Shown here: piece by piece, positions 1-64,000 of the stretch
Layout: each line of letters opens with the position of its first letter
Position numbering within the stretch: position 1 is the first letter of the stretch
Assembly (NCBI GenBank): GCA_014762645.1
Contig: JABURP010000119.1
Coordinates: forward strand, 1 to 64,000
Source of the DNA: Crocinitomicaceae bacterium
GTDB taxonomy: Bacteria > Bacteroidota > Bacteroidia > Flavobacteriales_D > Crocinitomicaceae
Direction: 5' to 3'
Length of the DNA stretch: 64,000 nt
The notes under the pieces: generated by a model
Told to the model about the DNA's origin: nothing
Database searches by the model: none
The model's input: the letters and a program-made list of their open reading frames with translations, nothing else
Program-made: the position numbers and the translations under genes

Positions 1-64
1 AAAACTAGCACATAATATTTTCTTTTTAATGTTAAATTGAATGTTCTAAAAATCTAAAAAAGAA

Positions 65-72
65 TAGATTTG
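65..72 (+). promoter_or_regulatory. Bacteroidota -7 promoter box TAGATTTG upstream of usp
   Basis: TAGATTTG matches the TAnnTTTG consensus of the Bacteroidota housekeeping sigma factor. A TTG at 37-39 could be the -33 element, although the 25-bp gap is slightly long. Transcription would start near 77-80, giving a leader of about 27 nt before the ATG at 106. Confidence 0.5.
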
Positions 73-105
73 CATTAACTAATAAAACCAGAAAACCGAT
101 TCTAT

Positions 106-936
106 ATGAAGAAGAAACTGATCGTTCCCTATGATTTTACGGAAGTTGCAGACATGGCCATTCACCACGCCCTTGTAACAGGACGTGTTGTAAACGCCGA
201 AGTTCATGTGTTGCATGTAGTAAATAAAAAAGACGAGATCAAAGCAGCTAAGGGAAAACTGGAAGCCTCCGTTGAAGCAGCCCGAAAAACTTCATTTGCA
301 CCAGATGTAGATGTCGTTAATCACGTCAGAGTCGGTAATATTTTTGATGATATAGCAGATTTTGCTGTTGAGATAGGAGCTGAGTTGATATTTATGGGTA
401 CCCACGGAGCTACAGGGTGGCAGCATATTACAGGTAGCCATGCCCTAAAAGTAGTCACGAGTTCACCTGCACCTTTTGTAATAGTCCAGTCTACAGATAT
501 TAATGATTCAGGCTACGACGATATTGTTGTTCCTCTTGATCTTCATAAAGAAACCAAGCAGAAGCTTACACTGGTTGCAAATATTGCCCAGTACTTCGAT
601 TCAAGGGTTCATGTGATTATTCCAGATGAAACAGATGAATTCCTGAAACATACGGTGAAGGCAAACATTGTATTTGCTAACAAGTTCTTTAATGAAAGAG
701 GGATAGAAGTCACGACCACACTAGCTGATTCATCCGGATTTGACAAGGAAGTTGTCAAACACGCCGTAAAGGTTAATGCGGATCTTATTGCTATCATGAA
801 TTTGCAGAAACACCAATTACTTGGTCTTTTTGGAAGCAATCATGAACAATATATGATTACGAACGAAGCAAAGATTCCGGTACTTATTGTAAATCCAATT
901 GATGCAACTAACACGTATCAGACCATCTTTACTTAA
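106..936 (+). CDS. Universal stress protein, tandem UspA domains
   Basis: A 276-residue protein with two UspA-type alpha/beta domains in tandem, about residues 1-130 and 137-270. The first starts with the usual KKKLIVPYDFTE strand and contains IFMGTHGATGW, the typical MGTHG turn of the family followed by a GS-containing loop (TGSHALKV). The second starts DDIVVPLDLH and is more divergent, without a clear GxxGxxxxG nucleotide loop. It is likely a cytoplasmic stress-response protein; whether it binds ATP is uncertain. It is monocistronic, with its own -7 box and a terminator shared with the convergent transporter gene. Family assignment is firm and the physiological role is unknown. Confidence 0.9.
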   Translation: MKKKLIVPYDFTEVADMAIHHALVTGRVVNAEVHVLHVVNKKDEIKAAKGKLEASVEAARKTSFAPDVDVVNHVRVGNIFDDIADFAVEIGAELIFMGTHGATGWQHITGSHALKVVTSSPAPFVIVQSTDINDSGYDDIVVPLDLHKETKQKLTLVANIAQYFDSRVHVIIPDETDEFLKHTVKANIVFANKFFNERGIEVTTTLADSSGFDKEVVKHAVKVNADLIAIMNLQKHQLLGLFGSNHEQYMITNEAKIPVLIVNPIDATNTYQTIFT

Positions 937-969
937 AAGTACACAGCGAATTAGAAAACTATAGTAAGA

Positions 970-1000
970 AAGCCTCTATTGAATAAATAGGGGCTTTTTT
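970..1000. terminator. Bidirectional rho-independent terminator between usp and nupC-like gene
   Basis: An 11-bp stem (970-980 with 986-996, one G-U pair) encloses a 5-nt loop. On the plus strand it is followed by a T run to 1000, and on the minus strand it is preceded by an A-rich side that becomes a U tract. The T run overlaps the stop codon of the convergent transporter gene at 999-1001. Confidence 0.75.
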
Positions 1001-2771
1001 AGTACATCATACCCACAATTGCGGCAGTCATTAAACAGGCGATTGTTCCTCCGACCAGCGCCTTCATGCCCAGCTTAGACAAAAGCCCCTTACGTGTTGG
1101 CACAAGAGCTCCAATTCCACCTATTTGAATACCAATGGAGGCAAAATTTGCAAATCCACACAGCATATAGGTACTTATGATCACAGATTTCTGACTAATA
1201 CTTCCTTCTGCTTTTAATTCGCCTAGTCTGGGGTAAGCGATAAATTCATTCAGGATGGTTTTCTGCCCCAATAATTCACCTACTAACACCATGTCTGCAC
1301 CGTCTACTCCAATCATCCACACAATAGGGGCACCGATATACCCTAAAATAAACTGAAAGGACAAGCCCTCATAAGGTGTAGAACTGGCAATTGCATTATT
1401 AAGACCTGAGGCCTCACCAATAATATCTAAAATCCCGTTCCCAAGCGCCATCAAAGCAATAAACACAAGTAGCATTGCTCCAACATTAACTGCCAACCTC
1501 AAACCATCAGAGGTTCCGTTCGCAATAGCTTCTAATAAATTCGTTCCGATCTTTTCTTTATTGATCGACAGGTCCTTATTAATCTCTTCCGTTTCAGGGA
1601 CAAGAATTTTAGCTGCAACCACAGCTGCAGGAGCAGAAATAATTGATGCGGTTAATAAGTGTTTGGCAAAAAATGCTCTTTCTACCGGATCATCTCCTCC
1701 CAGGAAGAAAACATAAGCCGCTAAAACCCCTCCGGCAATCGTAGCCATACCTCCTGTCATTAGACACATCAGTTCAGACTTGGTCATCCCCAATAAATAT
1801 GGCTTAACAAGTAATGGCGATTCGGTCTGGCCCAAAAATACATTTCCTGCAGCTGCCAGTGATTCAGCCCCTGAAAGGCGCATAAACTTTTTCATCACCC
1901 AGGCAAACACATATACGATCTTTTGTACAACTCCCAAATAGTAGAAAATGCTCATCAAAGCAGAAAAGAAAATAATTGTTGGCAGTACTTTAATGGCAAA
2001 TGTGACAAGCGGAGCCTGTACCACCCCAATTCCCATTTGACCAAATAGAAAGTCTGTTCCAGTATCTGTAAATTCAATTAGCCAAACAAAACCATCACTC
2101 AACACGGCAAATCCCTGTTCAATAAATGGAACCTTCAATACAAGAACTGCTATTATTATCTGCAAAGCTGTTCCTTTTATTACCAAACCCCAATCAATTT
2201 TCTTTTTGTTTCCTGAAAACAAATAGGTTAACGCTAAAAGGAATGCAATCCCAATAATTCCTCTTATAACGGACACCAATGAAATAGAAGGTGCTGTTTT
2301 CACCTCTTTTTCATAATCTCTTCTCTTGCCATCCATGGGAAAAGCCATACTTGACTCATTGAGAGAAATGAAATAAAATTCTTTTTGGGTTTCAGCAACC
2401 ACCTTACCATCCACAGTTTTTGAAACGAGTTTGTTATCGTCGTAGAAAGAGGTGTTGGCTTTACCATCAGCCGTGTTTTCAACGATTATCGAATCAACGT
2501 GATAAGTAGCGGGTGCAATATAGGTGAGTTCAAGCGTATCATTTTTATGCCTCCAGCTACCACGAATGGTATCTTCATACCAGCCAAATTCGGTGAACTG
2601 TGGTCCGCCATCATTTTCAGAAAAGATAATAAAGTGAGTTAGAGAGTCTTTTTCGGAGTCAGCATTTGTGGTTTCTACCCACTTCCCTAATAGGGGGTCT
2701 TTTTTTTCGCTTCGGCAGGAAGTTATAAGAGCTAAGACTCCCAGGAGCAATATAGGCAAGAGCCTCTTCAA
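999..2771 (-). CDS. NupC-family (CNT) nucleoside transporter with N-terminal lipoprotein-like domain
   Basis: A 590-residue protein. Residues 1-19 form a signal peptide with a lipobox-like end (ALITSC, Cys19). Residues ~28-155 form a soluble domain of lipocalin-like appearance (LLGKWVE start; GSWRHKNDTLELTY). A transmembrane helix lies near 165-185, and from ~205 onward comes a concentrative nucleoside transporter core with LGQTESPLLVKPYL, GGMATIAGGVLAAYV and a C-terminal CGFANFASIGIQIGG motif typical of CNT proteins. Na+ or H+ coupled nucleoside uptake across the inner membrane is expected. The ATG lies 2 bp after the nuclease gene stop, so the two are co-transcribed. The extra N-terminal domain would face the periplasm; its role is unknown. 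Confidence 0.88.
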   Translation of the reverse strand: MKRLLPILLLGVLALITSCRSEKKDPLLGKWVETTNADSEKDSLTHFIIFSENDGGPQFTEFGWYEDTIRGSWRHKNDTLELTYIAPATYHVDSIIVENTADGKANTSFYDDNKLVSKTVDGKVVAETQKEFYFISLNESSMAFPMDGKRRDYEKEVKTAPSISLVSVIRGIIGIAFLLALTYLFSGNKKKIDWGLVIKGTALQIIIAVLVLKVPFIEQGFAVLSDGFVWLIEFTDTGTDFLFGQMGIGVVQAPLVTFAIKVLPTIIFFSALMSIFYYLGVVQKIVYVFAWVMKKFMRLSGAESLAAAGNVFLGQTESPLLVKPYLLGMTKSELMCLMTGGMATIAGGVLAAYVFFLGGDDPVERAFFAKHLLTASIISAPAAVVAAKILVPETEEINKDLSINKEKIGTNLLEAIANGTSDGLRLAVNVGAMLLVFIALMALGNGILDIIGEASGLNNAIASSTPYEGLSFQFILGYIGAPIVWMIGVDGADMVLVGELLGQKTILNEFIAYPRLGELKAEGSISQKSVIISTYMLCGFANFASIGIQIGGIGALVPTRKGLLSKLGMKALVGGTIACLMTAAIVGMMY

Positions 2772-2773
2772 GA

Positions 2774-3364
2774 TTAGTTTCGCTTGTTTAATTCATCCCT
2801 GATTTCAGAAGCTCTCTCATAATTTTCTTTATCAATCGCTTCTTGCAACAGGCGGTTTAGCTCCTCGTCGGACATAGCGCTCAACTCATTCCCTTTTGGA
2901 GGTTTAGTCTCCTCTGCTTCTTCAGAAGAAACAGCTTCCGCTTCATCCATCTCATCTTCTAGTTGTATGCCAGCAGAACTTAAAATGTGCTCAAAAGTGA
3001 ATACCGGGCAATTACACCTGATGCCAATTGCAATGGCGTCAGAGGTTCGTGCATCAATCTCTACTTCTTCTCCTTCTTTATCACAAACCAGTTTGGAATA
3101 AAAGACTCCTTCAATAAGGTTATAGATAACGACTTCTTTAATCTTAATGGTGAAGGATTCTGCAAAGGACTTAAAAAGGTCGTGTGTTAAAGGTCGCGAC
3201 GGCTTCATGTTCTCGAGCTCAATAGCTATTGATTGTGCTTCAAAACCGCCAATAATTATCGGTAATCTTCTTGATCCTTCTTTTTCAGAAAGAACAAGAG
3301 CATAAGCACCAGACTGAGTCTGGCTGTATGAAAGTCCGATTATTTTAAGCTCTATCTTCTCCAT
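2774..3364 (-). CDS. Bifunctional nuclease family protein (DUF151) with C-terminal UVR motif
   Basis: 196 residues from the ATG at 3364 (MEKIELKIIGLS). The N-terminal ~135 residues are a bifunctional nuclease (BFN/DUF151) domain, with YALVLSEKEGSRRLPIIIGGFEAQSI and ARTSDAIAIGIRCNCPVF. After an acidic linker, residues ~160-196 form a UvrB/UvrC (UVR) helical hairpin (LNRLLQEAIDKENYERASEIRDEL). Biochemical activity is not known for the bacterial members of this clade. An in-frame start 21 bp upstream is less likely because it would lie within a terminator hairpin. It follows etfA and precedes the nucleoside transporter by 2 bp. Domain assignment is confident. Confidence 0.9.
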   Translation of the reverse strand: MEKIELKIIGLSYSQTQSGAYALVLSEKEGSRRLPIIIGGFEAQSIAIELENMKPSRPLTHDLFKSFAESFTIKIKEVVIYNLIEGVFYSKLVCDKEGEEVEIDARTSDAIAIGIRCNCPVFTFEHILSSAGIQLEDEMDEAEAVSSEEAEETKPPKGNELSAMSDEELNRLLQEAIDKENYERASEIRDELNKRN

Positions 3365-3373
3365 CAAAAACAA

Positions 3374-3399
3374 AGGATTCCACATTACAATGGAATCCT
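3374..3399 (-). terminator. Rho-independent terminator between etfA and the nuclease gene
   Basis: A 9-bp perfect stem (3374-3382 with 3391-3399, core GGATTCCA/TGGAATCC) with an 8-nt loop. On the minus strand it is followed by TTTGTTTTT and then immediately by the nuclease ATG at 3364. It can end the etfBA transcript; partial read-through would feed the nuclease and transporter genes, making it attenuator-like. Confidence 0.65.
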
Positions 3400-3418
3400 C
3401 AATCTACTAGCTAAGTTA

Positions 3419-4360
3419 CTAATTTTGTGCCTTAAACTTCTCTATTTCCTCTTTTAATTTAGGCAGAACCTCAAATGCATCTCCAACAACCCCATAATCA
3501 GCGGCTTTGAAGAATGGTGCTTCAGGGTCCGTATTTATAACGACAATTACTTTTGACCCATTTACACCAGCCAGGTGCTGTATAGCGCCGGAAATTCCTG
3601 CGGCTATATATAGGTTTGGTCGGATGGCAACTCCTGTTTGTCCAACGTGCTCATGATGCGGTCTCCATCCAATATCTGCAACAGGTCTTGAACATGCAGT
3701 GGCTGCTCCCAGAGATTTTGCTAAGTCTTCAACTATTCCCCAATTCTCTGGTCCTTTTAGACCTCTACCAGCAGAAACTACTATTTCTGCCTCTGGCAAC
3801 AGGACATCTCCTTCTTGTTTTCTAACTTCTTTCACCGTAATGTTAGACGAACCGGCATCTGCATTAAACTCTTCAACACTGGCAGATCCTCCTGTAGATT
3901 CAATCTGCAGCGAGTTTGGCGTTAGCGTAATCACTTTTTTATCCGTTTTGATCGCGACATTACCAAATGCCTTACCAGAGAATACGTTCACCTTAACTGT
4001 CCCGTCTGCATTCGGAAGCGTTACGGCTCCGGATGCTAATCCTGCTTTTAATTTTGCAGAAACCCGGGGGGCCACAGCTCTACCGGTAAGATCTAAAGGC
4101 ATTACAATTGTAGTCGCTCCTGTGCTTTCAACAGCCGCAGCTACCAGGTTAGTTATTTGTGAAGAATCATTTGTTGTAACAGCTTTGTTAAGCAAAACCT
4201 TTTCTGCACCAAATTCTCCCAATGAAGCGAGTGAATCTTCCGAGATGGAACCATTCGTAAGTACAGTTGTCGGACCTATTTTACTTCCATAAAAAACTGC
4301 TTCCATTGCGGCTTTTGCAACTTCACCGCTCAATGTATCTATATATACTAATACTGACAT
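3419..4360 (-). CDS. etfA: Electron transfer flavoprotein alpha subunit
   Basis: 313 residues, the normal length for EtfA/FixB. The N-terminal half carries the alpha/beta fold. The C-terminal FAD-binding half (from ~residue 185) contains EIVVSAGRGLKGPENW, RPVADIGWRPHHEHVGQTG, ISGAIQHLAGVNGSKVIVVIN and DPEAPFFKAADYGVVGD, all EtfA signatures. It forms a heterodimer with EtfB that passes electrons from acyl-CoA dehydrogenases to ETF:quinone oxidoreductase. It starts 23 bp after the etfB stop, so the pair forms an operon, with a terminator just downstream. Confidence 0.96.
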   Translation of the reverse strand: MSVLVYIDTLSGEVAKAAMEAVFYGSKIGPTTVLTNGSISEDSLASLGEFGAEKVLLNKAVTTNDSSQITNLVAAAVESTGATTIVMPLDLTGRAVAPRVSAKLKAGLASGAVTLPNADGTVKVNVFSGKAFGNVAIKTDKKVITLTPNSLQIESTGGSASVEEFNADAGSSNITVKEVRKQEGDVLLPEAEIVVSAGRGLKGPENWGIVEDLAKSLGAATACSRPVADIGWRPHHEHVGQTGVAIRPNLYIAAGISGAIQHLAGVNGSKVIVVINTDPEAPFFKAADYGVVGDAFEVLPKLKEEIEKFKAQN

Positions 4361-4383
4361 TTATTAATTTTTTTAGGTTCGAC

Positions 4384-5124
4384 TTAAATTACTTTGGCTT
4401 CGTTATGCAAAAGATCTACCAGTTCAGCCATATTATCCGGATCTACATATTTGCAATCAGATTTAGCTGGGGGCAGTTCATACGATTGGAACGTTGTCAA
4501 GTCATCACATGCTACTGGCTCGACTACCTCAAGGGGTTTCGTTCTTGCGGCCATAATACCTCTCATGTTCGGAATTCTTTGTTCAGCCATTCCCTTAGCT
4601 GCACTTAAAACAAACGGTGTATTGACTTCAACAACTTCAACTCCACCTTTCATCTCTCTGTCTATCGTAGCAGTAGCTCCGTTCATCTCTAGTTTGGTTG
4701 CCAGAGAAACATAAGGTAGGCCCATTAATTCAGCAATCATTCCACCTACTTGTGATCCATTGTAGTTGATTGTTTCTTTTCCACAAAGAATCATATCAAA
4801 TCCACCGGACTTTGCATATTCTGCAATTTGAAAGGCTGTAAAATATGCGTCGTTTGCCTCTGCATTAACTCGAACTGCTTTATCTGCACCAATTGCCAGG
4901 GCTTTTCTAATGATTGATTCATCAGCAGCAGGACCAACAGTAATTGTTGTTACTTCACCTCCCAGCGATTCTTTCAATTCCAATGCCCGAACTAGCGCAT
5001 ACCATTCGTCATAAGGGTTAACAATATATTGAACTCCGGCTTCATTGAATTTTGTGTTACCATCAGTAAACTCAATTTTAGTTGTGGTGTCCGGAGCCTT
5101 AGAAATACATACTAAAAATTTCAT
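4384..5124 (-). CDS. etfB: Electron transfer flavoprotein beta subunit
   Basis: 246 residues, typical for EtfB/FixA. Visible signatures are the N-terminal MKFLVCISKAPDTTTKI, the VNPYDEWYALVRALELKE segment, the ALAIGADKAVRV stretch and the ETF-beta motif region around GMAEQRIPNMRGIMAARTKPL. It is the partner of the adjacent EtfA and binds AMP in characterised ETFs. It is the first gene of a minus-strand run (etfB, etfA, nuclease, transporter). The 257-bp region upstream, shared with a divergent lipoprotein gene, must hold its promoter; no clear -7 box could be picked there. Confidence 0.96.
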   Translation of the reverse strand: MKFLVCISKAPDTTTKIEFTDGNTKFNEAGVQYIVNPYDEWYALVRALELKESLGGEVTTITVGPAADESIIRKALAIGADKAVRVNAEANDAYFTAFQIAEYAKSGGFDMILCGKETINYNGSQVGGMIAELMGLPYVSLATKLEMNGATATIDREMKGGVEVVEVNTPFVLSAAKGMAEQRIPNMRGIMAARTKPLEVVEPVACDDLTTFQSYELPPAKSDCKYVDPDNMAELVDLLHNEAKVI

Positions 5125-5369
5125 TGCACTTATATTTTCGATTGTGACAGCCTAACGGCCTTAATTTTAACCTTTTGCGTTGGAGTTTTTACAGCAATGA
5201 AAAAACTCGTTTTGTTGATCTGATTTCAAATGTCAGATGGGCGGCAAATTTATCAAAAATATAAGGACGAACGGAGAATTTGAGTGCTTTTTTAGTCCCT
5301 GATTAAATGTAGCTCAACCCAGCAATATCTTTCGGTCGACTTCCACGCTTTCAACATCTGTAAACTTTG

Positions 5370-5377
5370 TATATTTG
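5370..5377 (+). promoter_or_regulatory. -7 box TATATTTG four bases before the ATG
   Basis: A perfect TAnnTTTG match whose last base lies only 4 nt before the ATG at 5382. With the usual 4-6 nt between the box and the transcription start, the mRNA would begin at or next to the start codon, i.e. be leaderless. No convincing -33 element was seen. Confidence 0.5.
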
Positions 5378-5381
5378 ATTT

Positions 5382-6011
5382 ATGCGTTATTCAATTTACA
5401 TTGCTTTGATTTCGTTTACTATCTTCTCTTGTTCAGGGGATAACGAATCCGATACTACTGAAGAGATTAATCAAGAAGAAGATGTAACCTCTATGGACAT
5501 ACCTCCTGAAGCTATAGATGAAGAAATTGAGGTTAATGAAGAAAATGATCCCGATTTAGAAGAAGATTTTAATCCAGACGGAGATGCCGAACCTTTTCCT
5601 ATTGATAAATTCCCTTCTGATTGGATTATGTTGACAGATAAAAATGGTGACGGAGAGGAAATGTTCATCTATAATTATTGTGAAGCGGAAAGGCCTTCTT
5701 TTCAAATCATTCCGGAAAAGGGAGAAAACTGGACACTTTTCTGTGCGTTTGGTCAGGACGGAGATATGTTTGAGCTACAAAATTTTAAAGCATACCAAAG
5801 TGAACGTGAACTTTTTCAGGTAGTTGAAGGGAGTTTTGATTTGATTCCTGTTTATGGTGATAAGGAACGACACGTAGTGTTTTGGTGGAACAGGGATATG
5901 GCTTTTGGTCATTTTGAGGGGATGAGTTTCGGCTCTAACTGGTTCGTTCCTGAAGAGGATATAGATAATTACGAGCAGGTGGATGAAGACTGCGAAGGCC
6001 TTTGGGATTAA
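5382..6011 (+). CDS. Acidic putative lipoprotein of unknown function
   Basis: 209 residues. The first 17 form a lipoprotein signal peptide ending TIFSC (Cys17). A strongly acidic linker follows (residues ~20-70, mostly Asp/Glu with Ser/Thr/Pro), then a compact aromatic-rich domain (~75-209) with several Trp (DWIMLTDKNGDGEEMFIYN, WWNRDMAFGHFEGMSFGSNW). No family was recognised. An aspartate/glutamate linker directly after the lipid anchor fits a surface-exported Bacteroidota lipoprotein (inference). It lies 6 bp upstream of an aminotransferase gene in an apparent three-gene operon. The start is set by the ATG right behind a -7 box. Confidence 0.75.
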   Translation: MRYSIYIALISFTIFSCSGDNESDTTEEINQEEDVTSMDIPPEAIDEEIEVNEENDPDLEEDFNPDGDAEPFPIDKFPSDWIMLTDKNGDGEEMFIYNYCEAERPSFQIIPEKGENWTLFCAFGQDGDMFELQNFKAYQSERELFQVVEGSFDLIPVYGDKERHVVFWWNRDMAFGHFEGMSFGSNWFVPEEDIDNYEQVDEDCEGLWD

Positions 6012-6017
6012 TTCAAT

Positions 6018-7175
6018 ATGAAAGATAAGTTTTTGCTCCGGCCGGATATCAATTATCTAAACCACGGCTCTTTTGGCGCGTGTCCGATCCCAGTATTTGA
6101 AGAATATCAACGCTTTCAACGTATGCTGGAAACAGAACCGTTACAATTCATGACCAAAACAGGTGTTGAATACCTGGATCAATCCAAACAGGCATTAGCA
6201 GATTATATCAATTGTGAAAAAGAGGATTTGATATATGTCACCAACCCATCCACGGCCATGAATATTGTGATAAAAAACCTTCATTTGAAACAAGGAGATG
6301 AGGTTTTAACTACTAATCACGAATACGGCGCTATGGACCGAACCTGGCGATATTATTGTCAAAAATCAGGTGCAAAATATGTCCAACAAAAAATTTCTAC
6401 TCCACTGGAGTCCAGGGAACAGTTTCTTGAAGAATTTTGGAGCGGATTAACAGATAAAACAAAAGTTGTTTTCCTATCACATATCACAAGCCCTACTGCA
6501 TTGATCTTTCCGGTAGATGAGGTATGTAAACGCGCTAAAGAACTAGGTTTAATTACTATTGTTGATGGGGCACATGCTCCAGGACACATCCCCTTAGATT
6601 TAAATATTCTTGATGTTGACTTTTACACAGGTGCATGCCATAAATGGATGTGTTCTCCCAAAGGGTCCTCATTTCTTTATGCGGATAAATCTGTTCAGGA
6701 TATGTTGGATCCACTTATTATTTCCTGGGGATATGAATCGGACAACCCTTCTGAATCACAATTTCAGGATTACCACCAATATCAGGGCACCAGAGATTTT
6801 TCCGCGTTTTTGACAACTCCCGCTTGCATCAAATTTTTTAAAGAGAACAATTGGGAGGAGGAAAAGGCAAAATGTCGTGCTCAACTCAAACACTTTTATC
6901 CCCTCGTGGCTAAAGAATTAAACAGCACAACTATTTGTCAGCTGACGGATGAATTCCTTGGACAAATCTGCAGTATCCCGGTTAAAACGACTCGGCCGGT
7001 CGAGCTCAAAGAACTTTTGTACAACAAATACAAGATTGAGATTCCGGTTTTCAATAATGTGGGGCCTGTTATCTATCTGAGAATTTCTTTCCAGCCCTAT
7101 TCTTCTGAAGTAGATTATATTGACCTGATAACAGCACTTCGGGATATAAAGTCCACAACCACGTTAATTCAATGA
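6018..7175 (+). CDS. Class V aminotransferase (isopenicillin-N epimerase-like)
   Basis: 385 residues, PLP-dependent fold type I, class V. It opens with LRPDINYLNHGSFGACP, the hallmark N-terminus of isopenicillin-N epimerase/cysteine desulfurase-like enzymes. VDGAHAPGHIPLDL holds the PLP-binding Asp and His, and GACHKWMCSPKGSSFLY holds the Schiff-base lysine (Lys209). The substrate cannot be read from sequence; desulfurase, epimerase or lyase activity are all possible. It starts 6 bp after the lipoprotein gene and ends in a 4-bp ATGA overlap with the VanZ gene, so it is in an operon. Confidence 0.88.
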   Translation: MKDKFLLRPDINYLNHGSFGACPIPVFEEYQRFQRMLETEPLQFMTKTGVEYLDQSKQALADYINCEKEDLIYVTNPSTAMNIVIKNLHLKQGDEVLTTNHEYGAMDRTWRYYCQKSGAKYVQQKISTPLESREQFLEEFWSGLTDKTKVVFLSHITSPTALIFPVDEVCKRAKELGLITIVDGAHAPGHIPLDLNILDVDFYTGACHKWMCSPKGSSFLYADKSVQDMLDPLIISWGYESDNPSESQFQDYHQYQGTRDFSAFLTTPACIKFFKENNWEEEKAKCRAQLKHFYPLVAKELNSTTICQLTDEFLGQICSIPVKTTRPVELKELLYNKYKIEIPVFNNVGPVIYLRISFQPYSSEVDYIDLITALRDIKSTTTLIQ

Positions 7176-7624
7176 GTTTTGCGAATAAGAAAATACGATT
7201 CACCATTGGTGTGATTTACTGTATTTGCTTTATCTACCTATTGTTTTTTGCAACATTTCGACAAGGAACAAATACAGACGTCAACCTTATTCCCTTCCAT
7301 ACCGCTTACCAAGACATAAAATTGTTTTTTACCGGTTCTCCTTCACTCCACTATATTGCATTTACACTGGGAACTATTTTGGGCAACTTTTTTTTACTAC
7401 TTCCTATTCCAATACTCTTCGATCTCAATTGGAGCGGCATTAAAAAGTGGGGTTTAATAATACTGCTTCCAATACTTATTGAAGCCATCCAATATTATTT
7501 CCAGGTTGGGTCAGCTGACATGGATGACGTCATTTTAAATGCACTGGGTTTTGCAACGGGTTTCTGGTTGAGAAAAAAGGTTTTTACGCGTTTTCTTCCC
7601 AAACCTGAGCAAGGTGCGCCATAG
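7172..7624 (+). CDS. VanZ-family membrane protein
   Basis: 150 residues with four predicted membrane segments (about 9-26, 60-88, 96-116 and 121-140). The VanZ-like pattern is visible: DVNLIPF after the first helix, a central GNFFLLLPIPILF helix, WGLIILLPILIEAIQYYFQVG and a final DMDDVILNALGFATGFWL. VanZ-like proteins occur widely without glycopeptide resistance, so no resistance role is implied. It overlaps the aminotransferase by 4 bp, and its 3' end overlaps the convergent pepT by 41 bp, so the last 13 codons are shared by two genes on opposite strands. Confidence 0.85.
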   Translation: MSFANKKIRFTIGVIYCICFIYLLFFATFRQGTNTDVNLIPFHTAYQDIKLFFTGSPSLHYIAFTLGTILGNFFLLLPIPILFDLNWSGIKKWGLIILLPILIEAIQYYFQVGSADMDDVILNALGFATGFWLRKKVFTRFLPKPEQGAP

Positions 7625-8840
7625 TCTTAACCGCTTTTTCCATGTCCTGAATGCTCACGTATTCATGTTTGGAATGAATGGCCATCTCACCAGTGAATAG
7701 ATTAGGACACGGTAAGCCCATGAATGAAAGTCTTGAACCGTCCGTTCCACCTCTAATTATAATAGGTTTAGGCTCAACTCCTGCTCTTTTCATGGCTTCA
7801 ATCGCGTTGTCCGTTACAAATGGAACTTCTTTGATAACCTCTTTCATGTTCCGGTATTGTTCGGTAATCTTGAACTCTGCCGTAACACCCTGGTTACTAT
7901 ATTTTGATACCACTGAGTCAAGTATTCCTTTTAATCGGTCTTCGTATTCCTTTAGCTTTGCGGTGATGTGGTCACGAATGATAAACTTAACGGTTACCTT
8001 TTCCATAATTCCTTCAATGGAGGTTGGATGAACAAACCCTTCTCTATGCTCAGTGGTTTCAGGTGACCAGGAATCTTTTGGTAATTCGTCTATAAACTCA
8101 CTGGCTACTTTGATCGCGTTAACCAGTTTCCCTTTGGCATAGCCAGGATGTGCAGAAACTCCATGTACTATCACCTCTACTGCATCAGCCGAAAAACTTT
8201 CATCTTCAATGGATCCCTGCGCACCTCCGTCCAGTGTATAACCATAGTCTGCATTTAGTTTTTCCATATCAACATGATCAACGCCCTTACCAATTTCCTC
8301 ATCTGGTGTAAACAAAATTCGAATCTTACCGTGTTCAAAACCAGGGTTATTCATCATAAAGTTGGCGAAGTCCATAATACAAGCGACACCTGCTTTATCA
8401 TCTGCACCTAACAGGGTTAACCCGCTTGCCGTTATAATATCGTCCCCAACTTTATCTTTAAGATAGGGGTGTTGTTGTGTGGTTATCACCTGTGAATTAT
8501 CATCCGGCAGCGTTATGGGTGATCCGTCATAATTTTTATGTACAATTGGTTTTACATCTTTTCCGGAACAATCTGGTGCAGTATCCATGTGCGCACAAAA
8601 ACAAATCGTAGGAATGTCTTTATTTGAATTTGCAGGAATGGTTCCATAAACATATCCCCACTCGTCCATTTCAGCATCATTGATACCGATCGCTTTTAAC
8701 TCATCAACCAGTACTTTCCCCAGGTCTTTTTGTTTCATACTAGATGGAAAAGTGTCTGAATTCGGGTCTGCTTCGGTATCGATTTTTGCGTACTTAATAA
8801 ATCTATCTGCAACGGTGTGGGTATACTGGTCAATGTTCAT
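7584..8840 (-). CDS. pepT: Peptidase T (tripeptide aminopeptidase)
   Basis: 418 residues from the ATG at 8840 (MNIDQYTHTVADRF); an in-frame extension to 8900 has no PepT character. It is an M20 metallopeptidase with di-zinc site motifs in order: CFCAHMDTAPD, LTLLGADDKAGVAC, FTPDEEIGKGVDH, YTLDGGAQG and IIIRGGTDGSRLSF, and a dimerisation domain between about residues 205 and 320. It removes the N-terminal residue of tripeptides in the cytoplasm. It is probably co-transcribed with the upstream envelope protein gene (40-bp gap). Confidence 0.95.
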   Translation of the reverse strand: MNIDQYTHTVADRFIKYAKIDTEADPNSDTFPSSMKQKDLGKVLVDELKAIGINDAEMDEWGYVYGTIPANSNKDIPTICFCAHMDTAPDCSGKDVKPIVHKNYDGSPITLPDDNSQVITTQQHPYLKDKVGDDIITASGLTLLGADDKAGVACIMDFANFMMNNPGFEHGKIRILFTPDEEIGKGVDHVDMEKLNADYGYTLDGGAQGSIEDESFSADAVEVIVHGVSAHPGYAKGKLVNAIKVASEFIDELPKDSWSPETTEHREGFVHPTSIEGIMEKVTVKFIIRDHITAKLKEYEDRLKGILDSVVSKYSNQGVTAEFKITEQYRNMKEVIKEVPFVTDNAIEAMKRAGVEPKPIIIRGGTDGSRLSFMGLPCPNLFTGEMAIHSKHEYVSIQDMEKAVKTMAHLAQVWEENA

Positions 8841-8880
8841 AGTAAAAATTTTGGAGCCTGAATTTAATAAATCACTGGGT

Positions 8881-9465
8881 TTAATCTTCACGTTCACCAA
8901 ATGAATATCCTAATTTCAACCTAAGCAATGGATAAAACCTGGCATAAACATGTTCAGAAAAGAAGAGGTCTTGCCTTGCTTCATACACTGATGCACCACC
9001 ATAGAAACCAATATTTATTCTTTTTACCCAGAGTTGAAGTGCTACCCCCATATATCCACCATTTACATAGTCATCAAAAACTTTTGAGGGGTGTTTTTCT
9101 AATGGTATCAAAGGGCTGTACCCAACATGAAATGTAAAATAAATCAATCTGCTAAGCACTGGCCTCCAATTTTGTTCCAACCGAATATCAAAATCAATGG
9201 CTCTTAATGTTGTTGTTTTATAGTCTTGATCATAAAAACTATATTGAGCGATATGCGAACCCAATGATATTGACTTGAAATTGTGGTATCCAAGTCCGGT
9301 TAAAAAATGTCTGGTGTAGAGAAAACCTGCTCCGAGTGTGCCTGTTTTAAGCTCAAAGGAAATACAATTTTGATAGTTAAACCTGGGCAGTGTATCCGTA
9401 TAATAGTTTTGTGCCGAGCTATGGATGCTGAATAAAAAAATAATAAGGGTTAATGTCAATCTCAT
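8881..9465 (-). CDS. Secreted protein, probably outer-membrane beta-barrel, unknown function
   Basis: 194 residues from the ATG at 9465. A signal peptide (MRLTLTLIIFLFSIHSSAQ) is followed by alternating hydrophobic/polar strands rich in Tyr, Phe and Gly (FELKTGTLGAGFLYTRHFL, RINIGFYGGASVYEA, LRLKLGYSFGER), as expected for a small outer-membrane barrel. No named family was recognised. An upstream in-frame Met at 9492 would add nine residues in front of the signal peptide and is less likely. It lies just downstream of the structured non-coding region when read on the minus strand. Confidence 0.7.
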   Translation of the reverse strand: MRLTLTLIIFLFSIHSSAQNYYTDTLPRFNYQNCISFELKTGTLGAGFLYTRHFLTGLGYHNFKSISLGSHIAQYSFYDQDYKTTTLRAIDFDIRLEQNWRPVLSRLIYFTFHVGYSPLIPLEKHPSKVFDDYVNGGYMGVALQLWVKRINIGFYGGASVYEARQDLFFSEHVYARFYPLLRLKLGYSFGERED

Positions 9466-9492
9466 AGTTGTGAAACAAATGGCAGAATTCAA

Positions 9493-10082
9493 ATGTTACA
9501 GCTGACTGACTTTTGTGGCAGTTATTATGAATAAATATTTGTGGATAGATAATGAATACGGGAAGTAAATGGGTCTCCAGAGTGGAGACCCGATTTTCCC
9601 ATAGTAAGTAGCGTTCAAGGCTTGAGCGCTGTGTGTATAGAGTTTAGAGTTTTACAAGCTAATAGCTCATGAAAATGAGCGTTGACAGTGTGTCTAACTA
9701 CCAGACTATTAATAATCATGTTGTCGCTTAATTAATCCTTGGCTTGCCTTAGTCGGAAAGCCAATTTGTTGCCACAGAAGGTGACAAGATAGTTAGACTA
9801 CTAACCCGATTAAAGTTAATACAGTTGGTGTTGAAATAAAATAAAATGAGATTTGCCCGAGACTCGGAACAAATGGACAATTGCGTATTTCTACCTGACA
9901 TTCAACATAAAAATCGAATTAGGTTCTCTGAGGTTTCGATACAGGATTTTAAAAACCTGTCCTCAAGGTTATCACAGAGAACGCGGATTAAAATTAGTAC
10001 ATTTTTAGATATCCTGCAATAGTTCGGCCGTAAAAAAGGTAATTTTTATGTCGTGATAATTATAGCTGCTCAACGGTAACCG
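9493..10082. other. 590-bp intergenic region without coding capacity
   Basis: No ORF with signal peptide, family motif or sensible codon use was found on either strand between the two minus-strand envelope genes. Most of the interval (9560-9982) is occupied by nested inverted repeats described as a separate ncRNA candidate. The rest is AT-rich and may hold the promoter of the gene starting at 9465. Confidence 0.7.
9560..9982. ncRNA. Candidate large structured RNA (about 420 nt), no known family recognised
   Basis: At least eight inverted repeats are packed in order. (A) 9560-9600: 9-bp perfect stem GGGTCTCCA/TGGAGACCC extended by AAAT/ATTT and GGGA/TCCC. (B) 9610-9630: 10-bp arms AGCGTTCAAG/CTTGAGCGCT. 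(C) 9665-9680: GCTCAT-GAAA-ATGAGC with a GNRA loop on the plus strand. (D) 9692-9700/9790-9798: 9-bp perfect GTCTAACTA/TAGTTAGAC closing a domain that contains (E) TTGGCTT/AAGCCAA 9739-9764 and (F) 9769-9787. (G) 9851-9874: ATTTG/CAAAT around CCGA/TCGG. (H) 9923-9982: GTTCTCTG/CAGAGAAC enclosing ACAGG/CCTGT. Plus orientation is favoured by the GAAA loop and a G-U pair in B, but F pairs better on the minus strand. tmRNA, RNase P, SRP and 6S signatures were not found. Confidence 0.5.
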
Positions 10083-10742
10083 TTAATATACACGGATTTT
10101 CTCAATCTTTGCTCCATCCTTAACATAGCTAAAATTCAGCTTTTGCATATCCCTGCTTCCTTTCGCTTTTTTTGCGATATCAAGTTCATTGATTATAAAC
10201 TGCGCGCCCAGAATTGATTCTGTTTCCAGAAAGTAGTGATTGTGAATTTTATCATACCATATCGTTGCATCCTCATATTCTTCTCTAAAGTCTTCAACTG
10301 TATTCCCTACACTTACACCTTCCGGGGTTTCATAATAATTAGACAAAACGTACATTTCTTCAATGGATTTGTCGAGATGGTGTTCATCATCACCTTTTTC
10401 CATTATCAGTTCCACCACGTCCTCCAGTTGGTTAAAAACTACATTGTGCGTATGTTCTACCAGGTTTCCCTTATCGTCCGCACTTTCTTCTAAAAATTGT
10501 CTCATTTTTAATCCTTCCGGGAGTTTTTCGGGTACCGGATGCTCAAGCTCGAAAATACCAACGACGTTTGGTTCAATAATATAGGAATTAATTATTTCTA
10601 CCTCCTCTACTTCATCTTCATCAGGTACCACCTCCGTATCGGTCGTTTCCGTTGATGAGTCGGTTTGCTCCTCTTCATTATCTCCACCACAGGAGAACAT
10701 TATAAAAGGAATTATTAAGATAAAATAGACTAGTGTTTTCAT
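10083..10742 (-). CDS. Putative lipoprotein of unknown function
   Basis: 219 residues with a lipoprotein signal peptide ending IMFSC (Cys18). An acidic Glu/Asp/Thr linker covers ~20-50 and a globular domain ~55-219 (IEPNVVGIFELEHPVPEKLP; a C-terminal LNFSYVKDGAKIEKIRVY). The anchor-acidic-linker layout resembles the lipoprotein at 5382, but the globular domains do not look related. No family was recognised. It follows the miaE-like gene by about 60 bp on the same strand and may be co-transcribed. The function is unknown. Confidence 0.72.
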   Translation of the reverse strand: MKTLVYFILIIPFIMFSCGGDNEEEQTDSSTETTDTEVVPDEDEVEEVEIINSYIIEPNVVGIFELEHPVPEKLPEGLKMRQFLEESADDKGNLVEHTHNVVFNQLEDVVELIMEKGDDEHHLDKSIEEMYVLSNYYETPEGVSVGNTVEDFREEYEDATIWYDKIHNHYFLETESILGAQFIINELDIAKKAKGSRDMQKLNFSYVKDGAKIEKIRVY

Positions 10743-10802
10743 TGATAGGGATTTAGGATTTAATCAAATATAGTGATTGAGATTCAGCAAAACAATATAT
10801 GT

Positions 10803-11384
10803 TTAGCCATGTATTTTTTCCTCGTGTCCATATCGTTGGATTAAGTCTCCTTCATAAGCCAACCACTCTTTCCACCTTTTGTCAACGTCTATATCTTTTG
10901 CGTATTGTTTTGCAAACTTGATGAAGGTGGTGTAGTGACCCGCTTCTGAAATCATCAACTCTCGATAAAAATTGGCCAGTTCTTCATCTTTTATGTTATC
11001 AGATAACACTTTAAATCGCTCACAACTTCTTGCCTCTACCATAGCGGAAAAAAGTAATCTGTCTACCAGGCTTTCTTCTGGTTTTCCACCTTTTCTGCAA
11101 AACTTGTACAATTGGTTCACATAATCGTCTTTCCGTTCCCTGCCAAACTCAAAACCTCTCTTTAAAATAATTTCATGTACTTGCCTAAAATGGTCAAGTT
11201 CTTCCATTGCAATTTCCATCAATTTCTCTACCAGGTCGGTTTTTTCCGGATTAAGTGTTATTAATGAAATAGCATTAGAAGCTGCTTTTTGCTCACACCA
11301 GGCATGGTCAGTTAATATTTCTGGTAAATTGTTTTCTGCAATATTTGCCCAACGGGGGTCTGTTTCAAGTTCTAATCCAAGCAT
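10803..11384 (-). CDS. miaE: tRNA-(ms2io6A37) hydroxylase, MiaE-like
   Basis: 193 residues from the ATG at 11384 (MLGLELETDPRWANIAE), which fits the known Bacteroidota MiaE start; the 12-residue upstream extension is unlikely. It is a ferritin-like four-helix di-iron fold with ligand motifs HAWCEQKAA, MEELDHFRQVH, MVEARSCERF and ISEAGHYTTF. The enzyme hydroxylates the isopentenyl group of ms2i6A at position 37 of tRNAs reading UNN codons, using O2 and a di-iron centre. It is divergent from the small gene at 11519 and followed by a lipoprotein gene. Confidence 0.92.
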   Translation of the reverse strand: MLGLELETDPRWANIAENNLPEILTDHAWCEQKAASNAISLITLNPEKTDLVEKLMEIAMEELDHFRQVHEIILKRGFEFGRERKDDYVNQLYKFCRKGGKPEESLVDRLLFSAMVEARSCERFKVLSDNIKDEELANFYRELMISEAGHYTTFIKFAKQYAKDIDVDKRWKEWLAYEGDLIQRYGHEEKIHG

Positions 11385-11518
11385 GAAAATTGTGTTTTGT
11401 TCGGAGAGCGAAAATAGCACGATACCAGACAGTAACCCTGGAATTAATAAATTAATTTTTTGTTAATCTTTCTTAACGTTAAACTATTTTACCGTTTTAT
11501 TCGATTATATATGTAGCT

Positions 11519-11734
11519 ATGAAACTTTACACATTCAAAACGAATATCAAGAGTAAGAAAAGGGCACGTATAATTCAAAACTTACTGCCACACTATTTTA
11601 ACATTGCACAGATTAAGTTCGAATATCTAGATATGAATTCGATACTAACGATTAAGGCAAAAGATATTTCTCCAGAAATGATACAGGCTACAATCAGAGA
11701 GTTTGGGTATCGGTGTAAGTTGGTTAAAGCTTAA
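11519..11734 (+). CDS. Small basic protein, HMA-like ferredoxin fold, unknown function
   Basis: 71 residues, MKLYTFKTNIKSKKRARIIQ to CKLVKA. The beta-alpha-beta-beta-alpha-beta rhythm and the ending (MIQATIREFGYRCKLV) resemble heavy-metal-associated domain proteins, but the CxxC metal motif is absent, so metal binding is not expected. Small cysteine-free HMA-like proteins like this occur in Bacteroidota with unknown roles. It is monocistronic, divergent from miaE and convergent with the next gene, 25 bp away. The gene is judged real from its start position and amphipathic pattern, but it has no strong family match that I can name. Confidence 0.6.
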   Translation: MKLYTFKTNIKSKKRARIIQNLLPHYFNIAQIKFEYLDMNSILTIKAKDISPEMIQATIREFGYRCKLVKA

Positions 11735-11759
11735 TCAGCTGTCTCGCAAAAGAATCTGA

Positions 11760-12113
11760 TCAATAATAAAACTTAAATTGATATTTATACTTTCCCTTTG
11801 AATAACTCACTTCAAGCTCAATTACAGAAACGGTATTTAGCCAAATAATTACTGACTCTTTCTCATCCGCCACAACTTTATTCAGTTCAAAGTATACAGG
11901 AATACCATCCTTCTCAACAAGTGTTCCTTTATCAAAATTATTAGCATAATAACTTTTGACATTTGTAGGTGTTAAGTATACAGAGTATTCAATGGTTGCG
12001 CCAGAGCCTCCTTCGGATCGTTCCACAGAGTTTTTTAGCTCTGTCATTATATCCTGCGATAAAACTGAAAACGGCAAAAAGAATAAAATTGCAACTAACC
12101 AAGTGCTTCGCAT
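11760..12113 (-). CDS. Small secreted protein of unknown function
   Basis: 117 residues with a clear signal peptide (MRSTWLVAILFFLPFSVLSQ, cleavage before Asp-Ile). The mature part is ~97 residues with a beta-rich pattern and an aromatic C-terminus (YSKGKYKYQFKFYY), which could be a periplasmic or outer-membrane location. No family was recognised. A hairpin (12137-12164) lies 25 bp upstream of the start codon and could affect its expression. Confidence 0.68.
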   Translation of the reverse strand: MRSTWLVAILFFLPFSVLSQDIMTELKNSVERSEGGSGATIEYSVYLTPTNVKSYYANNFDKGTLVEKDGIPVYFELNKVVADEKESVIIWLNTVSVIELEVSYSKGKYKYQFKFYY

Positions 12114-12522
12114 ATATTCAGATTATTTATAAAATAACAAAGCCCAACGGATGTTGGGCCTTGTACACTACTTACTTTGGAATTACATACTGCTTTCAAA
12201 AAACGTTTTTCTCTACTTGCAGAAAACCATGAAAAAACTCTACTACAAATATAACACAGATTTAATTAAAATTCACACTCTGATAAATAATTTTTTAAAT
12301 AATTCAATTTTAATGGTGGATTGCCAAAATAAATCAACCGCTTTTAATCGCTTGTTTATCAAGGTTGTGAAAGACTTTTAATTGAACTTTGAATTTAGGT
12401 TCAACTATTTATAGTGCTATTTTTACAAAACTTCATACATCTATTAGAGCGTCCTTTTTAACCTCTAATTGCAAAAATTTTAACCCAGAATGCTCAAAAC
12501 GATAAATAACATCACAAAATGT
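12114..12522. other. 409-bp AT-rich intergenic region with three inverted repeats
   Basis: No convincing gene was found. It contains a strong hairpin at 12137-12164 and two weaker inverted repeats, TTGAAC/GTTCAA (12382-12404) and ATTAGAG/CTCTAAT (12443-12469). The short plus-strand ORFs here are Asn/Leu/Lys-rich and lack features of real proteins. The interval could hold a long 3' untranslated region of the kinase gene or the promoter of the gene starting at 12113. Confidence 0.5.
12137..12164 (-). terminator. Hairpin with U-rich tail on the minus strand
   Basis: Stem ACAA-x-GCCCAAC / GTTGGGC-x-TTGT with a 4-nt loop. On the minus strand the internal mismatch becomes G-U, giving 12 continuous pairs followed by TTATTTTATAAAT. 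It could end a minus-strand transcript coming from the kinase gene, 360 bp upstream, or act as an attenuator for the gene starting at 12113. Confidence 0.5.
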
Positions 12523-13300
<778 letters not shown>

Positions 13301-13314
<14 letters not shown>

Positions 13315-13714
13315 GTACACTTTTTTTAAATTGTTTACACCATTCTACGGCCTCTTGCTCTCTTGAAAATAATTTAACGGGTACCGCTGGCTTATTCAAA
13401 CCAATGAAAAAGTTTGCAATCATATTGCCAATTACCTTATTTCTAATGATTGCGATACTATTTACCTTCGATTCTCTGTTTCTCAATGAAAAAAAATCTC
13501 GCGCTTCTTTGCTCATAGATTTAATTTGCCCTGTGTCCACAATAATTGGAAACTTCTCTGCTATTTGAAACCCATTCACCACACGTGAATTTTCAATAGC
13601 ATCTTCTAGCTCTATTTCTGCACCATTTTTAACCTTTGTCCGAACAATACCATCATCTCCAACCCAGGTATAATAGCACCGCAATTCTACGTATTCCTTT
13701 TTAGGGAGTTCCAC
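13301..13714 (-). CDS. STAS/SpoIIAA-like protein, probable kinase partner
   Basis: 137 residues from a GTG start (no in-frame ATG nearby). The pattern of central beta strands and helices (FPIIVDTGQIKSMSKEARDFFSL, VNSIAIIRNKVIGNMIANFFIGL, VPVKLFSREQEAVEWCKQF) resembles the STAS/SpoIIAA-like small proteins that sit next to kinases in Bacteroidota. A phospho-acceptor Ser is plausible in SMSKEAR but not proven. It overlaps the following histidine kinase and is divergent from a PP2C phosphatase by 59 bp, an arrangement expected for a partner-switching module. Confidence 0.65.
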
Positions 13715-13773
13715 TACATAAAGATATTTAATTTATTCAATTTCATTATCTTGGATTCAAATTTGGGTAGGTA

Positions 13774-16092
13774 GTGACAATTGTAAAAAAATTTAACAAC
13801 TTAAACATTAACGTTAAGTTGGCACTCGCTTTTTTTGTGATCGCTTTTTTGTCCATCACAGTAATTGGATTTCTCGCTTATTTCAAGGGTAAAAACTCAT
13901 TGGAAGAGGAATCATTCAACAGGCTTACTGCTGTCAGAGAAATGAAAGCAAGCCAAATTGAAGACTACTTCAGAGACATCCGAAATCAAATCATCACTTT
14001 TTCTGAAGATCATACTATCATTGAAGCCATGCAGGCCTTCAAAGCAGGGTTTGACACTATACATCACGAAGTAGATTATTCCAAGTTTGAGCAAACACAG
14101 GTAGAAGATCGACTAAAAAACTATTACGAGGCAGAGTTTTTACCCCGGTTAAACGAAAATGTTGAAATATCGGGCGATTTGGACCATCACTATCCCAAAC
14201 ACCCTTCTTCTATAGTGCTGCAGGATTTATATATCTCCAACAACCCAAACAAGGTGGGTCAAAAGCACTTTTTAGATGCGGCTCAAGATGAAAGCTTTTA
14301 CAGTCAAACACATAGAAAATACCACCCCTTAATTCGTTCTTACCTGGAAAAATTTGAGTTCTATGATATTTTCTTGGTAGATAATGAGACCGGGCATATT
14401 ATTTATTCGGTATACAAGGAAGTTGACTTTGGAACTTCACTGATTGATGGTCCCTACGCCAATTCTAACATAGCAAGAGCTTATCGAGAGGCCAATGAAT
14501 CAAGAAACAAAGACTATGTGAAACTGGTTGACTTTGAGCCATACCACCCGTCATACAATGCTCCGGCTTCATTTATAGCCTCACCTATATTTGATGGAAA
14601 CACTCAAATTGGTGTACTCATCTTTCAAATGCCGATTCAGAAAATAAACGATATCATGACCAATCGTCATGAATGGGCTGATGTTGGTTTGGGAAAAAGT
14701 GGTGAAACATACATAGTCGCGGATGATTACACACTACGCAATCAATCCCGGTTTTTTATCGAAGACCGTGAAAATTACTTTAAAATGATTACTGACATAG
14801 GCACGCCAGAATCTACCATAACTCAAATCAAAAACTTTGAAAGTACTGTTGGTTTACAATCTGTTCATACCGAAGGAACGCAATCTGCTCTAAAAGGGGA
14901 GTCTGACACAAAAATCTTTAATGATTACAGGGGTGTCCCGGTACTGTCATCTTATAAACCACTTGAAATTGAAGATATGCATTGGGTAATTATGAGTGAA
15001 ATTGACAAAGACGAAGCCTTTTCGCATGTCTATAATCTACGAAAGAATATTATAGTGGTATTCTTTGGCCTGTTAATCGCCATAATAATAGCTGCTTTGT
15101 TTATTTCTAAAAAAATAACCAAGCCTATTAAAATACTAACGGCAAAAGCTGAAGAGCTGGCGGAAGGAAATCTCGACGTTCATATAAATGTAGAGGGTGA
15201 AGATGAAATTGGAACACTCTCAAAGTCCTTTAATCATATGCAGCATAGCATTAAAGATCTTGTGCATAATTTAGAAGAGAAGGTTCAGGAACGTACAAAA
15301 GAACTCCAGAGCCAAAAGGAAATGGTGGAAGAAAAGAACCGGGAAATTGTTGACTCCATAAATTATGCCCTGCGTCTTCAGCGCGCTATTATTCCAACAG
15401 AAGCAAAAGTACGAAGCGTACTTCCTGATAGTTTTGTCTATTTTAAACCAAAAGACATTGTTTCCGGAGATTTTTACTGGATGAATGTCATAGATGAAAA
15501 AATCCTTATTGCCGCCATTGATTGTACTGGGCATGGCGTTCCAGGAGCAATGGTAAGTGTCGTGGGTGCCAATGGCTTGAACAGGTGTGTGAAAGAATTT
15601 AATTTACGCCAACCAGCAGAAATACTGGATAAATTAACGGATTTAGTTAAAGAAACTTTTGAGTCGGGTGAGGACAAAGTTAAAGATGGAATGGATGGAG
15701 CACTCTGTTCCATTAACCTCAAAACACGGACACTAGAATATGCAGGAGCACACAACCCTCTTTGGATAATTCGAAAGGATGGAGAAGAGGTTATAGAAAT
15801 CAAAGCAGACAAACAGCCAATAGGTGATTTTGATTTCAGAAAACCCTTCACCAATCATGCTGTTCAATTAAATAAAGGCGATCAAATTTACTTCTTTTCT
15901 GACGGTTATGTCGATCAATTCGGCGGTCCTAAAGGAAAGAAATTTAAATACAAAACCTTGAAAAAATTGTTGTTCGAGATTCGTGATAAATCAATGCAGC
16001 AGCAAGAGGAATTTCTGGATATAACTTTCAATGAGTGGAAAGGAGACCTGGAACAATTGGATGACGTCTGTGTAATCGGGGTGAGAATTTGA
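13774..16092 (+). CDS. Membrane sensor with HAMP and SpoIIE-type PP2C phosphatase domain
   Basis: 772 residues from a GTG start; an in-frame stop (TAG) lies two codons upstream. TM1 is at ~14-36 and a large periplasmic sensor of dCache type at ~37-420 (GVLIFQMPIQKINDIM, SGETYIVADDY). TM2 is at ~425-446, HAMP at ~447-500, a coiled coil at ~500-535, and a SpoIIE/PP2C phosphatase at ~545-770. Metal-binding aspartates are Asp566 (VSGDFYWM) and Asp583 (DCTGHGVPGA), with a third in FFSDGYVDQFGG. It should dephosphorylate a Ser/Thr phosphoprotein, probably an STAS-domain antagonist, in response to an extracytoplasmic ligand. It is divergent from the kinase/STAS pair, and its catalytic part closely resembles the PP2C at 44400. 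Confidence 0.9.
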   Translation: MTIVKKFNNLNINVKLALAFFVIAFLSITVIGFLAYFKGKNSLEEESFNRLTAVREMKASQIEDYFRDIRNQIITFSEDHTIIEAMQAFKAGFDTIHHEVDYSKFEQTQVEDRLKNYYEAEFLPRLNENVEISGDLDHHYPKHPSSIVLQDLYISNNPNKVGQKHFLDAAQDESFYSQTHRKYHPLIRSYLEKFEFYDIFLVDNETGHIIYSVYKEVDFGTSLIDGPYANSNIARAYREANESRNKDYVKLVDFEPYHPSYNAPASFIASPIFDGNTQIGVLIFQMPIQKINDIMTNRHEWADVGLGKSGETYIVADDYTLRNQSRFFIEDRENYFKMITDIGTPESTITQIKNFESTVGLQSVHTEGTQSALKGESDTKIFNDYRGVPVLSSYKPLEIEDMHWVIMSEIDKDEAFSHVYNLRKNIIVVFFGLLIAIIIAALFISKKITKPIKILTAKAEELAEGNLDVHINVEGEDEIGTLSKSFNHMQHSIKDLVHNLEEKVQERTKELQSQKEMVEEKNREIVDSINYALRLQRAIIPTEAKVRSVLPDSFVYFKPKDIVSGDFYWMNVIDEKILIAAIDCTGHGVPGAMVSVVGANGLNRCVKEFNLRQPAEILDKLTDLVKETFESGEDKVKDGMDGALCSINLKTRTLEYAGAHNPLWIIRKDGEEVIEIKADKQPIGDFDFRKPFTNHAVQLNKGDQIYFFSDGYVDQFGGPKGKKFKYKTLKKLLFEIRDKSMQQQEEFLDITFNEWKGDLEQLDDVCVIGVRI

Positions 16093-16406
16093 TCATAGAT
16101 CAAAGATCGAACCCCAGATCTAACTGATCCCGCCTTTGCGGGGTCTGTGTTATAGGAATCCGAATGTGAGACTCAATTCGTTACTGAACAATGAACGAGG
16201 ACGTACTTAGAAATGATAAAAACCCTAACAATACTGTTGTATTCGCTGAAAATCAATTCATTTATCGGATTTCCTTTTGCGTTTATCGGTGTACTACGTT
16301 GATCTATCAATCAATTCATTTAAAATTGGCCGAAAAACCAGCATTTGCTGCCTCTAGAAGTGATAATTAATTATCTTAGCGTAGTTCCAGGAACACGTAG
16401 ATTTAT
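16093..16406. other. 314-bp intergenic region: GATC cluster, terminator and promoter region
   Basis: The first 40 bp contain five GATC sites, the first three in a 7-bp near-repeat starting at the phosphatase stop codon. A terminator hairpin follows at 16126-16145. The rest is AT-rich, with a 14-bp palindrome GATAATTAATTATC near 16361 and presumably the promoter of the secreted-protein gene at 16407. No ORF is credible. Confidence 0.6.
16126..16145 (+). terminator. Terminator-like hairpin after the PP2C gene
   Basis: GATCCCGC-CTTT-GCGGGGTC forms an 8-bp GC-rich stem with one G-U pair and a 4-nt loop, 34 bp after the stop codon. The following TGTGTT is only weakly U-rich, so termination efficiency is uncertain. 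Confidence 0.55.
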
Positions 16407-17681
16407 ATGTTAAAACAAATCTTATTATTGGGGTATATTATTGGAATTAACTGCGTCGCATTAGCTCAACCTGCTAATGATGATTGTTCGAGCGCCGAAC
16501 AACTCTGTGTAGACCAGGTGATTACAGGATCAACCGCTTCGGCAACTTCAAATTCATCTGAGGACAATGCTTTTTGTACCACAAATTCTGCCACAGTTTG
16601 GTACACGTTTACCACAAACTCAACCGGCGGAAATGTCTCCGTGGATATAACCAACCTCAGTTTTAATCCAGATGTGAGTTATGGGCAGAGCATTGATGCA
16701 GTCATTTTTTCGGCCTCTACACCTTGTGATCAAACAACTTACACGCCTGTCTCTAACTGTTTTAATGGATCTTCTGATTTTTCAGTTCCTTCCGCTATCG
16801 CATTAAACCCTAACACAACTTATTATGTTATGATCAATGGAACCAATTCTGGTGCCGGTGTTACAAACTCTGCAGAAGCTGATTTTGATATCACGGTATC
16901 AGGGGCGGGTGTCTCATCCTCCTATCCTACAGGATCAATTTCAGCTGCAGATACAAGTCTTTGTCAGGGTGACAGTGTTGAAATTATTACGACAGTTGCT
17001 AATTGCTCCTCCAGCTTAACCTACAACTGGTACTATAACAATGCACTTTTTTCAAGTGGCACGACGAGTGATATCAACACCGGTGACTTTAATAATTCTG
17101 GCTGGCTTAAACTTCTTGTGAATTGTGGAGATGCCTGTGTTTATACAGATACAACCGATAGTATTTATTTTGATGTTACAGCAATAGCCGCAGATGCCGG
17201 TCCAGATAAATTCATTCAGGACGGAGACGTAGTCACCCTGGAGGGGTCTGGAAGTGGTGTTCCATTTTGGACTCCTGGAACCAGTTTAACCGATCCAAAC
17301 ATTTTTCAACCATCTGCTAACCCAACTTCCAACACCACGTACTTCTTAACAGTAACAAATGGAAGTTGTGTGGCCACAGACAGTGTAAATGTTTTTGTTG
17401 GTGAGGTCGTCATTATTTTCTCGGCTTTTTCTCCCAATGGAGATGACATTAACGATAAATGGGTGATCAAAAATGCATCTAATTACCCTGACATGGAAGT
17501 TACAATTTATGACAGATCGGGTCAACGTGTATTTAACACGACCGGTTATAGTACTCAGGATAAATGGTGGGATGGCACCTATAAAGGTAAGCCACTTCCT
17601 GTTTCAACCTATTATTATGTCGTTGATTTAAAAATTGGGGAAGATGGGATATTTAAAGGGCATGTCAGTATTATTAAATAA
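16407..17681 (+). CDS. Secreted T9SS cargo with gliding-motility-type C-terminal domain
   Basis: 424 residues. Signal peptide MLKQILLLGYIIGINCVALAQ, then an N-terminal domain starting PANDDCSSAEQLC that is common in exported Bacteroidota surface proteins (residues ~22-170). One or two Ig/PKD-like segments follow (170-335). From ~338 comes a CHU_C/type B T9SS C-terminal domain (FSAFSPNGDDINDKWVI, VTIYDRSGQRVF, WWDGTYKGKPLPVSTYYYVVDL). It is presumably exported to the cell surface through the T9SS. The stop codon is directly followed by the ATG of a SprF-like gene, the classic cargo/SprF pairing. The adhesive or enzymatic role is unknown. Confidence 0.85.
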   Translation: MLKQILLLGYIIGINCVALAQPANDDCSSAEQLCVDQVITGSTASATSNSSEDNAFCTTNSATVWYTFTTNSTGGNVSVDITNLSFNPDVSYGQSIDAVIFSASTPCDQTTYTPVSNCFNGSSDFSVPSAIALNPNTTYYVMINGTNSGAGVTNSAEADFDITVSGAGVSSSYPTGSISAADTSLCQGDSVEIITTVANCSSSLTYNWYYNNALFSSGTTSDINTGDFNNSGWLKLLVNCGDACVYTDTTDSIYFDVTAIAADAGPDKFIQDGDVVTLEGSGSGVPFWTPGTSLTDPNIFQPSANPTSNTTYFLTVTNGSCVATDSVNVFVGEVVIIFSAFSPNGDDINDKWVIKNASNYPDMEVTIYDRSGQRVFNTTGYSTQDKWWDGTYKGKPLPVSTYYYVVDLKIGEDGIFKGHVSIIK

Positions 17682-18623
17682 ATGAAAAGTTTTCTTTTAT
17701 ATATCAGTGTTCTCACTTGTTTGCCACTCTTTGGGCAACAGATGGAACACTATACACAGTATCAGTTTAACCAATTCGCATTTAATCCAGCGGTTGCGGG
17801 CACGAAAAGCTGCATTGACATTAGAACCGGTTATCGTTATCAGTGGGGCGGAATTGATGGCGCCCCCCAAACAGGATTTGTCAACGCTCATGCACCGCTT
17901 CGTTTTAGCAAGAAAAACAGAAATAGTTTTGGCCCAAAACACGGTATAGGTGGCCAAATCAAACGTGATGTTTTTGGGCCATTCTCTAACTTAAAGCTAG
18001 AAATAGCCTATGCATTGCATCTTCCTATTTCAAGAAACTGGAAACTATCTTTTGGGGCGGCATTTGGGTTTATGCATACTGGGTATAACGGTGGAGCACT
18101 TACGACTGAGCTCTCCGACCCTGCACTTCCGGCTGCCAGTCAATCGTTTATTGTATTTCCAGATGCCAAGTTAGGATTTTGGATTACCGATAAAAAGACG
18201 TATTTTGGTTTGTCCGTTCACAATCTGATTGGTAATCAATTAGACGAAATCGGGCCTGAAGCAAAACTTCAGAGGCATGTGTATATAACTGGTGGCCGCA
18301 GTTTTTCACTGGAGAAAAAATGGTCTTTAATTCCATCTTTCTTCTTTATGTGGACAAAAGCCACTCCTATAGACTTCCACCTAAGCGCATTGGTGGATCT
18401 CGATAATAAACTCTCTTTTGGACTTGGTTTAAGACGGACTGACGCTATAACAGCACAAGTTCGTGTGAAATTTTTTAATTGGATATCGCTTGGGTATTCC
18501 TTTGATTTTGTGATCTCTAAGCTTGCTGGAAATATGTGGTACACGCATGAGATCACCGGAGGGTTTAACTCCTGCTCGAATTATGGCAACACCAGTTCTA
18601 CTGATTGTCCTTCGTTTGAGTAA
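17682..18623 (+). CDS. PorP/SprF-family outer-membrane protein, partner of the upstream cargo
   Basis: 313 residues. A signal peptide (MKSFLLYISVLTCLPLFGQ) is followed by the PorP/SprF hallmark QMEHYTQYQFNQFAFNPAVAGT and RYQWGGIDGAPQT. The rest is a beta-barrel pattern typical of the family. In Flavobacterium johnsoniae, SprF is needed for export of SprB, a cargo with the same C-terminal domain type. The gene begins at the base after the stop of its likely cargo, so the two are co-expressed. A Cys-containing tail (CSNYGNTSSTDCPSFE) is unusual relative to the other two SprF-like proteins here. Confidence 0.92.
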   Translation: MKSFLLYISVLTCLPLFGQQMEHYTQYQFNQFAFNPAVAGTKSCIDIRTGYRYQWGGIDGAPQTGFVNAHAPLRFSKKNRNSFGPKHGIGGQIKRDVFGPFSNLKLEIAYALHLPISRNWKLSFGAAFGFMHTGYNGGALTTELSDPALPAASQSFIVFPDAKLGFWITDKKTYFGLSVHNLIGNQLDEIGPEAKLQRHVYITGGRSFSLEKKWSLIPSFFFMWTKATPIDFHLSALVDLDNKLSFGLGLRRTDAITAQVRVKFFNWISLGYSFDFVISKLAGNMWYTHEITGGFNSCSNYGNTSSTDCPSFE

Positions 18624-18729
18624 ACAACCTTTGGAATAATTGATGCGTTATCATATAACGACGGTTGATAACTTGTTAATAACGGGTTTGATGCCAACAA
18701 GAACTATGGTATTTTTAATGCTACAAACT

Positions 18730-21700
18730 ATGAAAAAATTGAAATTTACAATTAAGCCATTTGTAGTTCTTATTGCTTTCGTTTTCTCCCTTAACGCATT
18801 TGCAACCGACTATTATTGGATTAATGGAGGTGGTAACTGGAATGACCCCACGCATTGGTCCATAAGTTCAGGAGGCTCTTCGAGCATGTCTGTTCCTGGC
18901 CCAACGGATAACGTCATCTTTGATGACAATTCCTTTAATGCACCGTATTCAAAGGTCTTTTTTAATTCCAATATAACCGTAAATGACATCACGTTCAGTA
19001 GTCCTGAACCATTTGGAATTATTGGGGAGAATTACTTTCTGCGAGTTACAGGAGATTTTACAACAACACATAAGTTCTACTCGAAATTTCAAACTCTTGT
19101 TTTTGACGCAACTGGTAATCACACCATTTCGACCGCAGCTGGTGACATAGGCGCAAACATATTATTCCAAAACGGAACTTGGGAATTAACCTCTTTACTT
19201 CAAACGTTTAGAGAATACTCCATTGAAATTACAGGCGGCACATTAATTTCAAATGGGCACAGTATTGCAGCAGGATATATTGCGGCGAATACAAACCCAG
19301 TGAACCTCGATTTCACCGGGTCTGCCGTTATTGCATTTAACACCATGGATCTAAGTTCTGCTGTAAACATAGGATTTGGAGCACAGTTTATCTCTGTTGA
19401 CAATGAAATTAACCCTTCTCATCATGGAGGTTTTGGTGGAAGTTCTACCTTCAACAGGGACACCACACATATATGTACAGATTTTTTAGGCAACCCAACA
19501 GGCGTAATTCTGACAGTAACGGATGTAGACTATAATGGCTACAATGTGTCCTGCCAGGATTCCTGTGACGGTGAAATTACTATGTCGGCAATTGGAACAC
19601 CTGGTCCTTATTCTTATAGCTGGGATAACGACCCGTTTAACGCACAGCAAACTTACACGGGAATATGTGCAGGTACTTACAACGCCAGGGTAAAAGATTC
19701 TTCTCAGGTTTTAGGCCCGGGAATTTATCAAAACTGTACCACAGTTGAGGAAATCAACGAGCCTCCAAAATTGTTCTTAGATGTTCTTGGGCCAACAGTG
19801 GATGTGTCTTGTTTTGGAGTCTGTGACGGGCAAGCCTTTACCGATCCCGGCGGAGGTATAGGTGCACCCTATTCAGTTATATGGTCACCTAGTGGTGAAA
19901 ACACTCCTTTTCCGGTAGCGCTATGTGAAGGTCCAAATACCGTACAGGTTTTAGATGGAAACGGTTGTCAATTTGACACAACATTAATCGTTAACGGACC
20001 GCCAGATATCGTGCCGTCGCTTACTATAACTCCACCAACCTGTACTGGTGATTGTGATGCAGAAGTACTAGTTACGCCTAGCGGAGGTAACGGCGGACCA
20101 TACACCTACAGCTGGAGTCCAGTGCCTACTTCCGGTCAAGGAACCAACCCAGGTGTCGGGTTTTGCGCTGGAACAATTAACCTCTCCACATTTGACGTAG
20201 ATGGTTGTCAAAAAGACACGACATTCGATATAATTGACCCGCCAGTTCTAAACATTACAGCGGCTTTTGGTTCCAACGCAACTTGTAATGGCGTTTGTGA
20301 TGGGACAGCAACATCCAACCCTACGGGAGGACAAGGAGCTTATACTTTTGAATGGTTCACTTGTTCGGATGTGCCAACAGGCATTACAGATCAGAATCCC
20401 ACTACATTGTGTGCAGGTAGTTACTACGTAGTTGTTACAGATAATGGTGGAACGGGTTGTACCGATACCAGTAACTGTATAACAATTACTGAACCTCCGG
20501 TTCTTCTTGCTGATGCACAATCTTATCCGGTTTCGTGTTTTGGTGTCTGTGACGGTTCTGTTGATGTGGATGCTAGTGGTGGAACACCATTCGCACTTCC
20601 ACCTCCAGGAAATTATACCTATTCCTGGGTTACTGTTCCAGGTGGTTCAGGAGTTGGTGGAGTTGATAGTCTATCCGGATTGTGTCCTGGATTTTATGAA
20701 GTAACTGTAACGGATGCTAACGGTTGTACTTCAGAACCAGACACAGTTGAGGTTACAGAGCCACCTCAGTTGGCAGTTACTATTGCAACCACTGATCCTA
20801 CTTGTTATGATTTATGTGATGGCTCTATGGTGGCTACCCCTTCTGGTGGTACCGCTCCATATTCTTATGTCTGGACTCCGGCTCCAGGTGCAGGTCAGGG
20901 AACACCAACGCCTTCTTCTATGTGTGCAGGAATTTATACGTTAGATCTAACTGATGATAATGGCTGTACACTACAGGTTGAAGATACGCTAAACGCTCCT
21001 CCTACTTTTGATGTTACGGTTAACAAAACAGATTTGGTATGTAATGGTGATTCAAATGGTACGATAGATATTACTGTAAACAGTGGTGGTTCTGGATCTG
21101 GATACACCTACAACTGGGTTCCGGCTCCGCCTGTTGGACAGGGAACACCAAATGTCTCTGGATTAACCGCGGGCACCTGGTGCGTAACTATATCAGATGA
21201 TATGCTTTGTGATACAACCATTTGTATTGACATTATTGAACCGACATTATTAACTGCAAACGCATCCGTCATTTCACAAGTTAGTTGCTTTGGCGTTTGT
21301 GACGGGTCAGCTCAGGTTGTTATTGGTGGTGGAGTAACGCCTTATAGCATTACTTGGACACCAACAGGACAAACAACTTTAGTGGCAAGTGGATTGTGTG
21401 CAGGACCTTACACAGTAGATGTGGTTGATGATAACGGATGTACGGCAAGTGATAATGTTAATATAATTGAACCAGGACCTTTTAATTTGGACACTTCACA
21501 TACGGATGTATCATGTTTCGGAGACTGTACCGGTACTGCAACCGCAAACGTATTATCCGGTGGTTCCGGACCATTTTCTTATTCCTGGGCACCATCAGGA
21601 CAAAGTACACCAACTGCCATTAATTTATGTGCCGGTGTTCATACGGTTACGATTACTGATAATAACTTATGTGATACTGTTGTTTCATTTACGGTTATAG

Positions 21701-24700
21701 AGCCTCCAGCCTTATCCATTGATACCAATGTAATCAACTCAGCTTGTTTTGGGGCTTGCTCCGGTGAAGCGAATATTGATGTTACCGGTGGAACCGCACC
21801 ATATTCTTTTGAATGGTTTGATGTAGCCTCGGGTCTGCCTCTGGGAGTTAACAATGACTCCATTACAGGACTTTGTCCTGGTCAGTATTATGCTGAGGTA
21901 ACAGATGCCAACGGTTGTAATCTAGGCTCTGATACCATAACAATTACTGAACTGCCTGAAATCTTTACAAGCGTTTTAAATGTTACTGATGCAACTTGCG
22001 GACTCTGTGATGGAACTGCAGATGTTGAAGCCACAGGTGGGGCAGGTAACTTTACCTACATATGGACTCCAGCTCCTGGTGGCGGTCAGGGTACACCAAA
22101 CGCGACCGGATTATGCGCAGGTGTTTACAATGTTGTGGCTACAGACCAGGCAGGCTGTTCGGCAAATATTGCTGTAAATGTAAACAGTGTTGCATTAGAG
22201 GTAACTTCAATGGATTCTACCAATATTTCATGCTTTGGCTTGTGTGATGGACAGGCACAAATTTCCTATAATGTCCTGGACCCACCATATACAGTTGAAT
22301 GGTTTGATGCAGTTACTGGTTTACCAATCGGTATAGTTGACGGACCACCAGCCTCTAACCCTAGTGTTGCTACAGGCCTTTGTGCTGGTTCATACTTTGC
22401 TGTGCTAACAAACAACTCCGGCTGCGTTACTTCTGATACGGTTTCAATATCAGAACCACCACAGATTACAGGAACTGTAACACCAACGGATGTTACCTGT
22501 AATGGTGCTTGTGATGGATCTGCTACCGTAGTAGCATCCGGAGGTACTCCATTTACTGTAGGATCTCCATATACTTATACATGGACTCCTCTTCCAGGAT
22601 CAGGGCAAGGTACACCAACGGCAGGCGGTTTATGTGCCGGCAACTGGGATGTTACCGTAACGGATAGTTTAGGATGTAATGAAACATTTTCAACTACTAT
22701 CTCAGAACCTACAGTATTAATTATAAATAGCACCACACCATCAGATATATCGTGTTTTGGCGCCAATGATGGGTCTGCGTCAGTGTTGCACACAGGAGGA
22801 ATACCTCCTCACACTTACGATTGGATTGATTGTAACTCCGGTTTATCTATCGGTCAAACAACTCAAACCGCTTCTAACTTAGGGCCTGGAGATTACCAGG
22901 TTGTTGTAACTGATGCCAATGGCTGTACCGCTACTTCACCTTGTGTAACCGTGAATGAACCTACCCCTATTACTGCTAATACCAACATTAGCCCAGTTAA
23001 TTGCTATGGATACTGTGATGGAATGATAGATGTTGTTCCTGCAGGAGGAACTGCACCTTATTTCTATCAGTGGCAAGATGAATTCTTTGTTGACCTCCCT
23101 GGCCAGACAAATGACACAATGAACAACGTTTGTCAGGGCATATATAATGTGGAAGTAACAGACTTTAATGGTTGTACGCAAACATTCGGTCCATTCGATA
23201 TGACTTCCCCTACGAATCCTTGGAATGTTAATGAGTCACAAACGAACATCACCTGTTCAGGAGCTTGTGATGGAACAGCAACGGTAACCGTGGTTTCTGG
23301 AAATAATCCGCCATACACATATTTATGGGATGATCCTTTAAATCAAACCTCTCCTACAGCAACGAATCTTTGTGCAGGAACATACAATGTAACCATTTCG
23401 GATGCTGGGATATGTGATACGGTTATTACATTTACTATAGCTGATCCGAATCCTATTGTAGGAAATGAAACAATCACACATGTGCTTTGTTTCGGTGATT
23501 GTACCGGAGAAATAGCATTAGCACCATCAGGTGGTACCCCTCCTTATACTGTGACATGGTCAGACTTACAAATTGGCGATACAGCTTACGCATTATGCGC
23601 CGGTCCAATTTCTGCAACAATTACAGATGCGGCAGGATGTAACGTTACATTGCCGTTTACTATAACAGAACCACCGGAACTTACGGCTACGTCTTCCTTC
23701 TCTAACAACTCAGCATGTGGAGCCTGCAACGGTAGTGCAACAGTTAATGCGAGCGGAGGAGTACCGTTATCACCAGGGCCACCATTCTATAATTATGTTT
23801 GGTCACCAGCCCCTGGAGCAGGTCAGGGAACAAATGCGGCTAGTTCAATGTGCCCTGGCGTATATTCACTAGATGTAACGGATGCAAATGGTTGTGTTTA
23901 TACAGAAGTATTTACGATATCTGATGTTCCTTCTGAGGTTATTACAGTAGACTCAACAGATGTTTCTTGTTTTGGAGAATGTGATGGTGGTGTAGAGGTA
24001 ATTTATATCTGTAGTGATCCGCCTTGTAGCAATCAGTGGTATGATGCTACAACAGGAAACCCACTAACCGGCGAAACGGGAAGCACAGTAGATAGTCTTT
24101 GCGCAGGCGACTATTTTGTTGAAGTAATAAATGGTTCAGGGTGTGTGTCTATAGCTCCTATTTCAGTGGGTGGACCAACTCAAATTCTTGATAATGACAC
24201 AATCACTCAGATTACATGTAACGGTGCCAATGATGCTACCATTACACTAAACCCTTCTGGTGGATCGGGTGTTGGCTACACCTATGTTTGGACTCCGGTT
24301 CCGCCAAACGGTCAAGGAACAAATCAAGCACTTAATCTGGGTGGTGGAACTTATTGTGTAGACATTACTGACAGTGATGGGTGTACACAGAGTTATTGTT
24401 ATACCATTGTAGAGCCATCTGCAATTAGCATCACACCAACAATAACAGATCCGTTATGTAATGGTGATTGCAATGGAATTATTTCAGTTGCTGTGACTGG
24501 TGGATATGGAAGTTATGTCTATCAATGGTATGATGGGGGTGGTGCACCAATACCAGGGGCTAATGGCTCATTAATTAGCGGTTTATGTGCAGGTAATTAC
24601 ACGGTAGAAGTTACAGATGCCGGAGGATGTGTACAAACATTATTTATCACACTTACCGAGCCTAGTGCAGTAACGAGTACGATCACTGATACAGATGTAA

Positions 24701-27700
24701 CATGCTTCGGAGATTGTGACGGAACGGCTACTGTGAATCCGTCCGGTGGTTTTTCACCGTACACAGTACAGTGGTATAACAATACTACAGGATTCTTAAT
24801 AGGACAAACAGGAACTTCTGCAACAAACTTATGCCCAGGTTTTTATCATGCTGTGATAACCGATAATAATGGTTGTAGTTATCAGACACCTGCGGTAGAA
24901 ATCACGCAACCGGCTGAACTTACATGGACAATTAATATTAATGACGCGACCTGTTTTGGTGTTTGTGACGGAGATGCTGAAATCATTCCTGCAGGTGGAA
25001 CCGGACCATATACCTATGAATGGTTGGATATTTCAGGATCACCTATCGTAGGAGGAAGCAATCCTATGGTAACTAACTTGTGCGCGGGTAATTATACTGT
25101 ATCAGTAACTGACGCCAACGGATGTACTTCAGGGCCTCAACCAGTTGTTATTAACAGCTCGCCTCAGATTACTGGCAATGTATTTACGAATAATGCTACC
25201 TGTGGCGTCAGCGACGGTAATGCAACAATTAATGCATCTGGTGGAACTTCACCACTAACATACCAGTGGCAAGATGAGTTCTTTAACCCATTGGTAGGTG
25301 AAACTAATAATGTGTTGATGAATGTGAGTTCAGGCACTTATTATGTCGTAGTAACTGATGCCATTGGATGTACAGAAACATTCCAGGCAAACATCAGTGA
25401 TAATTCATCCACTACGCTAACTTTTGATGCTGTGGTAGATCCAAGCTGTTATGGAAGCAGTGACGGTTCGATAAGTATAACTACAACTACAGCTAACCCT
25501 CCATTGACTTATACATGGAACCCGGGCGGCTTAATCGCCGAGGACCCAACAGGCTTAACTGCGGGAACATGGACTGTTCAAACAACAGATACGGCCGGTT
25601 GTATTAATTTCTTCGACACTACTCTTGTAGATCCTCCAGAATTAATTGTTACTTCCACCTCAACCCCATCAGATTGTGGTCAGTGTAATGGTACTGCGGA
25701 CCTGGTTGTGACTGGAGGTACAGGGGCCACAGTAATCAATTGGAGTAATGGAGACACAACGGCTTCCGTTACGGGATTATGCCCAAGTATTTATGAAGCA
25801 CAAGTAACAGATCAAAATGGATGTTTGGTAACTGAACAGGTTGAAATTCCAAATAACGGTGGCTTAACCGGTGCTGAAACTATAGTTGCTATCTCATGTC
25901 CAGGCGCTTGTGATGGCGCGGTTACCGTTACCGGAGTAGGTGGTACGGCTCCATACTCTTACCTATGGTTGCATGACAACTCAACTTCTGATACACAAAC
26001 CAATTTATGTGCTGGATCGTATTTTGTAACCATTACAGATGCAATTGGTTGTGCCTTTGCAATAGAAGTTGTAATAAATGATCCTGCCGGTATACAGGCA
26101 AGCCCAACAGTAAACAACCCTAGTTGTGGAAATTCAGACGGATCGATCTCAGTACTTACTTCAGGCGGAGTATTACCACATACTTACTTGTGGAACCCAG
26201 GAGGAAGTACAAATCCATCTATATCAGGATTGGCAGCAGGTGTATATACACTTACTGTGACAGATGCTGCAGGTTGCTCTGATGATTTCGTTTATGGCTT
26301 GAGCAACTCAAGTGCTCCTGTAGCCACGTTAACCGCAACCAACTCCAACTGTGCCAACTCATGTGACGGTCAAATAGACACGTCGGCAGTAATTGGCGGA
26401 ACACCAGCATTTACTTATCAATGGTTTGATGATGGAGGAGCACCAATGGCTGGTGAAATAAACCCTCTAATAAGTGGTTTGTGTGAGGGCACCTACATTC
26501 TTGAATTAACTGATGCAGTAGGTTGTATTTCTTACGTCAATGCAAGCATTACTCAACCAGACACAATATTGTTGAATCCAATTACAGCTATTAATCCAAC
26601 ATGTAATGGCCTGTGTGATGGTCAATTAATCACAAACCCTATTGGAGGGACACTTCCATTCACCTATCTATGGGATAACCCTCAGGCATCCACTACAGTA
26701 TTGGCAGATAGTTTATGTGATGGCACCTACAATGTTGTGATAACGGATGCAAATGGCTGTACGGAGAATCAATCCGGAACTGTCATTGAACCGTCTCCAA
26801 TAGTTATTGTAACGGACAGCATTATTGATGCGACTTGTTGGAACTCCACAGATGGTGAGATCCATGTAACTATTTCAGGAGGAACTTCACCGTATACTAC
26901 TCAATGGGTGTCTCAAACACTACAGGACACATTCAACGTAGAAGATCCAGTTGGTATTATGCCTTATGATTATTACTTGACCGTAACAGACGTGAATGGT
27001 TGTACGGCAATGGATACTGCTTCAGTAGATACTTTGATTTCAGTGATTGCTACCGTCGGCATGGATACCGTGATTTGTCTTAATGATTCGGCCAGTGTGT
27101 ATGGATACTCGAATGTAGATCCAATGGCATCATTGACATGGTATGACACAACCTTTGCCAACGTTTATAGCGTTACCAATGTCATGTCACCACCAACTGA
27201 TGTTGCAGGCACATTTGAATATATTTTCATAGCCAACTACATGGGCTGTAATCACTCTGACACTATTTTCATAACGGTTACAGATGCCTTTACGGTAGAG
27301 GCTGGACCTGATATTGAAATGTTTAGTACACAGACTGAGACTATCGGTGGTAGCCCGACCTCTATGGATCCAACACATACCTATGATTGGTCACCACCAG
27401 ATTTCTTGTCGGACACGACATCTTCAAACCCTGATGTTGTAGAGCCACAAAGTAGCGGATGGTACTATGTCACAGTAACGGATTCAATTGGATGTACAGC
27501 TATCGACTCTATGTATGTTGAGCTTCGTCCGGATATCGTTATTCCAGATGGTATCTCTCCAGACGGAAACGGATTAAATGATACATGGATTTTGGATTTC
27601 ATTGAGTTGTACCCTGGTGTTGATATACAAATCTGGGTATATAACAGGTGGGGTGAACCAATCTTTGCCTCTGATGAAAACTATCAGGATGACTGGGGAG

Positions 27701-27813
27701 GAACGACCAGTGATGGTAAGCGATTACCTGCGGGAACTTATTATTATACGATAGAAATCGACCATGAGGACTTCCCAGAGCCGTTTACTGGTCCAATAAC
27801 AATAATGTGGTAA
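18730..27813 (+). CDS. Giant SprB-repeat surface protein (about 3027 residues) with T9SS C-terminal domain
   Basis: Start chosen at the ATG at 18730 because a normal signal peptide begins there (MKKLKFTIKPFVVLIAF, ending NAFA); an upstream in-frame start at 18640 has no signal character. Residues ~30-265 are a beta-rich N-terminal domain (DYYWINGGGNWNDPTHWS). Residues ~275-2770 hold 31 SprB-type repeats of about 70-85 residues, each with CfGvCDG, GGT-PY-Y-W, LCAGtY-V-VTD-NGC. Two Ig/PKD-like segments follow, then a CHU_C sorting domain (VIPDGISPDGNGLNDTWIL, IWVYNRWGEPIF, LPAGTYYYTIEI). It is likely a T9SS-exported surface filament or adhesin analogous to SprB. It is unusually cysteine-rich. 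A SprF-like gene follows and overlaps its 3' end region. Confidence 0.9.
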   Translation: MKKLKFTIKPFVVLIAFVFSLNAFATDYYWINGGGNWNDPTHWSISSGGSSSMSVPGPTDNVIFDDNSFNAPYSKVFFNSNITVNDITFSSPEPFGIIGENYFLRVTGDFTTTHKFYSKFQTLVFDATGNHTISTAAGDIGANILFQNGTWELTSLLQTFREYSIEITGGTLISNGHSIAAGYIAANTNPVNLDFTGSAVIAFNTMDLSSAVNIGFGAQFISVDNEINPSHHGGFGGSSTFNRDTTHICTDFLGNPTGVILTVTDVDYNGYNVSCQDSCDGEITMSAIGTPGPYSYSWDNDPFNAQQTYTGICAGTYNARVKDSSQVLGPGIYQNCTTVEEINEPPKLFLDVLGPTVDVSCFGVCDGQAFTDPGGGIGAPYSVIWSPSGENTPFPVALCEGPNTVQVLDGNGCQFDTTLIVNGPPDIVPSLTITPPTCTGDCDAEVLVTPSGGNGGPYTYSWSPVPTSGQGTNPGVGFCAGTINLSTFDVDGCQKDTTFDIIDPPVLNITAAFGSNATCNGVCDGTATSNPTGGQGAYTFEWFTCSDVPTGITDQNPTTLCAGSYYVVVTDNGGTGCTDTSNCITITEPPVLLADAQSYPVSCFGVCDGSVDVDASGGTPFALPPPGNYTYSWVTVPGGSGVGGVDSLSGLCPGFYEVTVTDANGCTSEPDTVEVTEPPQLAVTIATTDPTCYDLCDGSMVATPSGGTAPYSYVWTPAPGAGQGTPTPSSMCAGIYTLDLTDDNGCTLQVEDTLNAPPTFDVTVNKTDLVCNGDSNGTIDITVNSGGSGSGYTYNWVPAPPVGQGTPNVSGLTAGTWCVTISDDMLCDTTICIDIIEPTLLTANASVISQVSCFGVCDGSAQVVIGGGVTPYSITWTPTGQTTLVASGLCAGPYTVDVVDDNGCTASDNVNIIEPGPFNLDTSHTDVSCFGDCTGTATANVLSGGSGPFSYSWAPSGQSTPTAINLCAGVHTVTITDNNLCDTVVSFTVIEPPALSIDTNVINSACFGACSGEANIDVTGGTAPYSFEWFDVASGLPLGVNNDSITGLCPGQYYAEVTDANGCNLGSDTITITELPEIFTSVLNVTDATCGLCDGTADVEATGGAGNFTYIWTPAPGGGQGTPNATGLCAGVYNVVATDQAGCSANIAVNVNSVALEVTSMDSTNISCFGLCDGQAQISYNVLDPPYTVEWFDAVTGLPIGIVDGPPASNPSVATGLCAGSYFAVLTNNSGCVTSDTVSISEPPQITGTVTPTDVTCNGACDGSATVVASGGTPFTVGSPYTYTWTPLPGSGQGTPTAGGLCAGNWDVTVTDSLGCNETFSTTISEPTVLIINSTTPSDISCFGANDGSASVLHTGGIPPHTYDWIDCNSGLSIGQTTQTASNLGPGDYQVVVTDANGCTATSPCVTVNEPTPITANTNISPVNCYGYCDGMIDVVPAGGTAPYFYQWQDEFFVDLPGQTNDTMNNVCQGIYNVEVTDFNGCTQTFGPFDMTSPTNPWNVNESQTNITCSGACDGTATVTVVSGNNPPYTYLWDDPLNQTSPTATNLCAGTYNVTISDAGICDTVITFTIADPNPIVGNETITHVLCFGDCTGEIALAPSGGTPPYTVTWSDLQIGDTAYALCAGPISATITDAAGCNVTLPFTITEPPELTATSSFSNNSACGACNGSATVNASGGVPLSPGPPFYNYVWSPAPGAGQGTNAASSMCPGVYSLDVTDANGCVYTEVFTISDVPSEVITVDSTDVSCFGECDGGVEVIYICSDPPCSNQWYDATTGNPLTGETGSTVDSLCAGDYFVEVINGSGCVSIAPISVGGPTQILDNDTITQITCNGANDATITLNPSGGSGVGYTYVWTPVPPNGQGTNQALNLGGGTYCVDITDSDGCTQSYCYTIVEPSAISITPTITDPLCNGDCNGIISVAVTGGYGSYVYQWYDGGGAPIPGANGSLISGLCAGNYTVEVTDAGGCVQTLFITLTEPSAVTSTITDTDVTCFGDCDGTATVNPSGGFSPYTVQWYNNTTGFLIGQTGTSATNLCPGFYHAVITDNNGCSYQTPAVEITQPAELTWTININDATCFGVCDGDAEIIPAGGTGPYTYEWLDISGSPIVGGSNPMVTNLCAGNYTVSVTDANGCTSGPQPVVINSSPQITGNVFTNNATCGVSDGNATINASGGTSPLTYQWQDEFFNPLVGETNNVLMNVSSGTYYVVVTDAIGCTETFQANISDNSSTTLTFDAVVDPSCYGSSDGSISITTTTANPPLTYTWNPGGLIAEDPTGLTAGTWTVQTTDTAGCINFFDTTLVDPPELIVTSTSTPSDCGQCNGTADLVVTGGTGATVINWSNGDTTASVTGLCPSIYEAQVTDQNGCLVTEQVEIPNNGGLTGAETIVAISCPGACDGAVTVTGVGGTAPYSYLWLHDNSTSDTQTNLCAGSYFVTITDAIGCAFAIEVVINDPAGIQASPTVNNPSCGNSDGSISVLTSGGVLPHTYLWNPGGSTNPSISGLAAGVYTLTVTDAAGCSDDFVYGLSNSSAPVATLTATNSNCANSCDGQIDTSAVIGGTPAFTYQWFDDGGAPMAGEINPLISGLCEGTYILELTDAVGCISYVNASITQPDTILLNPITAINPTCNGLCDGQLITNPIGGTLPFTYLWDNPQASTTVLADSLCDGTYNVVITDANGCTENQSGTVIEPSPIVIVTDSIIDATCWNSTDGEIHVTISGGTSPYTTQWVSQTLQDTFNVEDPVGIMPYDYYLTVTDVNGCTAMDTASVDTLISVIATVGMDTVICLNDSASVYGYSNVDPMASLTWYDTTFANVYSVTNVMSPPTDVAGTFEYIFIANYMGCNHSDTIFITVTDAFTVEAGPDIEMFSTQTETIGGSPTSMDPTHTYDWSPPDFLSDTTSSNPDVVEPQSSGWYYVTVTDSIGCTAIDSMYVELRPDIVIPDGISPDGNGLNDTWILDFIELYPGVDIQIWVYNRWGEPIFASDENYQDDWGGTTSDGKRLPAGTYYYTIEIDHEDFPEPFTGPITIMW
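19530..27030 (+). repeat. Array of 31 SprB-type protein repeats
   Basis: About 7.5 kb coding for 31 repeats of 70-85 codons within the giant surface protein. The units are clearly homologous at protein level but diverged at DNA level, so this is an old expansion rather than a fresh tandem duplication. 24 units carry two extra cysteines (CDG and LCAG positions) and 7 units lack both. Confidence 0.9.
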
Positions 27814-27824
27814 TACGTAAACAG

Positions 27825-28745
27825 ATGAAGAAACTTCTTTTAATACCGATCATTTTGCTTGCGTCAGTTGCTCAAGGGCAGCAATTACCGCAATTCAGTC
27901 AATACATGTTCAACCAATATGCACACAACCCTGCTTATGCGGCGGTGAACCCCTATTGGGAAGGAACATCTTGTAATCGCTATCAATGGATTGGAGTAAC
28001 AGACGCTCCAAGGACATTTACTTTATCCGCTCATGGGCCACTGAAAGATCCAAACATTGGTCTGGGAGGTTATGTCTATACAGATATTGTTGGACCAACG
28101 AGGAGAATAGGTTTTCAGGCATCATTTACATATCACATAAGGCTTTATGAGAATATAAAAATGGCTTTTGGACTCTCGGGCGGATTTAATCAGTGGTTGT
28201 TAGACGCGGATAAAATAACCGCTTATCACCCCAATGATTTTTATTTTTCGAATGGTCTCTTGAAGTCAACAGATCCAGATGCAAAATTCGGAATATGGGT
28301 CTATCATCCGGATTGGTTTTTTGGTGCATCTATTGGGCAGATGTTTCACAACAAATTATCTTTTCTGGAAACACAGACCGGTTCAGATAGTTTTATGGAG
28401 GATCACTTCTATTTCACCGGAGGATATACATTCCAAATTGGTGATGATTGGGCTATAGAACCAACCATGATGTTAAAAATGGGCTTACCGGCACCAGTGA
28501 AGTTTGATCTAAATGTTAGAGGTATCTGGCGAGATATGGTGTGGTTGGGAATTGGAATGAGAACACAGGATGGATTGCCATTAATGTTGGGATATAAATA
28601 CAAAGACATGCTCACCATTGGTTATGCATACGACATCACACTCACAAAACTGAAAAGTTATACGACTGGAACGCATGAAATTATGTTGGGCGTTAAATTC
28701 GGTAAACCTGACTCTAAACCTGATGAAGACCCATCCCTTGAATAA
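27825..28745 (+). CDS. PorP/SprF-family outer-membrane protein, partner of the giant protein
   Basis: 306 residues from the ATG at 27825 (MKKLLLIPIILLASVAQGQ signal peptide); an in-frame ATG at 27807 overlaps the giant gene and would put six charged residues before the signal. The mature N-terminus is QLPQFSQYMFNQYAHNPAYAAVNPYWEG, followed by RYQWIGVTDAPRTFTLSAHGP, both PorP/SprF hallmarks. A beta-barrel body ends GTHEIMLGVKFGK plus an acidic tail. By analogy with SprF it should assist export or surface attachment of the SprB-like protein encoded 11 bp upstream. Confidence 0.93.
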   Translation: MKKLLLIPIILLASVAQGQQLPQFSQYMFNQYAHNPAYAAVNPYWEGTSCNRYQWIGVTDAPRTFTLSAHGPLKDPNIGLGGYVYTDIVGPTRRIGFQASFTYHIRLYENIKMAFGLSGGFNQWLLDADKITAYHPNDFYFSNGLLKSTDPDAKFGIWVYHPDWFFGASIGQMFHNKLSFLETQTGSDSFMEDHFYFTGGYTFQIGDDWAIEPTMMLKMGLPAPVKFDLNVRGIWRDMVWLGIGMRTQDGLPLMLGYKYKDMLTIGYAYDITLTKLKSYTTGTHEIMLGVKFGKPDSKPDEDPSLE

Positions 28746-28784
28746 AAATATTTGTATCTTCATCCGGTTCCAAAGCGCGGCTGC

Positions 28785-31235
28785 ATGAAGGCACTACTTA
28801 CTTTTATTTTTCTTGGGTTTGCTGTACAATTATGTGCACAAGAACTCACCCAAAATGTTCGTGGAACTGTCCTGGATAGTGAAACTAAATATCCATTAAT
28901 TGGGGCCAAAATCAAACTAATTGATACAGACCCAGTAATGGGCGCAATCTGTGATGATAGAGGAAATTTTGCCATTACGAATGTTCCTATCGGCAAACAC
29001 AATCTTGAGGTTACTTCAATTGGATATCTTCCAAAAGTGACGACTGTTCTGGTTAACTCCGGAAAAGAAACCATTGTGACCATTTACCTGGAAGAATCCT
29101 CAATAATTGGTGAAGAGGTGGTAGTCACCGGCCGTAAAAAAGGAGAAGTAATCAATGAAATGGCAACAGTGAGTGCCACAAGTTTTTCCGTTGAAGAAAC
29201 TAATCGGTATGCGGGAAGTCGAGGTGATCCGGCGCGTATGATTTCGAACTATGCGGGTGCACAGGGAACTGATGATTCCAGAAATGATCTTGTTATAAGA
29301 GGGAATTCGCCTTTGGGAATTATTTACAGAATTGAAGGCGTTAGCATTCCCAATCCTAACCATTTTTCCGTAGCTGGTTCTACTGGGGGGCCTGTATCTA
29401 TCTTGAATAATAAATTCCTGGACAACTCGGATTTTTTTATGAGTGCCTTCCCGGCAGAGTATGGGAATAGTACCGCTGGTGTTTTTGATTTAAGATTGAG
29501 AAGTGGCAATAATAGCCTCCACGAATTTTCCGGTCAATTCGGATTCCTGGGTACAGAAGGTCTTTTTGAAGGACCTATTTCTAAAAAATCTAATGCAAGT
29601 TATCTTGTAATGGGTAGATATTCAACGCTTGGTATTTTTGAGAAAATCGGTATTCCGTATGGTACAGATGCGGTACCGCTTTACGGTGATGGTGCTTTTA
29701 AAATTAACTTACCACTAAATAAAGGTGGAAACTTATCTATTTGGGGACTTGGTGGGACTAGTAGTATTGACATTCTCATTTCTGATCAAACGGAGCCTTC
29801 ACAAGATGCCTTTGGAGAACAAGATCGCGATCAACTCTTTGGCACTGACATGTTGGTAGGTGGGGTTACCTATAAAAAGCCAATCAATAAAAACACCTTT
29901 CTGAAAACCACCCTCGCCTACTCTATGCAACAGCAGACTACCAGTCATTTATATATTTTGCGAACGCTTGACTCAGCAACGAACACCTGGGATTATCAAG
30001 CTCCTCCGTTTGATATGATGGGCTATCGGTATCGCATCCACGCTGGCTCTGCTTACCTCAGCATGAATCACAAGCTCAACAGAAAACACGTCATTAAGTA
30101 TGGGATGAATATAGACGGCTATTACATGAATATGCAGGATTCAATTCGTTATGACATTTCTGATTCCACCTCTGCTTTTTATTATCGTTGGGACTACAAA
30201 TCGACCGCCCCTGACTACCTGGTACAAGCATTCTTTCAGTGGAAATACAAGATCAATCAACGGCTTACACTAAATGCCGGACTTCACTCTCAATATTTTA
30301 CGCTTAGCAATTCTTTTTCTCCAATAGAACCAAGGCTGGGATTAAAAATAGCAGCTACTGATAAAAGTATTATTGCCATTGGAGCAGGTTTACACTCACA
30401 GCATCATCCACTGTATATTTATACTTATCATCAAAATGTTGGCGGCGAAAAAGTCTATCACAATCTAGACATTGACTTTACAAAGAGCATTCACACCGTT
30501 CTAAGTTACTCTACCAGGTTTGGTAAATCCTTAAGTTTTAAGTCAGAGGCCTATTATCAATATTTATATGAAGTTCCTGTCACAGTAGCTCCTTCTTCCT
30601 TTTCTATACTTAACCAGGGTAGTGGGTTTGCACGTTTCTTCCCGGAAGAACTCGAAAACACCGGAACCGGCTACAATTACGGAATTGAATTTACCCTTCA
30701 GAAATTTTTTGATAATAGTTTCTTTTTTATGACGACCCTCTCCTTATATGATTCAAAATATACCGGTAGTGATGGCGTTACAAGAAATACAGATTTTAAT
30801 GGCAACTACATTGCAAACGGACTGGTTGGTCAGGAATTTAAGTTTGGTGAAAACGATAAACATTTGATCGCGCTAGGATTAAAATTAACTTATGCAGGGG
30901 GTAAACGTTATGGGTATGTTAATGAAGTTCTTACAGACTCATTGAAAGAAATTATCTGGCTAGATTCTGGATACAACTCAAGACAGTTTGCCCCATACTT
31001 TAGATTAGATTTTAAAATTAATTACACGTTAAATACGAAGAAAACTACACATGAATTTGGTTTGGATCTGGTAAATCTTACTTTTCATGACAACATTCTA
31101 GGCTTAACATATACCCCAAGTCAAGAGCCTGGAGTACCTTCCTACACTGAGCGTTACCAACTAGGGTTCCTCCCTATATTCTATTATAAGTTAGATTTCA
31201 AGGTTGCAGGTAGGCGGGATCAAAAAAATGAATAA
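28785..31235 (+). CDS. TonB-dependent receptor with N-terminal carboxypeptidase-like domain
   Basis: 816 residues from the ATG at 28785 (signal peptide MKALLTFIFLGFAVQLCAQ). A CarboxypepD_reg-like beta sandwich covers ~20-100 (VRGTVLDSETKYPLIGAKI, GNFAITNVPIGKHNLEVTSIGY). The plug domain follows at ~115-230 (EEVVVTGRKKGEV, DLVIRGNSPLGIIYRIEGVSIPNPN), then a 22-strand type barrel. It belongs to the Bacteroidota outer-membrane TonB receptor superfamily but lacks a neighbouring SusD gene, so it is not a classical Sus pair. The substrate is unknown. The gene is 39 bp downstream of the SprF-like gene and may be co-transcribed with it. Confidence 0.9.
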   Translation: MKALLTFIFLGFAVQLCAQELTQNVRGTVLDSETKYPLIGAKIKLIDTDPVMGAICDDRGNFAITNVPIGKHNLEVTSIGYLPKVTTVLVNSGKETIVTIYLEESSIIGEEVVVTGRKKGEVINEMATVSATSFSVEETNRYAGSRGDPARMISNYAGAQGTDDSRNDLVIRGNSPLGIIYRIEGVSIPNPNHFSVAGSTGGPVSILNNKFLDNSDFFMSAFPAEYGNSTAGVFDLRLRSGNNSLHEFSGQFGFLGTEGLFEGPISKKSNASYLVMGRYSTLGIFEKIGIPYGTDAVPLYGDGAFKINLPLNKGGNLSIWGLGGTSSIDILISDQTEPSQDAFGEQDRDQLFGTDMLVGGVTYKKPINKNTFLKTTLAYSMQQQTTSHLYILRTLDSATNTWDYQAPPFDMMGYRYRIHAGSAYLSMNHKLNRKHVIKYGMNIDGYYMNMQDSIRYDISDSTSAFYYRWDYKSTAPDYLVQAFFQWKYKINQRLTLNAGLHSQYFTLSNSFSPIEPRLGLKIAATDKSIIAIGAGLHSQHHPLYIYTYHQNVGGEKVYHNLDIDFTKSIHTVLSYSTRFGKSLSFKSEAYYQYLYEVPVTVAPSSFSILNQGSGFARFFPEELENTGTGYNYGIEFTLQKFFDNSFFFMTTLSLYDSKYTGSDGVTRNTDFNGNYIANGLVGQEFKFGENDKHLIALGLKLTYAGGKRYGYVNEVLTDSLKEIIWLDSGYNSRQFAPYFRLDFKINYTLNTKKTTHEFGLDLVNLTFHDNILGLTYTPSQEPGVPSYTERYQLGFLPIFYYKLDFKVAGRRDQKNE

Positions 31236-31240
31236 CTTTG
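31233..31240 (+). promoter_or_regulatory. -7 promoter box TAACTTTG
   Basis: A perfect TAnnTTTG match overlapping the stop region of the TonB receptor gene. A TTG at 31204-31206 is a possible -33 element. It would give a leader of about 30 nt to the small gene at 31277. Confidence 0.45.
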
Positions 31241-31276
31241 TAAACGTTTTATAAACCTATTAGAACATCTAATAAC

Positions 31277-31624
31277 ATGAATACCTGTTTACAATGTAAG
31301 AAAGACTTTGACGGAAGATCCAATCGTAAATTCTGTTCTGTCTCCTGCAAAAACAAGTACCACAATTCAAAGAATCGTGAAAAGGAGGCCAAAGTTGTTG
31401 AGATCAATAAGATACTACACAAGAACTGGGTGACCCTTCACAAGTTGTACGATATTTACCGTAGTGCTCCTATTTCAATGGATGTTGCAGAAGCTCACGG
31501 ATATAACAAGAATTATTTTACCCATATTCACAATAGCCCATTTGGTGAAAAGTACACCATGATATACGACCTCGGCTACAAAAATCACATTGATAACCAG
31601 ATTCAAATTATTGTGATTGACTGA
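31277..31624 (+). CDS. Small zinc-ribbon protein of unknown function
   Basis: 115 residues. The first 22 carry a CxxC-x12-CxxxC pattern (NTCLQCKKDF, then FCSVSCKNKYH), a treble-clef or zinc-ribbon finger of the DUF2116 kind. A basic helix follows (NSKNREKEAKVVEINKILHKN), then a second small domain (residues ~45-115) with APISMDVAEAHGYNKNYFTHIH, which looks helix-turn-helix-like but is not assignable. It has no signal peptide and is probably cytoplasmic and nucleic-acid associated (inference). It has its own promoter box and sits alone between two envelope genes. Confidence 0.7.
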   Translation: MNTCLQCKKDFDGRSNRKFCSVSCKNKYHNSKNREKEAKVVEINKILHKNWVTLHKLYDIYRSAPISMDVAEAHGYNKNYFTHIHNSPFGEKYTMIYDLGYKNHIDNQIQIIVID

Positions 31625-31687
31625 GTTTTACGCTTTTGGTTGTTTAAATTAACTTTCGAAGCACTAAGCTTCTCAAGTCGCGTTCAT

Positions 31688-31695
31688 TATATTTG
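31688..31695 (+). promoter_or_regulatory. -7 box TATATTTG three bases before the ATG
   Basis: A perfect TAnnTTTG match ending 3 nt before the ATG at 31699. The expected transcription start coincides with the start codon, so the S9 peptidase mRNA is predicted to be leaderless. No convincing -33 element was seen. Confidence 0.5.
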
Positions 31696-31698
31696 TAT

Positions 31699-34530
31699 AT
31701 GCTTGACTATTTACTACTGCGTCACAGGTTATTTTTAGTATTCATACTAGGTTCATCCGTCATACTGGCCCAAAAAAAGAAAATTGGTCCTCATATGTAT
31801 GATGAATGGAAAAAAATTGAATCTGTTCAACAAACAGAATCCGGTAATTGGATTTCTTATGAGGTTACACCGCTGGAAGGCGACGGTACTTTAATTATTC
31901 AATCCTCTGATGGCAGTAAAACGCAGTCGGTTGACCGAGGAACAAATGCTAAGCTGCACTATCAGGGATTATTTGTTGTTTACTTGATCAACCCTCTTCA
32001 TGATTCAATTCGACAATTAAAACTTGAAAAAGTCAAAAAAGAAAAATTTCCGAAGGATACGTTAGCCATTTACTGGACGGGATCGGACAGCACATCATTC
32101 TATCCAAAGGTTAAAAACTTTAAAATACCAAGTAATGGAGACTGGATTGCCTACTTGTCTACAGATGATTTAAGACCCAAGCCTAAAACAAAGAAAAAAA
32201 AGCGAAAGAGAAAGAAGAAAAAGCGAAAGAAACACGGTTTCAAGCGTATTGAAACTAGTGGCACCACACTTACTGTACTCAATCCAACCACAAAAACATC
32301 TGTAGAAATCCACAGGGTAACTGACTACACCTTCGATCGGACTGGTAAATATCTGGCTTATGTATCAAGCAATAAAGGGAAAAAGGATTCGCTTTCTGTT
32401 CACGTTATGGATTTAAGCAATGAAAAAGTAACAACGCTCATTACCAATCAATTGGATATTAAGCACCTTACTTTCGATTACGCCGGAGAACAATTGGCCT
32501 ATTTGTTCTCAGCAGATACTGGAAAGGTAAAGAATTATGCACTTTCACTATGGGAAGAGGGAATGCACAATTCACGCACAGTTATTGATTCAACTAGTAG
32601 AGGAATGCCAGATTCCTGGACAGTTTCGGGTAAATTCTCAATTTATTTTTCAAGGGATGGCACCAAGTTATTTGTCGGGACAAATGAAATCCAGTGCCAG
32701 GAGCCCAAAGACACGCTATTGCCACAAGAAAAATCCAAGGTTGACATCTGGCATTACGAGGATTTACGAATTCAGCCAGAACAACTGAATCAATTAAAAA
32801 GAGATGCCAATAAAGCTTATAAAGCTGTTTATCACATTCAGCCTGATAAGTTCATTCAGCTGGAAACGGAGAACATTGAAACAGTGCAAACCTACAATCA
32901 CAACAACGCTTCATTTGGGTTAGGAACGAATAATGATCTTTTCAGTATTGAGCGTACCTGGCAATACCCATGGAGATACAGCTACTATTTATTTAATATT
33001 AATACTGGCAGCAAAGAGTTGATCAAAGACAGCATCACCTTTTCAAGTGGAATTTCTCCATCAGGTCACTTTTTTATCTGGTATGACCCTATCGACTCTT
33101 CCTGGATGAGCAAAGACCTGTTAAGTAAAAAGGAGGTTAAACTCACTGACAATTTTGATGCATGTTTTGCTGCTGATAATAACGGACAGCCTACTGTAGC
33201 GTATCCCGAAGGTTCTGCCGGATGGACTATGCACAATGGAGAAGAATATTTTGCAGTTTACGATAAGTTTGACATCTATTTCCTAAATCCTAATAATCCA
33301 GATAGATCTTTTTCATTTACTCAAAATATGGGGCAAGAGTCGAATCAACGTTTAAGATTATGGGAAACAGAACGTGACAGCCTTTATTTTACTGTCAATG
33401 ACGTTTATATTCATTATGTGGATGACAGCACTAAGGATGAAGGCTTTTATGCCGTGAATAGAGATGGAGACCAATATGCCTTTAGCCATCTTTATGAGGG
33501 CAATTATAAGGTCTATTATATAACCAAAGCGGAAAAAAGTGATCAGGTACTAATCAGGCGCATGAATTTTACCACTTATCCCGACCTTGAAATTACCACT
33601 ACTGATTTTGACAATTTTTCTAAGATCTCTGATGTTAATCCGCAGCAAGAGGAGTATAATTGGGCCACGGTTGAATTCGTAGAGTGGACTGCATACGACA
33701 GCACCAAATTGCGCGGGCTGCTCTATAAACCCGAGAACTTCGATCCTAATAAATCATACCCTATGATCGTCTACTATTATGAGATGTATCAAAATAATTT
33801 TCACAATTATTATTCGCCCAAACCAACTGCATCCATAATATATCCTACTGAATATGCAAGCAATGGTTATATTGTTTTTATTCCGGATATCAGGTACGAA
33901 CCGGGACACCCGGCCAACTCCGCTTACAATTGTGTCGTTAGCGGCACAGAATACCTCGTAAATAAATACAGCTGGATAGACTCCACTCGTTTAGGTTTAC
34001 AAGGGCAAAGTTGGGGTGGATACCAAACTGCTCAGTTGATTACAATGACCGGAAAATATCGTGCAGCAATGGCAGGCGCTCCTGTGAGCAATATGTTTTC
34101 GGCTTATGGTGGAATTCGCTGGGGAAGTGGCTTGTCAAGGATGTTTCAATATGAACGCACACAAAGTCGGATTGGATATACTATTTGGGAAAAACCTGAC
34201 CTTTACATAGAAAATTCCCCGATTTTTCATTTGCCTAATGTGACAACACCCCTTTTAATCATGCACAACGACAATGATGGTGCTGTACCATGGTATCAAG
34301 GAATTGAGCTGTTTATGGGCTTAAGAAGACTGAACAAACCCGCTTGGCTTTTGAATTATAATGACGACCACCACAACCTATCGAAACTCCCCAACAAGAG
34401 GGACTTAAGCGTTAGAATGCGTCAATTTTTTGATCATTATTTGCAAGGTGAACCTATGCCCGAATGGATGAAATCAGGTTTGCCCGCCGTCGATAAAGGG
34501 AAAGAGACCGGATATGAACTCGAAAAATAA
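31699..34530 (+). CDS. Secreted S9-family prolyl oligopeptidase-like serine peptidase
   Basis: 943 residues from the ATG at 31699 (two codons after an in-frame TTG). A signal peptide (ends around ILAQ) is followed by a long N-terminal beta-propeller region and a C-terminal alpha/beta-hydrolase domain from ~660. The catalytic triad is readable: Ser771 in GLQGQSWGGYQ, Asp860 in HNDNDGAVPW, and His891 or 892 in NDDHHNLSK. Such enzymes cut oligopeptides after Pro or related residues, in the periplasm or at the surface. Unusual is a polybasic stretch at about residues 162-188 (nearly all Lys/Arg) inside the propeller region. It appears monocistronic. Confidence 0.9.
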   Translation: MLDYLLLRHRLFLVFILGSSVILAQKKKIGPHMYDEWKKIESVQQTESGNWISYEVTPLEGDGTLIIQSSDGSKTQSVDRGTNAKLHYQGLFVVYLINPLHDSIRQLKLEKVKKEKFPKDTLAIYWTGSDSTSFYPKVKNFKIPSNGDWIAYLSTDDLRPKPKTKKKKRKRKKKKRKKHGFKRIETSGTTLTVLNPTTKTSVEIHRVTDYTFDRTGKYLAYVSSNKGKKDSLSVHVMDLSNEKVTTLITNQLDIKHLTFDYAGEQLAYLFSADTGKVKNYALSLWEEGMHNSRTVIDSTSRGMPDSWTVSGKFSIYFSRDGTKLFVGTNEIQCQEPKDTLLPQEKSKVDIWHYEDLRIQPEQLNQLKRDANKAYKAVYHIQPDKFIQLETENIETVQTYNHNNASFGLGTNNDLFSIERTWQYPWRYSYYLFNINTGSKELIKDSITFSSGISPSGHFFIWYDPIDSSWMSKDLLSKKEVKLTDNFDACFAADNNGQPTVAYPEGSAGWTMHNGEEYFAVYDKFDIYFLNPNNPDRSFSFTQNMGQESNQRLRLWETERDSLYFTVNDVYIHYVDDSTKDEGFYAVNRDGDQYAFSHLYEGNYKVYYITKAEKSDQVLIRRMNFTTYPDLEITTTDFDNFSKISDVNPQQEEYNWATVEFVEWTAYDSTKLRGLLYKPENFDPNKSYPMIVYYYEMYQNNFHNYYSPKPTASIIYPTEYASNGYIVFIPDIRYEPGHPANSAYNCVVSGTEYLVNKYSWIDSTRLGLQGQSWGGYQTAQLITMTGKYRAAMAGAPVSNMFSAYGGIRWGSGLSRMFQYERTQSRIGYTIWEKPDLYIENSPIFHLPNVTTPLLIMHNDNDGAVPWYQGIELFMGLRRLNKPAWLLNYNDDHHNLSKLPNKRDLSVRMRQFFDHYLQGEPMPEWMKSGLPAVDKGKETGYELEK

Positions 34531-34581
34531 CTGTTATTTTAATTGATTAAATAAGCAAATTTTAATACTTTAACGTTTTAA

Positions 34582-34935
34582 ATGAAACTACTCAAAGCTA
34601 TATTGCTACTTACTTCTCTAGTTTCCTTCTCGTGTTTTTCACAGGGAGGAGGACAACAAAACGTCGTAGAGATTCCAAATATCTTCACTCCTAACGGTGA
34701 TGGTATAAATGATGTGTTCCGTGTAAATGCTGCTGGGTTTGAAGAAATGACCGTTATGATTTATAACCGTCAGGGTGAGCTCGTTTACCGTTTCTACGGT
34801 CTAAACGGAAGTTGGGATGGATATACGCATGCCGGCGTAAAAGTTAGTCCGGGAACGTATTTCGTAATTGTTGAGGTTTCAGATGGCAATGGTGAGGTCC
34901 AAACCGATCAGGAATCCCTACAAGTTCAGTATTAA
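34582..34935 (+). CDS. Stand-alone gliding-motility-type C-terminal (CHU_C) domain protein
   Basis: 117 residues: a signal peptide (MKLLKAILLLTSLVSFSCFS, with a possible lipobox FSCF) and a short Gly/Gln linker, then directly a complete CHU_C domain (VVEIPNIFTPNGDGINDVFRV, MTVMIYNRQGELVYRF, GSWDGYTHAGVKVSPGTYFVIVEV). Normally this domain is the sorting tail of a large T9SS cargo; here no cargo is attached. It could be a minimal surface protein, a decoy, or a helper for the secretion machinery. The 4-bp overlap of its stop with the convergent small gene at 34932 leaves no room for a terminator. Confidence 0.85.
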   Translation: MKLLKAILLLTSLVSFSCFSQGGGQQNVVEIPNIFTPNGDGINDVFRVNAAGFEEMTVMIYNRQGELVYRFYGLNGSWDGYTHAGVKVSPGTYFVIVEVSDGNGEVQTDQESLQVQY

Positions 34936-35150
34936 AGTTCAATGTCAACTTCAACCTCATTTTCTTGCTTATTATTCTCAATAGATTCAGCCTCTTTTTT
35001 TTGCTGAATAAAGTACCACATTAAACCCACTAGGGCTAATCCAATTATTATTTTTCTTATTAATCCCCAGGGAATATTACGCTGGTGCTTTCTGAAGCGA
35101 TTTAAGTTGATTTCAGGCCTTTTGTCCTGGTTTTGGTTGTGAGTCTCCAC
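34932..35150 (-). CDS. Small single-pass membrane protein
   Basis: 72 residues from a GTG start (METHNQNQDKRPEINLNRF). A basic N-terminal cytoplasmic part is followed by one membrane helix (about 30-46, IIIGLALVGLMWYFI) and an acidic C-terminal tail. No family was recognised. It lies 23 bp downstream of a SprF-like gene on the same strand, so it probably belongs to the CotH/SprF operon. Its stop overlaps that of the convergent CHU_C gene by 4 bp. Confidence 0.6.
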   Translation of the reverse strand: METHNQNQDKRPEINLNRFRKHQRNIPWGLIRKIIIGLALVGLMWYFIQQKKEAESIENNKQENEVEVDIEL

Positions 35151-35173
35151 AAACTCGAAGATAAGGATTCATT

Positions 35174-36199
35174 TTACCTTCTTCGTCGTTTGAACAAAGC
35201 AAAATCCATATTGGTATAGCTCAAAGAGAATTCAATGGCTCCGTTTCTTGAATACTGCCCTAATTTAGATATTGTAATATCATAAGACACCCCAAACTTG
35301 AAGCTGTTCCACTGAATATACATGGCGGGAGCAATAGCATCTTTTACTCTAAAATAGGCCCCTCCCATCAAATAGGTGTCACGCGTTAAGCCGGTAGTTT
35401 TAGCTCCTGTTGTTAAACGATATCTTATTATTCCTCCTAACATGGTTTCAGCATGTGGCCCCTGTAAAAATTGATTAAACATGAGTTCGAAGCCCATTGG
35501 AGAACCAGAAATATCTTTTAGGAAGGATACATTAATACCCATTTTAGCGTACAGCTGTTCTTCAAAACCTAACGAATATGCAATATTTGGCTTATTAACA
35601 TGAAAGTAAGCAAAACCAACTCTGAAATCAGTAGCATCATCCCGTGCAAAACCAATTTTGTGATTTCCAAAGCGATACGTCACACCAAAACCCAGATCAA
35701 CAAACATTCTGGAGACAAGACCGTTAATTTCACTAGATGGTAAGTCGGGGTCAAATTCATTTCCATTGAATTGATTACCAAATGAAAGCGCTGTGAGGTC
35801 GCCAGTTCTTTGCCCTATACCAAATTGTAAGCCACCAGCAATTGTGTGCATCTCGCTGATTGGCACAATGGCCGATAGGTTCAATAATAGTTGCTTTGTT
35901 CCGAACTTACTATCTCCTCCAATATCATTAAATAGCTGTAAACCAACTCCCATGTGGGCACTATTTCCTCGCTTAGGTTTAAAAAAGTTGGCATCAAACG
36001 CCAGGCCGGTAGTATGAAACTTTGTCCCTGCCGTCAACCATTGACTGCGGTGATTTACTGCAACACGCTCCCAACCGTTAAACATTCCGGTATAAGCAGG
36101 ATTCAACAACATTGGTGCTGTTTGTAATTGCGTGTAATGAATATCCTGTGCAGATAAACAAAGCGGTATAAACAATATGAAACTTAATAGCTTTTTCAT
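35174..36199 (-). CDS. PorP/SprF-family outer-membrane protein, partner of the CotH cargo
   Basis: 341 residues. A signal peptide (MKKLLSFILFIPLCLSAQ) is followed by the PorP/SprF start DIHYTQLQTAPMLLNPAYTGMFNGWERVAVNHRSQWLTAGTKF, quoted here as the positions 18-60. A beta-barrel body ends GAIEFSLSYTNMDFALFKRRRR, with a basic tail. It starts 5 bp after its probable cargo gene, the CotH-domain protein, repeating the cargo-SprF pairing of the 16.4-28.7 kb region on the opposite strand. Confidence 0.92.
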   Translation of the reverse strand: MKKLLSFILFIPLCLSAQDIHYTQLQTAPMLLNPAYTGMFNGWERVAVNHRSQWLTAGTKFHTTGLAFDANFFKPKRGNSAHMGVGLQLFNDIGGDSKFGTKQLLLNLSAIVPISEMHTIAGGLQFGIGQRTGDLTALSFGNQFNGNEFDPDLPSSEINGLVSRMFVDLGFGVTYRFGNHKIGFARDDATDFRVGFAYFHVNKPNIAYSLGFEEQLYAKMGINVSFLKDISGSPMGFELMFNQFLQGPHAETMLGGIIRYRLTTGAKTTGLTRDTYLMGGAYFRVKDAIAPAMYIQWNSFKFGVSYDITISKLGQYSRNGAIEFSLSYTNMDFALFKRRRR

Positions 36200-36204
36200 C
36201 CGGA

Positions 36205-38742
36205 TTATCGTATAACTGTTATATTACCGGTTGTCTTGTTCGTTCCGGTTTCACTAGACTCAAACCGCAAAGCATAAGTATAAACCCCGGGATTGACTTT
36301 TTTGCCTTTGTATTCACCGTTCCAAAAATCCCCAAAGGTAGATGTGCTAAACACAAGATTACCCCATCTGTCAAACAACTGAAACTCAAAAGCCGTTACA
36401 TCCCAACCCATAAACAACTCCAGCAAATCATTATTTCCGTCAGTATTTGGTGAAAATGCATTAGGTACATAAACTCCTGTAAACGTTCCAGGGTTTGGAT
36501 TTGGATTTCCAGGCCCTCCACCTCCAGGCGGGCTAGTTACTTCTACAAAGTGTGCGACCACCGTATCCGACATAGTGAAGTCAAGGGTGTCCGACAAGCT
36601 ATCCGGATAAATAATCGTATGATTAACTGATTCCCAATGATCAAAAGTCCATCCGGCATTGGCGTTTGCTTTGAAGATTGTATTAATATTGCCGTAATAC
36701 TGTCCTAAATTAGGGTAAGATGGCAACCAAAGCGAATTAACTTTAATTTTTCCTGCTCCAGGAGGGTTAACGTCAAAAACAACATCAAAAGGTCCCGTAA
36801 GGTTATAACATCCAATCATCCCATTCGTCATGGCAACACATCTGTCAGTAATATAGTCCCTTAGAACCTGAACATTTGCTTCCCAAGTGGCGATATTCCC
36901 GCCCCAACGGTTTATTTGGCCTGGCATTTCCGGTGTCATGACATTCACAAAGCTATCTAACAAGGCCAGCATATAGTCACACGAAAAGTAGCTATTCATT
37001 AAATCTGCATAGCGCGTTACATATTCTTGCCTAAACTCATCATTATCCATAAGCTTGTTTAATATAGGAACGTGTCCCTGACCCCCCGGATCAGGAAGTG
37101 TTTCCGGATTACACGGGTCCGCATCAGGATTCGTATTAGGAATCCCTGTATAATTAATATAATGGCCCCAGCTGGCGTCATTGTCCCACAACGTATATCT
37201 CCACTTATGTTTATCTCCTAAAGGCGGTTGAATTAATCCATGCCACCATGCCGTATTCCAGTTTAACCAGTCAGATGTGACAACATACGAGTTCAATACG
37301 ACATAATCGATCAAAGAACCGGTATTGTAAACTGATTTTACATAGTTATACTGAGCAGGATCTGTCATGTCCCCGGTGAGTATATAATTCTTAAGATTAT
37401 CCCATTCTGTAATCGCCGGATTTCCACCATATTCTGCCCAAGTTGCACCCCAGGTTTTAAGGTAGTGTATGTTGAACTTATCCTGATTGTAATAATGTTC
37501 TGTAAAATCAGAATCATCCACTTTTTCACGGACATCATATAGTCCCCAGTAGGCACCATCCACAAAAACCACAAAAAAGCGAGATGTCCTTTCATCCATG
37601 CGTAAATCTGCCTGCTGCGATAATGTATGTATCATAGCATCTCTCAAATGAGCCCCTCCATTTGAAAAAGGATAGTTGTCATTTGCTCCAGCTTTAATAA
37701 TGAGCCGTTGATATTCATCCCTGTTTTTTGAAGGAAATACCGGATGTCTTACCGCGTTCGTATATCCATATTCATCTCGAACTACCAGGTCAAACCCTCT
37801 TTGGTTATAGGCCCAGGAATCATTTCCATGCTTATTGTAATAACCTTCACCTTCACTTACTTGAGAACCATCTGCTTCAAACATTTCAAAAGCACCGTCA
37901 AAATTATTGCTAAAGGATCCCGGAGCAGCATCATTAAGAAATGCTGTTATCTGATCACCACAAACCGATAGAACTGGAACCGTAAATGATTCGTTTATAA
38001 AATACGTGTTTGTTTCAGTAAAGCTAGGTGGAACATTTGGGTCCGACGAAAAAGCACGTGCTCTTAGTACAGTTGTATTGGATATGTTTATGGGCCCTGC
38101 GTACGCAGTTGAAGAAGTTGTTGGTCTAGTTCCGTCTAACGTATAATAGATAGTAGCTGAAGCATCAGTTGTTGCCAGGGTAACAGATTGTGCGCCAGAG
38201 TAAAATCCTGCTGCCACACTCATTGTAGGTTTTGCAGTATAGTAGTTCATTCCCCCTGCGTTTGCTGCACCTGGTGTAGGCGTGGTAAAAATACTCCAAT
38301 TGACATCTCCGTCTGTTGTTCTACCATAGGAATGGTCTTTTTGCGTCATCATGTCAATGTAAAGACTGTCCTGCACACTACCGCCGCCCGAAGTAAGAAT
38401 AATCCATTCATTTTTTGTTTGTGTTAAACCAAACTGTGGATGTAATTCTCCTCCAACCATGGTGTCTCTTTTTGAAAAGAACACCATTTGGTATCCACCC
38501 GCGGGAACAACTGTTCCGGCTGGAATTTGCCATTTGCTCATGTTATTGGGATTATCCGAAATATAGAAGCCGGATATATCAAAAGAGGATGCACCAATAT
38601 TGTATAATTCTACCCAATCTGAATAATCACCAAAAAAATCCTGTTGTACGCTTCGGTTAGAGCAAGAATATTCGTTAATTATTACCTGTGACCATGTTGT
38701 CATTGAAACACAAACAACAATAGCAGTTATTAACTTTTTCAT
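36205..38742 (-). CDS. Secreted CotH-domain protein with lamin-tail domain and T9SS C-terminal domain
   Basis: 845 residues from the ATG at 38742 (signal peptide MKKLITAIVVCVSMTTWSQ); the longer in-frame start adds 13 residues ahead of it. Domains in order: lamin-tail domain ~20-150 (VIINEYSCSN, DYSDWVELYNIG), chitobiase C-terminal-like segment ~175-240 (SATIYYTLDGTRPTTSS), CotH kinase-like domain ~255-620 (DKFNIHYLKT, RYTLWDNDASWGHY), an InlB-B-like repeat (GWTFDHWESVNHTI), a Pro/Gly linker (PGGGGPGNPNPNPG) and a CHU_C domain (VPNAFSPNTDGNNDLLEL). CotH proteins can be protein kinases, but activity here is unproven. It is presumably T9SS-exported with the SprF-like protein 5 bp downstream. 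Confidence 0.88.
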   Translation of the reverse strand: MKKLITAIVVCVSMTTWSQVIINEYSCSNRSVQQDFFGDYSDWVELYNIGASSFDISGFYISDNPNNMSKWQIPAGTVVPAGGYQMVFFSKRDTMVGGELHPQFGLTQTKNEWIILTSGGGSVQDSLYIDMMTQKDHSYGRTTDGDVNWSIFTTPTPGAANAGGMNYYTAKPTMSVAAGFYSGAQSVTLATTDASATIYYTLDGTRPTTSSTAYAGPINISNTTVLRARAFSSDPNVPPSFTETNTYFINESFTVPVLSVCGDQITAFLNDAAPGSFSNNFDGAFEMFEADGSQVSEGEGYYNKHGNDSWAYNQRGFDLVVRDEYGYTNAVRHPVFPSKNRDEYQRLIIKAGANDNYPFSNGGAHLRDAMIHTLSQQADLRMDERTSRFFVVFVDGAYWGLYDVREKVDDSDFTEHYYNQDKFNIHYLKTWGATWAEYGGNPAITEWDNLKNYILTGDMTDPAQYNYVKSVYNTGSLIDYVVLNSYVVTSDWLNWNTAWWHGLIQPPLGDKHKWRYTLWDNDASWGHYINYTGIPNTNPDADPCNPETLPDPGGQGHVPILNKLMDNDEFRQEYVTRYADLMNSYFSCDYMLALLDSFVNVMTPEMPGQINRWGGNIATWEANVQVLRDYITDRCVAMTNGMIGCYNLTGPFDVVFDVNPPGAGKIKVNSLWLPSYPNLGQYYGNINTIFKANANAGWTFDHWESVNHTIIYPDSLSDTLDFTMSDTVVAHFVEVTSPPGGGGPGNPNPNPGTFTGVYVPNAFSPNTDGNNDLLELFMGWDVTAFEFQLFDRWGNLVFSTSTFGDFWNGEYKGKKVNPGVYTYALRFESSETGTNKTTGNITVIR

Positions 38743-38917
38743 ATCATGAAAACTTATTTTGAGGCTCAAAAGTTGCTTCAAGTTGAAACATTTAACTTTC
38801 TAAGGCCCATAAATATACAAGTTATTGGCCGGTAGGGCAAAATTATCCATAAAAATAAATACAAGATACACCATGTAATTTGTATATTTCGCCAACCTTA
38901 ATTTACTACTAATAAGT

Positions 38918-39304
38918 ATGAAACGTTATCTGCTTTACTTTTTTCTCCCTTTGGTTTTGCTAGCCTGTAACAAAGAGCCTGGAGAAGGTGGAACTTCTAA
39001 AATAGTCGGCAAACTATACCGTATCAACATTGATGTGTTTGGAAATGTGTTATCCGAATATTATGAACCTGATAGAGATGTATATATCATATATGGCAAT
39101 GAGGATAAGACGTATGACAATGATTTCTCCACGAGTTATGACGGCAGTTTTGAGTTTAAGAATTTGTTAAAGGGGGATTATACCATCTTTGCTTATACGC
39201 GTTGTGATACATGTGCGAGCGGTGATAGTATATCCAGCAAAACCATTACAATCGAAGAAAACAAAACAACTTACGACATAGGGGATTTAATCATCTATAA
39301 ATGA
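38918..39304 (+). CDS. Small lipoprotein with carboxypeptidase-regulatory/SpaA-like fold
   Basis: 128 residues. A lipoprotein signal ends VLLAC (Cys17). The mature part is a single beta-sandwich-like domain (SKIVGKLYRINIDVFGNVLSE, YDGSFEFKNLLKGDYTIFAYTRCDTC, SSKTITIEENKTTYDIGDLII) of the kind found in carboxypeptidase-regulatory or CNA-B modules. Two Cys in RCDTCAS could form a local disulfide. It overlaps the following DUF2490 gene by 4 bp (ATGA), so the two are coupled. A near-consensus -7 box (TATATTTC) lies about 30 bp upstream. The function is unknown. Confidence 0.72.
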   Translation: MKRYLLYFFLPLVLLACNKEPGEGGTSKIVGKLYRINIDVFGNVLSEYYEPDRDVYIIYGNEDKTYDNDFSTSYDGSFEFKNLLKGDYTIFAYTRCDTCASGDSISSKTITIEENKTTYDIGDLIIYK

Positions 39305-40041
39305 AAAGACTTGTTGTAGCCATATTGTTCCTTCCGTTATGCGGTTTTGCACAAAACTCTTATAAGGTTGATGCCCATTTATGGACGGGCCTTCAGTTAA
39401 ACCTTCCCGTAAATAAAGATTTGGGACTTACTTTTGAAACCCAAACCCGGTATTTTAAAAACATCACATCATTGCGTCAGGCATATGGAGAGTTAAGTGC
39501 AAATTATGACCTTCCTAAGGGGTTAGACTTAAGCGCCGCGTATCGTTATTCAAGGGTAAATAAGGAAGATTATTTTGAAAACAACAATCGTTTTTGTCTT
39601 GACTTTCTGTACAATTTTAACCTCACAGATGCCCTTGACTGGAAAGTGCGATTTCGTTACCAACACTCATTTAATCGTCTACGTGTGATCAACGATATAA
39701 ATCCGGACAAAGAGCATTTGTTACGACTAAAATTAAGAGTTCGGTATCAGCACCCCGAATTCAAGCGAATACAGCCATTTTTAAGTGGTGAGTTGTTTTA
39801 CAATTTCGAGCCCCCTGTACCAGGAACTTTTTTAGACACCTATCGATTTAGAACGGGATTGCTTTTTGATTTGCCAGACAGGCATGAAATTTCTATTTTC
39901 TATATGTTCGAAAATGAATTTAGGGATGAGCCGGAACGCAATCACATATATTCGATTCAGTACGCTTATACGTTCAAGTCATTAAAGAAGCTCTTTAAAA
40001 AGAAAAAGTCTGACGAAGAGAAAAAGGAAGAGACGCCTTAA
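39301..40041 (+). CDS. DUF2490-family outer-membrane protein
   Basis: 246 residues. A signal peptide (MKRLVVAILFLPLCGFAQ) is followed by a beta-barrel rich in aromatic/Arg strands (DLGLTFETQTRYFKNITSLRQ, LDLSAAYRYSRVNKEDYFE, LLRLKLRVRYQHPEF), the usual appearance of DUF2490 proteins. The C-terminus is a Lys/Glu-rich tail (KKLFKKKKSDEEKKEE), which would be periplasmic. It is coupled to the upstream lipoprotein, and its stop overlaps that of rnr by 4 bp. The function of this family is unknown. Confidence 0.8.
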   Translation: MKRLVVAILFLPLCGFAQNSYKVDAHLWTGLQLNLPVNKDLGLTFETQTRYFKNITSLRQAYGELSANYDLPKGLDLSAAYRYSRVNKEDYFENNNRFCLDFLYNFNLTDALDWKVRFRYQHSFNRLRVINDINPDKEHLLRLKLRVRYQHPEFKRIQPFLSGELFYNFEPPVPGTFLDTYRFRTGLLFDLPDRHEISIFYMFENEFRDEPERNHIYSIQYAYTFKSLKKLFKKKKSDEEKKEETP

Positions 40042-42173
40042 TCCACTAACTCAAGATCTATTTGTTTTTTACTTAAGGAAACGTTGACAACACGCACTTT
40101 TAAATGATCGCCAAGGTTAAACTCTTCACCGGAACGTTTGCCGTAAATCAAATATTCCTTTTCATCAAAAACATAGTGGTCATCACGAAGCGCTTTTACG
40201 GAAATCATGCCTTCACAATAGTTCTCTTCTAACTCAACATATATTCCCCACTCGGTTAATCCGGTAATAAAGCCATTAAACACTTCTCCTTGCTTATCTT
40301 CCAGGAAGAGTGCCTGAAAATACTTGCTTGATGTCCGTTCAGCTTCAACGGCCCTTCTTTCGGTTTGTGAAATGTGGTCGGCTACATCCTTAAGTCTTGG
40401 CAACCTCTTTTTTTCCTTATTCAACTCATTAAACAAAACTCTGTGGACGATTAAATCCGCATATCTTCTAATAGGAGAGGTGAAGTGCACATAATAGTCG
40501 AACCCAAGTCCATAATGCCCAATGTTTTCAGTATCATATACGGCTTTTGCCATTGATTTTATTGCCATGGACTGAACCATATTGAATTCTGCCTCATCCT
40601 TCATTTCTTCAAATAAACGGTTCATATTCTTGGCGATATCTCTATCATTTTTAAAGGAAAACTTTTTGCCAAACTTGCTTACAAACACTGCAAACTGTTG
40701 CACCTTCTCCATATCAGGCCTGTCGTGTACACGGTAAATAATTTCAGCAGGTTTTTTTTGTTTGTTCTTAACATCTCCCACATATTTTCCGACGCTGCGA
40801 TTGGTAAGCAACATAAACTCTTCTATTAGCTTATTGGCGTCTTTTTGTAGCTTTTTAACCACCTCTGCCGGATGTCCTTCTTCATCCAACAAGAAACGTA
40901 TTTCAGAAGCATGGATTTCCAATCCACCATGTTTCATTCGGGCCTCTCGAAGGTTTTTAGCGATCCCATTCAGTTTTAAAATTTCTTTGGCAAATTCTCC
41001 TTTGCCACTTTCAATAATTTCCTGCGCATCTTCGTAAGCAAAACGTTTATCTGAATTAATGACTGTTTTACCAAACCATTGCTTCTTCACCACCCCTTCA
41101 TCTGTTAGATCAAAGACACCTGAAAAAGCAAATTTGTCTTCTTTTGGTCGAAGTGAACAAACACCATTGGAGAGGTGTTCAGGAAGCATTGGGATTACGC
41201 GATCAACCAGGTATACAGAATTTCCGCGCTCCATGGCTTCTTTGTCAAGATACGAGTCAGGTTGTACATAGTGTCCAACATCAGCAATGTGAACCCCAAC
41301 ACGCGTAAGACCATTTTCTAAAAACTCAATTGAAAGTGCATCATCAAAGTCTTTTGCGTCAGCAGGATCAATTGTAAACGTCAAAATATTTCTAAAATCA
41401 TTCCTTTTGGCTATTTCCTCTTTGGGCAGCTCTAATGAAATTGTATTAGCCTCTGCCATTACTTCATCAGGAAAGGTAAAATTGATTCCGTTCGCCGCAA
41501 GAATTGATTTCATTTCGGCTTCATTGGTGCCTGGTTTACCAAGTATTTCAATTATTTTTCCAAAAGGATTTTTTGCAGACTCGGGCCAATCCGTTATTGC
41601 GCCAATGGCTTTTTGTCCATTCTGCCCACCGTTTAAATTCGAGCCAGAGATAAAAACATCTACATTAATTTTTGGGTCATCAGGAATTAAAAAAGAAAAA
41701 TGATCCTGAACATCCAGCGTTCCAACAATTAGTCTTTCCTTTCGGTCCAACACATCTACCACTTTCCCCTCTAATCGCTTTCCTCTAGACTTCGTAATAA
41801 CAACTTCAACTTTGTCTCCGTTAAGGGCTTTACCCATATTATTTTCAGACACATAAATGTCCTCATCCAGTCCCTCGACTATAACATATCCAGCACCTCT
41901 TTTGGACACATCCATGACGCCCTGAATACTTCTTTTCGTCTTTCCTCCTGCTTTAAATTTTCCTCTTTGAGTTTCTTTGAGTTCATCATCCTTCACCATT
42001 TCATTGAGAATGGTATAAATCAGTTTCCTAACTTGAGGATCGTGAACATCTAAAAGGCCTGCTACCTGTTTATAGTTCAGTTGTTTATTGGGGTTGTCGG
42101 CAAAAAGGTTCCGTATCTCCGTTCTTAGTTTGCTGCTTAGTTTGTTCTTGTTCTTCTTTTTGCTTCTACTCAT
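40038..42173 (-). CDS. rnr: Ribonuclease R
   Basis: 711 residues, normal for RNase R. Domains: N-terminal winged-helix region, two cold-shock domains (~85-230), and an RNB catalytic domain (~255-580) with the diagnostic ITFTIDPADAKDFDDALSI, whose Asp cluster binds the catalytic Mg. This is followed by VGVHIADVGHYV and YVHFTSPIRRYADLIVHR, then a C-terminal S1 domain (~625-711; FNGFITGLTEWGIYVEL). It is a 3'-5' exoribonuclease that degrades structured RNA. It is divergent from ferritin (111 bp) and convergent with the DUF2490 gene with a 4-bp overlap. Confidence 0.96.
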   Translation of the reverse strand: MSRSKKKNKNKLSSKLRTEIRNLFADNPNKQLNYKQVAGLLDVHDPQVRKLIYTILNEMVKDDELKETQRGKFKAGGKTKRSIQGVMDVSKRGAGYVIVEGLDEDIYVSENNMGKALNGDKVEVVITKSRGKRLEGKVVDVLDRKERLIVGTLDVQDHFSFLIPDDPKINVDVFISGSNLNGGQNGQKAIGAITDWPESAKNPFGKIIEILGKPGTNEAEMKSILAANGINFTFPDEVMAEANTISLELPKEEIAKRNDFRNILTFTIDPADAKDFDDALSIEFLENGLTRVGVHIADVGHYVQPDSYLDKEAMERGNSVYLVDRVIPMLPEHLSNGVCSLRPKEDKFAFSGVFDLTDEGVVKKQWFGKTVINSDKRFAYEDAQEIIESGKGEFAKEILKLNGIAKNLREARMKHGGLEIHASEIRFLLDEEGHPAEVVKKLQKDANKLIEEFMLLTNRSVGKYVGDVKNKQKKPAEIIYRVHDRPDMEKVQQFAVFVSKFGKKFSFKNDRDIAKNMNRLFEEMKDEAEFNMVQSMAIKSMAKAVYDTENIGHYGLGFDYYVHFTSPIRRYADLIVHRVLFNELNKEKKRLPRLKDVADHISQTERRAVEAERTSSKYFQALFLEDKQGEVFNGFITGLTEWGIYVELEENYCEGMISVKALRDDHYVFDEKEYLIYGKRSGEEFNLGDHLKVRVVNVSLSKKQIDLELVD

Positions 42174-42284
42174 TGAATGTTAAATCTACCGCAAAAATAT
42201 CAATAATTTCCCTCGAATTCCCCAACAATTCAGTATTTTCGTGGGATTAATATTATCGATTTAATAATTGCAAAAGAATAGCGT

Positions 42285-42797
42285 ATGAACAAACGAATAG
42301 AAGACGTCCTTAACAAGCAAATTAAAGCAGAGGCAAGTTCGTCTCATCACTATCTTGCAATGGCCTCCTGGGCTGAAGTTCAGGGGTACAGTGGAGTAGC
42401 TAAATTCCTCTACCGACAATCTGATGAGGAACGTCAACATATGTTAAAACTTGTTCGTTTTATCAACGAACGTGGTGGCGAGGCCATAATCCCGCCCTTA
42501 AGTTCAGATGCCATCTCATTTAATTCATTGCAAGAAGTTTTTGAACAACTTTTTGAGCACGAAGTTGAAGTTACACGATCCATCAACGAAGTTGTGTTCA
42601 TCTGTCTTGAAGAAAAGGATTACACCACGCACAATTTTATGCAGTGGTACGTAGCTGAACAGCTTGAAGAGGAAGCATTAGCTCGAGATATCTTAGACAA
42701 ACTCAAATTAATTGGTAACGACAAAGGTGGATTATACCTTTTTGACCGTGACCTTGAAAACTTCAACACTGATTCCGTAGCAAACGGCGGCCAGTGA
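42285..42797 (+). CDS. ftnA: Bacterial non-haem ferritin
   Basis: 170 residues, typical FtnA length. Ferroxidase-centre ligands are visible in order: Glu16 (KAEASSSHHYLA), the DEERQHM motif (Glu and His of the di-iron site), Glu in EHEVEVTRSINEV, and YVAEQLEEE near the C-terminus. It stores iron as ferric mineral in a 24-mer. It has its own promoter region shared with divergent rnr and does not obviously belong to the downstream signalling operon, whose first gene starts 46 bp later. Confidence 0.95.
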   Translation: MNKRIEDVLNKQIKAEASSSHHYLAMASWAEVQGYSGVAKFLYRQSDEERQHMLKLVRFINERGGEAIIPPLSSDAISFNSLQEVFEQLFEHEVEVTRSINEVVFICLEEKDYTTHNFMQWYVAEQLEEEALARDILDKLKLIGNDKGGLYLFDRDLENFNTDSVANGGQ

Positions 42798-42843
42798 GCA
42801 TTTTGGCATACTTTTAGTACATTAGGAAACCATAATCTGACTT

Positions 42844-43383
42844 TTGAGTAAAAAACTATACATAGTGCTTGCTGCGTTTATTTTGTCAAGTTGGGCAATG
42901 CTGCCTCCTGACCAAACGCAAATGAGAGACACAAGGTCTCCCGTTAAGGCGTTGTACTTGTATAATTTTGCTACTCTCATTGACTGGCCTTCTGAATATA
43001 GAAAGGGCAAATTCGTCATTGGGGTTTATGGAACAAAAGAGGGTGTTTATGAGAACCTAAAAACTAAATATGAGGGTCGATCCATTGGAAGTCAGGAAAT
43101 TGTAATTAGGAATTTTACTTCTTCATCACAAATTGACAGGGCACACATTTTGTATGTGACCCCAACAAAAAGCTCCTCCTTTCCTTCACTTGAATCCAAA
43201 TTCAAGAATGAAAGCACCTTGTTTGTTACTGAGAAAGAGGGTTACCTGAATAAAGGGGCGGCTATAAATTTTGTGGTAATGGGAACCAGCCAAAAATTTG
43301 AAATAAATAAAACTAACGCTAAAAAACACAAGCTAATAATCGCTGACAGGCTCTTAAACCTGGCTTCAAAAGTAGTTGAATGA
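42844..43383 (+). CDS. YfiR-family (DUF4154) periplasmic protein
   Basis: 179 residues from a TTG start (an in-frame TGA lies two codons upstream and no suitable ATG exists before the signal peptide). A signal peptide (MSKKLYIVLAAFILSSWA) is followed by the YfiR/DUF4154 pattern: VKALYLYNFATLIDWPSEY, FVIGVYGTKEG, HILYVTP, NFVVMGTSQKFEINKTNA and KLIIADRLLNLA. The family Cys before HIL is replaced by Ala. In Pseudomonas, YfiR restrains a membrane diguanylate cyclase; no such cyclase is here, but a HAMP-PP2C and an adenylate cyclase follow in the same operon. It overlaps the next gene by 4 bp. Confidence 0.85.
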   Translation: MSKKLYIVLAAFILSSWAMLPPDQTQMRDTRSPVKALYLYNFATLIDWPSEYRKGKFVIGVYGTKEGVYENLKTKYEGRSIGSQEIVIRNFTSSSQIDRAHILYVTPTKSSSFPSLESKFKNESTLFVTEKEGYLNKGAAINFVVMGTSQKFEINKTNAKKHKLIIADRLLNLASKVVE

Positions 43384-44390
43384 AGGCCATAAAACACATA
43401 CTAGTAATAATGCTTGCTCTGCTTGCATGTAATAGCTATGGCCAATACTATACCTCCAAGGCTAATGAGTGTTATAAGCAAAAGGATTACGAGTGTGCAC
43501 AGAACTATATTGATTCAGCTATTGTTTCTAATGAGCGCTTTAACTCGCAAACATGGCAGTTAAGAGGTCTTATTTATCGTAAGCTGGAAGGCTCAGAAAT
43601 CAAGGATGCTCGAAATATCTCTATTGAATCTTTTGTTCAGGCAAGGAACCTCGATACAGCTGGTGTTTATGAGGAACAAATCACCAATTTCCTCCGCAAC
43701 ACGATTATTCGTTACTACAATGATGCTGTTGTGGCACTGGACAATGGTATGCCGGATCAATCTGAAAATGCTTACGTTTTATACAAAGGCAAGTACAAAA
43801 AATACATTAGTGCTGATTATGACTTTACCAAGTCTGACATTGAGTATTACAGTGCGCTGGGTGGTGAGTATTTAAAACAAGCCGCAGGTTCACAGGGAGA
43901 AGAAAAAAATAAATTAATCTCGAAAGGAGTACATTTCTACAAAATGGTGTTGGATCAGGATAGCACGATCTTCCAACCTAATTTTAATATTGGAATAACC
44001 TTTTACAACCAGGGAGCGGACCTCATCATGAACATGGATCCATTGACAGAAATTGAGGAAATCCCAATAATTGAAGAAAAGGCGCAGAACTTGTTTAGAA
44101 AAGCACTCCCGTTCCTGCACAGAGCTTACAAACTCGATAAAGACAGAATAGATGTCATAGAGGCCATAACAGGATGCTACTATGGATTACAGGACAACGA
44201 AAATTATTTAGAGTACCAAACCATTCTAGACAAGAAAAACTTGCCTATATTGTTGGAGAAATTAAAAGACAATCCTACCGACAAAACAGTACTAAGAGAA
44301 TTAATACGTATATACAGAGATACACTTAAGGACGAAGAGAAATACAAAGAGTACTACGAACGCCTGGAAAGGATTGAGTCTAATGAGTGA
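43380..44390 (+). CDS. Secreted TPR-type protein
   Basis: 336 residues. A signal peptide (MKAIKHILVIMLALLACNSYG, possibly a lipoprotein with LLAC) is followed by tetratricopeptide-like helical repeats, e.g. ANECYKQKDYECAQNYIDSAI, ARNLDTAGVYEEQITNFL, ISKGVHFYKMVLDQDSTI and LPFLHRAYKLDKDRIDVIEAI. It probably acts as a periplasmic scaffold for protein contacts. It is the second gene of the YfiR/PP2C/cyclase operon, coupled by an ATGA overlap and ending 9 bp before the PP2C gene. Its specific partner is unknown. Confidence 0.8.
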   Translation: MKAIKHILVIMLALLACNSYGQYYTSKANECYKQKDYECAQNYIDSAIVSNERFNSQTWQLRGLIYRKLEGSEIKDARNISIESFVQARNLDTAGVYEEQITNFLRNTIIRYYNDAVVALDNGMPDQSENAYVLYKGKYKKYISADYDFTKSDIEYYSALGGEYLKQAAGSQGEEKNKLISKGVHFYKMVLDQDSTIFQPNFNIGITFYNQGADLIMNMDPLTEIEEIPIIEEKAQNLFRKALPFLHRAYKLDKDRIDVIEAITGCYYGLQDNENYLEYQTILDKKNLPILLEKLKDNPTDKTVLRELIRIYRDTLKDEEKYKEYYERLERIESNE

Positions 44391-44399
44391 TCTTGATTG

Positions 44400-46229
44400 A
44401 TGAACTTTAGATTTACCATAGGAAAGAAAATAGGGACGGGATTTGGCGTCCTTATTCTGTTTATAATAGTGGTATTCGGAGCAACGTATATTGCAGTAAA
44501 CAAGGGTATTTCAACCTTTGAGGAAAACGACAAAACATCTAAAGAACTCATCCAGGTTTTAACCCCTTCCAAGGAGAAAGTAACCAAACTTCGCATCCTC
44601 ATCAATGAATCAAAGTTGCTAGCTATTCAATGGGTGGAGCATCAAACCAGAAATGATGTTCCCGCAAAAATCCGTCTCAACAATTTGATGGAGTACAACA
44701 TTCCTGATACCCGTGATGAAATAACTGAATTATCAGAAGAATGGACCGACGAAGGTGACAAGAAAACTTTGCACAAAGCCATTGGTAAAATAGATACTTT
44801 ATTTGCCTTCTATGAGGAGATAAAAATGTTGTTGCCGGATCTCACAAGTTACGACGACCCCTTTAATTCGCTCTCGGCAAGATTTCTGGTTGGGCAGGAT
44901 GGGGATGCATCTGTTATGGCAGGTAAAATTGATCAAAACCTTCTCACTTTACAAAACAGCTTAGAACGCAAAGAGGCAAGCGCACTTGAGCTTGTAAAAA
45001 CATCCTCGGAAGAGTCAAAAGAAAAGTTTCAGCAATTACGCTTTTATTGGTTTTTAGGTGGAGCATTGATTGTCTTTGCTATCCTTATAGCAATTTTTAC
45101 TACCAATTCAATTGTGAAGCCCGTGCGATCACTAAGGAGCGTTTTATTGTCTTTGGGTAAGGGTATTTTTCCAGACACTAAAATTACGGTAAGCAATGAT
45201 GAGATTGGAGATATGTCATCAGCTATGATTGAATTGGTTGATGGACTCAAGAAAACAACAGACTTTGCCAACCAGGTTGGACAAAGTAACTTCAACTACC
45301 CATATCAACCATTAAGTGACGAAGATGTCCTTGGGCACGCATTGCTTAAAATGAAGGATGAACTGGCAGAAACAGAACGTATTCTTGAACAAAAGGTAAA
45401 AGAACGTACCGAAGAAGTTGTCAAACAAAAAGATGAGATTGAGTCTCAAAATCAACGCCTGGAAGAACTATACAAAGACGTTACTGATAGTATTCGCTAC
45501 GCAAAAAGGCTTCAATACTCAATTCTTCCCCCTGATGAGAAGATTAGAGAAATTTGTCCAAACACTTTTGTATTATTCAAGCCAAAAGACATTGTTTCCG
45601 GTGACTTTTACTGGTTTGAACAACAGGGAGGTAAATCGTACTGTGCAGCCGTAGACTGTACAGGACATGGTGTTCCGGGAGCGTTTATGAGCTTGGTTGG
45701 TGCCAATGGTCTAAATGCAGCCGTAAGGGAACACCACACTTCAAAACCTGGTGAAATTGTTGATGAGTTAAATAGCTTTGTTGCAGAAACGCTCAACAAA
45801 ACGAGTGAAGATAATGATGTTAGAGACGGAATGGACCTGTCTCTTATCGCAATTGATTATAAAACACTCGAGCTTGAGTTTGCAGGTGCGTACAACCCAA
45901 TTTATATTGTCCGGGGAGATGATTTTATCATTCTTCCTGCTGATAAATTCGCGATTGCTTCATTTGATCCGGGCACAAAAAATTATAACAATCAGGTTTT
46001 CCAGCTGGAAAAAGGTGATCAAATCTATTTATTTTCAGATGGTTACGCCGACCAGTTTGGAGGTAAAAAAGGAAAGAAATTCCTCTATAAAACATTCAGA
46101 GAAGAACTATTACGCGTCCATAAATTGGATCCTGAGCAGCAAAAAAATGAACTAAATAAAACAATTGTGAAGTGGCAAGGAGATTATGCTCAGGTAGATG
46201 ATATCCTTGTAATAGGAATTCGAATCTAG
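44400..46229 (+). CDS. Membrane HAMP-PP2C (SpoIIE) phosphatase
   Basis: 609 residues from the ATG at 44400. TM1 is at ~12-34 and an extracytoplasmic four-helix-bundle-like sensor at ~35-212. TM2 is at ~216-240 (WFLGGALIVFAILIAIFTTN), HAMP at ~240-292, a coiled coil at ~310-365 and PP2C/SpoIIE at ~375-608. Metal-site aspartates are Asp402 (VSGDFYWF) and Asp419 (DCTGHGVPGAF), with FSDGYADQFGG later. The catalytic half is very similar to that of the protein at 13774, but the sensor is different, so the two phosphatases probably read different signals. It ends 5 bp before the cyclase gene. Confidence 0.9.
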   Translation: MNFRFTIGKKIGTGFGVLILFIIVVFGATYIAVNKGISTFEENDKTSKELIQVLTPSKEKVTKLRILINESKLLAIQWVEHQTRNDVPAKIRLNNLMEYNIPDTRDEITELSEEWTDEGDKKTLHKAIGKIDTLFAFYEEIKMLLPDLTSYDDPFNSLSARFLVGQDGDASVMAGKIDQNLLTLQNSLERKEASALELVKTSSEESKEKFQQLRFYWFLGGALIVFAILIAIFTTNSIVKPVRSLRSVLLSLGKGIFPDTKITVSNDEIGDMSSAMIELVDGLKKTTDFANQVGQSNFNYPYQPLSDEDVLGHALLKMKDELAETERILEQKVKERTEEVVKQKDEIESQNQRLEELYKDVTDSIRYAKRLQYSILPPDEKIREICPNTFVLFKPKDIVSGDFYWFEQQGGKSYCAAVDCTGHGVPGAFMSLVGANGLNAAVREHHTSKPGEIVDELNSFVAETLNKTSEDNDVRDGMDLSLIAIDYKTLELEFAGAYNPIYIVRGDDFIILPADKFAIASFDPGTKNYNNQVFQLEKGDQIYLFSDGYADQFGGKKGKKFLYKTFREELLRVHKLDPEQQKNELNKTIVKWQGDYAQVDDILVIGIRI

Positions 46230-46234
46230 TCCAA

Positions 46235-49200
46235 ATGACAGTCCAGAAAGGTAGTCTAATACTTTTTTTTTCTTTATTGATTTGTTGGCATTCTAACGCA
46301 CAACAAAAGAGTATAAAGTTTGATACTTATACCATAGAAGAAGGACTTTCCCAAAGTCAGGTTACCAGCATTCAACAGGATGAAACAGGGTATATTTGGA
46401 TCGCTACACAAGATGGTCTAAACCAATTCGACGGATATTCTTTCAATGTCCTAAAAAACGAACCGAACAACAACAATTCTCTTCCTAATAATTATGTGCA
46501 TTTTCTGTTACCAGATAGCAAGGGAAACATCTGGTTCGGAACGAATCGTGGTATTGGAAAATTAGATCCACATAACGGAGATATTACAAAAATTAACCGC
46601 GCTCAGTATCCCGATCTCAGAGGGTATATTTTTACCCACCTGGCATTTGATAAAGCGGGTCAATTATGGGCCCTCTCAGAAAAACATGGGATAAATAAAG
46701 TAGACCCGAGTTCTCATGATGTTGAAGTAATTACGGCTATTGGTGCCACTACAGCATTTTCATGCATTTACAGTGATGATGAACATATTATCTGGGTAGG
46801 AACCAAGTATGGTGAAATTTTCTTTTCCCGCCCTCCTTACATGCATTTTGAAACAGTTAACAACCCCGAGTTGGGTGCTCTTGGTACAATAAACCACTTT
46901 ACTCAAAAATCCCCGGATGAAATTGTTGTTTCCACAGAAACAGGGCCTTTTATTATTAGGAGACGCAGCACGATTGAAACATTGACGAAGGAAGCAGACC
47001 TACGTTATAAACAAATTACGTGTGCTTATGTAGAAAATCAAAGTAAAATATGGCTTGGCACCAAAGAAGAAGGATTATATCTTTTACAATTTGACCCGCA
47101 GGGCAATGAAAAGACCTTTCACTACAGTAAAAACCCTTATGATAAATCAAGCATAGTTGACAACAATATCTCCTGCATTTTTGAAGACAGAAACGGTGTG
47201 TTTTGGGTAGGAACCGAGAAAGGCGTTTCTAAGTTTGATAAGTATAAACAAGGCTTTACCACAATTTCTCTGAACAACAACCCGCAAGAAGGATTGATTG
47301 ATTACAATGCCTGGTCATTTGCTGAAGATAAAAATGGAAATATATATATCGGAACTAAAAAGGACCTCTCCATTTACAATATAGAAGAAGAGCGGTTTTA
47401 TCACATCTATCGCGATAAAACATCACATCAATACCTTTTAAGTATCTACGTGGAAGACACCAATCGTATCTGGCTGGGTTATGATGATGGACTTTATCTT
47501 TTAACCATTAAAGATCTTCAAAGAGATGCCTATAGTTTTAAACGCATCAAATTTCTAGACCATGAACATTCATCAAATGTGCGGGTCTATCAAATAGTAG
47601 AAGCTGACGAAAACAGGCTGTGGATAGGATCTCGTTCGGGTCTAAGTATTATTGACCGAAATACCTTCGAATTTAAGTTCTATGAACACTCGAATCGAGA
47701 GAACAGTATAGGCGAGGGATCTGTTAAGATTATCTATAGGGACCTCAATGAAAACCTTTGGATAGCAACTAGCAATTCAGGCCTTTACACAGTTACTCCA
47801 GCAGGGGATACGAGTTTTAATTTTACTCACCAACCCATCAAAAATTATAATGAAGAAAATGGTCAGATTACGTCCATTTTACAGACGGACCCGGGGTTCA
47901 TGTGGCTTGGAACATACGGTGAAGGGCTTAAACGACTAAACCTAAATACCAATGAAGTGAAAAGCTGGACGGAATCAGACGGGCTTTCAAATAACGTTGT
48001 ATATGGTCTCTTGGAAGATTCGAGTGAGTGTATCTGGATGAGCACAAACAAAGGGCTTTCTAAATTTGATATGAAAACTGAAAGCTTTACGACCTACTCA
48101 GTAAAAGATGGTTTACAGTCAAATGAGTTTAACTCCAGTGCCTATATGAAATCCTCCAAGGGGATATTGCACTACGGCGGAATCAACGGCTACAACATTT
48201 TTAACCCTTCAGAAATAACCATAAACCCTAACGCTCCCGAAGTTATTATTTCATCTGTCGTACTTTCTCCAAAAGGCACCAAAAAGAAAGAGGTAATTGC
48301 TAAGAACATTACACATTCTGAAAAAATAGAGCTTGATTATAACCAAAATGACATCTCCTTTGTCTTCATTGCCACCAATTATTCAAACCCTTCTAAAAAC
48401 AAATTCAAATACATGTTGGAAGGACTGGAGGAAGAATATACCATCCTTGAAAATGAAAACAAAGTTAACTACTTAAATATCCCTCCAGGTTCTTATAAAC
48501 TAAAGGTATTCGCTCAAAGTGCCGACGGTGTTTGGTCTGTTAAGCCGACAATAATTGAAATTACAGTAACTCCTCCATTCTGGCTTACCTGGTGGTTCAG
48601 GATCGTAGCTGTTTTGCTGCTAACATTAATGGGCTTCATTATATACAGACGACGAGTAGATAAAATTCGAAGGCAAAAAGTACGCTTAGAAATTGAGGTT
48701 GTAAAGCGGACCAGGCAAATAACCGAACAAAGCAAGAAGATTCAGGAACAGGCAAAGAAAGCTGAAATACAAGCCGCTAAAATTGAACATCAAAATGAAT
48801 TGCTCGAAAAAGAAAAAGTAAAGGTAGAGCAGTTGTTGCTTAATATTCTTCCGGAAGGCACTGCAGAGGAGCTAAAGAATAAAGGGCGCTCTAAAGCACG
48901 TTATTATCGCAATGTTTCGGTCTTGTTCACCGATTTTGTAGGCTTCTCAAAAATAGCTGAAGACATGAAACCGCAGGATCTGGTACTTCAGTTGGACGGC
49001 TATTTCTCGAAATTTGATGAGATCATAGAGAAATACGATCTAGAAAAAATTAAGACCATTGGTGACTCTTACATGTGTGCCGGCGGTGTTCCTATTAGAA
49101 ATAAATCCAACGCTATTGAAGTTACATTGGCCGCCCTGGAAATTAAAAATTACATGTCAGAACGGGCCGAAAAGGAGCCGAATACATGGAAGATTAGAAT

Positions 49201-50119
49201 TGGGATAAATACCGGAGAGGTAATTGCTGGAGTAATTGGATTGAAACGATTTGCGTATGACATTTGGGGTGCTTCTGTTAACCAAGCACAGCGAATGGAA
49301 ATGCATGGACAACCTGGAATTGTTAATGTATCGGGTAATACCTATGAGTTTATTGCTCCGTATTTCGAATGTAATTATCGCGGTAAAATTCAAACCAAAC
49401 ACAAGGGGATGCTTGACATGTATAGTGTCAAGGGAATTAAGCCAGAATTGTCAGAGGAAGGGCTTGGCATTAAACCGAACAAAAAGTTTTGGCAAATAGT
49501 TGATCTGCATCTCTACAGCTCGATTAACTACATGAAGGCCGAACGTCACATTATGAAAATTCTGGAGAATCAGCTGTCGCCCAAACTATTGTATCACAGT
49601 ATTAATCACACCATTGATGTGACAAAAGCCGTTGAACGTTTAGCAATTATGGAGGGCATTACCGACGAAGATCTTTTCTTGTTGAAATCTGCAGCTACTT
49701 ATCACGACGCCGGTTTTATCGAAAAATATGAAAACAACGAAGAGGTGGGTATGCGTCTTGCTAGAGAAATCCTCCCAAAATATGGATACACTCAAGATCA
49801 AATTGACATCATAGATGGATTAATAAAGTCTACAGAAATACCACAGAGTCCACGGACGCATTTACAAGAGGTTATGTGTGACGCAGACTTAGACTATCTC
49901 GGCCGGGATGATTTTCATGAAATCGCTGACTTATTGCGTCGTGAATTGCGTGAACACGGGAAGCTGCATAGTGATCGCAAATGGGACGAAATTCAAATTA
50001 GTTTTCTGGAGCAACACACCTATTTCACCGAAAGTGCCATCAACCTTCGTAGGGACAAAAAATTAAAGCACATTGAGGAGCTCAAGCATAAGTTAGAAAC
50101 TTATGAGTACAAAGATTAG
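46235..50119 (+). CDS. Propeller sensor - adenylate cyclase - HD hydrolase fusion
   Basis: 1294 residues. A signal peptide is followed by a long two-component-regulator-type beta-propeller region (~25-690; repeated GYIWIATQDGLNQFDG, NIWFGTNRGIGKLD) and a Y_Y_Y domain (~695-778). TM is at ~781-806 and a coiled coil at ~810-870. The class III nucleotide cyclase spans ~885-1065 and a C-terminal HD domain ~1110-1240. Cyclase residues are intact: metal Asp900 and Asp944, adenine-selecting Lys940 (KTIGD) and Asp1009 (YDIWG), transition-state Asn1016 and Arg1020 (VNQAQR), so cAMP production is predicted. The HD motif is His1157-Asp1158 (YHDAGF), suggesting a phosphodiesterase or other phosphohydrolase. 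It is the last gene of a four-gene operon. Confidence 0.88.
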   Translation: MTVQKGSLILFFSLLICWHSNAQQKSIKFDTYTIEEGLSQSQVTSIQQDETGYIWIATQDGLNQFDGYSFNVLKNEPNNNNSLPNNYVHFLLPDSKGNIWFGTNRGIGKLDPHNGDITKINRAQYPDLRGYIFTHLAFDKAGQLWALSEKHGINKVDPSSHDVEVITAIGATTAFSCIYSDDEHIIWVGTKYGEIFFSRPPYMHFETVNNPELGALGTINHFTQKSPDEIVVSTETGPFIIRRRSTIETLTKEADLRYKQITCAYVENQSKIWLGTKEEGLYLLQFDPQGNEKTFHYSKNPYDKSSIVDNNISCIFEDRNGVFWVGTEKGVSKFDKYKQGFTTISLNNNPQEGLIDYNAWSFAEDKNGNIYIGTKKDLSIYNIEEERFYHIYRDKTSHQYLLSIYVEDTNRIWLGYDDGLYLLTIKDLQRDAYSFKRIKFLDHEHSSNVRVYQIVEADENRLWIGSRSGLSIIDRNTFEFKFYEHSNRENSIGEGSVKIIYRDLNENLWIATSNSGLYTVTPAGDTSFNFTHQPIKNYNEENGQITSILQTDPGFMWLGTYGEGLKRLNLNTNEVKSWTESDGLSNNVVYGLLEDSSECIWMSTNKGLSKFDMKTESFTTYSVKDGLQSNEFNSSAYMKSSKGILHYGGINGYNIFNPSEITINPNAPEVIISSVVLSPKGTKKKEVIAKNITHSEKIELDYNQNDISFVFIATNYSNPSKNKFKYMLEGLEEEYTILENENKVNYLNIPPGSYKLKVFAQSADGVWSVKPTIIEITVTPPFWLTWWFRIVAVLLLTLMGFIIYRRRVDKIRRQKVRLEIEVVKRTRQITEQSKKIQEQAKKAEIQAAKIEHQNELLEKEKVKVEQLLLNILPEGTAEELKNKGRSKARYYRNVSVLFTDFVGFSKIAEDMKPQDLVLQLDGYFSKFDEIIEKYDLEKIKTIGDSYMCAGGVPIRNKSNAIEVTLAALEIKNYMSERAEKEPNTWKIRIGINTGEVIAGVIGLKRFAYDIWGASVNQAQRMEMHGQPGIVNVSGNTYEFIAPYFECNYRGKIQTKHKGMLDMYSVKGIKPELSEEGLGIKPNKKFWQIVDLHLYSSINYMKAERHIMKILENQLSPKLLYHSINHTIDVTKAVERLAIMEGITDEDLFLLKSAATYHDAGFIEKYENNEEVGMRLAREILPKYGYTQDQIDIIDGLIKSTEIPQSPRTHLQEVMCDADLDYLGRDDFHEIADLLRRELREHGKLHSDRKWDEIQISFLEQHTYFTESAINLRRDKKLKHIEELKHKLETYEYKD

Positions 50120-50505
50120 TACCCAAGCTTTTCCAGGTTTAGATCAGGTTCACCATTTTTACCGTGAACAAAAAGTGTCTCTTCTTTGTAATTTACCACA
50201 ATTTCAAGCCTGAAATTCACTGACTTTCCATTGCTCATGTTGGCAACGAGAAGGTACTCACCGTTTCCTTGTTTGATAAAGTCATAGTTTCCGGCAACGG
50301 TAATATTTCCGCTGCTATAAATCAACTTATCTTCCAACACGGTAATCTTAACGTCATGTTCATCAACGTGCATTTCTATATTGTTCTTAACAACGCGATA
50401 AGCTGACATTTCACCAGCGTATTGTCCAAAGCATTTTTTGGGTAGGGTTTCTGAAAAGGAAATTGTCGTGCATAAGAGGAATGCACACAATAGGGATCTA
50501 AACAT
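50116..50505 (-). CDS. Small secreted protein, paralog A of a tandem pair
   Basis: 129 residues. A signal peptide (MFRSLLCAFLLCTTISFS) is followed by a mature lipocalin-like beta pattern: LPKKCFGQYAGEMSAYRV, DVKITVLEDKLIYSSGNITVAGNYD and ETLFVHGKNGEPDLNLEKLGY. It is clearly homologous along its whole length to the neighbour at 50632, which has the same length, the IPKK/LPKK start, the GQY motif and the NGxPDxxLEK tail. The start codon position and pairing support a real gene. Its stop overlaps that of the convergent cyclase gene by 4 bp. The function is unknown. Confidence 0.72.
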   Translation of the reverse strand: MFRSLLCAFLLCTTISFSETLPKKCFGQYAGEMSAYRVVKNNIEMHVDEHDVKITVLEDKLIYSSGNITVAGNYDFIKQGNGEYLLVANMSNGKSVNFRLEIVVNYKEETLFVHGKNGEPDLNLEKLGY

Positions 50506-50631
50506 AGTACAAATTTAAGGCTGCCCAAAAATAGATTCCAATTGCTTGATTTCCAAATTTTTCTGAGGTTTTTTAGCGATACTGCAACTTTTCAGGGCTT
50601 CCTAAAGACATGTTTAAAAGAATAGCCTAAA

Positions 50632-51021
50632 TCAATTTTCTTGCTTTTCTAGTTTGGTGTCAGGGGTTCCGTTCGTGCCTTTGATAATAAGTGTATCCTT
50701 TTTCTTGTCAACGATCATCTCCACATCAAATTCTATAGATATATCATTAGATACTGTAGCTTTAATCGTTACTAACCCTCCTTTATCCTCAACGCTATTA
50801 TAGCTGCCAAACAACTTCATATTGCCGACTGTATACCACATGTATTCATCTCTTAGAATAACCGTAACGTCATACGAAGAGGCTTCGACGGTGTGTTCGT
50901 TATCTTCAAATTGAAAAGATTCTGCCTCGGCAAAATACTGCCCGGCGATTTTTTTAGGGATTGAAACTTCTTGTACAGCAAAGACCAATATCAATAACCC
51001 ATTGAGTAATAATGCTTTCAT
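50632..51021 (-). CDS. Small secreted protein, paralog B of a tandem pair
   Basis: 129 residues. A signal peptide (MKALLLNGLLILVFAVQ) is followed by IPKKIAGQYFAEAESFQF, DVTVILRDEYMWYTVGNMKLFGSY and DTLIIKGTNGTPDTKLEKQ, aligning end to end with paralog A. The Cys after the KK pair in paralog A is Ile here. The two genes are separated by 126 bp that hold no ORF. They are probably a local tandem duplication that has diverged. It is divergent from thyA across 156 bp. Confidence 0.72.
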   Translation of the reverse strand: MKALLLNGLLILVFAVQEVSIPKKIAGQYFAEAESFQFEDNEHTVEASSYDVTVILRDEYMWYTVGNMKLFGSYNSVEDKGGLVTIKATVSNDISIEFDVEMIVDKKKDTLIIKGTNGTPDTKLEKQEN

Positions 51022-51177
51022 AGTATGTAGGTTTTATGGGCTATTACAAGTTACTGTTATTCCTCTTATCATCCAAAATTTTTGTTGAAAAAAAGTTTCT
51101 ATTGTTCATAGTACAGGCCCCATATAGCGGAGATAATAATCTGGATTCCGTAACTTTATCATTTAATTATTTTGATT

Positions 51178-52002
51178 ATGCAGCAGTACTTAGATCTTGT
51201 GAGACATATTAAGGAAAAGGGAGTAGAAAAAGGGGACAGAACTGGTACCGGAACGAAGAGTGTTTTTGGCTATCAAATGAGGTTCGACCTACAGGATGGC
51301 TTTCCTATGGTTACCACCAAAAAGCTGCATTTGAAATCAATAATATATGAGCTTTTGTGGTTTATCAAGGGAGACACGAACATTAAGTATCTCACGGATA
51401 ATGGTGTAAGGATTTGGAATGATTGGGCGAATGAAAATGGTGATCTGGGTCCCGTTTATGGTGCTCAATGGCGCAACTGGAACAATGAAGGGATTGATCA
51501 GTTGAATAATGTTATCGAGCAAATAAAAAACAACCCCAACAGCAGAAGGTTAATGGTTTCTGCCTGGAACCCTTCTGTTATGCCGGACACTTCTGTCTCC
51601 TTTGAAGAGAACGTAGCCAATGGCAAAGCTGCTCTTCCTCCGTGCCACGCTTTCTTTCAATTTTATGTTGCAGACGGGAAGTTGTCATGTCAATTATATC
51701 AGAGAAGCGCAGACGTTTTTCTTGGGGTTCCTTTCAACATTGCTTCCTATGCGCTACTAACTATGATGGTGGCTCAGGTATGTGATCTTGAATACGGAGA
51801 ATTTGTCCACACATTCGGTGATGTGCACCTTTACAGCAATCACTTTGAACAGGCAGAACTTCAATTAAGCCGCGATCCTAAACCACTTCCTAGTATGAAG
51901 ATCAATCCGGATGTCAAGAGTATTTATGACTTTACTTTTGATGATTTTGAACTAAAGAACTACGAATATCATCCACATATTAAGGGCGCGGTAGCTGTAT
52001 AG
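51178..52002 (+). CDS. thyA: Thymidylate synthase
   Basis: 274 residues from the ATG at 51178 (two codons after an in-frame TTG that belongs to the promoter box). It is a full-length Thy[42 protein letters not shown], catalytic Cys156 in [33 protein letters not shown] and the C-terminal [10 protein letters not shown]. It converts dUMP to dTMP with methylene-tetrahydrofolate, producing dihydrofolate that the product of the next gene, folA, reduces. The folA gene starts 6 bp downstream. A near-consensus -7 box (TTATTTTG) ends 3 nt before the ATG, suggesting a leaderless transcript. Confidence 0.97.
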
Positions 52003-52008
52003 TATTGA

Positions 52009-52509
52009 ATGGCAAAACTAATTGTTGCAATAGCATCTAACCGAGTCATTGGAAAAAATAATGACCTCATCTGGCACTTGCCGGCAGACATGAAATTTTT
52101 CACTGAAACTACAAAAAACAATATTGTAGTTATGGGCAGAAAAAACTGGAATTCCATCCCGGATAAGTACCGCCCGTTGCCACACCGACTAAATGTGGTG
52201 GTTTCACGTGATCCAGAATTTAGTGATGAAGGTTGCGTTGTTTTTGGCTCCGTTGAGGACGCCATTGAGGCCTACAAAATGGATGATAGAGAGACTTATG
52301 TTATTGGTGGAGGTCAAATATATGCGTACGCGCTCAAGCACAATTTGGTGGATGAAATGTTAATTACTACCATCCACCAGGATTTTGACGGGGACACGTT
52401 TTTTCCTGATTTTAATGAAGACAACTGGGAAAAGCAACTGTTGATGAGTCACCCAATAGATGAACGTAATCCACACGCTTTTGATGTGTGGAGATACACG
52501 AAAAAGTAA
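52009..52509 (+). CDS. folA: Dihydrofolate reductase
   Basis: 166 residues, standard DHFR length. Signatures are IVAIASNRVIGKNNDLIWHLPADMKFF (positions 4-30; includes the Trp and active-site Asp of the substrate pocket), VVMGRKNWNSIP, LPHRLNVVVSRD and YVIGGGQIYAYAL, and the C-terminal HPIDERNPHAFDVWRY. It regenerates tetrahydrofolate using NADPH and is coupled functionally to ThyA. It is the second gene of the thyA-folA-topB operon, with 6-bp and 2-bp spacings. Confidence 0.96.
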   Translation: MAKLIVAIASNRVIGKNNDLIWHLPADMKFFTETTKNNIVVMGRKNWNSIPDKYRPLPHRLNVVVSRDPEFSDEGCVVFGSVEDAIEAYKMDDRETYVIGGGQIYAYALKHNLVDEMLITTIHQDFDGDTFFPDFNEDNWEKQLLMSHPIDERNPHAFDVWRYTKK

Positions 52510-52511
52510 AG

Positions 52512-54596
52512 ATGAAACTTTGTATTGCGGAGAAACCAAGTGTTGCAAAAGAAATTGCTTCAATCCTCGGTGCAAACAACCGAAAGGATGGCTATTACGA
52601 AGGCAATGGCTATTGGGTGTCCTGGACATTCGGTCATCTTTGTACCCTTAAAGAACCTCACGATTATACGAGCATTTGGAAATGGTGGAACATGGCAACA
52701 TTACCAATGATACCTTCCAGGTTTAGTATAAAGGTTATGCAGGATCAGGGGGTTCAAAAGCAGTTTAGAACCATCCAAAATCTGGTTGAGCGTTGTGACG
52801 AAGTTATAAACTGTGGTGATGCCGGTCAGGAAGGGGAACTCATCCAGCAATGGGTGCTTTTAAAGGCTAAAAACAACAAACCTGTTAAGCGTTTATGGAT
52901 CTCCTCTCTTACTGAGGAAGCCATACAAGAAGGGTTTCAAAACTTACGTGACGGCAAAGAATTCAGAAACCTATATGCGGCAGGAAGCTCAAGAGCAATT
53001 GGAGATTGGTTGCTAGGGATGAATGCAACGCGCTTATACACTTTAAAGTACGGTCAGGATAGACAGGTGCTTTCCATTGGCAGAGTACAGACGCCGACAC
53101 TTGCTATGATTGTTGAGCGTCAAAAACAAATTGAGAATTTTAAACCTGAAAAATACTGGGAATTAAAAACACTCTACAGGGAAGTGCTTTTCAGTGCTAC
53201 AGTTGGCCGATTAAAAACAGCTGAAAAAGCACAGAGTGCACTGGAATACGTCACAGGTAAGGCGTTTAAAGTAAATTCCTATGAGCAAAAAGAAGGAAAG
53301 GAACATCCACCTAAACTATTTGATTTGACGTCCTTACAGGTGGAAGCAAATAACAAATTTGCTATGTCCGCAGACAAAACCTTAAAGTTGGTTCAGAACC
53401 TTTATGAGAAAAAACTGGTCACCTATCCCCGTGTTGATACAACTTTCTTATCGGAGGACATCTATCCAAAAGTACCAAAGATTTTGTCGGGATTAACCTA
53501 TTTTTCAAAACTTACTGAACCATTAAAGGGCAATCCAATACGGAAGTCAAAGAAGGTGTTTAATGATAAAAAGGTGACCGATCACCACGCCATAATTCCT
53601 ACAGGAATAAGTCCGTCTGGAATTTCTGCAGAAGAACAGAAAATATACACCACGATTACAAAACGGTTCATCTCTGTATTCTATCCCGACTGTAAAGTTT
53701 CGAATACATCTGTACTTGGACAAGTAGACGAACTCGAGTTCAAGGCCACCGGAAAACAAATTATAGAGCCTGGTTGGCGGGTGGTTTACGAAGACGAAAA
53801 GGACAACAACAAATCTAAAAATGAAGATAATATTATGCCTTCATTTGAAGAAGGTGAAACCGGACCACATGAGCCCGAAGTTCAGGAAAAGGAGACACGT
53901 CCACCTAAATACTTTACGGAAGCTACGCTTCTCCGTGCCATGGAAACTGCAGGTAAAAATGTAGATGACGAAGAGTTGAGAGACGCCATGAAAGAAAATG
54001 GTATTGGCAGGCCATCTACCCGGGCCAATATTATTGAGACATTATTCAGACGACGGTATATTGAAAAGAGAAAAAAGAACATTCACGCAACGATAACCGG
54101 TGTTGAGCTTATAGACACCATTAAATCCGATCTTCTAAAATCACCAGAATTAACTGGACAATGGGAATACAAGCTGCGTCAAATAGAAAAGGGTGAATAC
54201 CAGGTTGAAGAGTTTAAGAAAGAGCTTATAGAAATGGTGGTTGAGATCACCAACAATGTTAAAATGAGCGAGGACAAAGTTATTCCAGTCGCTGAAAAAA
54301 AGAAACCTGCTAAGAAAACAGACTACTCTATAGCTGATGAAGAATGTCCAAAATGTAAGGAGGGCAAAATAGTTAAAGGAAATACTGCTTACGGTTGTAC
54401 ACAACATCAGGACGGCTGTGATTTTTTAATTCCGTTTGAATTTATGAATAAAAGTTTGTCTGACAAGCAGTTATACGACCTGGTAAGCAAAGGTAAAACA
54501 ACCAAAATCAAGGGTTTTGTAGTGCCTGGATCCAATGATAAACGTGATGGAAAACTTATCTTTACAGAAGACTTCAATATTGAACTGCAAGATTAA
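52512..54596 (+). CDS. topB: DNA topoisomerase III (type IA)
   Basis: 694 residues from the ATG at 52512; an in-frame start inside folA adds eight non-conserved residues and is rejected. The TOPRIM domain has IAEKPSVAKEIASILG and CGDAGQEGELIQ (acidic metal site). The type IA core has the active-site tyrosine Tyr305 in LVTYPRVDTTF, and GRVQTPTLAMIVERQ and GIGRPSTRANIIETL are conserved blocks. The C-terminus has a zinc-ribbon (CPKCKEGKIVKGNTAYGC and a later Cys) near residues 620-645. It relaxes and decatenates DNA through a single-strand break. It starts 2 bp after folA; its stop shares one base with the next ATG. Confidence 0.95.
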   Translation: MKLCIAEKPSVAKEIASILGANNRKDGYYEGNGYWVSWTFGHLCTLKEPHDYTSIWKWWNMATLPMIPSRFSIKVMQDQGVQKQFRTIQNLVERCDEVINCGDAGQEGELIQQWVLLKAKNNKPVKRLWISSLTEEAIQEGFQNLRDGKEFRNLYAAGSSRAIGDWLLGMNATRLYTLKYGQDRQVLSIGRVQTPTLAMIVERQKQIENFKPEKYWELKTLYREVLFSATVGRLKTAEKAQSALEYVTGKAFKVNSYEQKEGKEHPPKLFDLTSLQVEANNKFAMSADKTLKLVQNLYEKKLVTYPRVDTTFLSEDIYPKVPKILSGLTYFSKLTEPLKGNPIRKSKKVFNDKKVTDHHAIIPTGISPSGISAEEQKIYTTITKRFISVFYPDCKVSNTSVLGQVDELEFKATGKQIIEPGWRVVYEDEKDNNKSKNEDNIMPSFEEGETGPHEPEVQEKETRPPKYFTEATLLRAMETAGKNVDDEELRDAMKENGIGRPSTRANIIETLFRRRYIEKRKKNIHATITGVELIDTIKSDLLKSPELTGQWEYKLRQIEKGEYQVEEFKKELIEMVVEITNNVKMSEDKVIPVAEKKKPAKKTDYSIADEECPKCKEGKIVKGNTAYGCTQHQDGCDFLIPFEFMNKSLSDKQLYDLVSKGKTTKIKGFVVPGSNDKRDGKLIFTEDFNIELQD

Positions 54597-55300
54597 TGTT
54601 TCACGTAAAACTATATTCAAGCCTATTTTTTTTACTTTTCTCTTTACAGTCTTTTTCTCAACAAGATTCGTTACAACCTGCAGATAACAAGGAAAAAGTA
54701 AAATTATTTCCCCGCTCATCTGGTGATAAAAAATGGAAATTTCTATTTGGACTTGATGCCCGTCGATCATTTTTTGCCGGAGCTCCCGTAAAAATTAATG
54801 GTTTGAATATTGGTGCAGAATTTAAAGGTGTGCACCGATTTGGTTTAGGTTTTTATTGGCTAAAGCGCAACGTGGTTTTTACTGATGTAGACCCCAATAA
54901 ACCCGATTCTGCTGAAGATACGGAAGTACGATTTGACCTCGGTTATACTTCAGTGTTTTATGAGAGAGTTTTCTTAAAGACTCGTTGGTGGGAAGTTGCC
55001 TTTCCTGTACATTTAGGCGGTGGACGTATTATCGGGACGTACCGAGATACGTTAAGCGCTATGCAACCCCTATTACAAAAACCGTTTTCTGCCTTGTTAT
55101 TCTCAAGTCGGGTTAAATTCTATCCACTTACTTGGTTGGCGTTAAGAATATCAGGAGGATACCGTTTAACATTTAATACGGATCAAGTGGTAAAAGAATC
55201 TTTCAACAGACCATTTTATGGATTCGGACTTTCAATTAATGTCATTGGATTATATCAGGCGATTTTCAAATCTGACAAAAATTCTAAAAATAAGTCGTAA
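54596..55300 (+). CDS. Outer-membrane beta-barrel-like protein of unknown function
   Basis: 234 residues. Signal peptide (MFHVKLYSSLFFLLFSLQSFSQ), a short Asp/Lys linker, then alternating strands typical of a small outer-membrane barrel (LFGLDARRSFFAGAPVKI, RFGLGFYWLKRNVVF, DLGYTSVFYERVF, LALRISGGYRLTF). No family was recognised. It is the last gene of the thyA-folA-topB operon, with a TAATG stop/start overlap. The start codon lies in a degenerate parS-like 16-mer (54597-54612), which accounts for the unusual MFHVKL N-terminus. Confidence 0.75.
   Translation: MFHVKLYSSLFFLLFSLQSFSQQDSLQPADNKEKVKLFPRSSGDKKWKFLFGLDARRSFFAGAPVKINGLNIGAEFKGVHRFGLGFYWLKRNVVFTDVDPNKPDSAEDTEVRFDLGYTSVFYERVFLKTRWWEVAFPVHLGGGRIIGTYRDTLSAMQPLLQKPFSALLFSSRVKFYPLTWLALRISGGYRLTFNTDQVVKESFNRPFYGFGLSINVIGLYQAIFKSDKNSKNKS
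54597..54612 (+). other. Degenerate parS-like site
   Basis: TGTTTCACGTAAAACT matches 14 of 16 positions of the parS form TGTTTCACGTGAAACA. One mismatch lies in the core palindrome, so ParB binding is doubtful. It overlaps the start codon of the gene at 54596. Confidence 0.3.
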
Positions 55301-55315
55301 GGACGTTAATCAATT

Positions 55316-55333
55316 AAAGGGAAGTCCCCCTTT
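55316..55333 (+). terminator. Weak hairpin after the topB operon
   Basis: AAAGGG/CCCTTT stem (6 bp, 6-nt loop) followed by GTTAAAC, 16 bp after the last stop codon of the operon. The stem is short and the U tract poor, so termination here is tentative. Confidence 0.35.
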
Positions 55334-55508
55334 GTTAAACGTGATATTTATAACTCTTTTGTTAATCATGTAACTAATTTGGTTAATTCATTGATATACA
55401 GATTATTACACCTAATCACAAGCGCCTTCATAAATGCGTTTTCCCGAGGTTTTAGCATTTTTTTGACTCATTTATCCTGAAATAAATAAACATGTCTTAA
55501 ACAAAAGA

Positions 55509-56408
55509 TTATGCGCCTTTTTTGCGAATCACATACATCTGGGAGGAATATTTTCCGTTGTCTGCCTTAAGATTTGATTTTAGCCCCACATAAAATGCTT
55601 TTGGAAGACTTCCTCCTTTAAATTTTTCAGAATTCATACTCACCCAGTAAGCATCAAATTTCATTGGCCTCATTTCCACAACTTCATATCCGAATTGATT
55701 AAACAAGTTACTTACGTCTTTTGGTGTAAAGTGATATAGATGTAATGGCAAATCCAAACCATCCCAATATTCTCCATAATAATTAGAATCGTAGGAATCA
55801 ATATTTGGTAGTGCCAAAATTAAGGCTCCGTCATCTTTCAAAATCCGCAGGTATTCTTTGATATCTCTTTTCAAGTGATAAACATGTTCTAACACATGCC
55901 ACATGGTAATTACATCAACAGCGTTTGAATCTAATTGAGGTAAACTCTCCGGTGTTTTTAACTCAAGGTCAAAATCTTTTTTCGCAACATCTCTTGCCCT
56001 TTCATCCGGCTCTATTCCCTGAACGGCATATCCTTCCGATCTACACGCGTTTAAGAAAAAACCATTCCCTGCACCAATATCTAGTAAGGATTTTCCTTTG
56101 CTGTACTTTCTTACCAGGCGCAATTTTCGATTCAAATTCATGTTACGCACCCGCTTATAGACAAAGGGCATTAATCCCTTTGTGTTTTGCGTTGCATGAG
56201 ACATGTAGTTATCCGCCCCGTAATATCTTCCAATTTCATCTTCACGTGGAATTGGGTTCGTAAACCTAAATCCACAGTCACCACATTTCTGTACAGAAAA
56301 TTCTTCTTTTGAAAAAGTAAAATCTTTAGACGTAAGGTAATTCTCCAGATTTGTTGATTCACAAATTGGACATTTCTCCAAAAGTTGTAGTTCCTTTGTT
56401 TGATTCAT
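55509..56408 (-). CDS. SAM-dependent methyltransferase with N-terminal zinc ribbon
   Basis: 299 residues. An N-terminal CxxC...CxxC zinc-ribbon-like module ([24 protein letters not shown], residues ~13-52) is followed by a class I methyltransferase fold with the SAM loop [19 protein letters not shown] (residues ~108-126), [14 protein letters not shown] and LILALPNID. Proteins with this layout often methylate sugars or envelope components, but the substrate is not readable here. It is the last gene of the DUF4175-ATPase-ybeY-mnmG run, overlapping mnmG by 4 bp. Confidence 0.88.
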
Positions 56409-58279
56409 CTTCCTAAATAAACTAGTAAAACAGAAACGTCAGATGGAGATACTCCGGAAATTCGACTTGCCTGTCCTATTGTTGCGGGCATAATATTACT
56501 CAACTTTTCAACTGCTTCTGCAGATAATGATGACAAGCTTGAATAATCTGTTTGTGGTGGTATTTTTACTTCCTCCAACCTGTTTAATTTGAGCGCATTT
56601 TCCTGCTCACGTGAAATATACCCGTCATATTTTATTTGTATTTCGGCTTGCATTAGCGCATCTTCATTTTTTTGATCTACCTCTCTCAGTTTCGTGTCTA
56701 ACTTCGCAGAAACTGATCGTAAATCGGCAAGGCTTATATGTGGCCGAGCCAATAATCCATTTGCCTTCTGCTTTTGTTTGATCAATGAGGATCCCTTTTC
56801 TTCCAGTAGCGGGTTTACTTCTTCAGGCGCTACACTAATTTTTTTCAATGCAGATTTAATTGCGTTTGTGACATCCACTTTAGTGGCCACAATTTCCATT
56901 TGTTCATCAGTTATTAAACCAAGCTCATGTCCTTTCCTGGTCAACCTCAGATCTGCATTATCCTGTCGTAATAAAATTCTAAACTCTGCTCTCGAAGTAA
57001 ACATTCTATACGGCTCCTTGGTGCCTTTTGTAATAAGGTCATCAACTAAGACACCAATATAGGCATCCGATCGACCTAGAATAAAAGGCTCTTTTTTATT
57101 CAACTTTAAGTGCGCGTTTATCCCCGCCATTAGTCCTTGTGATGCAGCTTCCTCATATCCCGTAGTTCCATTAATCTGTCCAGCAAAAAACAGATTATCC
57201 ACCAGTTTCGTCTCAAGTGAATGTTTTAACTGTGTCGGAGGGAAGTAATCATATTCTATCGCATACCCAGGACGGAACATCTTAACGTTTTCAAAACCGG
57301 GTATCGTTTTTAGGGCTTCATACTGTACCTCTTCAGGAAGTGACGTTGAAAATCCATTTACATAAACTTCTACCGTATTCCAGCCTTCTGGCTCAACAAA
57401 AATTTGATGTCTGTTTCTTTCAGCGAAACGATTAATCTTATCCTCAATGGATGGACAATATCTTGGCCCAACACTTTTAATGGCTCCATTGAACATTGGC
57501 GAACGATCAAACCCTGACCTTAAAATTTCGTGTGTCTTGTTGTTGGTATATGTAATGTAACAAGAACGTTGTTTTGTTAATTTTTCGGTTTCGTTCCAAT
57601 AAGAGAACTTAGATGGATTTTCATCCCCGGGTTGTTCTTCCATTTTTGAATAATCCAGTGATCTTCCGTCTACACGAGGAGGAGTTCCTGTTTTCATTCT
57701 TCCCGTCTCAAAACCGAGATCAACGAGCTGTTCTGTTATACCATAAGAAGCTCCTTCGCCAGACCTTCCTCCTTTAAAGTTTTTCTCGCCCAAATGAATT
57801 AACCCGTTTAAAAAAGTTCCGTTGGTGAGCACGACCGCATCAGCATGTATTTCCATTCCAATCACCGTCTTCACTCCTTTGAGCTTTCCGTCTTCCACCA
57901 GCAAGCCATTTACCATGTCCTGCCAAAAATGAACGTTCTCTGTTCTTTCCAATAGCAACCGCCATTCTTCAGCAAACCGCATGCGGTCATTTTGTGTTCT
58001 CGGCGACCACATGGCGGGCCCTTTTGAAAGGTTCAACATTTTGAATTGAATTGCAGACTTGTCGGTCACCATTCCAGAACCACCACCGAGCGCATCAATT
58101 TCACGAACTATTTGCCCTTTGGCCACACCTCCCATTGCCGGGTTGCATGACATTTGCGCAATGTTCTGCAAGTTCATTGTCACCAACAACACAGTCGAGC
58201 CCATCTTTGCAGCCGCATACGCAGCCTCACACCCGGCGTGTCCACCACCCACCACTATAACATCATACTTTGGCAACAT
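56405..58279 (-). CDS. mnmG: tRNA uridine-5-carboxymethylaminomethyl modification enzyme MnmG (GidA)
   Basis: 624 residues, the normal length. The FAD Rossmann loop is [16 protein letters not shown] (residues 10-25). Family signatures are [36 protein letters not shown]-type region ([16 protein letters not shown]), [17 protein letters not shown] and [16 protein letters not shown]. The C-terminal helical domain binds MnmE and tRNA. With MnmE it modifies the wobble uridine of several tRNAs. mnmG is often close to the replication origin, and two parS-like sites lie 44-95 bp upstream of its start. Confidence 0.97.
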
Positions 58280-58322
58280 TTGTTTTACTTTTTTTGTTCA
58301 ATTCTCCGCTTGGGTTTTGCTT

Positions 58323-58338
58323 TGTTTCACGTGGAACA
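58323..58338. other. parS-like ParB-binding site 1
   Basis: TGTTTCACGTGGAACA is the exact reverse complement of the widely conserved parS sequence TGTTCCACGTGAAACA. It lies between mnmG and ybeY, 44 bp upstream of the mnmG start codon. It is a centromere site for ParABS chromosome segregation. Confidence 0.8.
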
Positions 58339-58358
58339 TTTTTGTGGCCCGCCATTCT

Positions 58359-58374
58359 TGTTTCACGTGAAACT
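58359..58374. other. parS-like ParB-binding site 2
   Basis: TGTTTCACGTGAAACT matches 15 of 16 positions of the palindromic parS form. Its centre is 36 bp from that of site 1, and it overlaps the stop codon of ybeY at 58373-58375. Paired sites fit ParB loading at an origin-proximal locus. Confidence 0.75.
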
Positions 58375-58792
58375 ATCTTAATAGTAAGCACTCGTTTTCT
58401 TTTGACTTCATGGCCGCTTTCTCATCCTCTGTCTTGTCATTAAAACCAAGCAGGTGTAGCACACCATGAATCATTACTCTGCACAATTCGTCGAACTCAC
58501 TTTTGTTTCCATACAAGGAAGCGTTATCCTTAACTCTATCAACACTTATAAAAACATCACCACTTAAACTATCTTCCTCGTTGTAATTAAAAGTAATAAC
58601 GTCCGTATAAAAGTCATGATTCAGAAATTCCCGATTCATCTCGAGCAACTTCTCATCAGAACAAAAAACAAATGATAATTCACCAATGTTCATATTATGT
58701 TCATTCACGACTTTGGATATCCATAAACCAAAAAATTCCGGATCAAAGTCCGGAATTTCTACATCAATAAAATTATAATGTATGTTATCCAT
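58373..58792 (-). CDS. ybeY: Endoribonuclease YbeY (rRNA maturation)
   Basis: 139 residues, UPF0054 family. The zinc-binding motif is CRVMIHGVLHLLGFNDKTEDE; the two His of HGVLH are present, and the third ligand position reads as Asn-Asp-Lys rather than GHDH, a form common in Bacteroidota. LSFVFCSDEKLLEMNREFLNHDFYTDVITFNY (residues 37-68) is the other conserved block. It acts in 16S rRNA 3' processing and ribosome quality control. It overlaps the upstream ATPase gene by 8 bp and is separated from mnmG by the parS pair. Confidence 0.93.
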   Translation of the reverse strand: MDNIHYNFIDVEIPDFDPEFFGLWISKVVNEHNMNIGELSFVFCSDEKLLEMNREFLNHDFYTDVITFNYNEEDSLSGDVFISVDRVKDNASLYGNKSEFDELCRVMIHGVLHLLGFNDKTEDEKAAMKSKENECLLLR

Positions 58793-59183
58793 TCACCACA
58801 AAAGTAATACTAACTTTTGAACCGTTCAACTCAAATTTTACATCATCCGATAAATTCTTCATTAAAAAGATGCCTCGTCCATCCGGCTTTTCGATATTCT
58901 CCGGAGCTGTTGGATCTGGTAGGTTTTCAAAATCAAACCCCTCGCCTTGATCCTCTACTGAAAAAACAACTGCGCCGTTATTATTTGTAGCCTCTACCTT
59001 AACACGTTTTGATTCCTCACTTCTATTACCATGAATAATCGCATTATTTACGGCTTCAGTTACAGCGATAAGGATGTTCCCGTAATAGTCTTCATTCAAA
59101 CTTAAATCTTCACATACCCTATCAATTAATGACTCTACTTCGGGAATGTTACTCAAATCTGACCCAATCTCAATACTGTGCAT
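58785..59183 (-). CDS. RsbW-like serine kinase/anti-sigma type ATPase
   Basis: 132 residues, a stand-alone HATPase_c_2 domain: ITEAVNNAIIHGNRSEES (N box), VVFSVEDQGEGFDFENLPDP (G1) and DGRGIFLMKNLSDDV (G2). Such proteins phosphorylate STAS-domain antagonists (RsbW/SpoIIAB type). No sigma factor or STAS gene is adjacent; the STAS-like protein at 13301 and the two PP2C phosphatases in this window are possible partners. It sits between the DUF4175 gene (5-bp gap) and ybeY (8-bp overlap), in an operon. Confidence 0.88.
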   Translation of the reverse strand: MHSIEIGSDLSNIPEVESLIDRVCEDLSLNEDYYGNILIAVTEAVNNAIIHGNRSEESKRVKVEATNNNGAVVFSVEDQGEGFDFENLPDPTAPENIEKPDGRGIFLMKNLSDDVKFELNGSKVSITFVVNG

Positions 59184-59188
59184 TTAAC

Positions 59189-62100
59189 CTAATTATTTAC
59201 AGAGTTAAAATATTCATTTACCAATGTCTTATAATAGACTTGAAGCCCCAATGGAAGCGAGCGCATAAACTCAACTTCGGCGTTCTTCTTTCTATTATAC
59301 TCTGTAAATTTTATTTGGTTACCTTCTTCGAAATTTTTTCCTTCATTTGATTCTCTCTCCTCAGAATAACCTCTCTCTCTTATAGCCTTTTCGCTTTCCA
59401 AAAGACGTGTTAAAATATCTTCCTGTCTCTTCAAATAATCTCTTCCAACATTTCCATTTAATAAATCCTCCTCCAATTGATCAATGTCCTCAATGAGGTC
59501 ATTTAAACTATTGCCGAAACCACTTCCATCCTTATTTAATTCCTCTTTCATTTTCTTCAAGGATTCTCTTATTTGGGATTGTTGTGCGGCCATCTTAACC
59601 TGTTCTTTGGTGGACAAACCGGGAATAGATCCTCCTGGGTTCTTTCCAAACCCTTCTCCTTTTTGACCTTCTCCTTCTTTTCCACCAGGGTTCTTGCCGC
59701 CTTTCATTTTCCCAATCTGATCCTTCATTGCCTGTTTCATTTGTTCAAGGCTCATGCTGTTTCCTGCCTTACCCTGACCAGAGCCTCCTGGCTTACTACA
59801 CGAACCGCTACCTGGTTTTGATGAGGCGGACTGCATAGCTTGTTGCATTTGGTCCAGCACTTCGCTTAACATTAAAGCAAGATCATTATAATCGGTCATG
59901 GCATACTGCTGATGCTGCATTAACTTATTTGTATTTCTTTCTTCAGAAAAAGTCAATGACTTCTCAAGGTTATAATTTAATTCTCCCAATTCATCCGTAA
60001 TATATGTAGACAATTGATGAACTCGTTTGCTCAGCGCAATTAAGGAGTCTCTCACCACGTCTGTTGCCTTATCAATATCCAACTGTTTTCTATTGAGCTC
60101 TAAGTAATATGGATCTGAAGTTTGAGTAACAGCATATTCATCCATTAATCCTTCCTGATCTTTCGACAAGGTGACAATGTTCTCCAAAAGATATCTCAAC
60201 GCATCCATGTCTTCTTGCTGTTGTTGTTGTTGAGATTGAGACTTCATAGACGCAACATCATCCGCCATTTGCTCCATCATCTCTGAAGCCTTTTGTTGAT
60301 TCTTTTCTGATTTGCTTTCTTTCCCCTCCTGTAAATTTTCCTTGGACTCATTCAGCTCATTATCCAGTTCTTCTTCCATTTCCTTATCAAATTCAAGCTC
60401 ACGCGGCTTCATTAAATCCTCATTCTTCTCTTTAATCTCATCAATATCCTTTTGAATTTCATCAAACTTTTCATTGATCTTCTCTTGCTCCTTAGAGAGT
60501 TCCTCACTTGACATTTCTTTATTCTCCGTCATTTCCTTTAACTCGTCTTGTTGTTTCTTCAGGTCACGCAACTGCTCCTCGAGATTCTCCAGTTTCTGAT
60601 CAAGTTCCATATTCTTAAACAGCTCCAGTGTTCTGTCCATCATCTCTTCCATGTTCTCAGTCTCTTGTTCCATCTCCTCAAGATTTTCAAGAATCTTATT
60701 CTTGTTCATTTCATCCATCAAATCCTGAAGCTCTTCAAACAGTTCCATCAACTCCTCATCCATAAGTTGATCAAGAAGTTCCTGAAGTTTCTCTTGTTTC
60801 TCAAGATAATCCTCATCCATCTCCATGAAATTATCCTGGTCATTTTTATTCTTTTCAAAGTCCTTTTGAAGCTTCTGAACCTTCTTCTCCAACTCATTTT
60901 GCAGGTCTAACAAATTCTGTAAGCTCTGACGATCTTTCCAGTCTGTTGATTCTTTATTCATCAAAGAACTCTTCATGTTCTTAATCTTGTTTTTAAGTTC
61001 CATGGAGCGTGTCATGGCCTCACTCATCTCTTTCTTAAGATCATTTGATTGATCAGATAATACATTGTCTAATTCATCCATTTCAGGAACATTAAACACC
61101 TTCTTTGAAGAGCTTGTGCTTTTGTAGCCATTAATTTCATCATTATCCGTTACCACAAATGAATATTCAACTCTGTCCCCAGGGCCTAAATCAAATAACG
61201 ACATATCGATATAGTAAGAAAAGAGTTGTGTAGTAGTTGATGGGTTGACGCTTAACGATTTTCTAATCGTGTAAGAAGTGTCCTTCCCAATTACTTTAAG
61301 ATTAGCCATCAAACTTCTAAACCCATAATCGTCAGATATTTTACCTTCAACAAATCGTTTCAAGGTGTTTGTAGAGTCTATTGTTTCGGCAACTGCAATA
61401 GTAGGGTACCTATCTTTTATTACGGAAATATTATAAAATAAGGAGTCTGCGTTTTTAACTTCTTTTGAGCTTAAAACCAAATTATACTTTTCAGAAGTAT
61501 AAAAGCGGTTCTGAAACCCATAACCTTCTGTTATTGAGGTGTTTATATGAATTGTTGTGTCTCTAAAATTAACTTTTAACTCCTCCAGATTACGTGCTAA
61601 TACATTCCATTTAATTAGCGTACCCTCAGGAACCGTTAGGTCACCAGAGTTTTGAAAAGTTTCTGACTTTCTGCCTGTATGCTTTGGATAAAGAGCTTCC
61701 AGTGATATCTCCTCAACAACCGGCTTTCTCAAAGCTTTTACCTTAAATTCTTCTGATGTGAATTCATTGGCTTCACAATAAAACTTTAGGCTTTCATCCA
61801 GATTATTGAAGGTGTATTCAAATAAGACTTTAGATTTCTTAACAAGATTATAATTACCCACATTTGAGTAAATTTTCACTTCATCCGGAATTTCATCTCC
61901 TTCCAGACGTATTTGTAAAACGTAATCTTCTCCTTCTTTAACTTCCTGATCACTTTGTAGGATAAATTCAAAAGGTGCTGGCTCCACATATTCTTCATCA
62001 AAGTTTACAACCCTTTCTGTTCCATCTCTGAATATGTTGGGATTAGCTATACCTATAACTGCAATAGTAAAAAATATAGGCAGCAAGAAGCGCAAATATT

Positions 62101-62563
62101 TTTTATTCTCCTTGATATCAATTGCTGTCGAGAAAGGAACCACTGATAATTGTGATGACCTTTGTTCAATACTTGCTTTGACCAATTCTAAATTTAAGGA
62201 AGCGTCCTGCTTTTTCTCGTAGAGGTGTAAGGTATTCAATAATTTATCCCCTATTTCCGGAAAAATCGACCCGATCATTATTGAAGCTTGCTTTAAGGTG
62301 AGGTGCTTGCCAACTTTATTGATCTTTAAAAGTGGTATTACCAGAAAACGAACAAATAAAAACACGTTTATAACCACAAAAGACAGGAGCATAAATAGCC
62401 TGGCACCAGAGCCGAATCTACCAATATACTCAAGGGTGGTAACGAGCCCATAACTCAACAGTAACACAGAGGCGAATAATATCCCCCCTTTTACCATTTC
62501 ATTTTTGTAGTATTTGGTAATAAATCTTTCTACTTGTTGTATGAGTCTGTCAAATTGTCCCAA
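59189..62563 (-). CDS. DUF4175-family large membrane protein with long coiled coil
   Basis: 1124 residues. Three membrane segments lie near 25-47, 55-75 and 168-187, then an extracytoplasmic-type beta-rich region ~190-490 (Ig-like strands; EEISLEALYPKHTGR). A very long charged coiled coil covers ~495-790, dominated by Glu, Lys, Met and Gln, with a Gln run (QSQQQQQQ). Further helices and a Gly/Lys/Pro low-complexity stretch (~945-1015) follow before the C-terminus. This is the DUF4175 layout found upstream of RsbW-like ATPase, ybeY and mnmG in Flavobacteria. The function is unknown; envelope integrity or gliding-related roles are guesses. It is the first gene of the five-gene minus-strand operon. 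Confidence 0.82.
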   Translation of the reverse strand: MGQFDRLIQQVERFITKYYKNEMVKGGILFASVLLLSYGLVTTLEYIGRFGSGARLFMLLSFVVINVFLFVRFLVIPLLKINKVGKHLTLKQASIMIGSIFPEIGDKLLNTLHLYEKKQDASLNLELVKASIEQRSSQLSVVPFSTAIDIKENKKYLRFLLPIFFTIAVIGIANPNIFRDGTERVVNFDEEYVEPAPFEFILQSDQEVKEGEDYVLQIRLEGDEIPDEVKIYSNVGNYNLVKKSKVLFEYTFNNLDESLKFYCEANEFTSEEFKVKALRKPVVEEISLEALYPKHTGRKSETFQNSGDLTVPEGTLIKWNVLARNLEELKVNFRDTTIHINTSITEGYGFQNRFYTSEKYNLVLSSKEVKNADSLFYNISVIKDRYPTIAVAETIDSTNTLKRFVEGKISDDYGFRSLMANLKVIGKDTSYTIRKSLSVNPSTTTQLFSYYIDMSLFDLGPGDRVEYSFVVTDNDEINGYKSTSSSKKVFNVPEMDELDNVLSDQSNDLKKEMSEAMTRSMELKNKIKNMKSSLMNKESTDWKDRQSLQNLLDLQNELEKKVQKLQKDFEKNKNDQDNFMEMDEDYLEKQEKLQELLDQLMDEELMELFEELQDLMDEMNKNKILENLEEMEQETENMEEMMDRTLELFKNMELDQKLENLEEQLRDLKKQQDELKEMTENKEMSSEELSKEQEKINEKFDEIQKDIDEIKEKNEDLMKPRELEFDKEMEEELDNELNESKENLQEGKESKSEKNQQKASEMMEQMADDVASMKSQSQQQQQQEDMDALRYLLENIVTLSKDQEGLMDEYAVTQTSDPYYLELNRKQLDIDKATDVVRDSLIALSKRVHQLSTYITDELGELNYNLEKSLTFSEERNTNKLMQHQQYAMTDYNDLALMLSEVLDQMQQAMQSASSKPGSGSCSKPGGSGQGKAGNSMSLEQMKQAMKDQIGKMKGGKNPGGKEGEGQKGEGFGKNPGGSIPGLSTKEQVKMAAQQSQIRESLKKMKEELNKDGSGFGNSLNDLIEDIDQLEEDLLNGNVGRDYLKRQEDILTRLLESEKAIRERGYSEERESNEGKNFEEGNQIKFTEYNRKKNAEVEFMRSLPLGLQVYYKTLVNEYFNSVNN

Positions 62564-62696
62564 AGGCCTTTGTTTTATGATAGTACACTAAGATACGACT
62601 TTCTAAGAGTATCTACAATAATCATGCTATTTAGTTCATTTATAACGAAGAAAACTTACAAGTAGTTTACGCTAAGCGATTTTCTTGCATTTGTAA

Positions 62697-62704
62697 TATC
62701 TTTG
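62697..62704 (+). promoter_or_regulatory. -7 promoter box TATCTTTG upstream of gltX
   Basis: A perfect TAnnTTTG match 22 bp before the gltX ATG at 62727, predicting a leader of about 17 nt. The -33 element is not obvious. Confidence 0.5.
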
Positions 62705-62726
62705 TGCAAAATTTTTTGTGAGCGAC

Positions 62727-64000
62727 ATGTCTGAAAAAGTAAGGGTTAGATTTGCACCAAGTCCTACGGGGCCATTACATATGGGAGGAGTACGTACTGC
62801 TCTTTACAATTACCTTTTTGCCAAAAAGCACGGAGGAGATTTCATTTTACGTATTGAGGATACGGATGAAAAGCGTTTTGTAGAAGGCGCTCAGGAATAC
62901 ATCATCAACTCTTTAAAGTGGTGTGGAATTGAGCCTAATGAAGGTGCTGGTTATGGTGGTGAAAAGGGTCCTTATGTTCAATCCGAACGCCGTGATCTCT
63001 ATAAACCATTTGCTGAAAAACTTGTTGAAAGCGGACATGCATATATTGCTTTTGACACTCCAGAAGAACTGGAACAAATGCGTGAACAAGCCAAACAAAT
63101 GGGATTGCCTAACTGGCAATACAATGGCGTCACGCGATCATCAATGAAGAATTCCTTATCACTTTCAAAAGAAGAAGTTGAAAAACGCTTGGCGGCAGGA
63201 GAGTCCTATTCGGTACGAATCAAAATGCCGCGCAATGAGGATATAAAGTTTCAGGATATCATACGTGGATGGGTAACGGTTAACACAAATAACCTTGACG
63301 ATAAAATTCTTGTTAAACCCAGCGGAATGCCAACTTACCATTTGGCCAATATTGTTGATGACCATTTGATGGAGATCACACATGTCATACGTGGTGAAGA
63401 GTGGCTTCCATCTGCACCTCTCCATGTATTACTGTATGATTGTCTTGGCTGGGAACGACCAAAATTTGCTCATCTACCTTTAATATTACGCCCTGATGGC
63501 AATGGAAAACTCAGCAAAAGGGATGGAGACCGTTTAGGATTTCCTGTCTTCCCACTGAACTGGGTTACATCAGAAGGAGAAACATATAGCGGTTATAAAG
63601 AAGCCGGTTATTTTCCGCAGGCCTTTGTAAACATGTTGAGTTTATTAGGTTGGAATCCTGGAAATAATGAGGAAATCTTTTCATTAGAAGAACTGATTGA
63701 AAAATTTTCCCTGGAGCGCGTTGGTAAATCAGGGGCCCGGTTTGATCCTGACAAGACCAAGTGGTTCAACCAACAATATTTGAGATCTACTTCTGATGAA
63801 GAACTTGCACAAATGGCTCAATCACATTTAACAGAAGATTTTAATACGACTTATGTGGCGAAAGTTTGCGGACTGATGAAGGAACGTGCTACATTTATTC
63901 AGGACATAGTGATTGATGGGGATTATTTCTTCAATGATGTTCAAGATTATGACGAAAAAACTGTTCGCAAGAAGTGGAAGGATGACACACCACAGATTAT
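62727..64000 (+). CDS. gltX: Glutamyl-tRNA synthetase, 3' end cut by the window
   Basis: The reading frame is open from the ATG at 62727 to the last base (about 424 codons of an expected ~500). Class I synthetase signatures: [20 protein letters not shown] (HIGH motif, here LHMG), [33 protein letters not shown] and [15 protein letters not shown] (KMSKS motif, here KLSKR). It charges tRNA-Glu with glutamate. No frameshift was seen up to the edge. It is divergent from the DUF4175 operon. Confidence 0.97.

Follow-up and report, generated by a model that had tools for sequence, protein, structure and literature searches.

Coupled cysteines within and between the repeats of SprB-type adhesins suggest interlaced disulfides

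SprB-type proteins serve as handles for gliding and sticking in Bacteroidota, and to our knowledge there is no account of how fibres so long and slender withstand load. SprB of Flavobacterium johnsoniae, a gliding adhesin (PF13573), shares with the protein analysed here its SprB repeats, a CHU_C domain, and adjacent SprF-type genes. In the gliding machine, a disulfide between SprF and GldK joins the carrier to the moving track (PMC12635249). This bond lies in the same force-bearing assembly, and the passages that bear on the matter are silent on disulfides in SprB repeats. The phrase 'SprB repeat' occurs in PMC7698502 and PMC7073777, and neither disulfides in these repeats nor a disulfide linking adjacent repeats (hereafter a staple) was described in the literature that we searched, mostly as titles and the starts of abstracts. 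Gram-positive adhesins and pili with isopeptide or ester bonds carry covalent shortcuts that should limit extension under force (PMC12679949, PMC5333627). Those bonds lie inside one domain and are not disulfides. In the adhesin described here, by contrast, the main bonds are inferred to join adjacent domains.

Among solved structures, the best sequence-profile match to the tandem domains (E 3.9e-39) is GhpA, the 5898-residue grappling hook protein of Aureispira sp. CCB-QB1 (PDB 9flp, 9fls, 9flu, 9flv, 9flw, 9flx, 9fly, 9g8b). GhpA also fills the top three rows, over both domains, of a structure search with our tandem model of u22-u23 (Z 9.9, 9.5, and 9.5; best rmsd 5.7, 149 residues aligned), where CD22 d6-d7 (Z 9.2) and a phage Ig domain (Z 9.0) are tied with it within 1. 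Residues 1211-1401 of GhpA contain cysteines like those named C1 and C4 below. Other fold matches (vertebrate Ig, PKD, and FN3) reflect a common arrangement only.

The window, a 64,000-nucleotide stretch of a Crocinitomicaceae genome, carries a giant ORF in which PF13573 matches 25 stretches (620 bits against a curated cut-off of 28). The CHU_C domain, a C-terminal type B secretion signal, scores 68.8 bits (cut-off 27), and PorP/SprF partner genes flank the adhesin, one per side (221 and 236 bits). We conclude that the product is a type IX-exported, SprB-type adhesin with approximately 33 Ig-like domains in a string, whose role in gliding is inferred. Within a repeat unit, we name the CxG cysteine C1, that before DG C2, that of LCAG C3, and that of DxxGC C4. 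Unit u01 has an insertion that displaces its C4 and is not a complete unit. Beyond the main array, u32 was recognised by eye, and u33 was also found by profile.

Table 1. Features of the adhesin locus, with positions in the window
Feature	Position	Strand	Basis
PorP/SprF-like outer-membrane carrier; C-terminal tail with two Cys	17682..18623	+	Pfam
SprB-type giant adhesin ORF, 3057 aa, 124 Cys	18640..27813	+	ORF; Pfam SprB and CHU_C matches
Cys residue 279, upstream of array; proposed partner of u01 C4 and start of putative staple chain	19474..19476	+	sequence; pairing inferred
31 Ig-like SprB units (u01-u31); C1 and C4 in 31/31	19534..27057	+	alignments
u04, additional Cys pair (FTC at 20362, SNC at 20476)	20362..20478	+	sequence
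u07, without C2-C3; Cys pair on F-G strands (TWCV / TICI)	21022..21267	+	alignment, sequence
u14, without C2-C3; has pair WIDC / SPC	22735..22983	+	alignment, sequence
u19, additional Cys pair (YIC at 24010, PPC at 24025)	24010..24027	+	sequence
u20, without C2-C3; Cys pair on F-G strands (TYCV / SYCY)	24199..24438	+	alignment, sequence
u24, without C2-C3 or any other pair	25183..25428	+	alignment, sequence
u25, without C2-C3 or any other pair	25429..25656	+	alignment, sequence
u28, without C2-C3 or any other pair	26107..26331	+	alignment, sequence
u31, without C2-C3 or any other pair	26818..27057	+	alignment, sequence
Two degenerate units, u32 (C1 and C4) and u33 (C4 only); putative staple chain ends at C1 loss	27058..27495	+	sequence
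CHU_C type IX secretion signal domain	27538..27768	+	Pfam, E 4.4e-19
PorP/SprF-like carrier no. 2; tail without Cys	27807..28745	+	Pfam

The original prediction held that C2 and C3 are all-or-none over 31 repeats, and alignment confirms this: 24 units have both, seven have neither, and none has only one (Fisher p = 3.8e-7, assuming that the units are independent). The seven units lacking the pair (u07, u14, u20, u24, u25, u28, and u31) were correctly identified. The predicted boundaries were right for the 31 units, and the cysteine frame runs slightly beyond them on both sides, from the Cys at 19474-19476 to that at 27493-27495. The coupling also holds in other genomes, which we surveyed in a discovery set (the window, 20 stretches of its genome, and 39 stretches of 10 other genomes) and a hold-out set (40 stretches from 37 other genomes). 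Complete discovery units comprise 65 with both cysteines, 465 with neither, and none with one (n=530), and the hold-out counts are 171, 516, and 4 (n=691). Among units below 60% identity, the corresponding numbers are 58, 406, and 0 for discovery and 127, 340, and 4 for hold-out. We read three of the hold-out singles (L157, L160, and L161) as Ig units of non-SprB type that had been misaligned, and the fourth (L163) as a C3 next to another spare Cys.

An AlphaFold model of a single repeat, u16 (pLDDT 94.2), places C2 (residue 11) just before strand B (13-16) and C3 (residue 46) just after strand E (41-45), so antiparallel pairing of B and E, as in Ig folds, would bring the two face to face. This supports pairing, although no S-S distance was obtained. 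The proposal of an optional intra-repeat disulfide, gained and lost as a pair, is therefore supported, with the bond itself inferred.

The original prediction missed a larger pattern, in which the remaining two cysteines couple across adjacent repeats. At the 435 interfaces between complete discovery units, C1 of unit n and C4 of unit n+1 are both present in 405 cases and both absent in 16; C4 alone occurs in 14 and C1 alone in none. Phi for C1(n) and C4(n+d) is 0.72 at d=+1, -0.04 at d=0, and 0.01 at d=-1. A linker Cys is found in 14 of 14 C1-less units that precede a C4-bearing unit, versus 10 of 405 C1-bearing units (4 proteins). When it is counted as a C1 substitute, the tally becomes 419 both, 16 neither, and no discordant interface (n=435), and below 50% identity 320 both, 16 neither, and 0 discordant. 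The 16 joint absences are confined to three proteins, and 2000 within-array shuffles produced 10 or fewer. The coupling, its direction, and the linker replacements are thus shown. The opposite assignment, C4(n) with C1(n+1), was rejected, with a discovery phi of 0.06 before filtering and 0.01 among complete units.

In the hold-out, complete units give 617 both, 1 neither, and 1 discordant (n=619). The single joint absence compares with a shuffled mean of 0.29 (p 0.29), and none remains below 50% identity; therefore, support for the staple in this set rests on the end effects described below. The completeness filter was set after the discordant cases of both sets had been seen. Without it, the coupling weakens: discovery shows 24 neither, 502 both, and 12 discordant (n=538, phi 0.79), and the hold-out 10, 671, and 17 (n=698, phi 0.55, against 0.37 at lag 0). 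We attribute most of these discordant cases to units that are truncated, masked with Ns, or not SprB, or to a Cys just beyond the search window.

Cysteine loss at array ends is directional. Hold-out first units lack C4 in 9 of 33 cases versus 2 of 611 interior units (p 4e-11), last units lack C1 in 5 of 25 versus 1 of 611 (p 3.6e-7), and the reverse losses number 0/33 and 0/25. This is shown for the hold-out and is weak for discovery first units, where C4 is lost in 5 of 45 (p 0.09) and C1 is absent in 2 of 45. Most first units retain C4 (40/45 discovery, 24/33 hold-out), and those that do often have a Cys 11-30 residues before C1 (36/40 and 17/24). It is possible that this upstream Cys partners C4, but it also occurs in first units without C4 (7/9 hold-out, 1/5 discovery), which weakens that reading. 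Unstapled ends are compatible with bonds within one chain and with bonds between chains alike.

The window array would be continuously stapled, unlike Flavobacterium arrays other than SprB of F. johnsoniae (L099, L187-L191), in which every third interface would be unstapled and complete units lack C2-C3. Among Flavobacterium relatives of L099, every third interface lacks both cysteines (84 both, 29 neither, 0 discordant; n=113, 18 of these from other loci).

Additional optional pairs occur at strand positions. One at profile columns 15-41 has the same register as C2-C3 (10+46 = 15+41; 3/3 paired), and for those at columns 51-65 (12 both, 4 single) and 49-67 (5/5) the column sum is that of the modelled F-G hairpin. 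The hold-out repeats 15-41 (3/3) and 51-65 (5 both, 1 single) and has no equivalent of 49-67. Columns 41-63 are coupled in the hold-out (13 both, 2 single), for which we have no explanation. Leftover cysteines occur in twos above Poisson expectation (23 vs 5.8; 10 vs 1.3). However, 39 of 935 interior units have one leftover Cys, which counts against complete pairing. A predicted even Cys total per whole ORF failed (33/59 even, p 0.22), though this count may be distorted by N-terminal starts and by domains of other kinds. In the window, all 124 cysteines can be accommodated by 33 putative staples, 24 C2-C3 pairs, and five other pairs. Spare pairs are found in 3 of 7 units lacking C2-C3 versus 2 of 24 having it, an enrichment that is not significant (p 0.06).

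We consider it likely (probability approximately 0.8) that these patterns reflect interlaced inter-domain disulfides together with optional braces inside domains; the bonds, their placement within one chain, and their mechanical role are inferred. A staple would bond C1 of unit n, in the A-B loop at its lower end, to C4 of unit n+1, in the F-G turn at its upper end, thereby cross-linking every pair of adjacent domains. In the window, C4 invariably lies only 25-27 residues before the next C1, and thus we propose two unbroken covalent paths along the length of the fibre. Both would bypass most of each domain, so that pulling would lengthen the fibre only slightly, even with domains unfolded. The C2-C3 brace would fasten the beginning of strand B to the turn that follows strand E, and less common braces would tie strands F and G. 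Braces might come and go two cysteines at a time because an unpaired Cys brings no benefit or does damage. Profile searches of the genome found no DsbA, VKOR, or Thioredoxin_4 (DsbB, PF02600, was outside the search), and the oxidant therefore remains unidentified. A search for PF04777 was uninformative, in that control genomes gave no match either.

Other explanations must be weighed. C1 and C4 might form an ordinary disulfide within each unit, with C2-C3 as the second bond of a self-contained domain. Both occur in nearly every unit (31/31 in the window), which alone says nothing on pairing, and in the unfiltered hold-out they show some coupling within the unit (phi 0.35). However, this coupling is absent from complete discovery units (phi -0.04; 27 C1 only, 43 C4 only, 1 neither) and reaches a phi of only 0.13 in complete hold-out units. 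The directional loss at array ends and the linker Cys that substitutes for C1 where the next unit retains C4 also argue against this model, which we strongly disfavour as very unlikely. Alternatively, bonds might connect unit n of chain i to unit n+1 of chain i+1 in a bundle, as in a staggered multimer. The structures of GhpA, the nearest solved relative, contain 56 chains in 8 entries, suggesting a multimer, and co-evolution cannot distinguish bonds within chains from those between them. Against this, adjacent domains of tandem Ig arrays face each other through the A-B loop and F-G turn. The single-chain tandem model is also confident through the linker (pLDDT 96.0, pTM 0.82, linker blocks 97-98), and the C4-to-C1 spacing in the window is constant. 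We regard bonds between chains as unlikely.

Joint presence and absence might also be inherited through block duplication. Units of one protein are related, C2-C3 presence is clustered along hold-out arrays (lag 1 phi 0.70), and a tree of 890 units requires 134 C2-C3 changes versus a minimum of 154 in 200 shuffles. Nevertheless, the state still changes 134 times on that tree, and the window tree (30 of 31 units, u01 excluded) requires 6 versus a shuffled mean of 6.4; therefore the trait is not one inherited block. C2 and C3 were masked in these trees, from which single-Cys units were left out beforehand, and short sequences inflate the number of changes on a tree. Singles are nearly absent below 60% identity, and a rarer F-strand Cys (24/604 units) has no comparable coupled partner, making a copying history very improbable. 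A metal site or redox switch could equally produce all-or-none pairs, and the absence of the searched oxidant families fits that view. However, two cysteines alone make a poor metal site. The pairs occupy the cross-strand positions expected of disulfides and the protein bears an export signal, and we give this alternative very little credence.

The Pfam SprB model has 37 positions, about half a unit, and the pattern may have been overlooked for this reason. Of 80 genomes sampled from the class to which the window belongs, 69 have SprB repeats. If staples form, two questions follow, namely whether the bonds precede or follow type IX export and what oxidises them. In a bolder reading, which we lean toward by a narrow margin, SprB-type fibres of Bacteroidota would be interlaced disulfide ladders whose maximum length is almost independent of folding, with species tuning stiffness by regular removal of staples, at each third joint in some Flavobacterium, and through gain or loss of braces. 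Together with the known SprF-GldK disulfide, the force path of gliding could then be a covalently reinforced one from track to tip. An interlaced disulfide chain, if real, would offer a simple answer to the problem of load bearing that can be read from sequence alone.

The adhesin encoded in the window contains 31 repeat units of approximately 80 residues each (u01 to u31), and carries a total of 124 cysteines. Its ORF is flanked by two PorP/SprF-like carrier genes, one on each side. A previous study (2025, PMC12635249) reported a disulfide between SprF and GldK that connects the moving track with the carrier of the adhesin. The upstream carrier has two tail cysteines, which may correspond to the twin cysteines of F. 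johnsoniae SprF. The genome from which the window derives (128 contigs) yields at least 148 SprB-repeat matches on many contigs, with 150 of 286 candidates scored, and thus encodes many proteins of this kind, of which the window's is one. A SprB-like stretch with 34.9% identity to a 480-aa query is also present in a 642-kb uncultured phage record (LR756502.1, 516577-517947).

Features of the adhesin locus
Feature	Position	Strand	Remarks
Separate CHU_C protein	16407-17681		11 Cys; directly precedes the first SprF-like gene
SprF-like carrier	17682-18623		Two Cys in the tail (residues 298 and 309 of 313)
SprB-type adhesin ORF, 3057 aa	18640-27813	+	25 Pfam SprB stretches; CHU_C type IX secretion signal
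SprF-like carrier	27807-28745		No Cys in the corresponding tail

Four cysteine positions of each unit are named C1 (in CxG), C2 (before DG), C3 (in LCAG) and C4 (in DxxGC). Their occurrence was counted in a discovery set (the window, 20 stretches of its own genome and 39 stretches from 10 other genomes) and in a hold-out set of 40 stretches from 37 further genomes, fetched later. The fetched stretches of both sets were chosen by hand among best matches. A profile derived from the discovery set was used to detect units, and the main counts include only complete units, a filter devised after the unfiltered figures were known.

C1 and C4 are near-constant, yet show no coupling inside one unit, and printed arrays display a recurring series of 'C1 only, both, C4 only'. 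We compared C1 of unit n with C4 of unit n+d at several lags d. At d=+1, the complete discovery units give 405 interfaces with both cysteines, 16 with neither, 14 with C4 only and none with C1 only (435 interfaces; phi 0.72), whereas phi is -0.04 within the same unit (d=0) and 0.01 with the preceding unit (d=-1). The value at d=-2 is also elevated (0.40), because some arrays have a period of three. All 14 C4-only interfaces belong to just four proteins, where the unit lacking C1 carries a C-terminal linker cysteine instead. When this residue is counted as a substitute, 435 of 435 interfaces agree, and it occurs in just 10 of the 405 units that have C1.

The 16 joint absences are confined to three discovery proteins (L099, L092 and L085). 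Complete hold-out units provide 617 interfaces with both cysteines, one with neither and one discordant (locus L157) among 619. This single joint absence is not above shuffling (mean 0.29, p 0.29), and none remains among hold-out interfaces below 50% identity. Unfiltered counts are weaker, with 502 both, 24 neither and 12 discordant of 538 discovery interfaces, and 671, 10 and 17 of 698 hold-out interfaces, where lag 0 is also elevated (0.37). A third set of 18 further loci from named records has 84 interfaces with both, 29 with neither and none discordant (n=113). It is informative only through five Flavobacterium relatives of L099, since the remaining interfaces (18 of 18) all carry both cysteines. 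In L099 and these relatives (L187-L191), both cysteines are missing at each third joint and this is kept in orthologues, indicating that the period-three pattern is conserved in Flavobacterium.

If C1 of one unit is bonded to C4 of the next, the C4 of the first unit and the C1 of the last unit are spare. Among hold-out arrays of at least three units, C4 is missing from 9 of 33 first units and C1 from none of them (0/33). C1 is missing from 5 of 25 last units and C4 from none (0/25), and interior units rarely lack either (C1 in 1 and C4 in 2 of 611). The corresponding discovery values are 5/45 (p 0.09) for C4 and 2/45 for C1 in first units, 11/34 (p 3.7e-5) for C1 and 0/34 for C4 in last units, and 29/425 for C1 and 21/425 for C4 in interior units. 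A cysteine 11-30 residues upstream of the C1 site is found in many first units that keep C4 (36/40 discovery, 17/24 hold-out), that of the window included, and might be its partner. However, this role is only suggestive, because 7 of 9 hold-out first units without C4 also have such a residue (1 of 5 in the discovery set).

In the window, the putative chain starts at a cysteine before u01 and stops at a degenerate unit without C1; 33 such inter-domain staples, 24 C2-C3 pairs and five other pairs could accommodate all 124 cysteines. Simple parity is not general, with an even cysteine number in only 33 of the 59 ORFs. In interior units, leftover cysteines occur in twos more often than Poisson expectation (23 versus 5.8 discovery, 10 versus 1.3 hold-out) and singly less often (19 versus 59, and 20 versus 37).

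The original prediction held that C2 and C3 are both present or both absent in each repeat and form an optional intra-repeat disulfide. Its window count (24 both, 7 neither, 0 single; 31 units) was confirmed, and the coupling held beyond the window in complete units, with four exceptions in the hold-out set. Counts of both/neither/single are 65/465/0 (n=530) for discovery and 171/516/4 (n=691) for hold-out units, or 66/570/2 (n=638) and 172/596/14 (n=782) without the filter. We interpret the 14 unfiltered hold-out singles as units that are misaligned, truncated or not of the SprB type, except for one SprB unit with another spare cysteine (L163). Among loci with complete units, 14 of 59 in the discovery set and 20 of 40 in the hold-out set carry the pair, which is thus optional and patchy. 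Trees were built with both columns masked and units carrying only one of the two excluded. The tree of 30 window units requires 6 changes of state, against a shuffled mean of 6.4; that of 890 non-redundant units requires 134, against a mean of 165.6 and a minimum of 154 in shuffles. These rough figures, from short sequences that give poor trees, suggest some inheritance and much independent change.

An AlphaFold model of u16 with 12 window units (pLDDT 94.2, pTM 0.78) has strands at 13-16, 28-31, 41-45, 48-55 and 61-68. C2 (residue 11) and C3 (residue 46) are predicted to face each other where antiparallel strands 13-16 and 41-45 end, although this pairing is implied by the Ig fold and not by atom distances. 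With the window left out, cysteines at profile columns 15-41 are coupled (3/3) with the same register sum as C2-C3, and columns 51-65 (12 both, 4 single) and 49-67 (5/5) fit the sum of the 48-55/61-68 hairpin. Hold-out equivalents recur for 15-41 (3/3) and 51-65 (5 both, 1 single), but none was found for 49-67. Optional pairs on strand registers lend internal support to cross-strand disulfides, with the bonds themselves inferred. Hold-out columns 41-63 are also coupled (13 both, 2 single) and match no assignable ladder register. An F-strand cysteine (column 52 of the first profile; 24/604 units) accounts for 24 of 39 single leftover cysteines, and no coupled partner was found in either set. 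This lone residue (YTCTITDANGC) recurs without a partner in many loci, such as L159, L171 and L178.

The nearest solved protein by profile is GhpA of Aureispira (E 3.9e-39), whose alignments include C1-like and C4-like cysteines. In a structure comparison with the two-unit model of u22-u23, GhpA fragments occupy the top three rows, reaching Z 9.9 (rmsd 5.7, 149 aligned), although other Ig proteins tie within 1. No report of disulfides within SprB repeats was found in a partial search of the literature that left out most subscription journals. The window's genome (98.99% complete) has no match to DsbA (PF01323), VKOR (PF07884) or Thioredoxin_4 (PF13462), in contrast to the many cysteine-bearing SprB repeats it encodes.

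Tandem Ig arrays have the A-B loop at the far end of each domain, and the near end of the following domain bears the F-G turn, an arrangement that fits an inter-domain bond. A model of u22-u23 (pLDDT 96.0, pTM 0.82) has a confident linker, and thus neighboring units are predicted to pack rigidly, as seems likely. Its 90 sequences were all selected for carrying C1(n) and C4(n+1). C4 and the C1 of the following unit are separated by 25-27 residues in the window, and a C1(n)-S-S-C4(n+1) bond followed by this segment to C1(n+2) would create a continuous path spanning two units. A residue contributes about 0.36 nm, and a folded Ig domain is about 4 nm long. This path of approximately 9-10 nm would be near the length of two folded domains, and a nearly inextensible fiber is therefore predicted, although this mechanical role of the staples is inferred. 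The Flavobacterium period of three might likewise reflect rigid triads separated by unstapled joints, should the inferred bonds exist.
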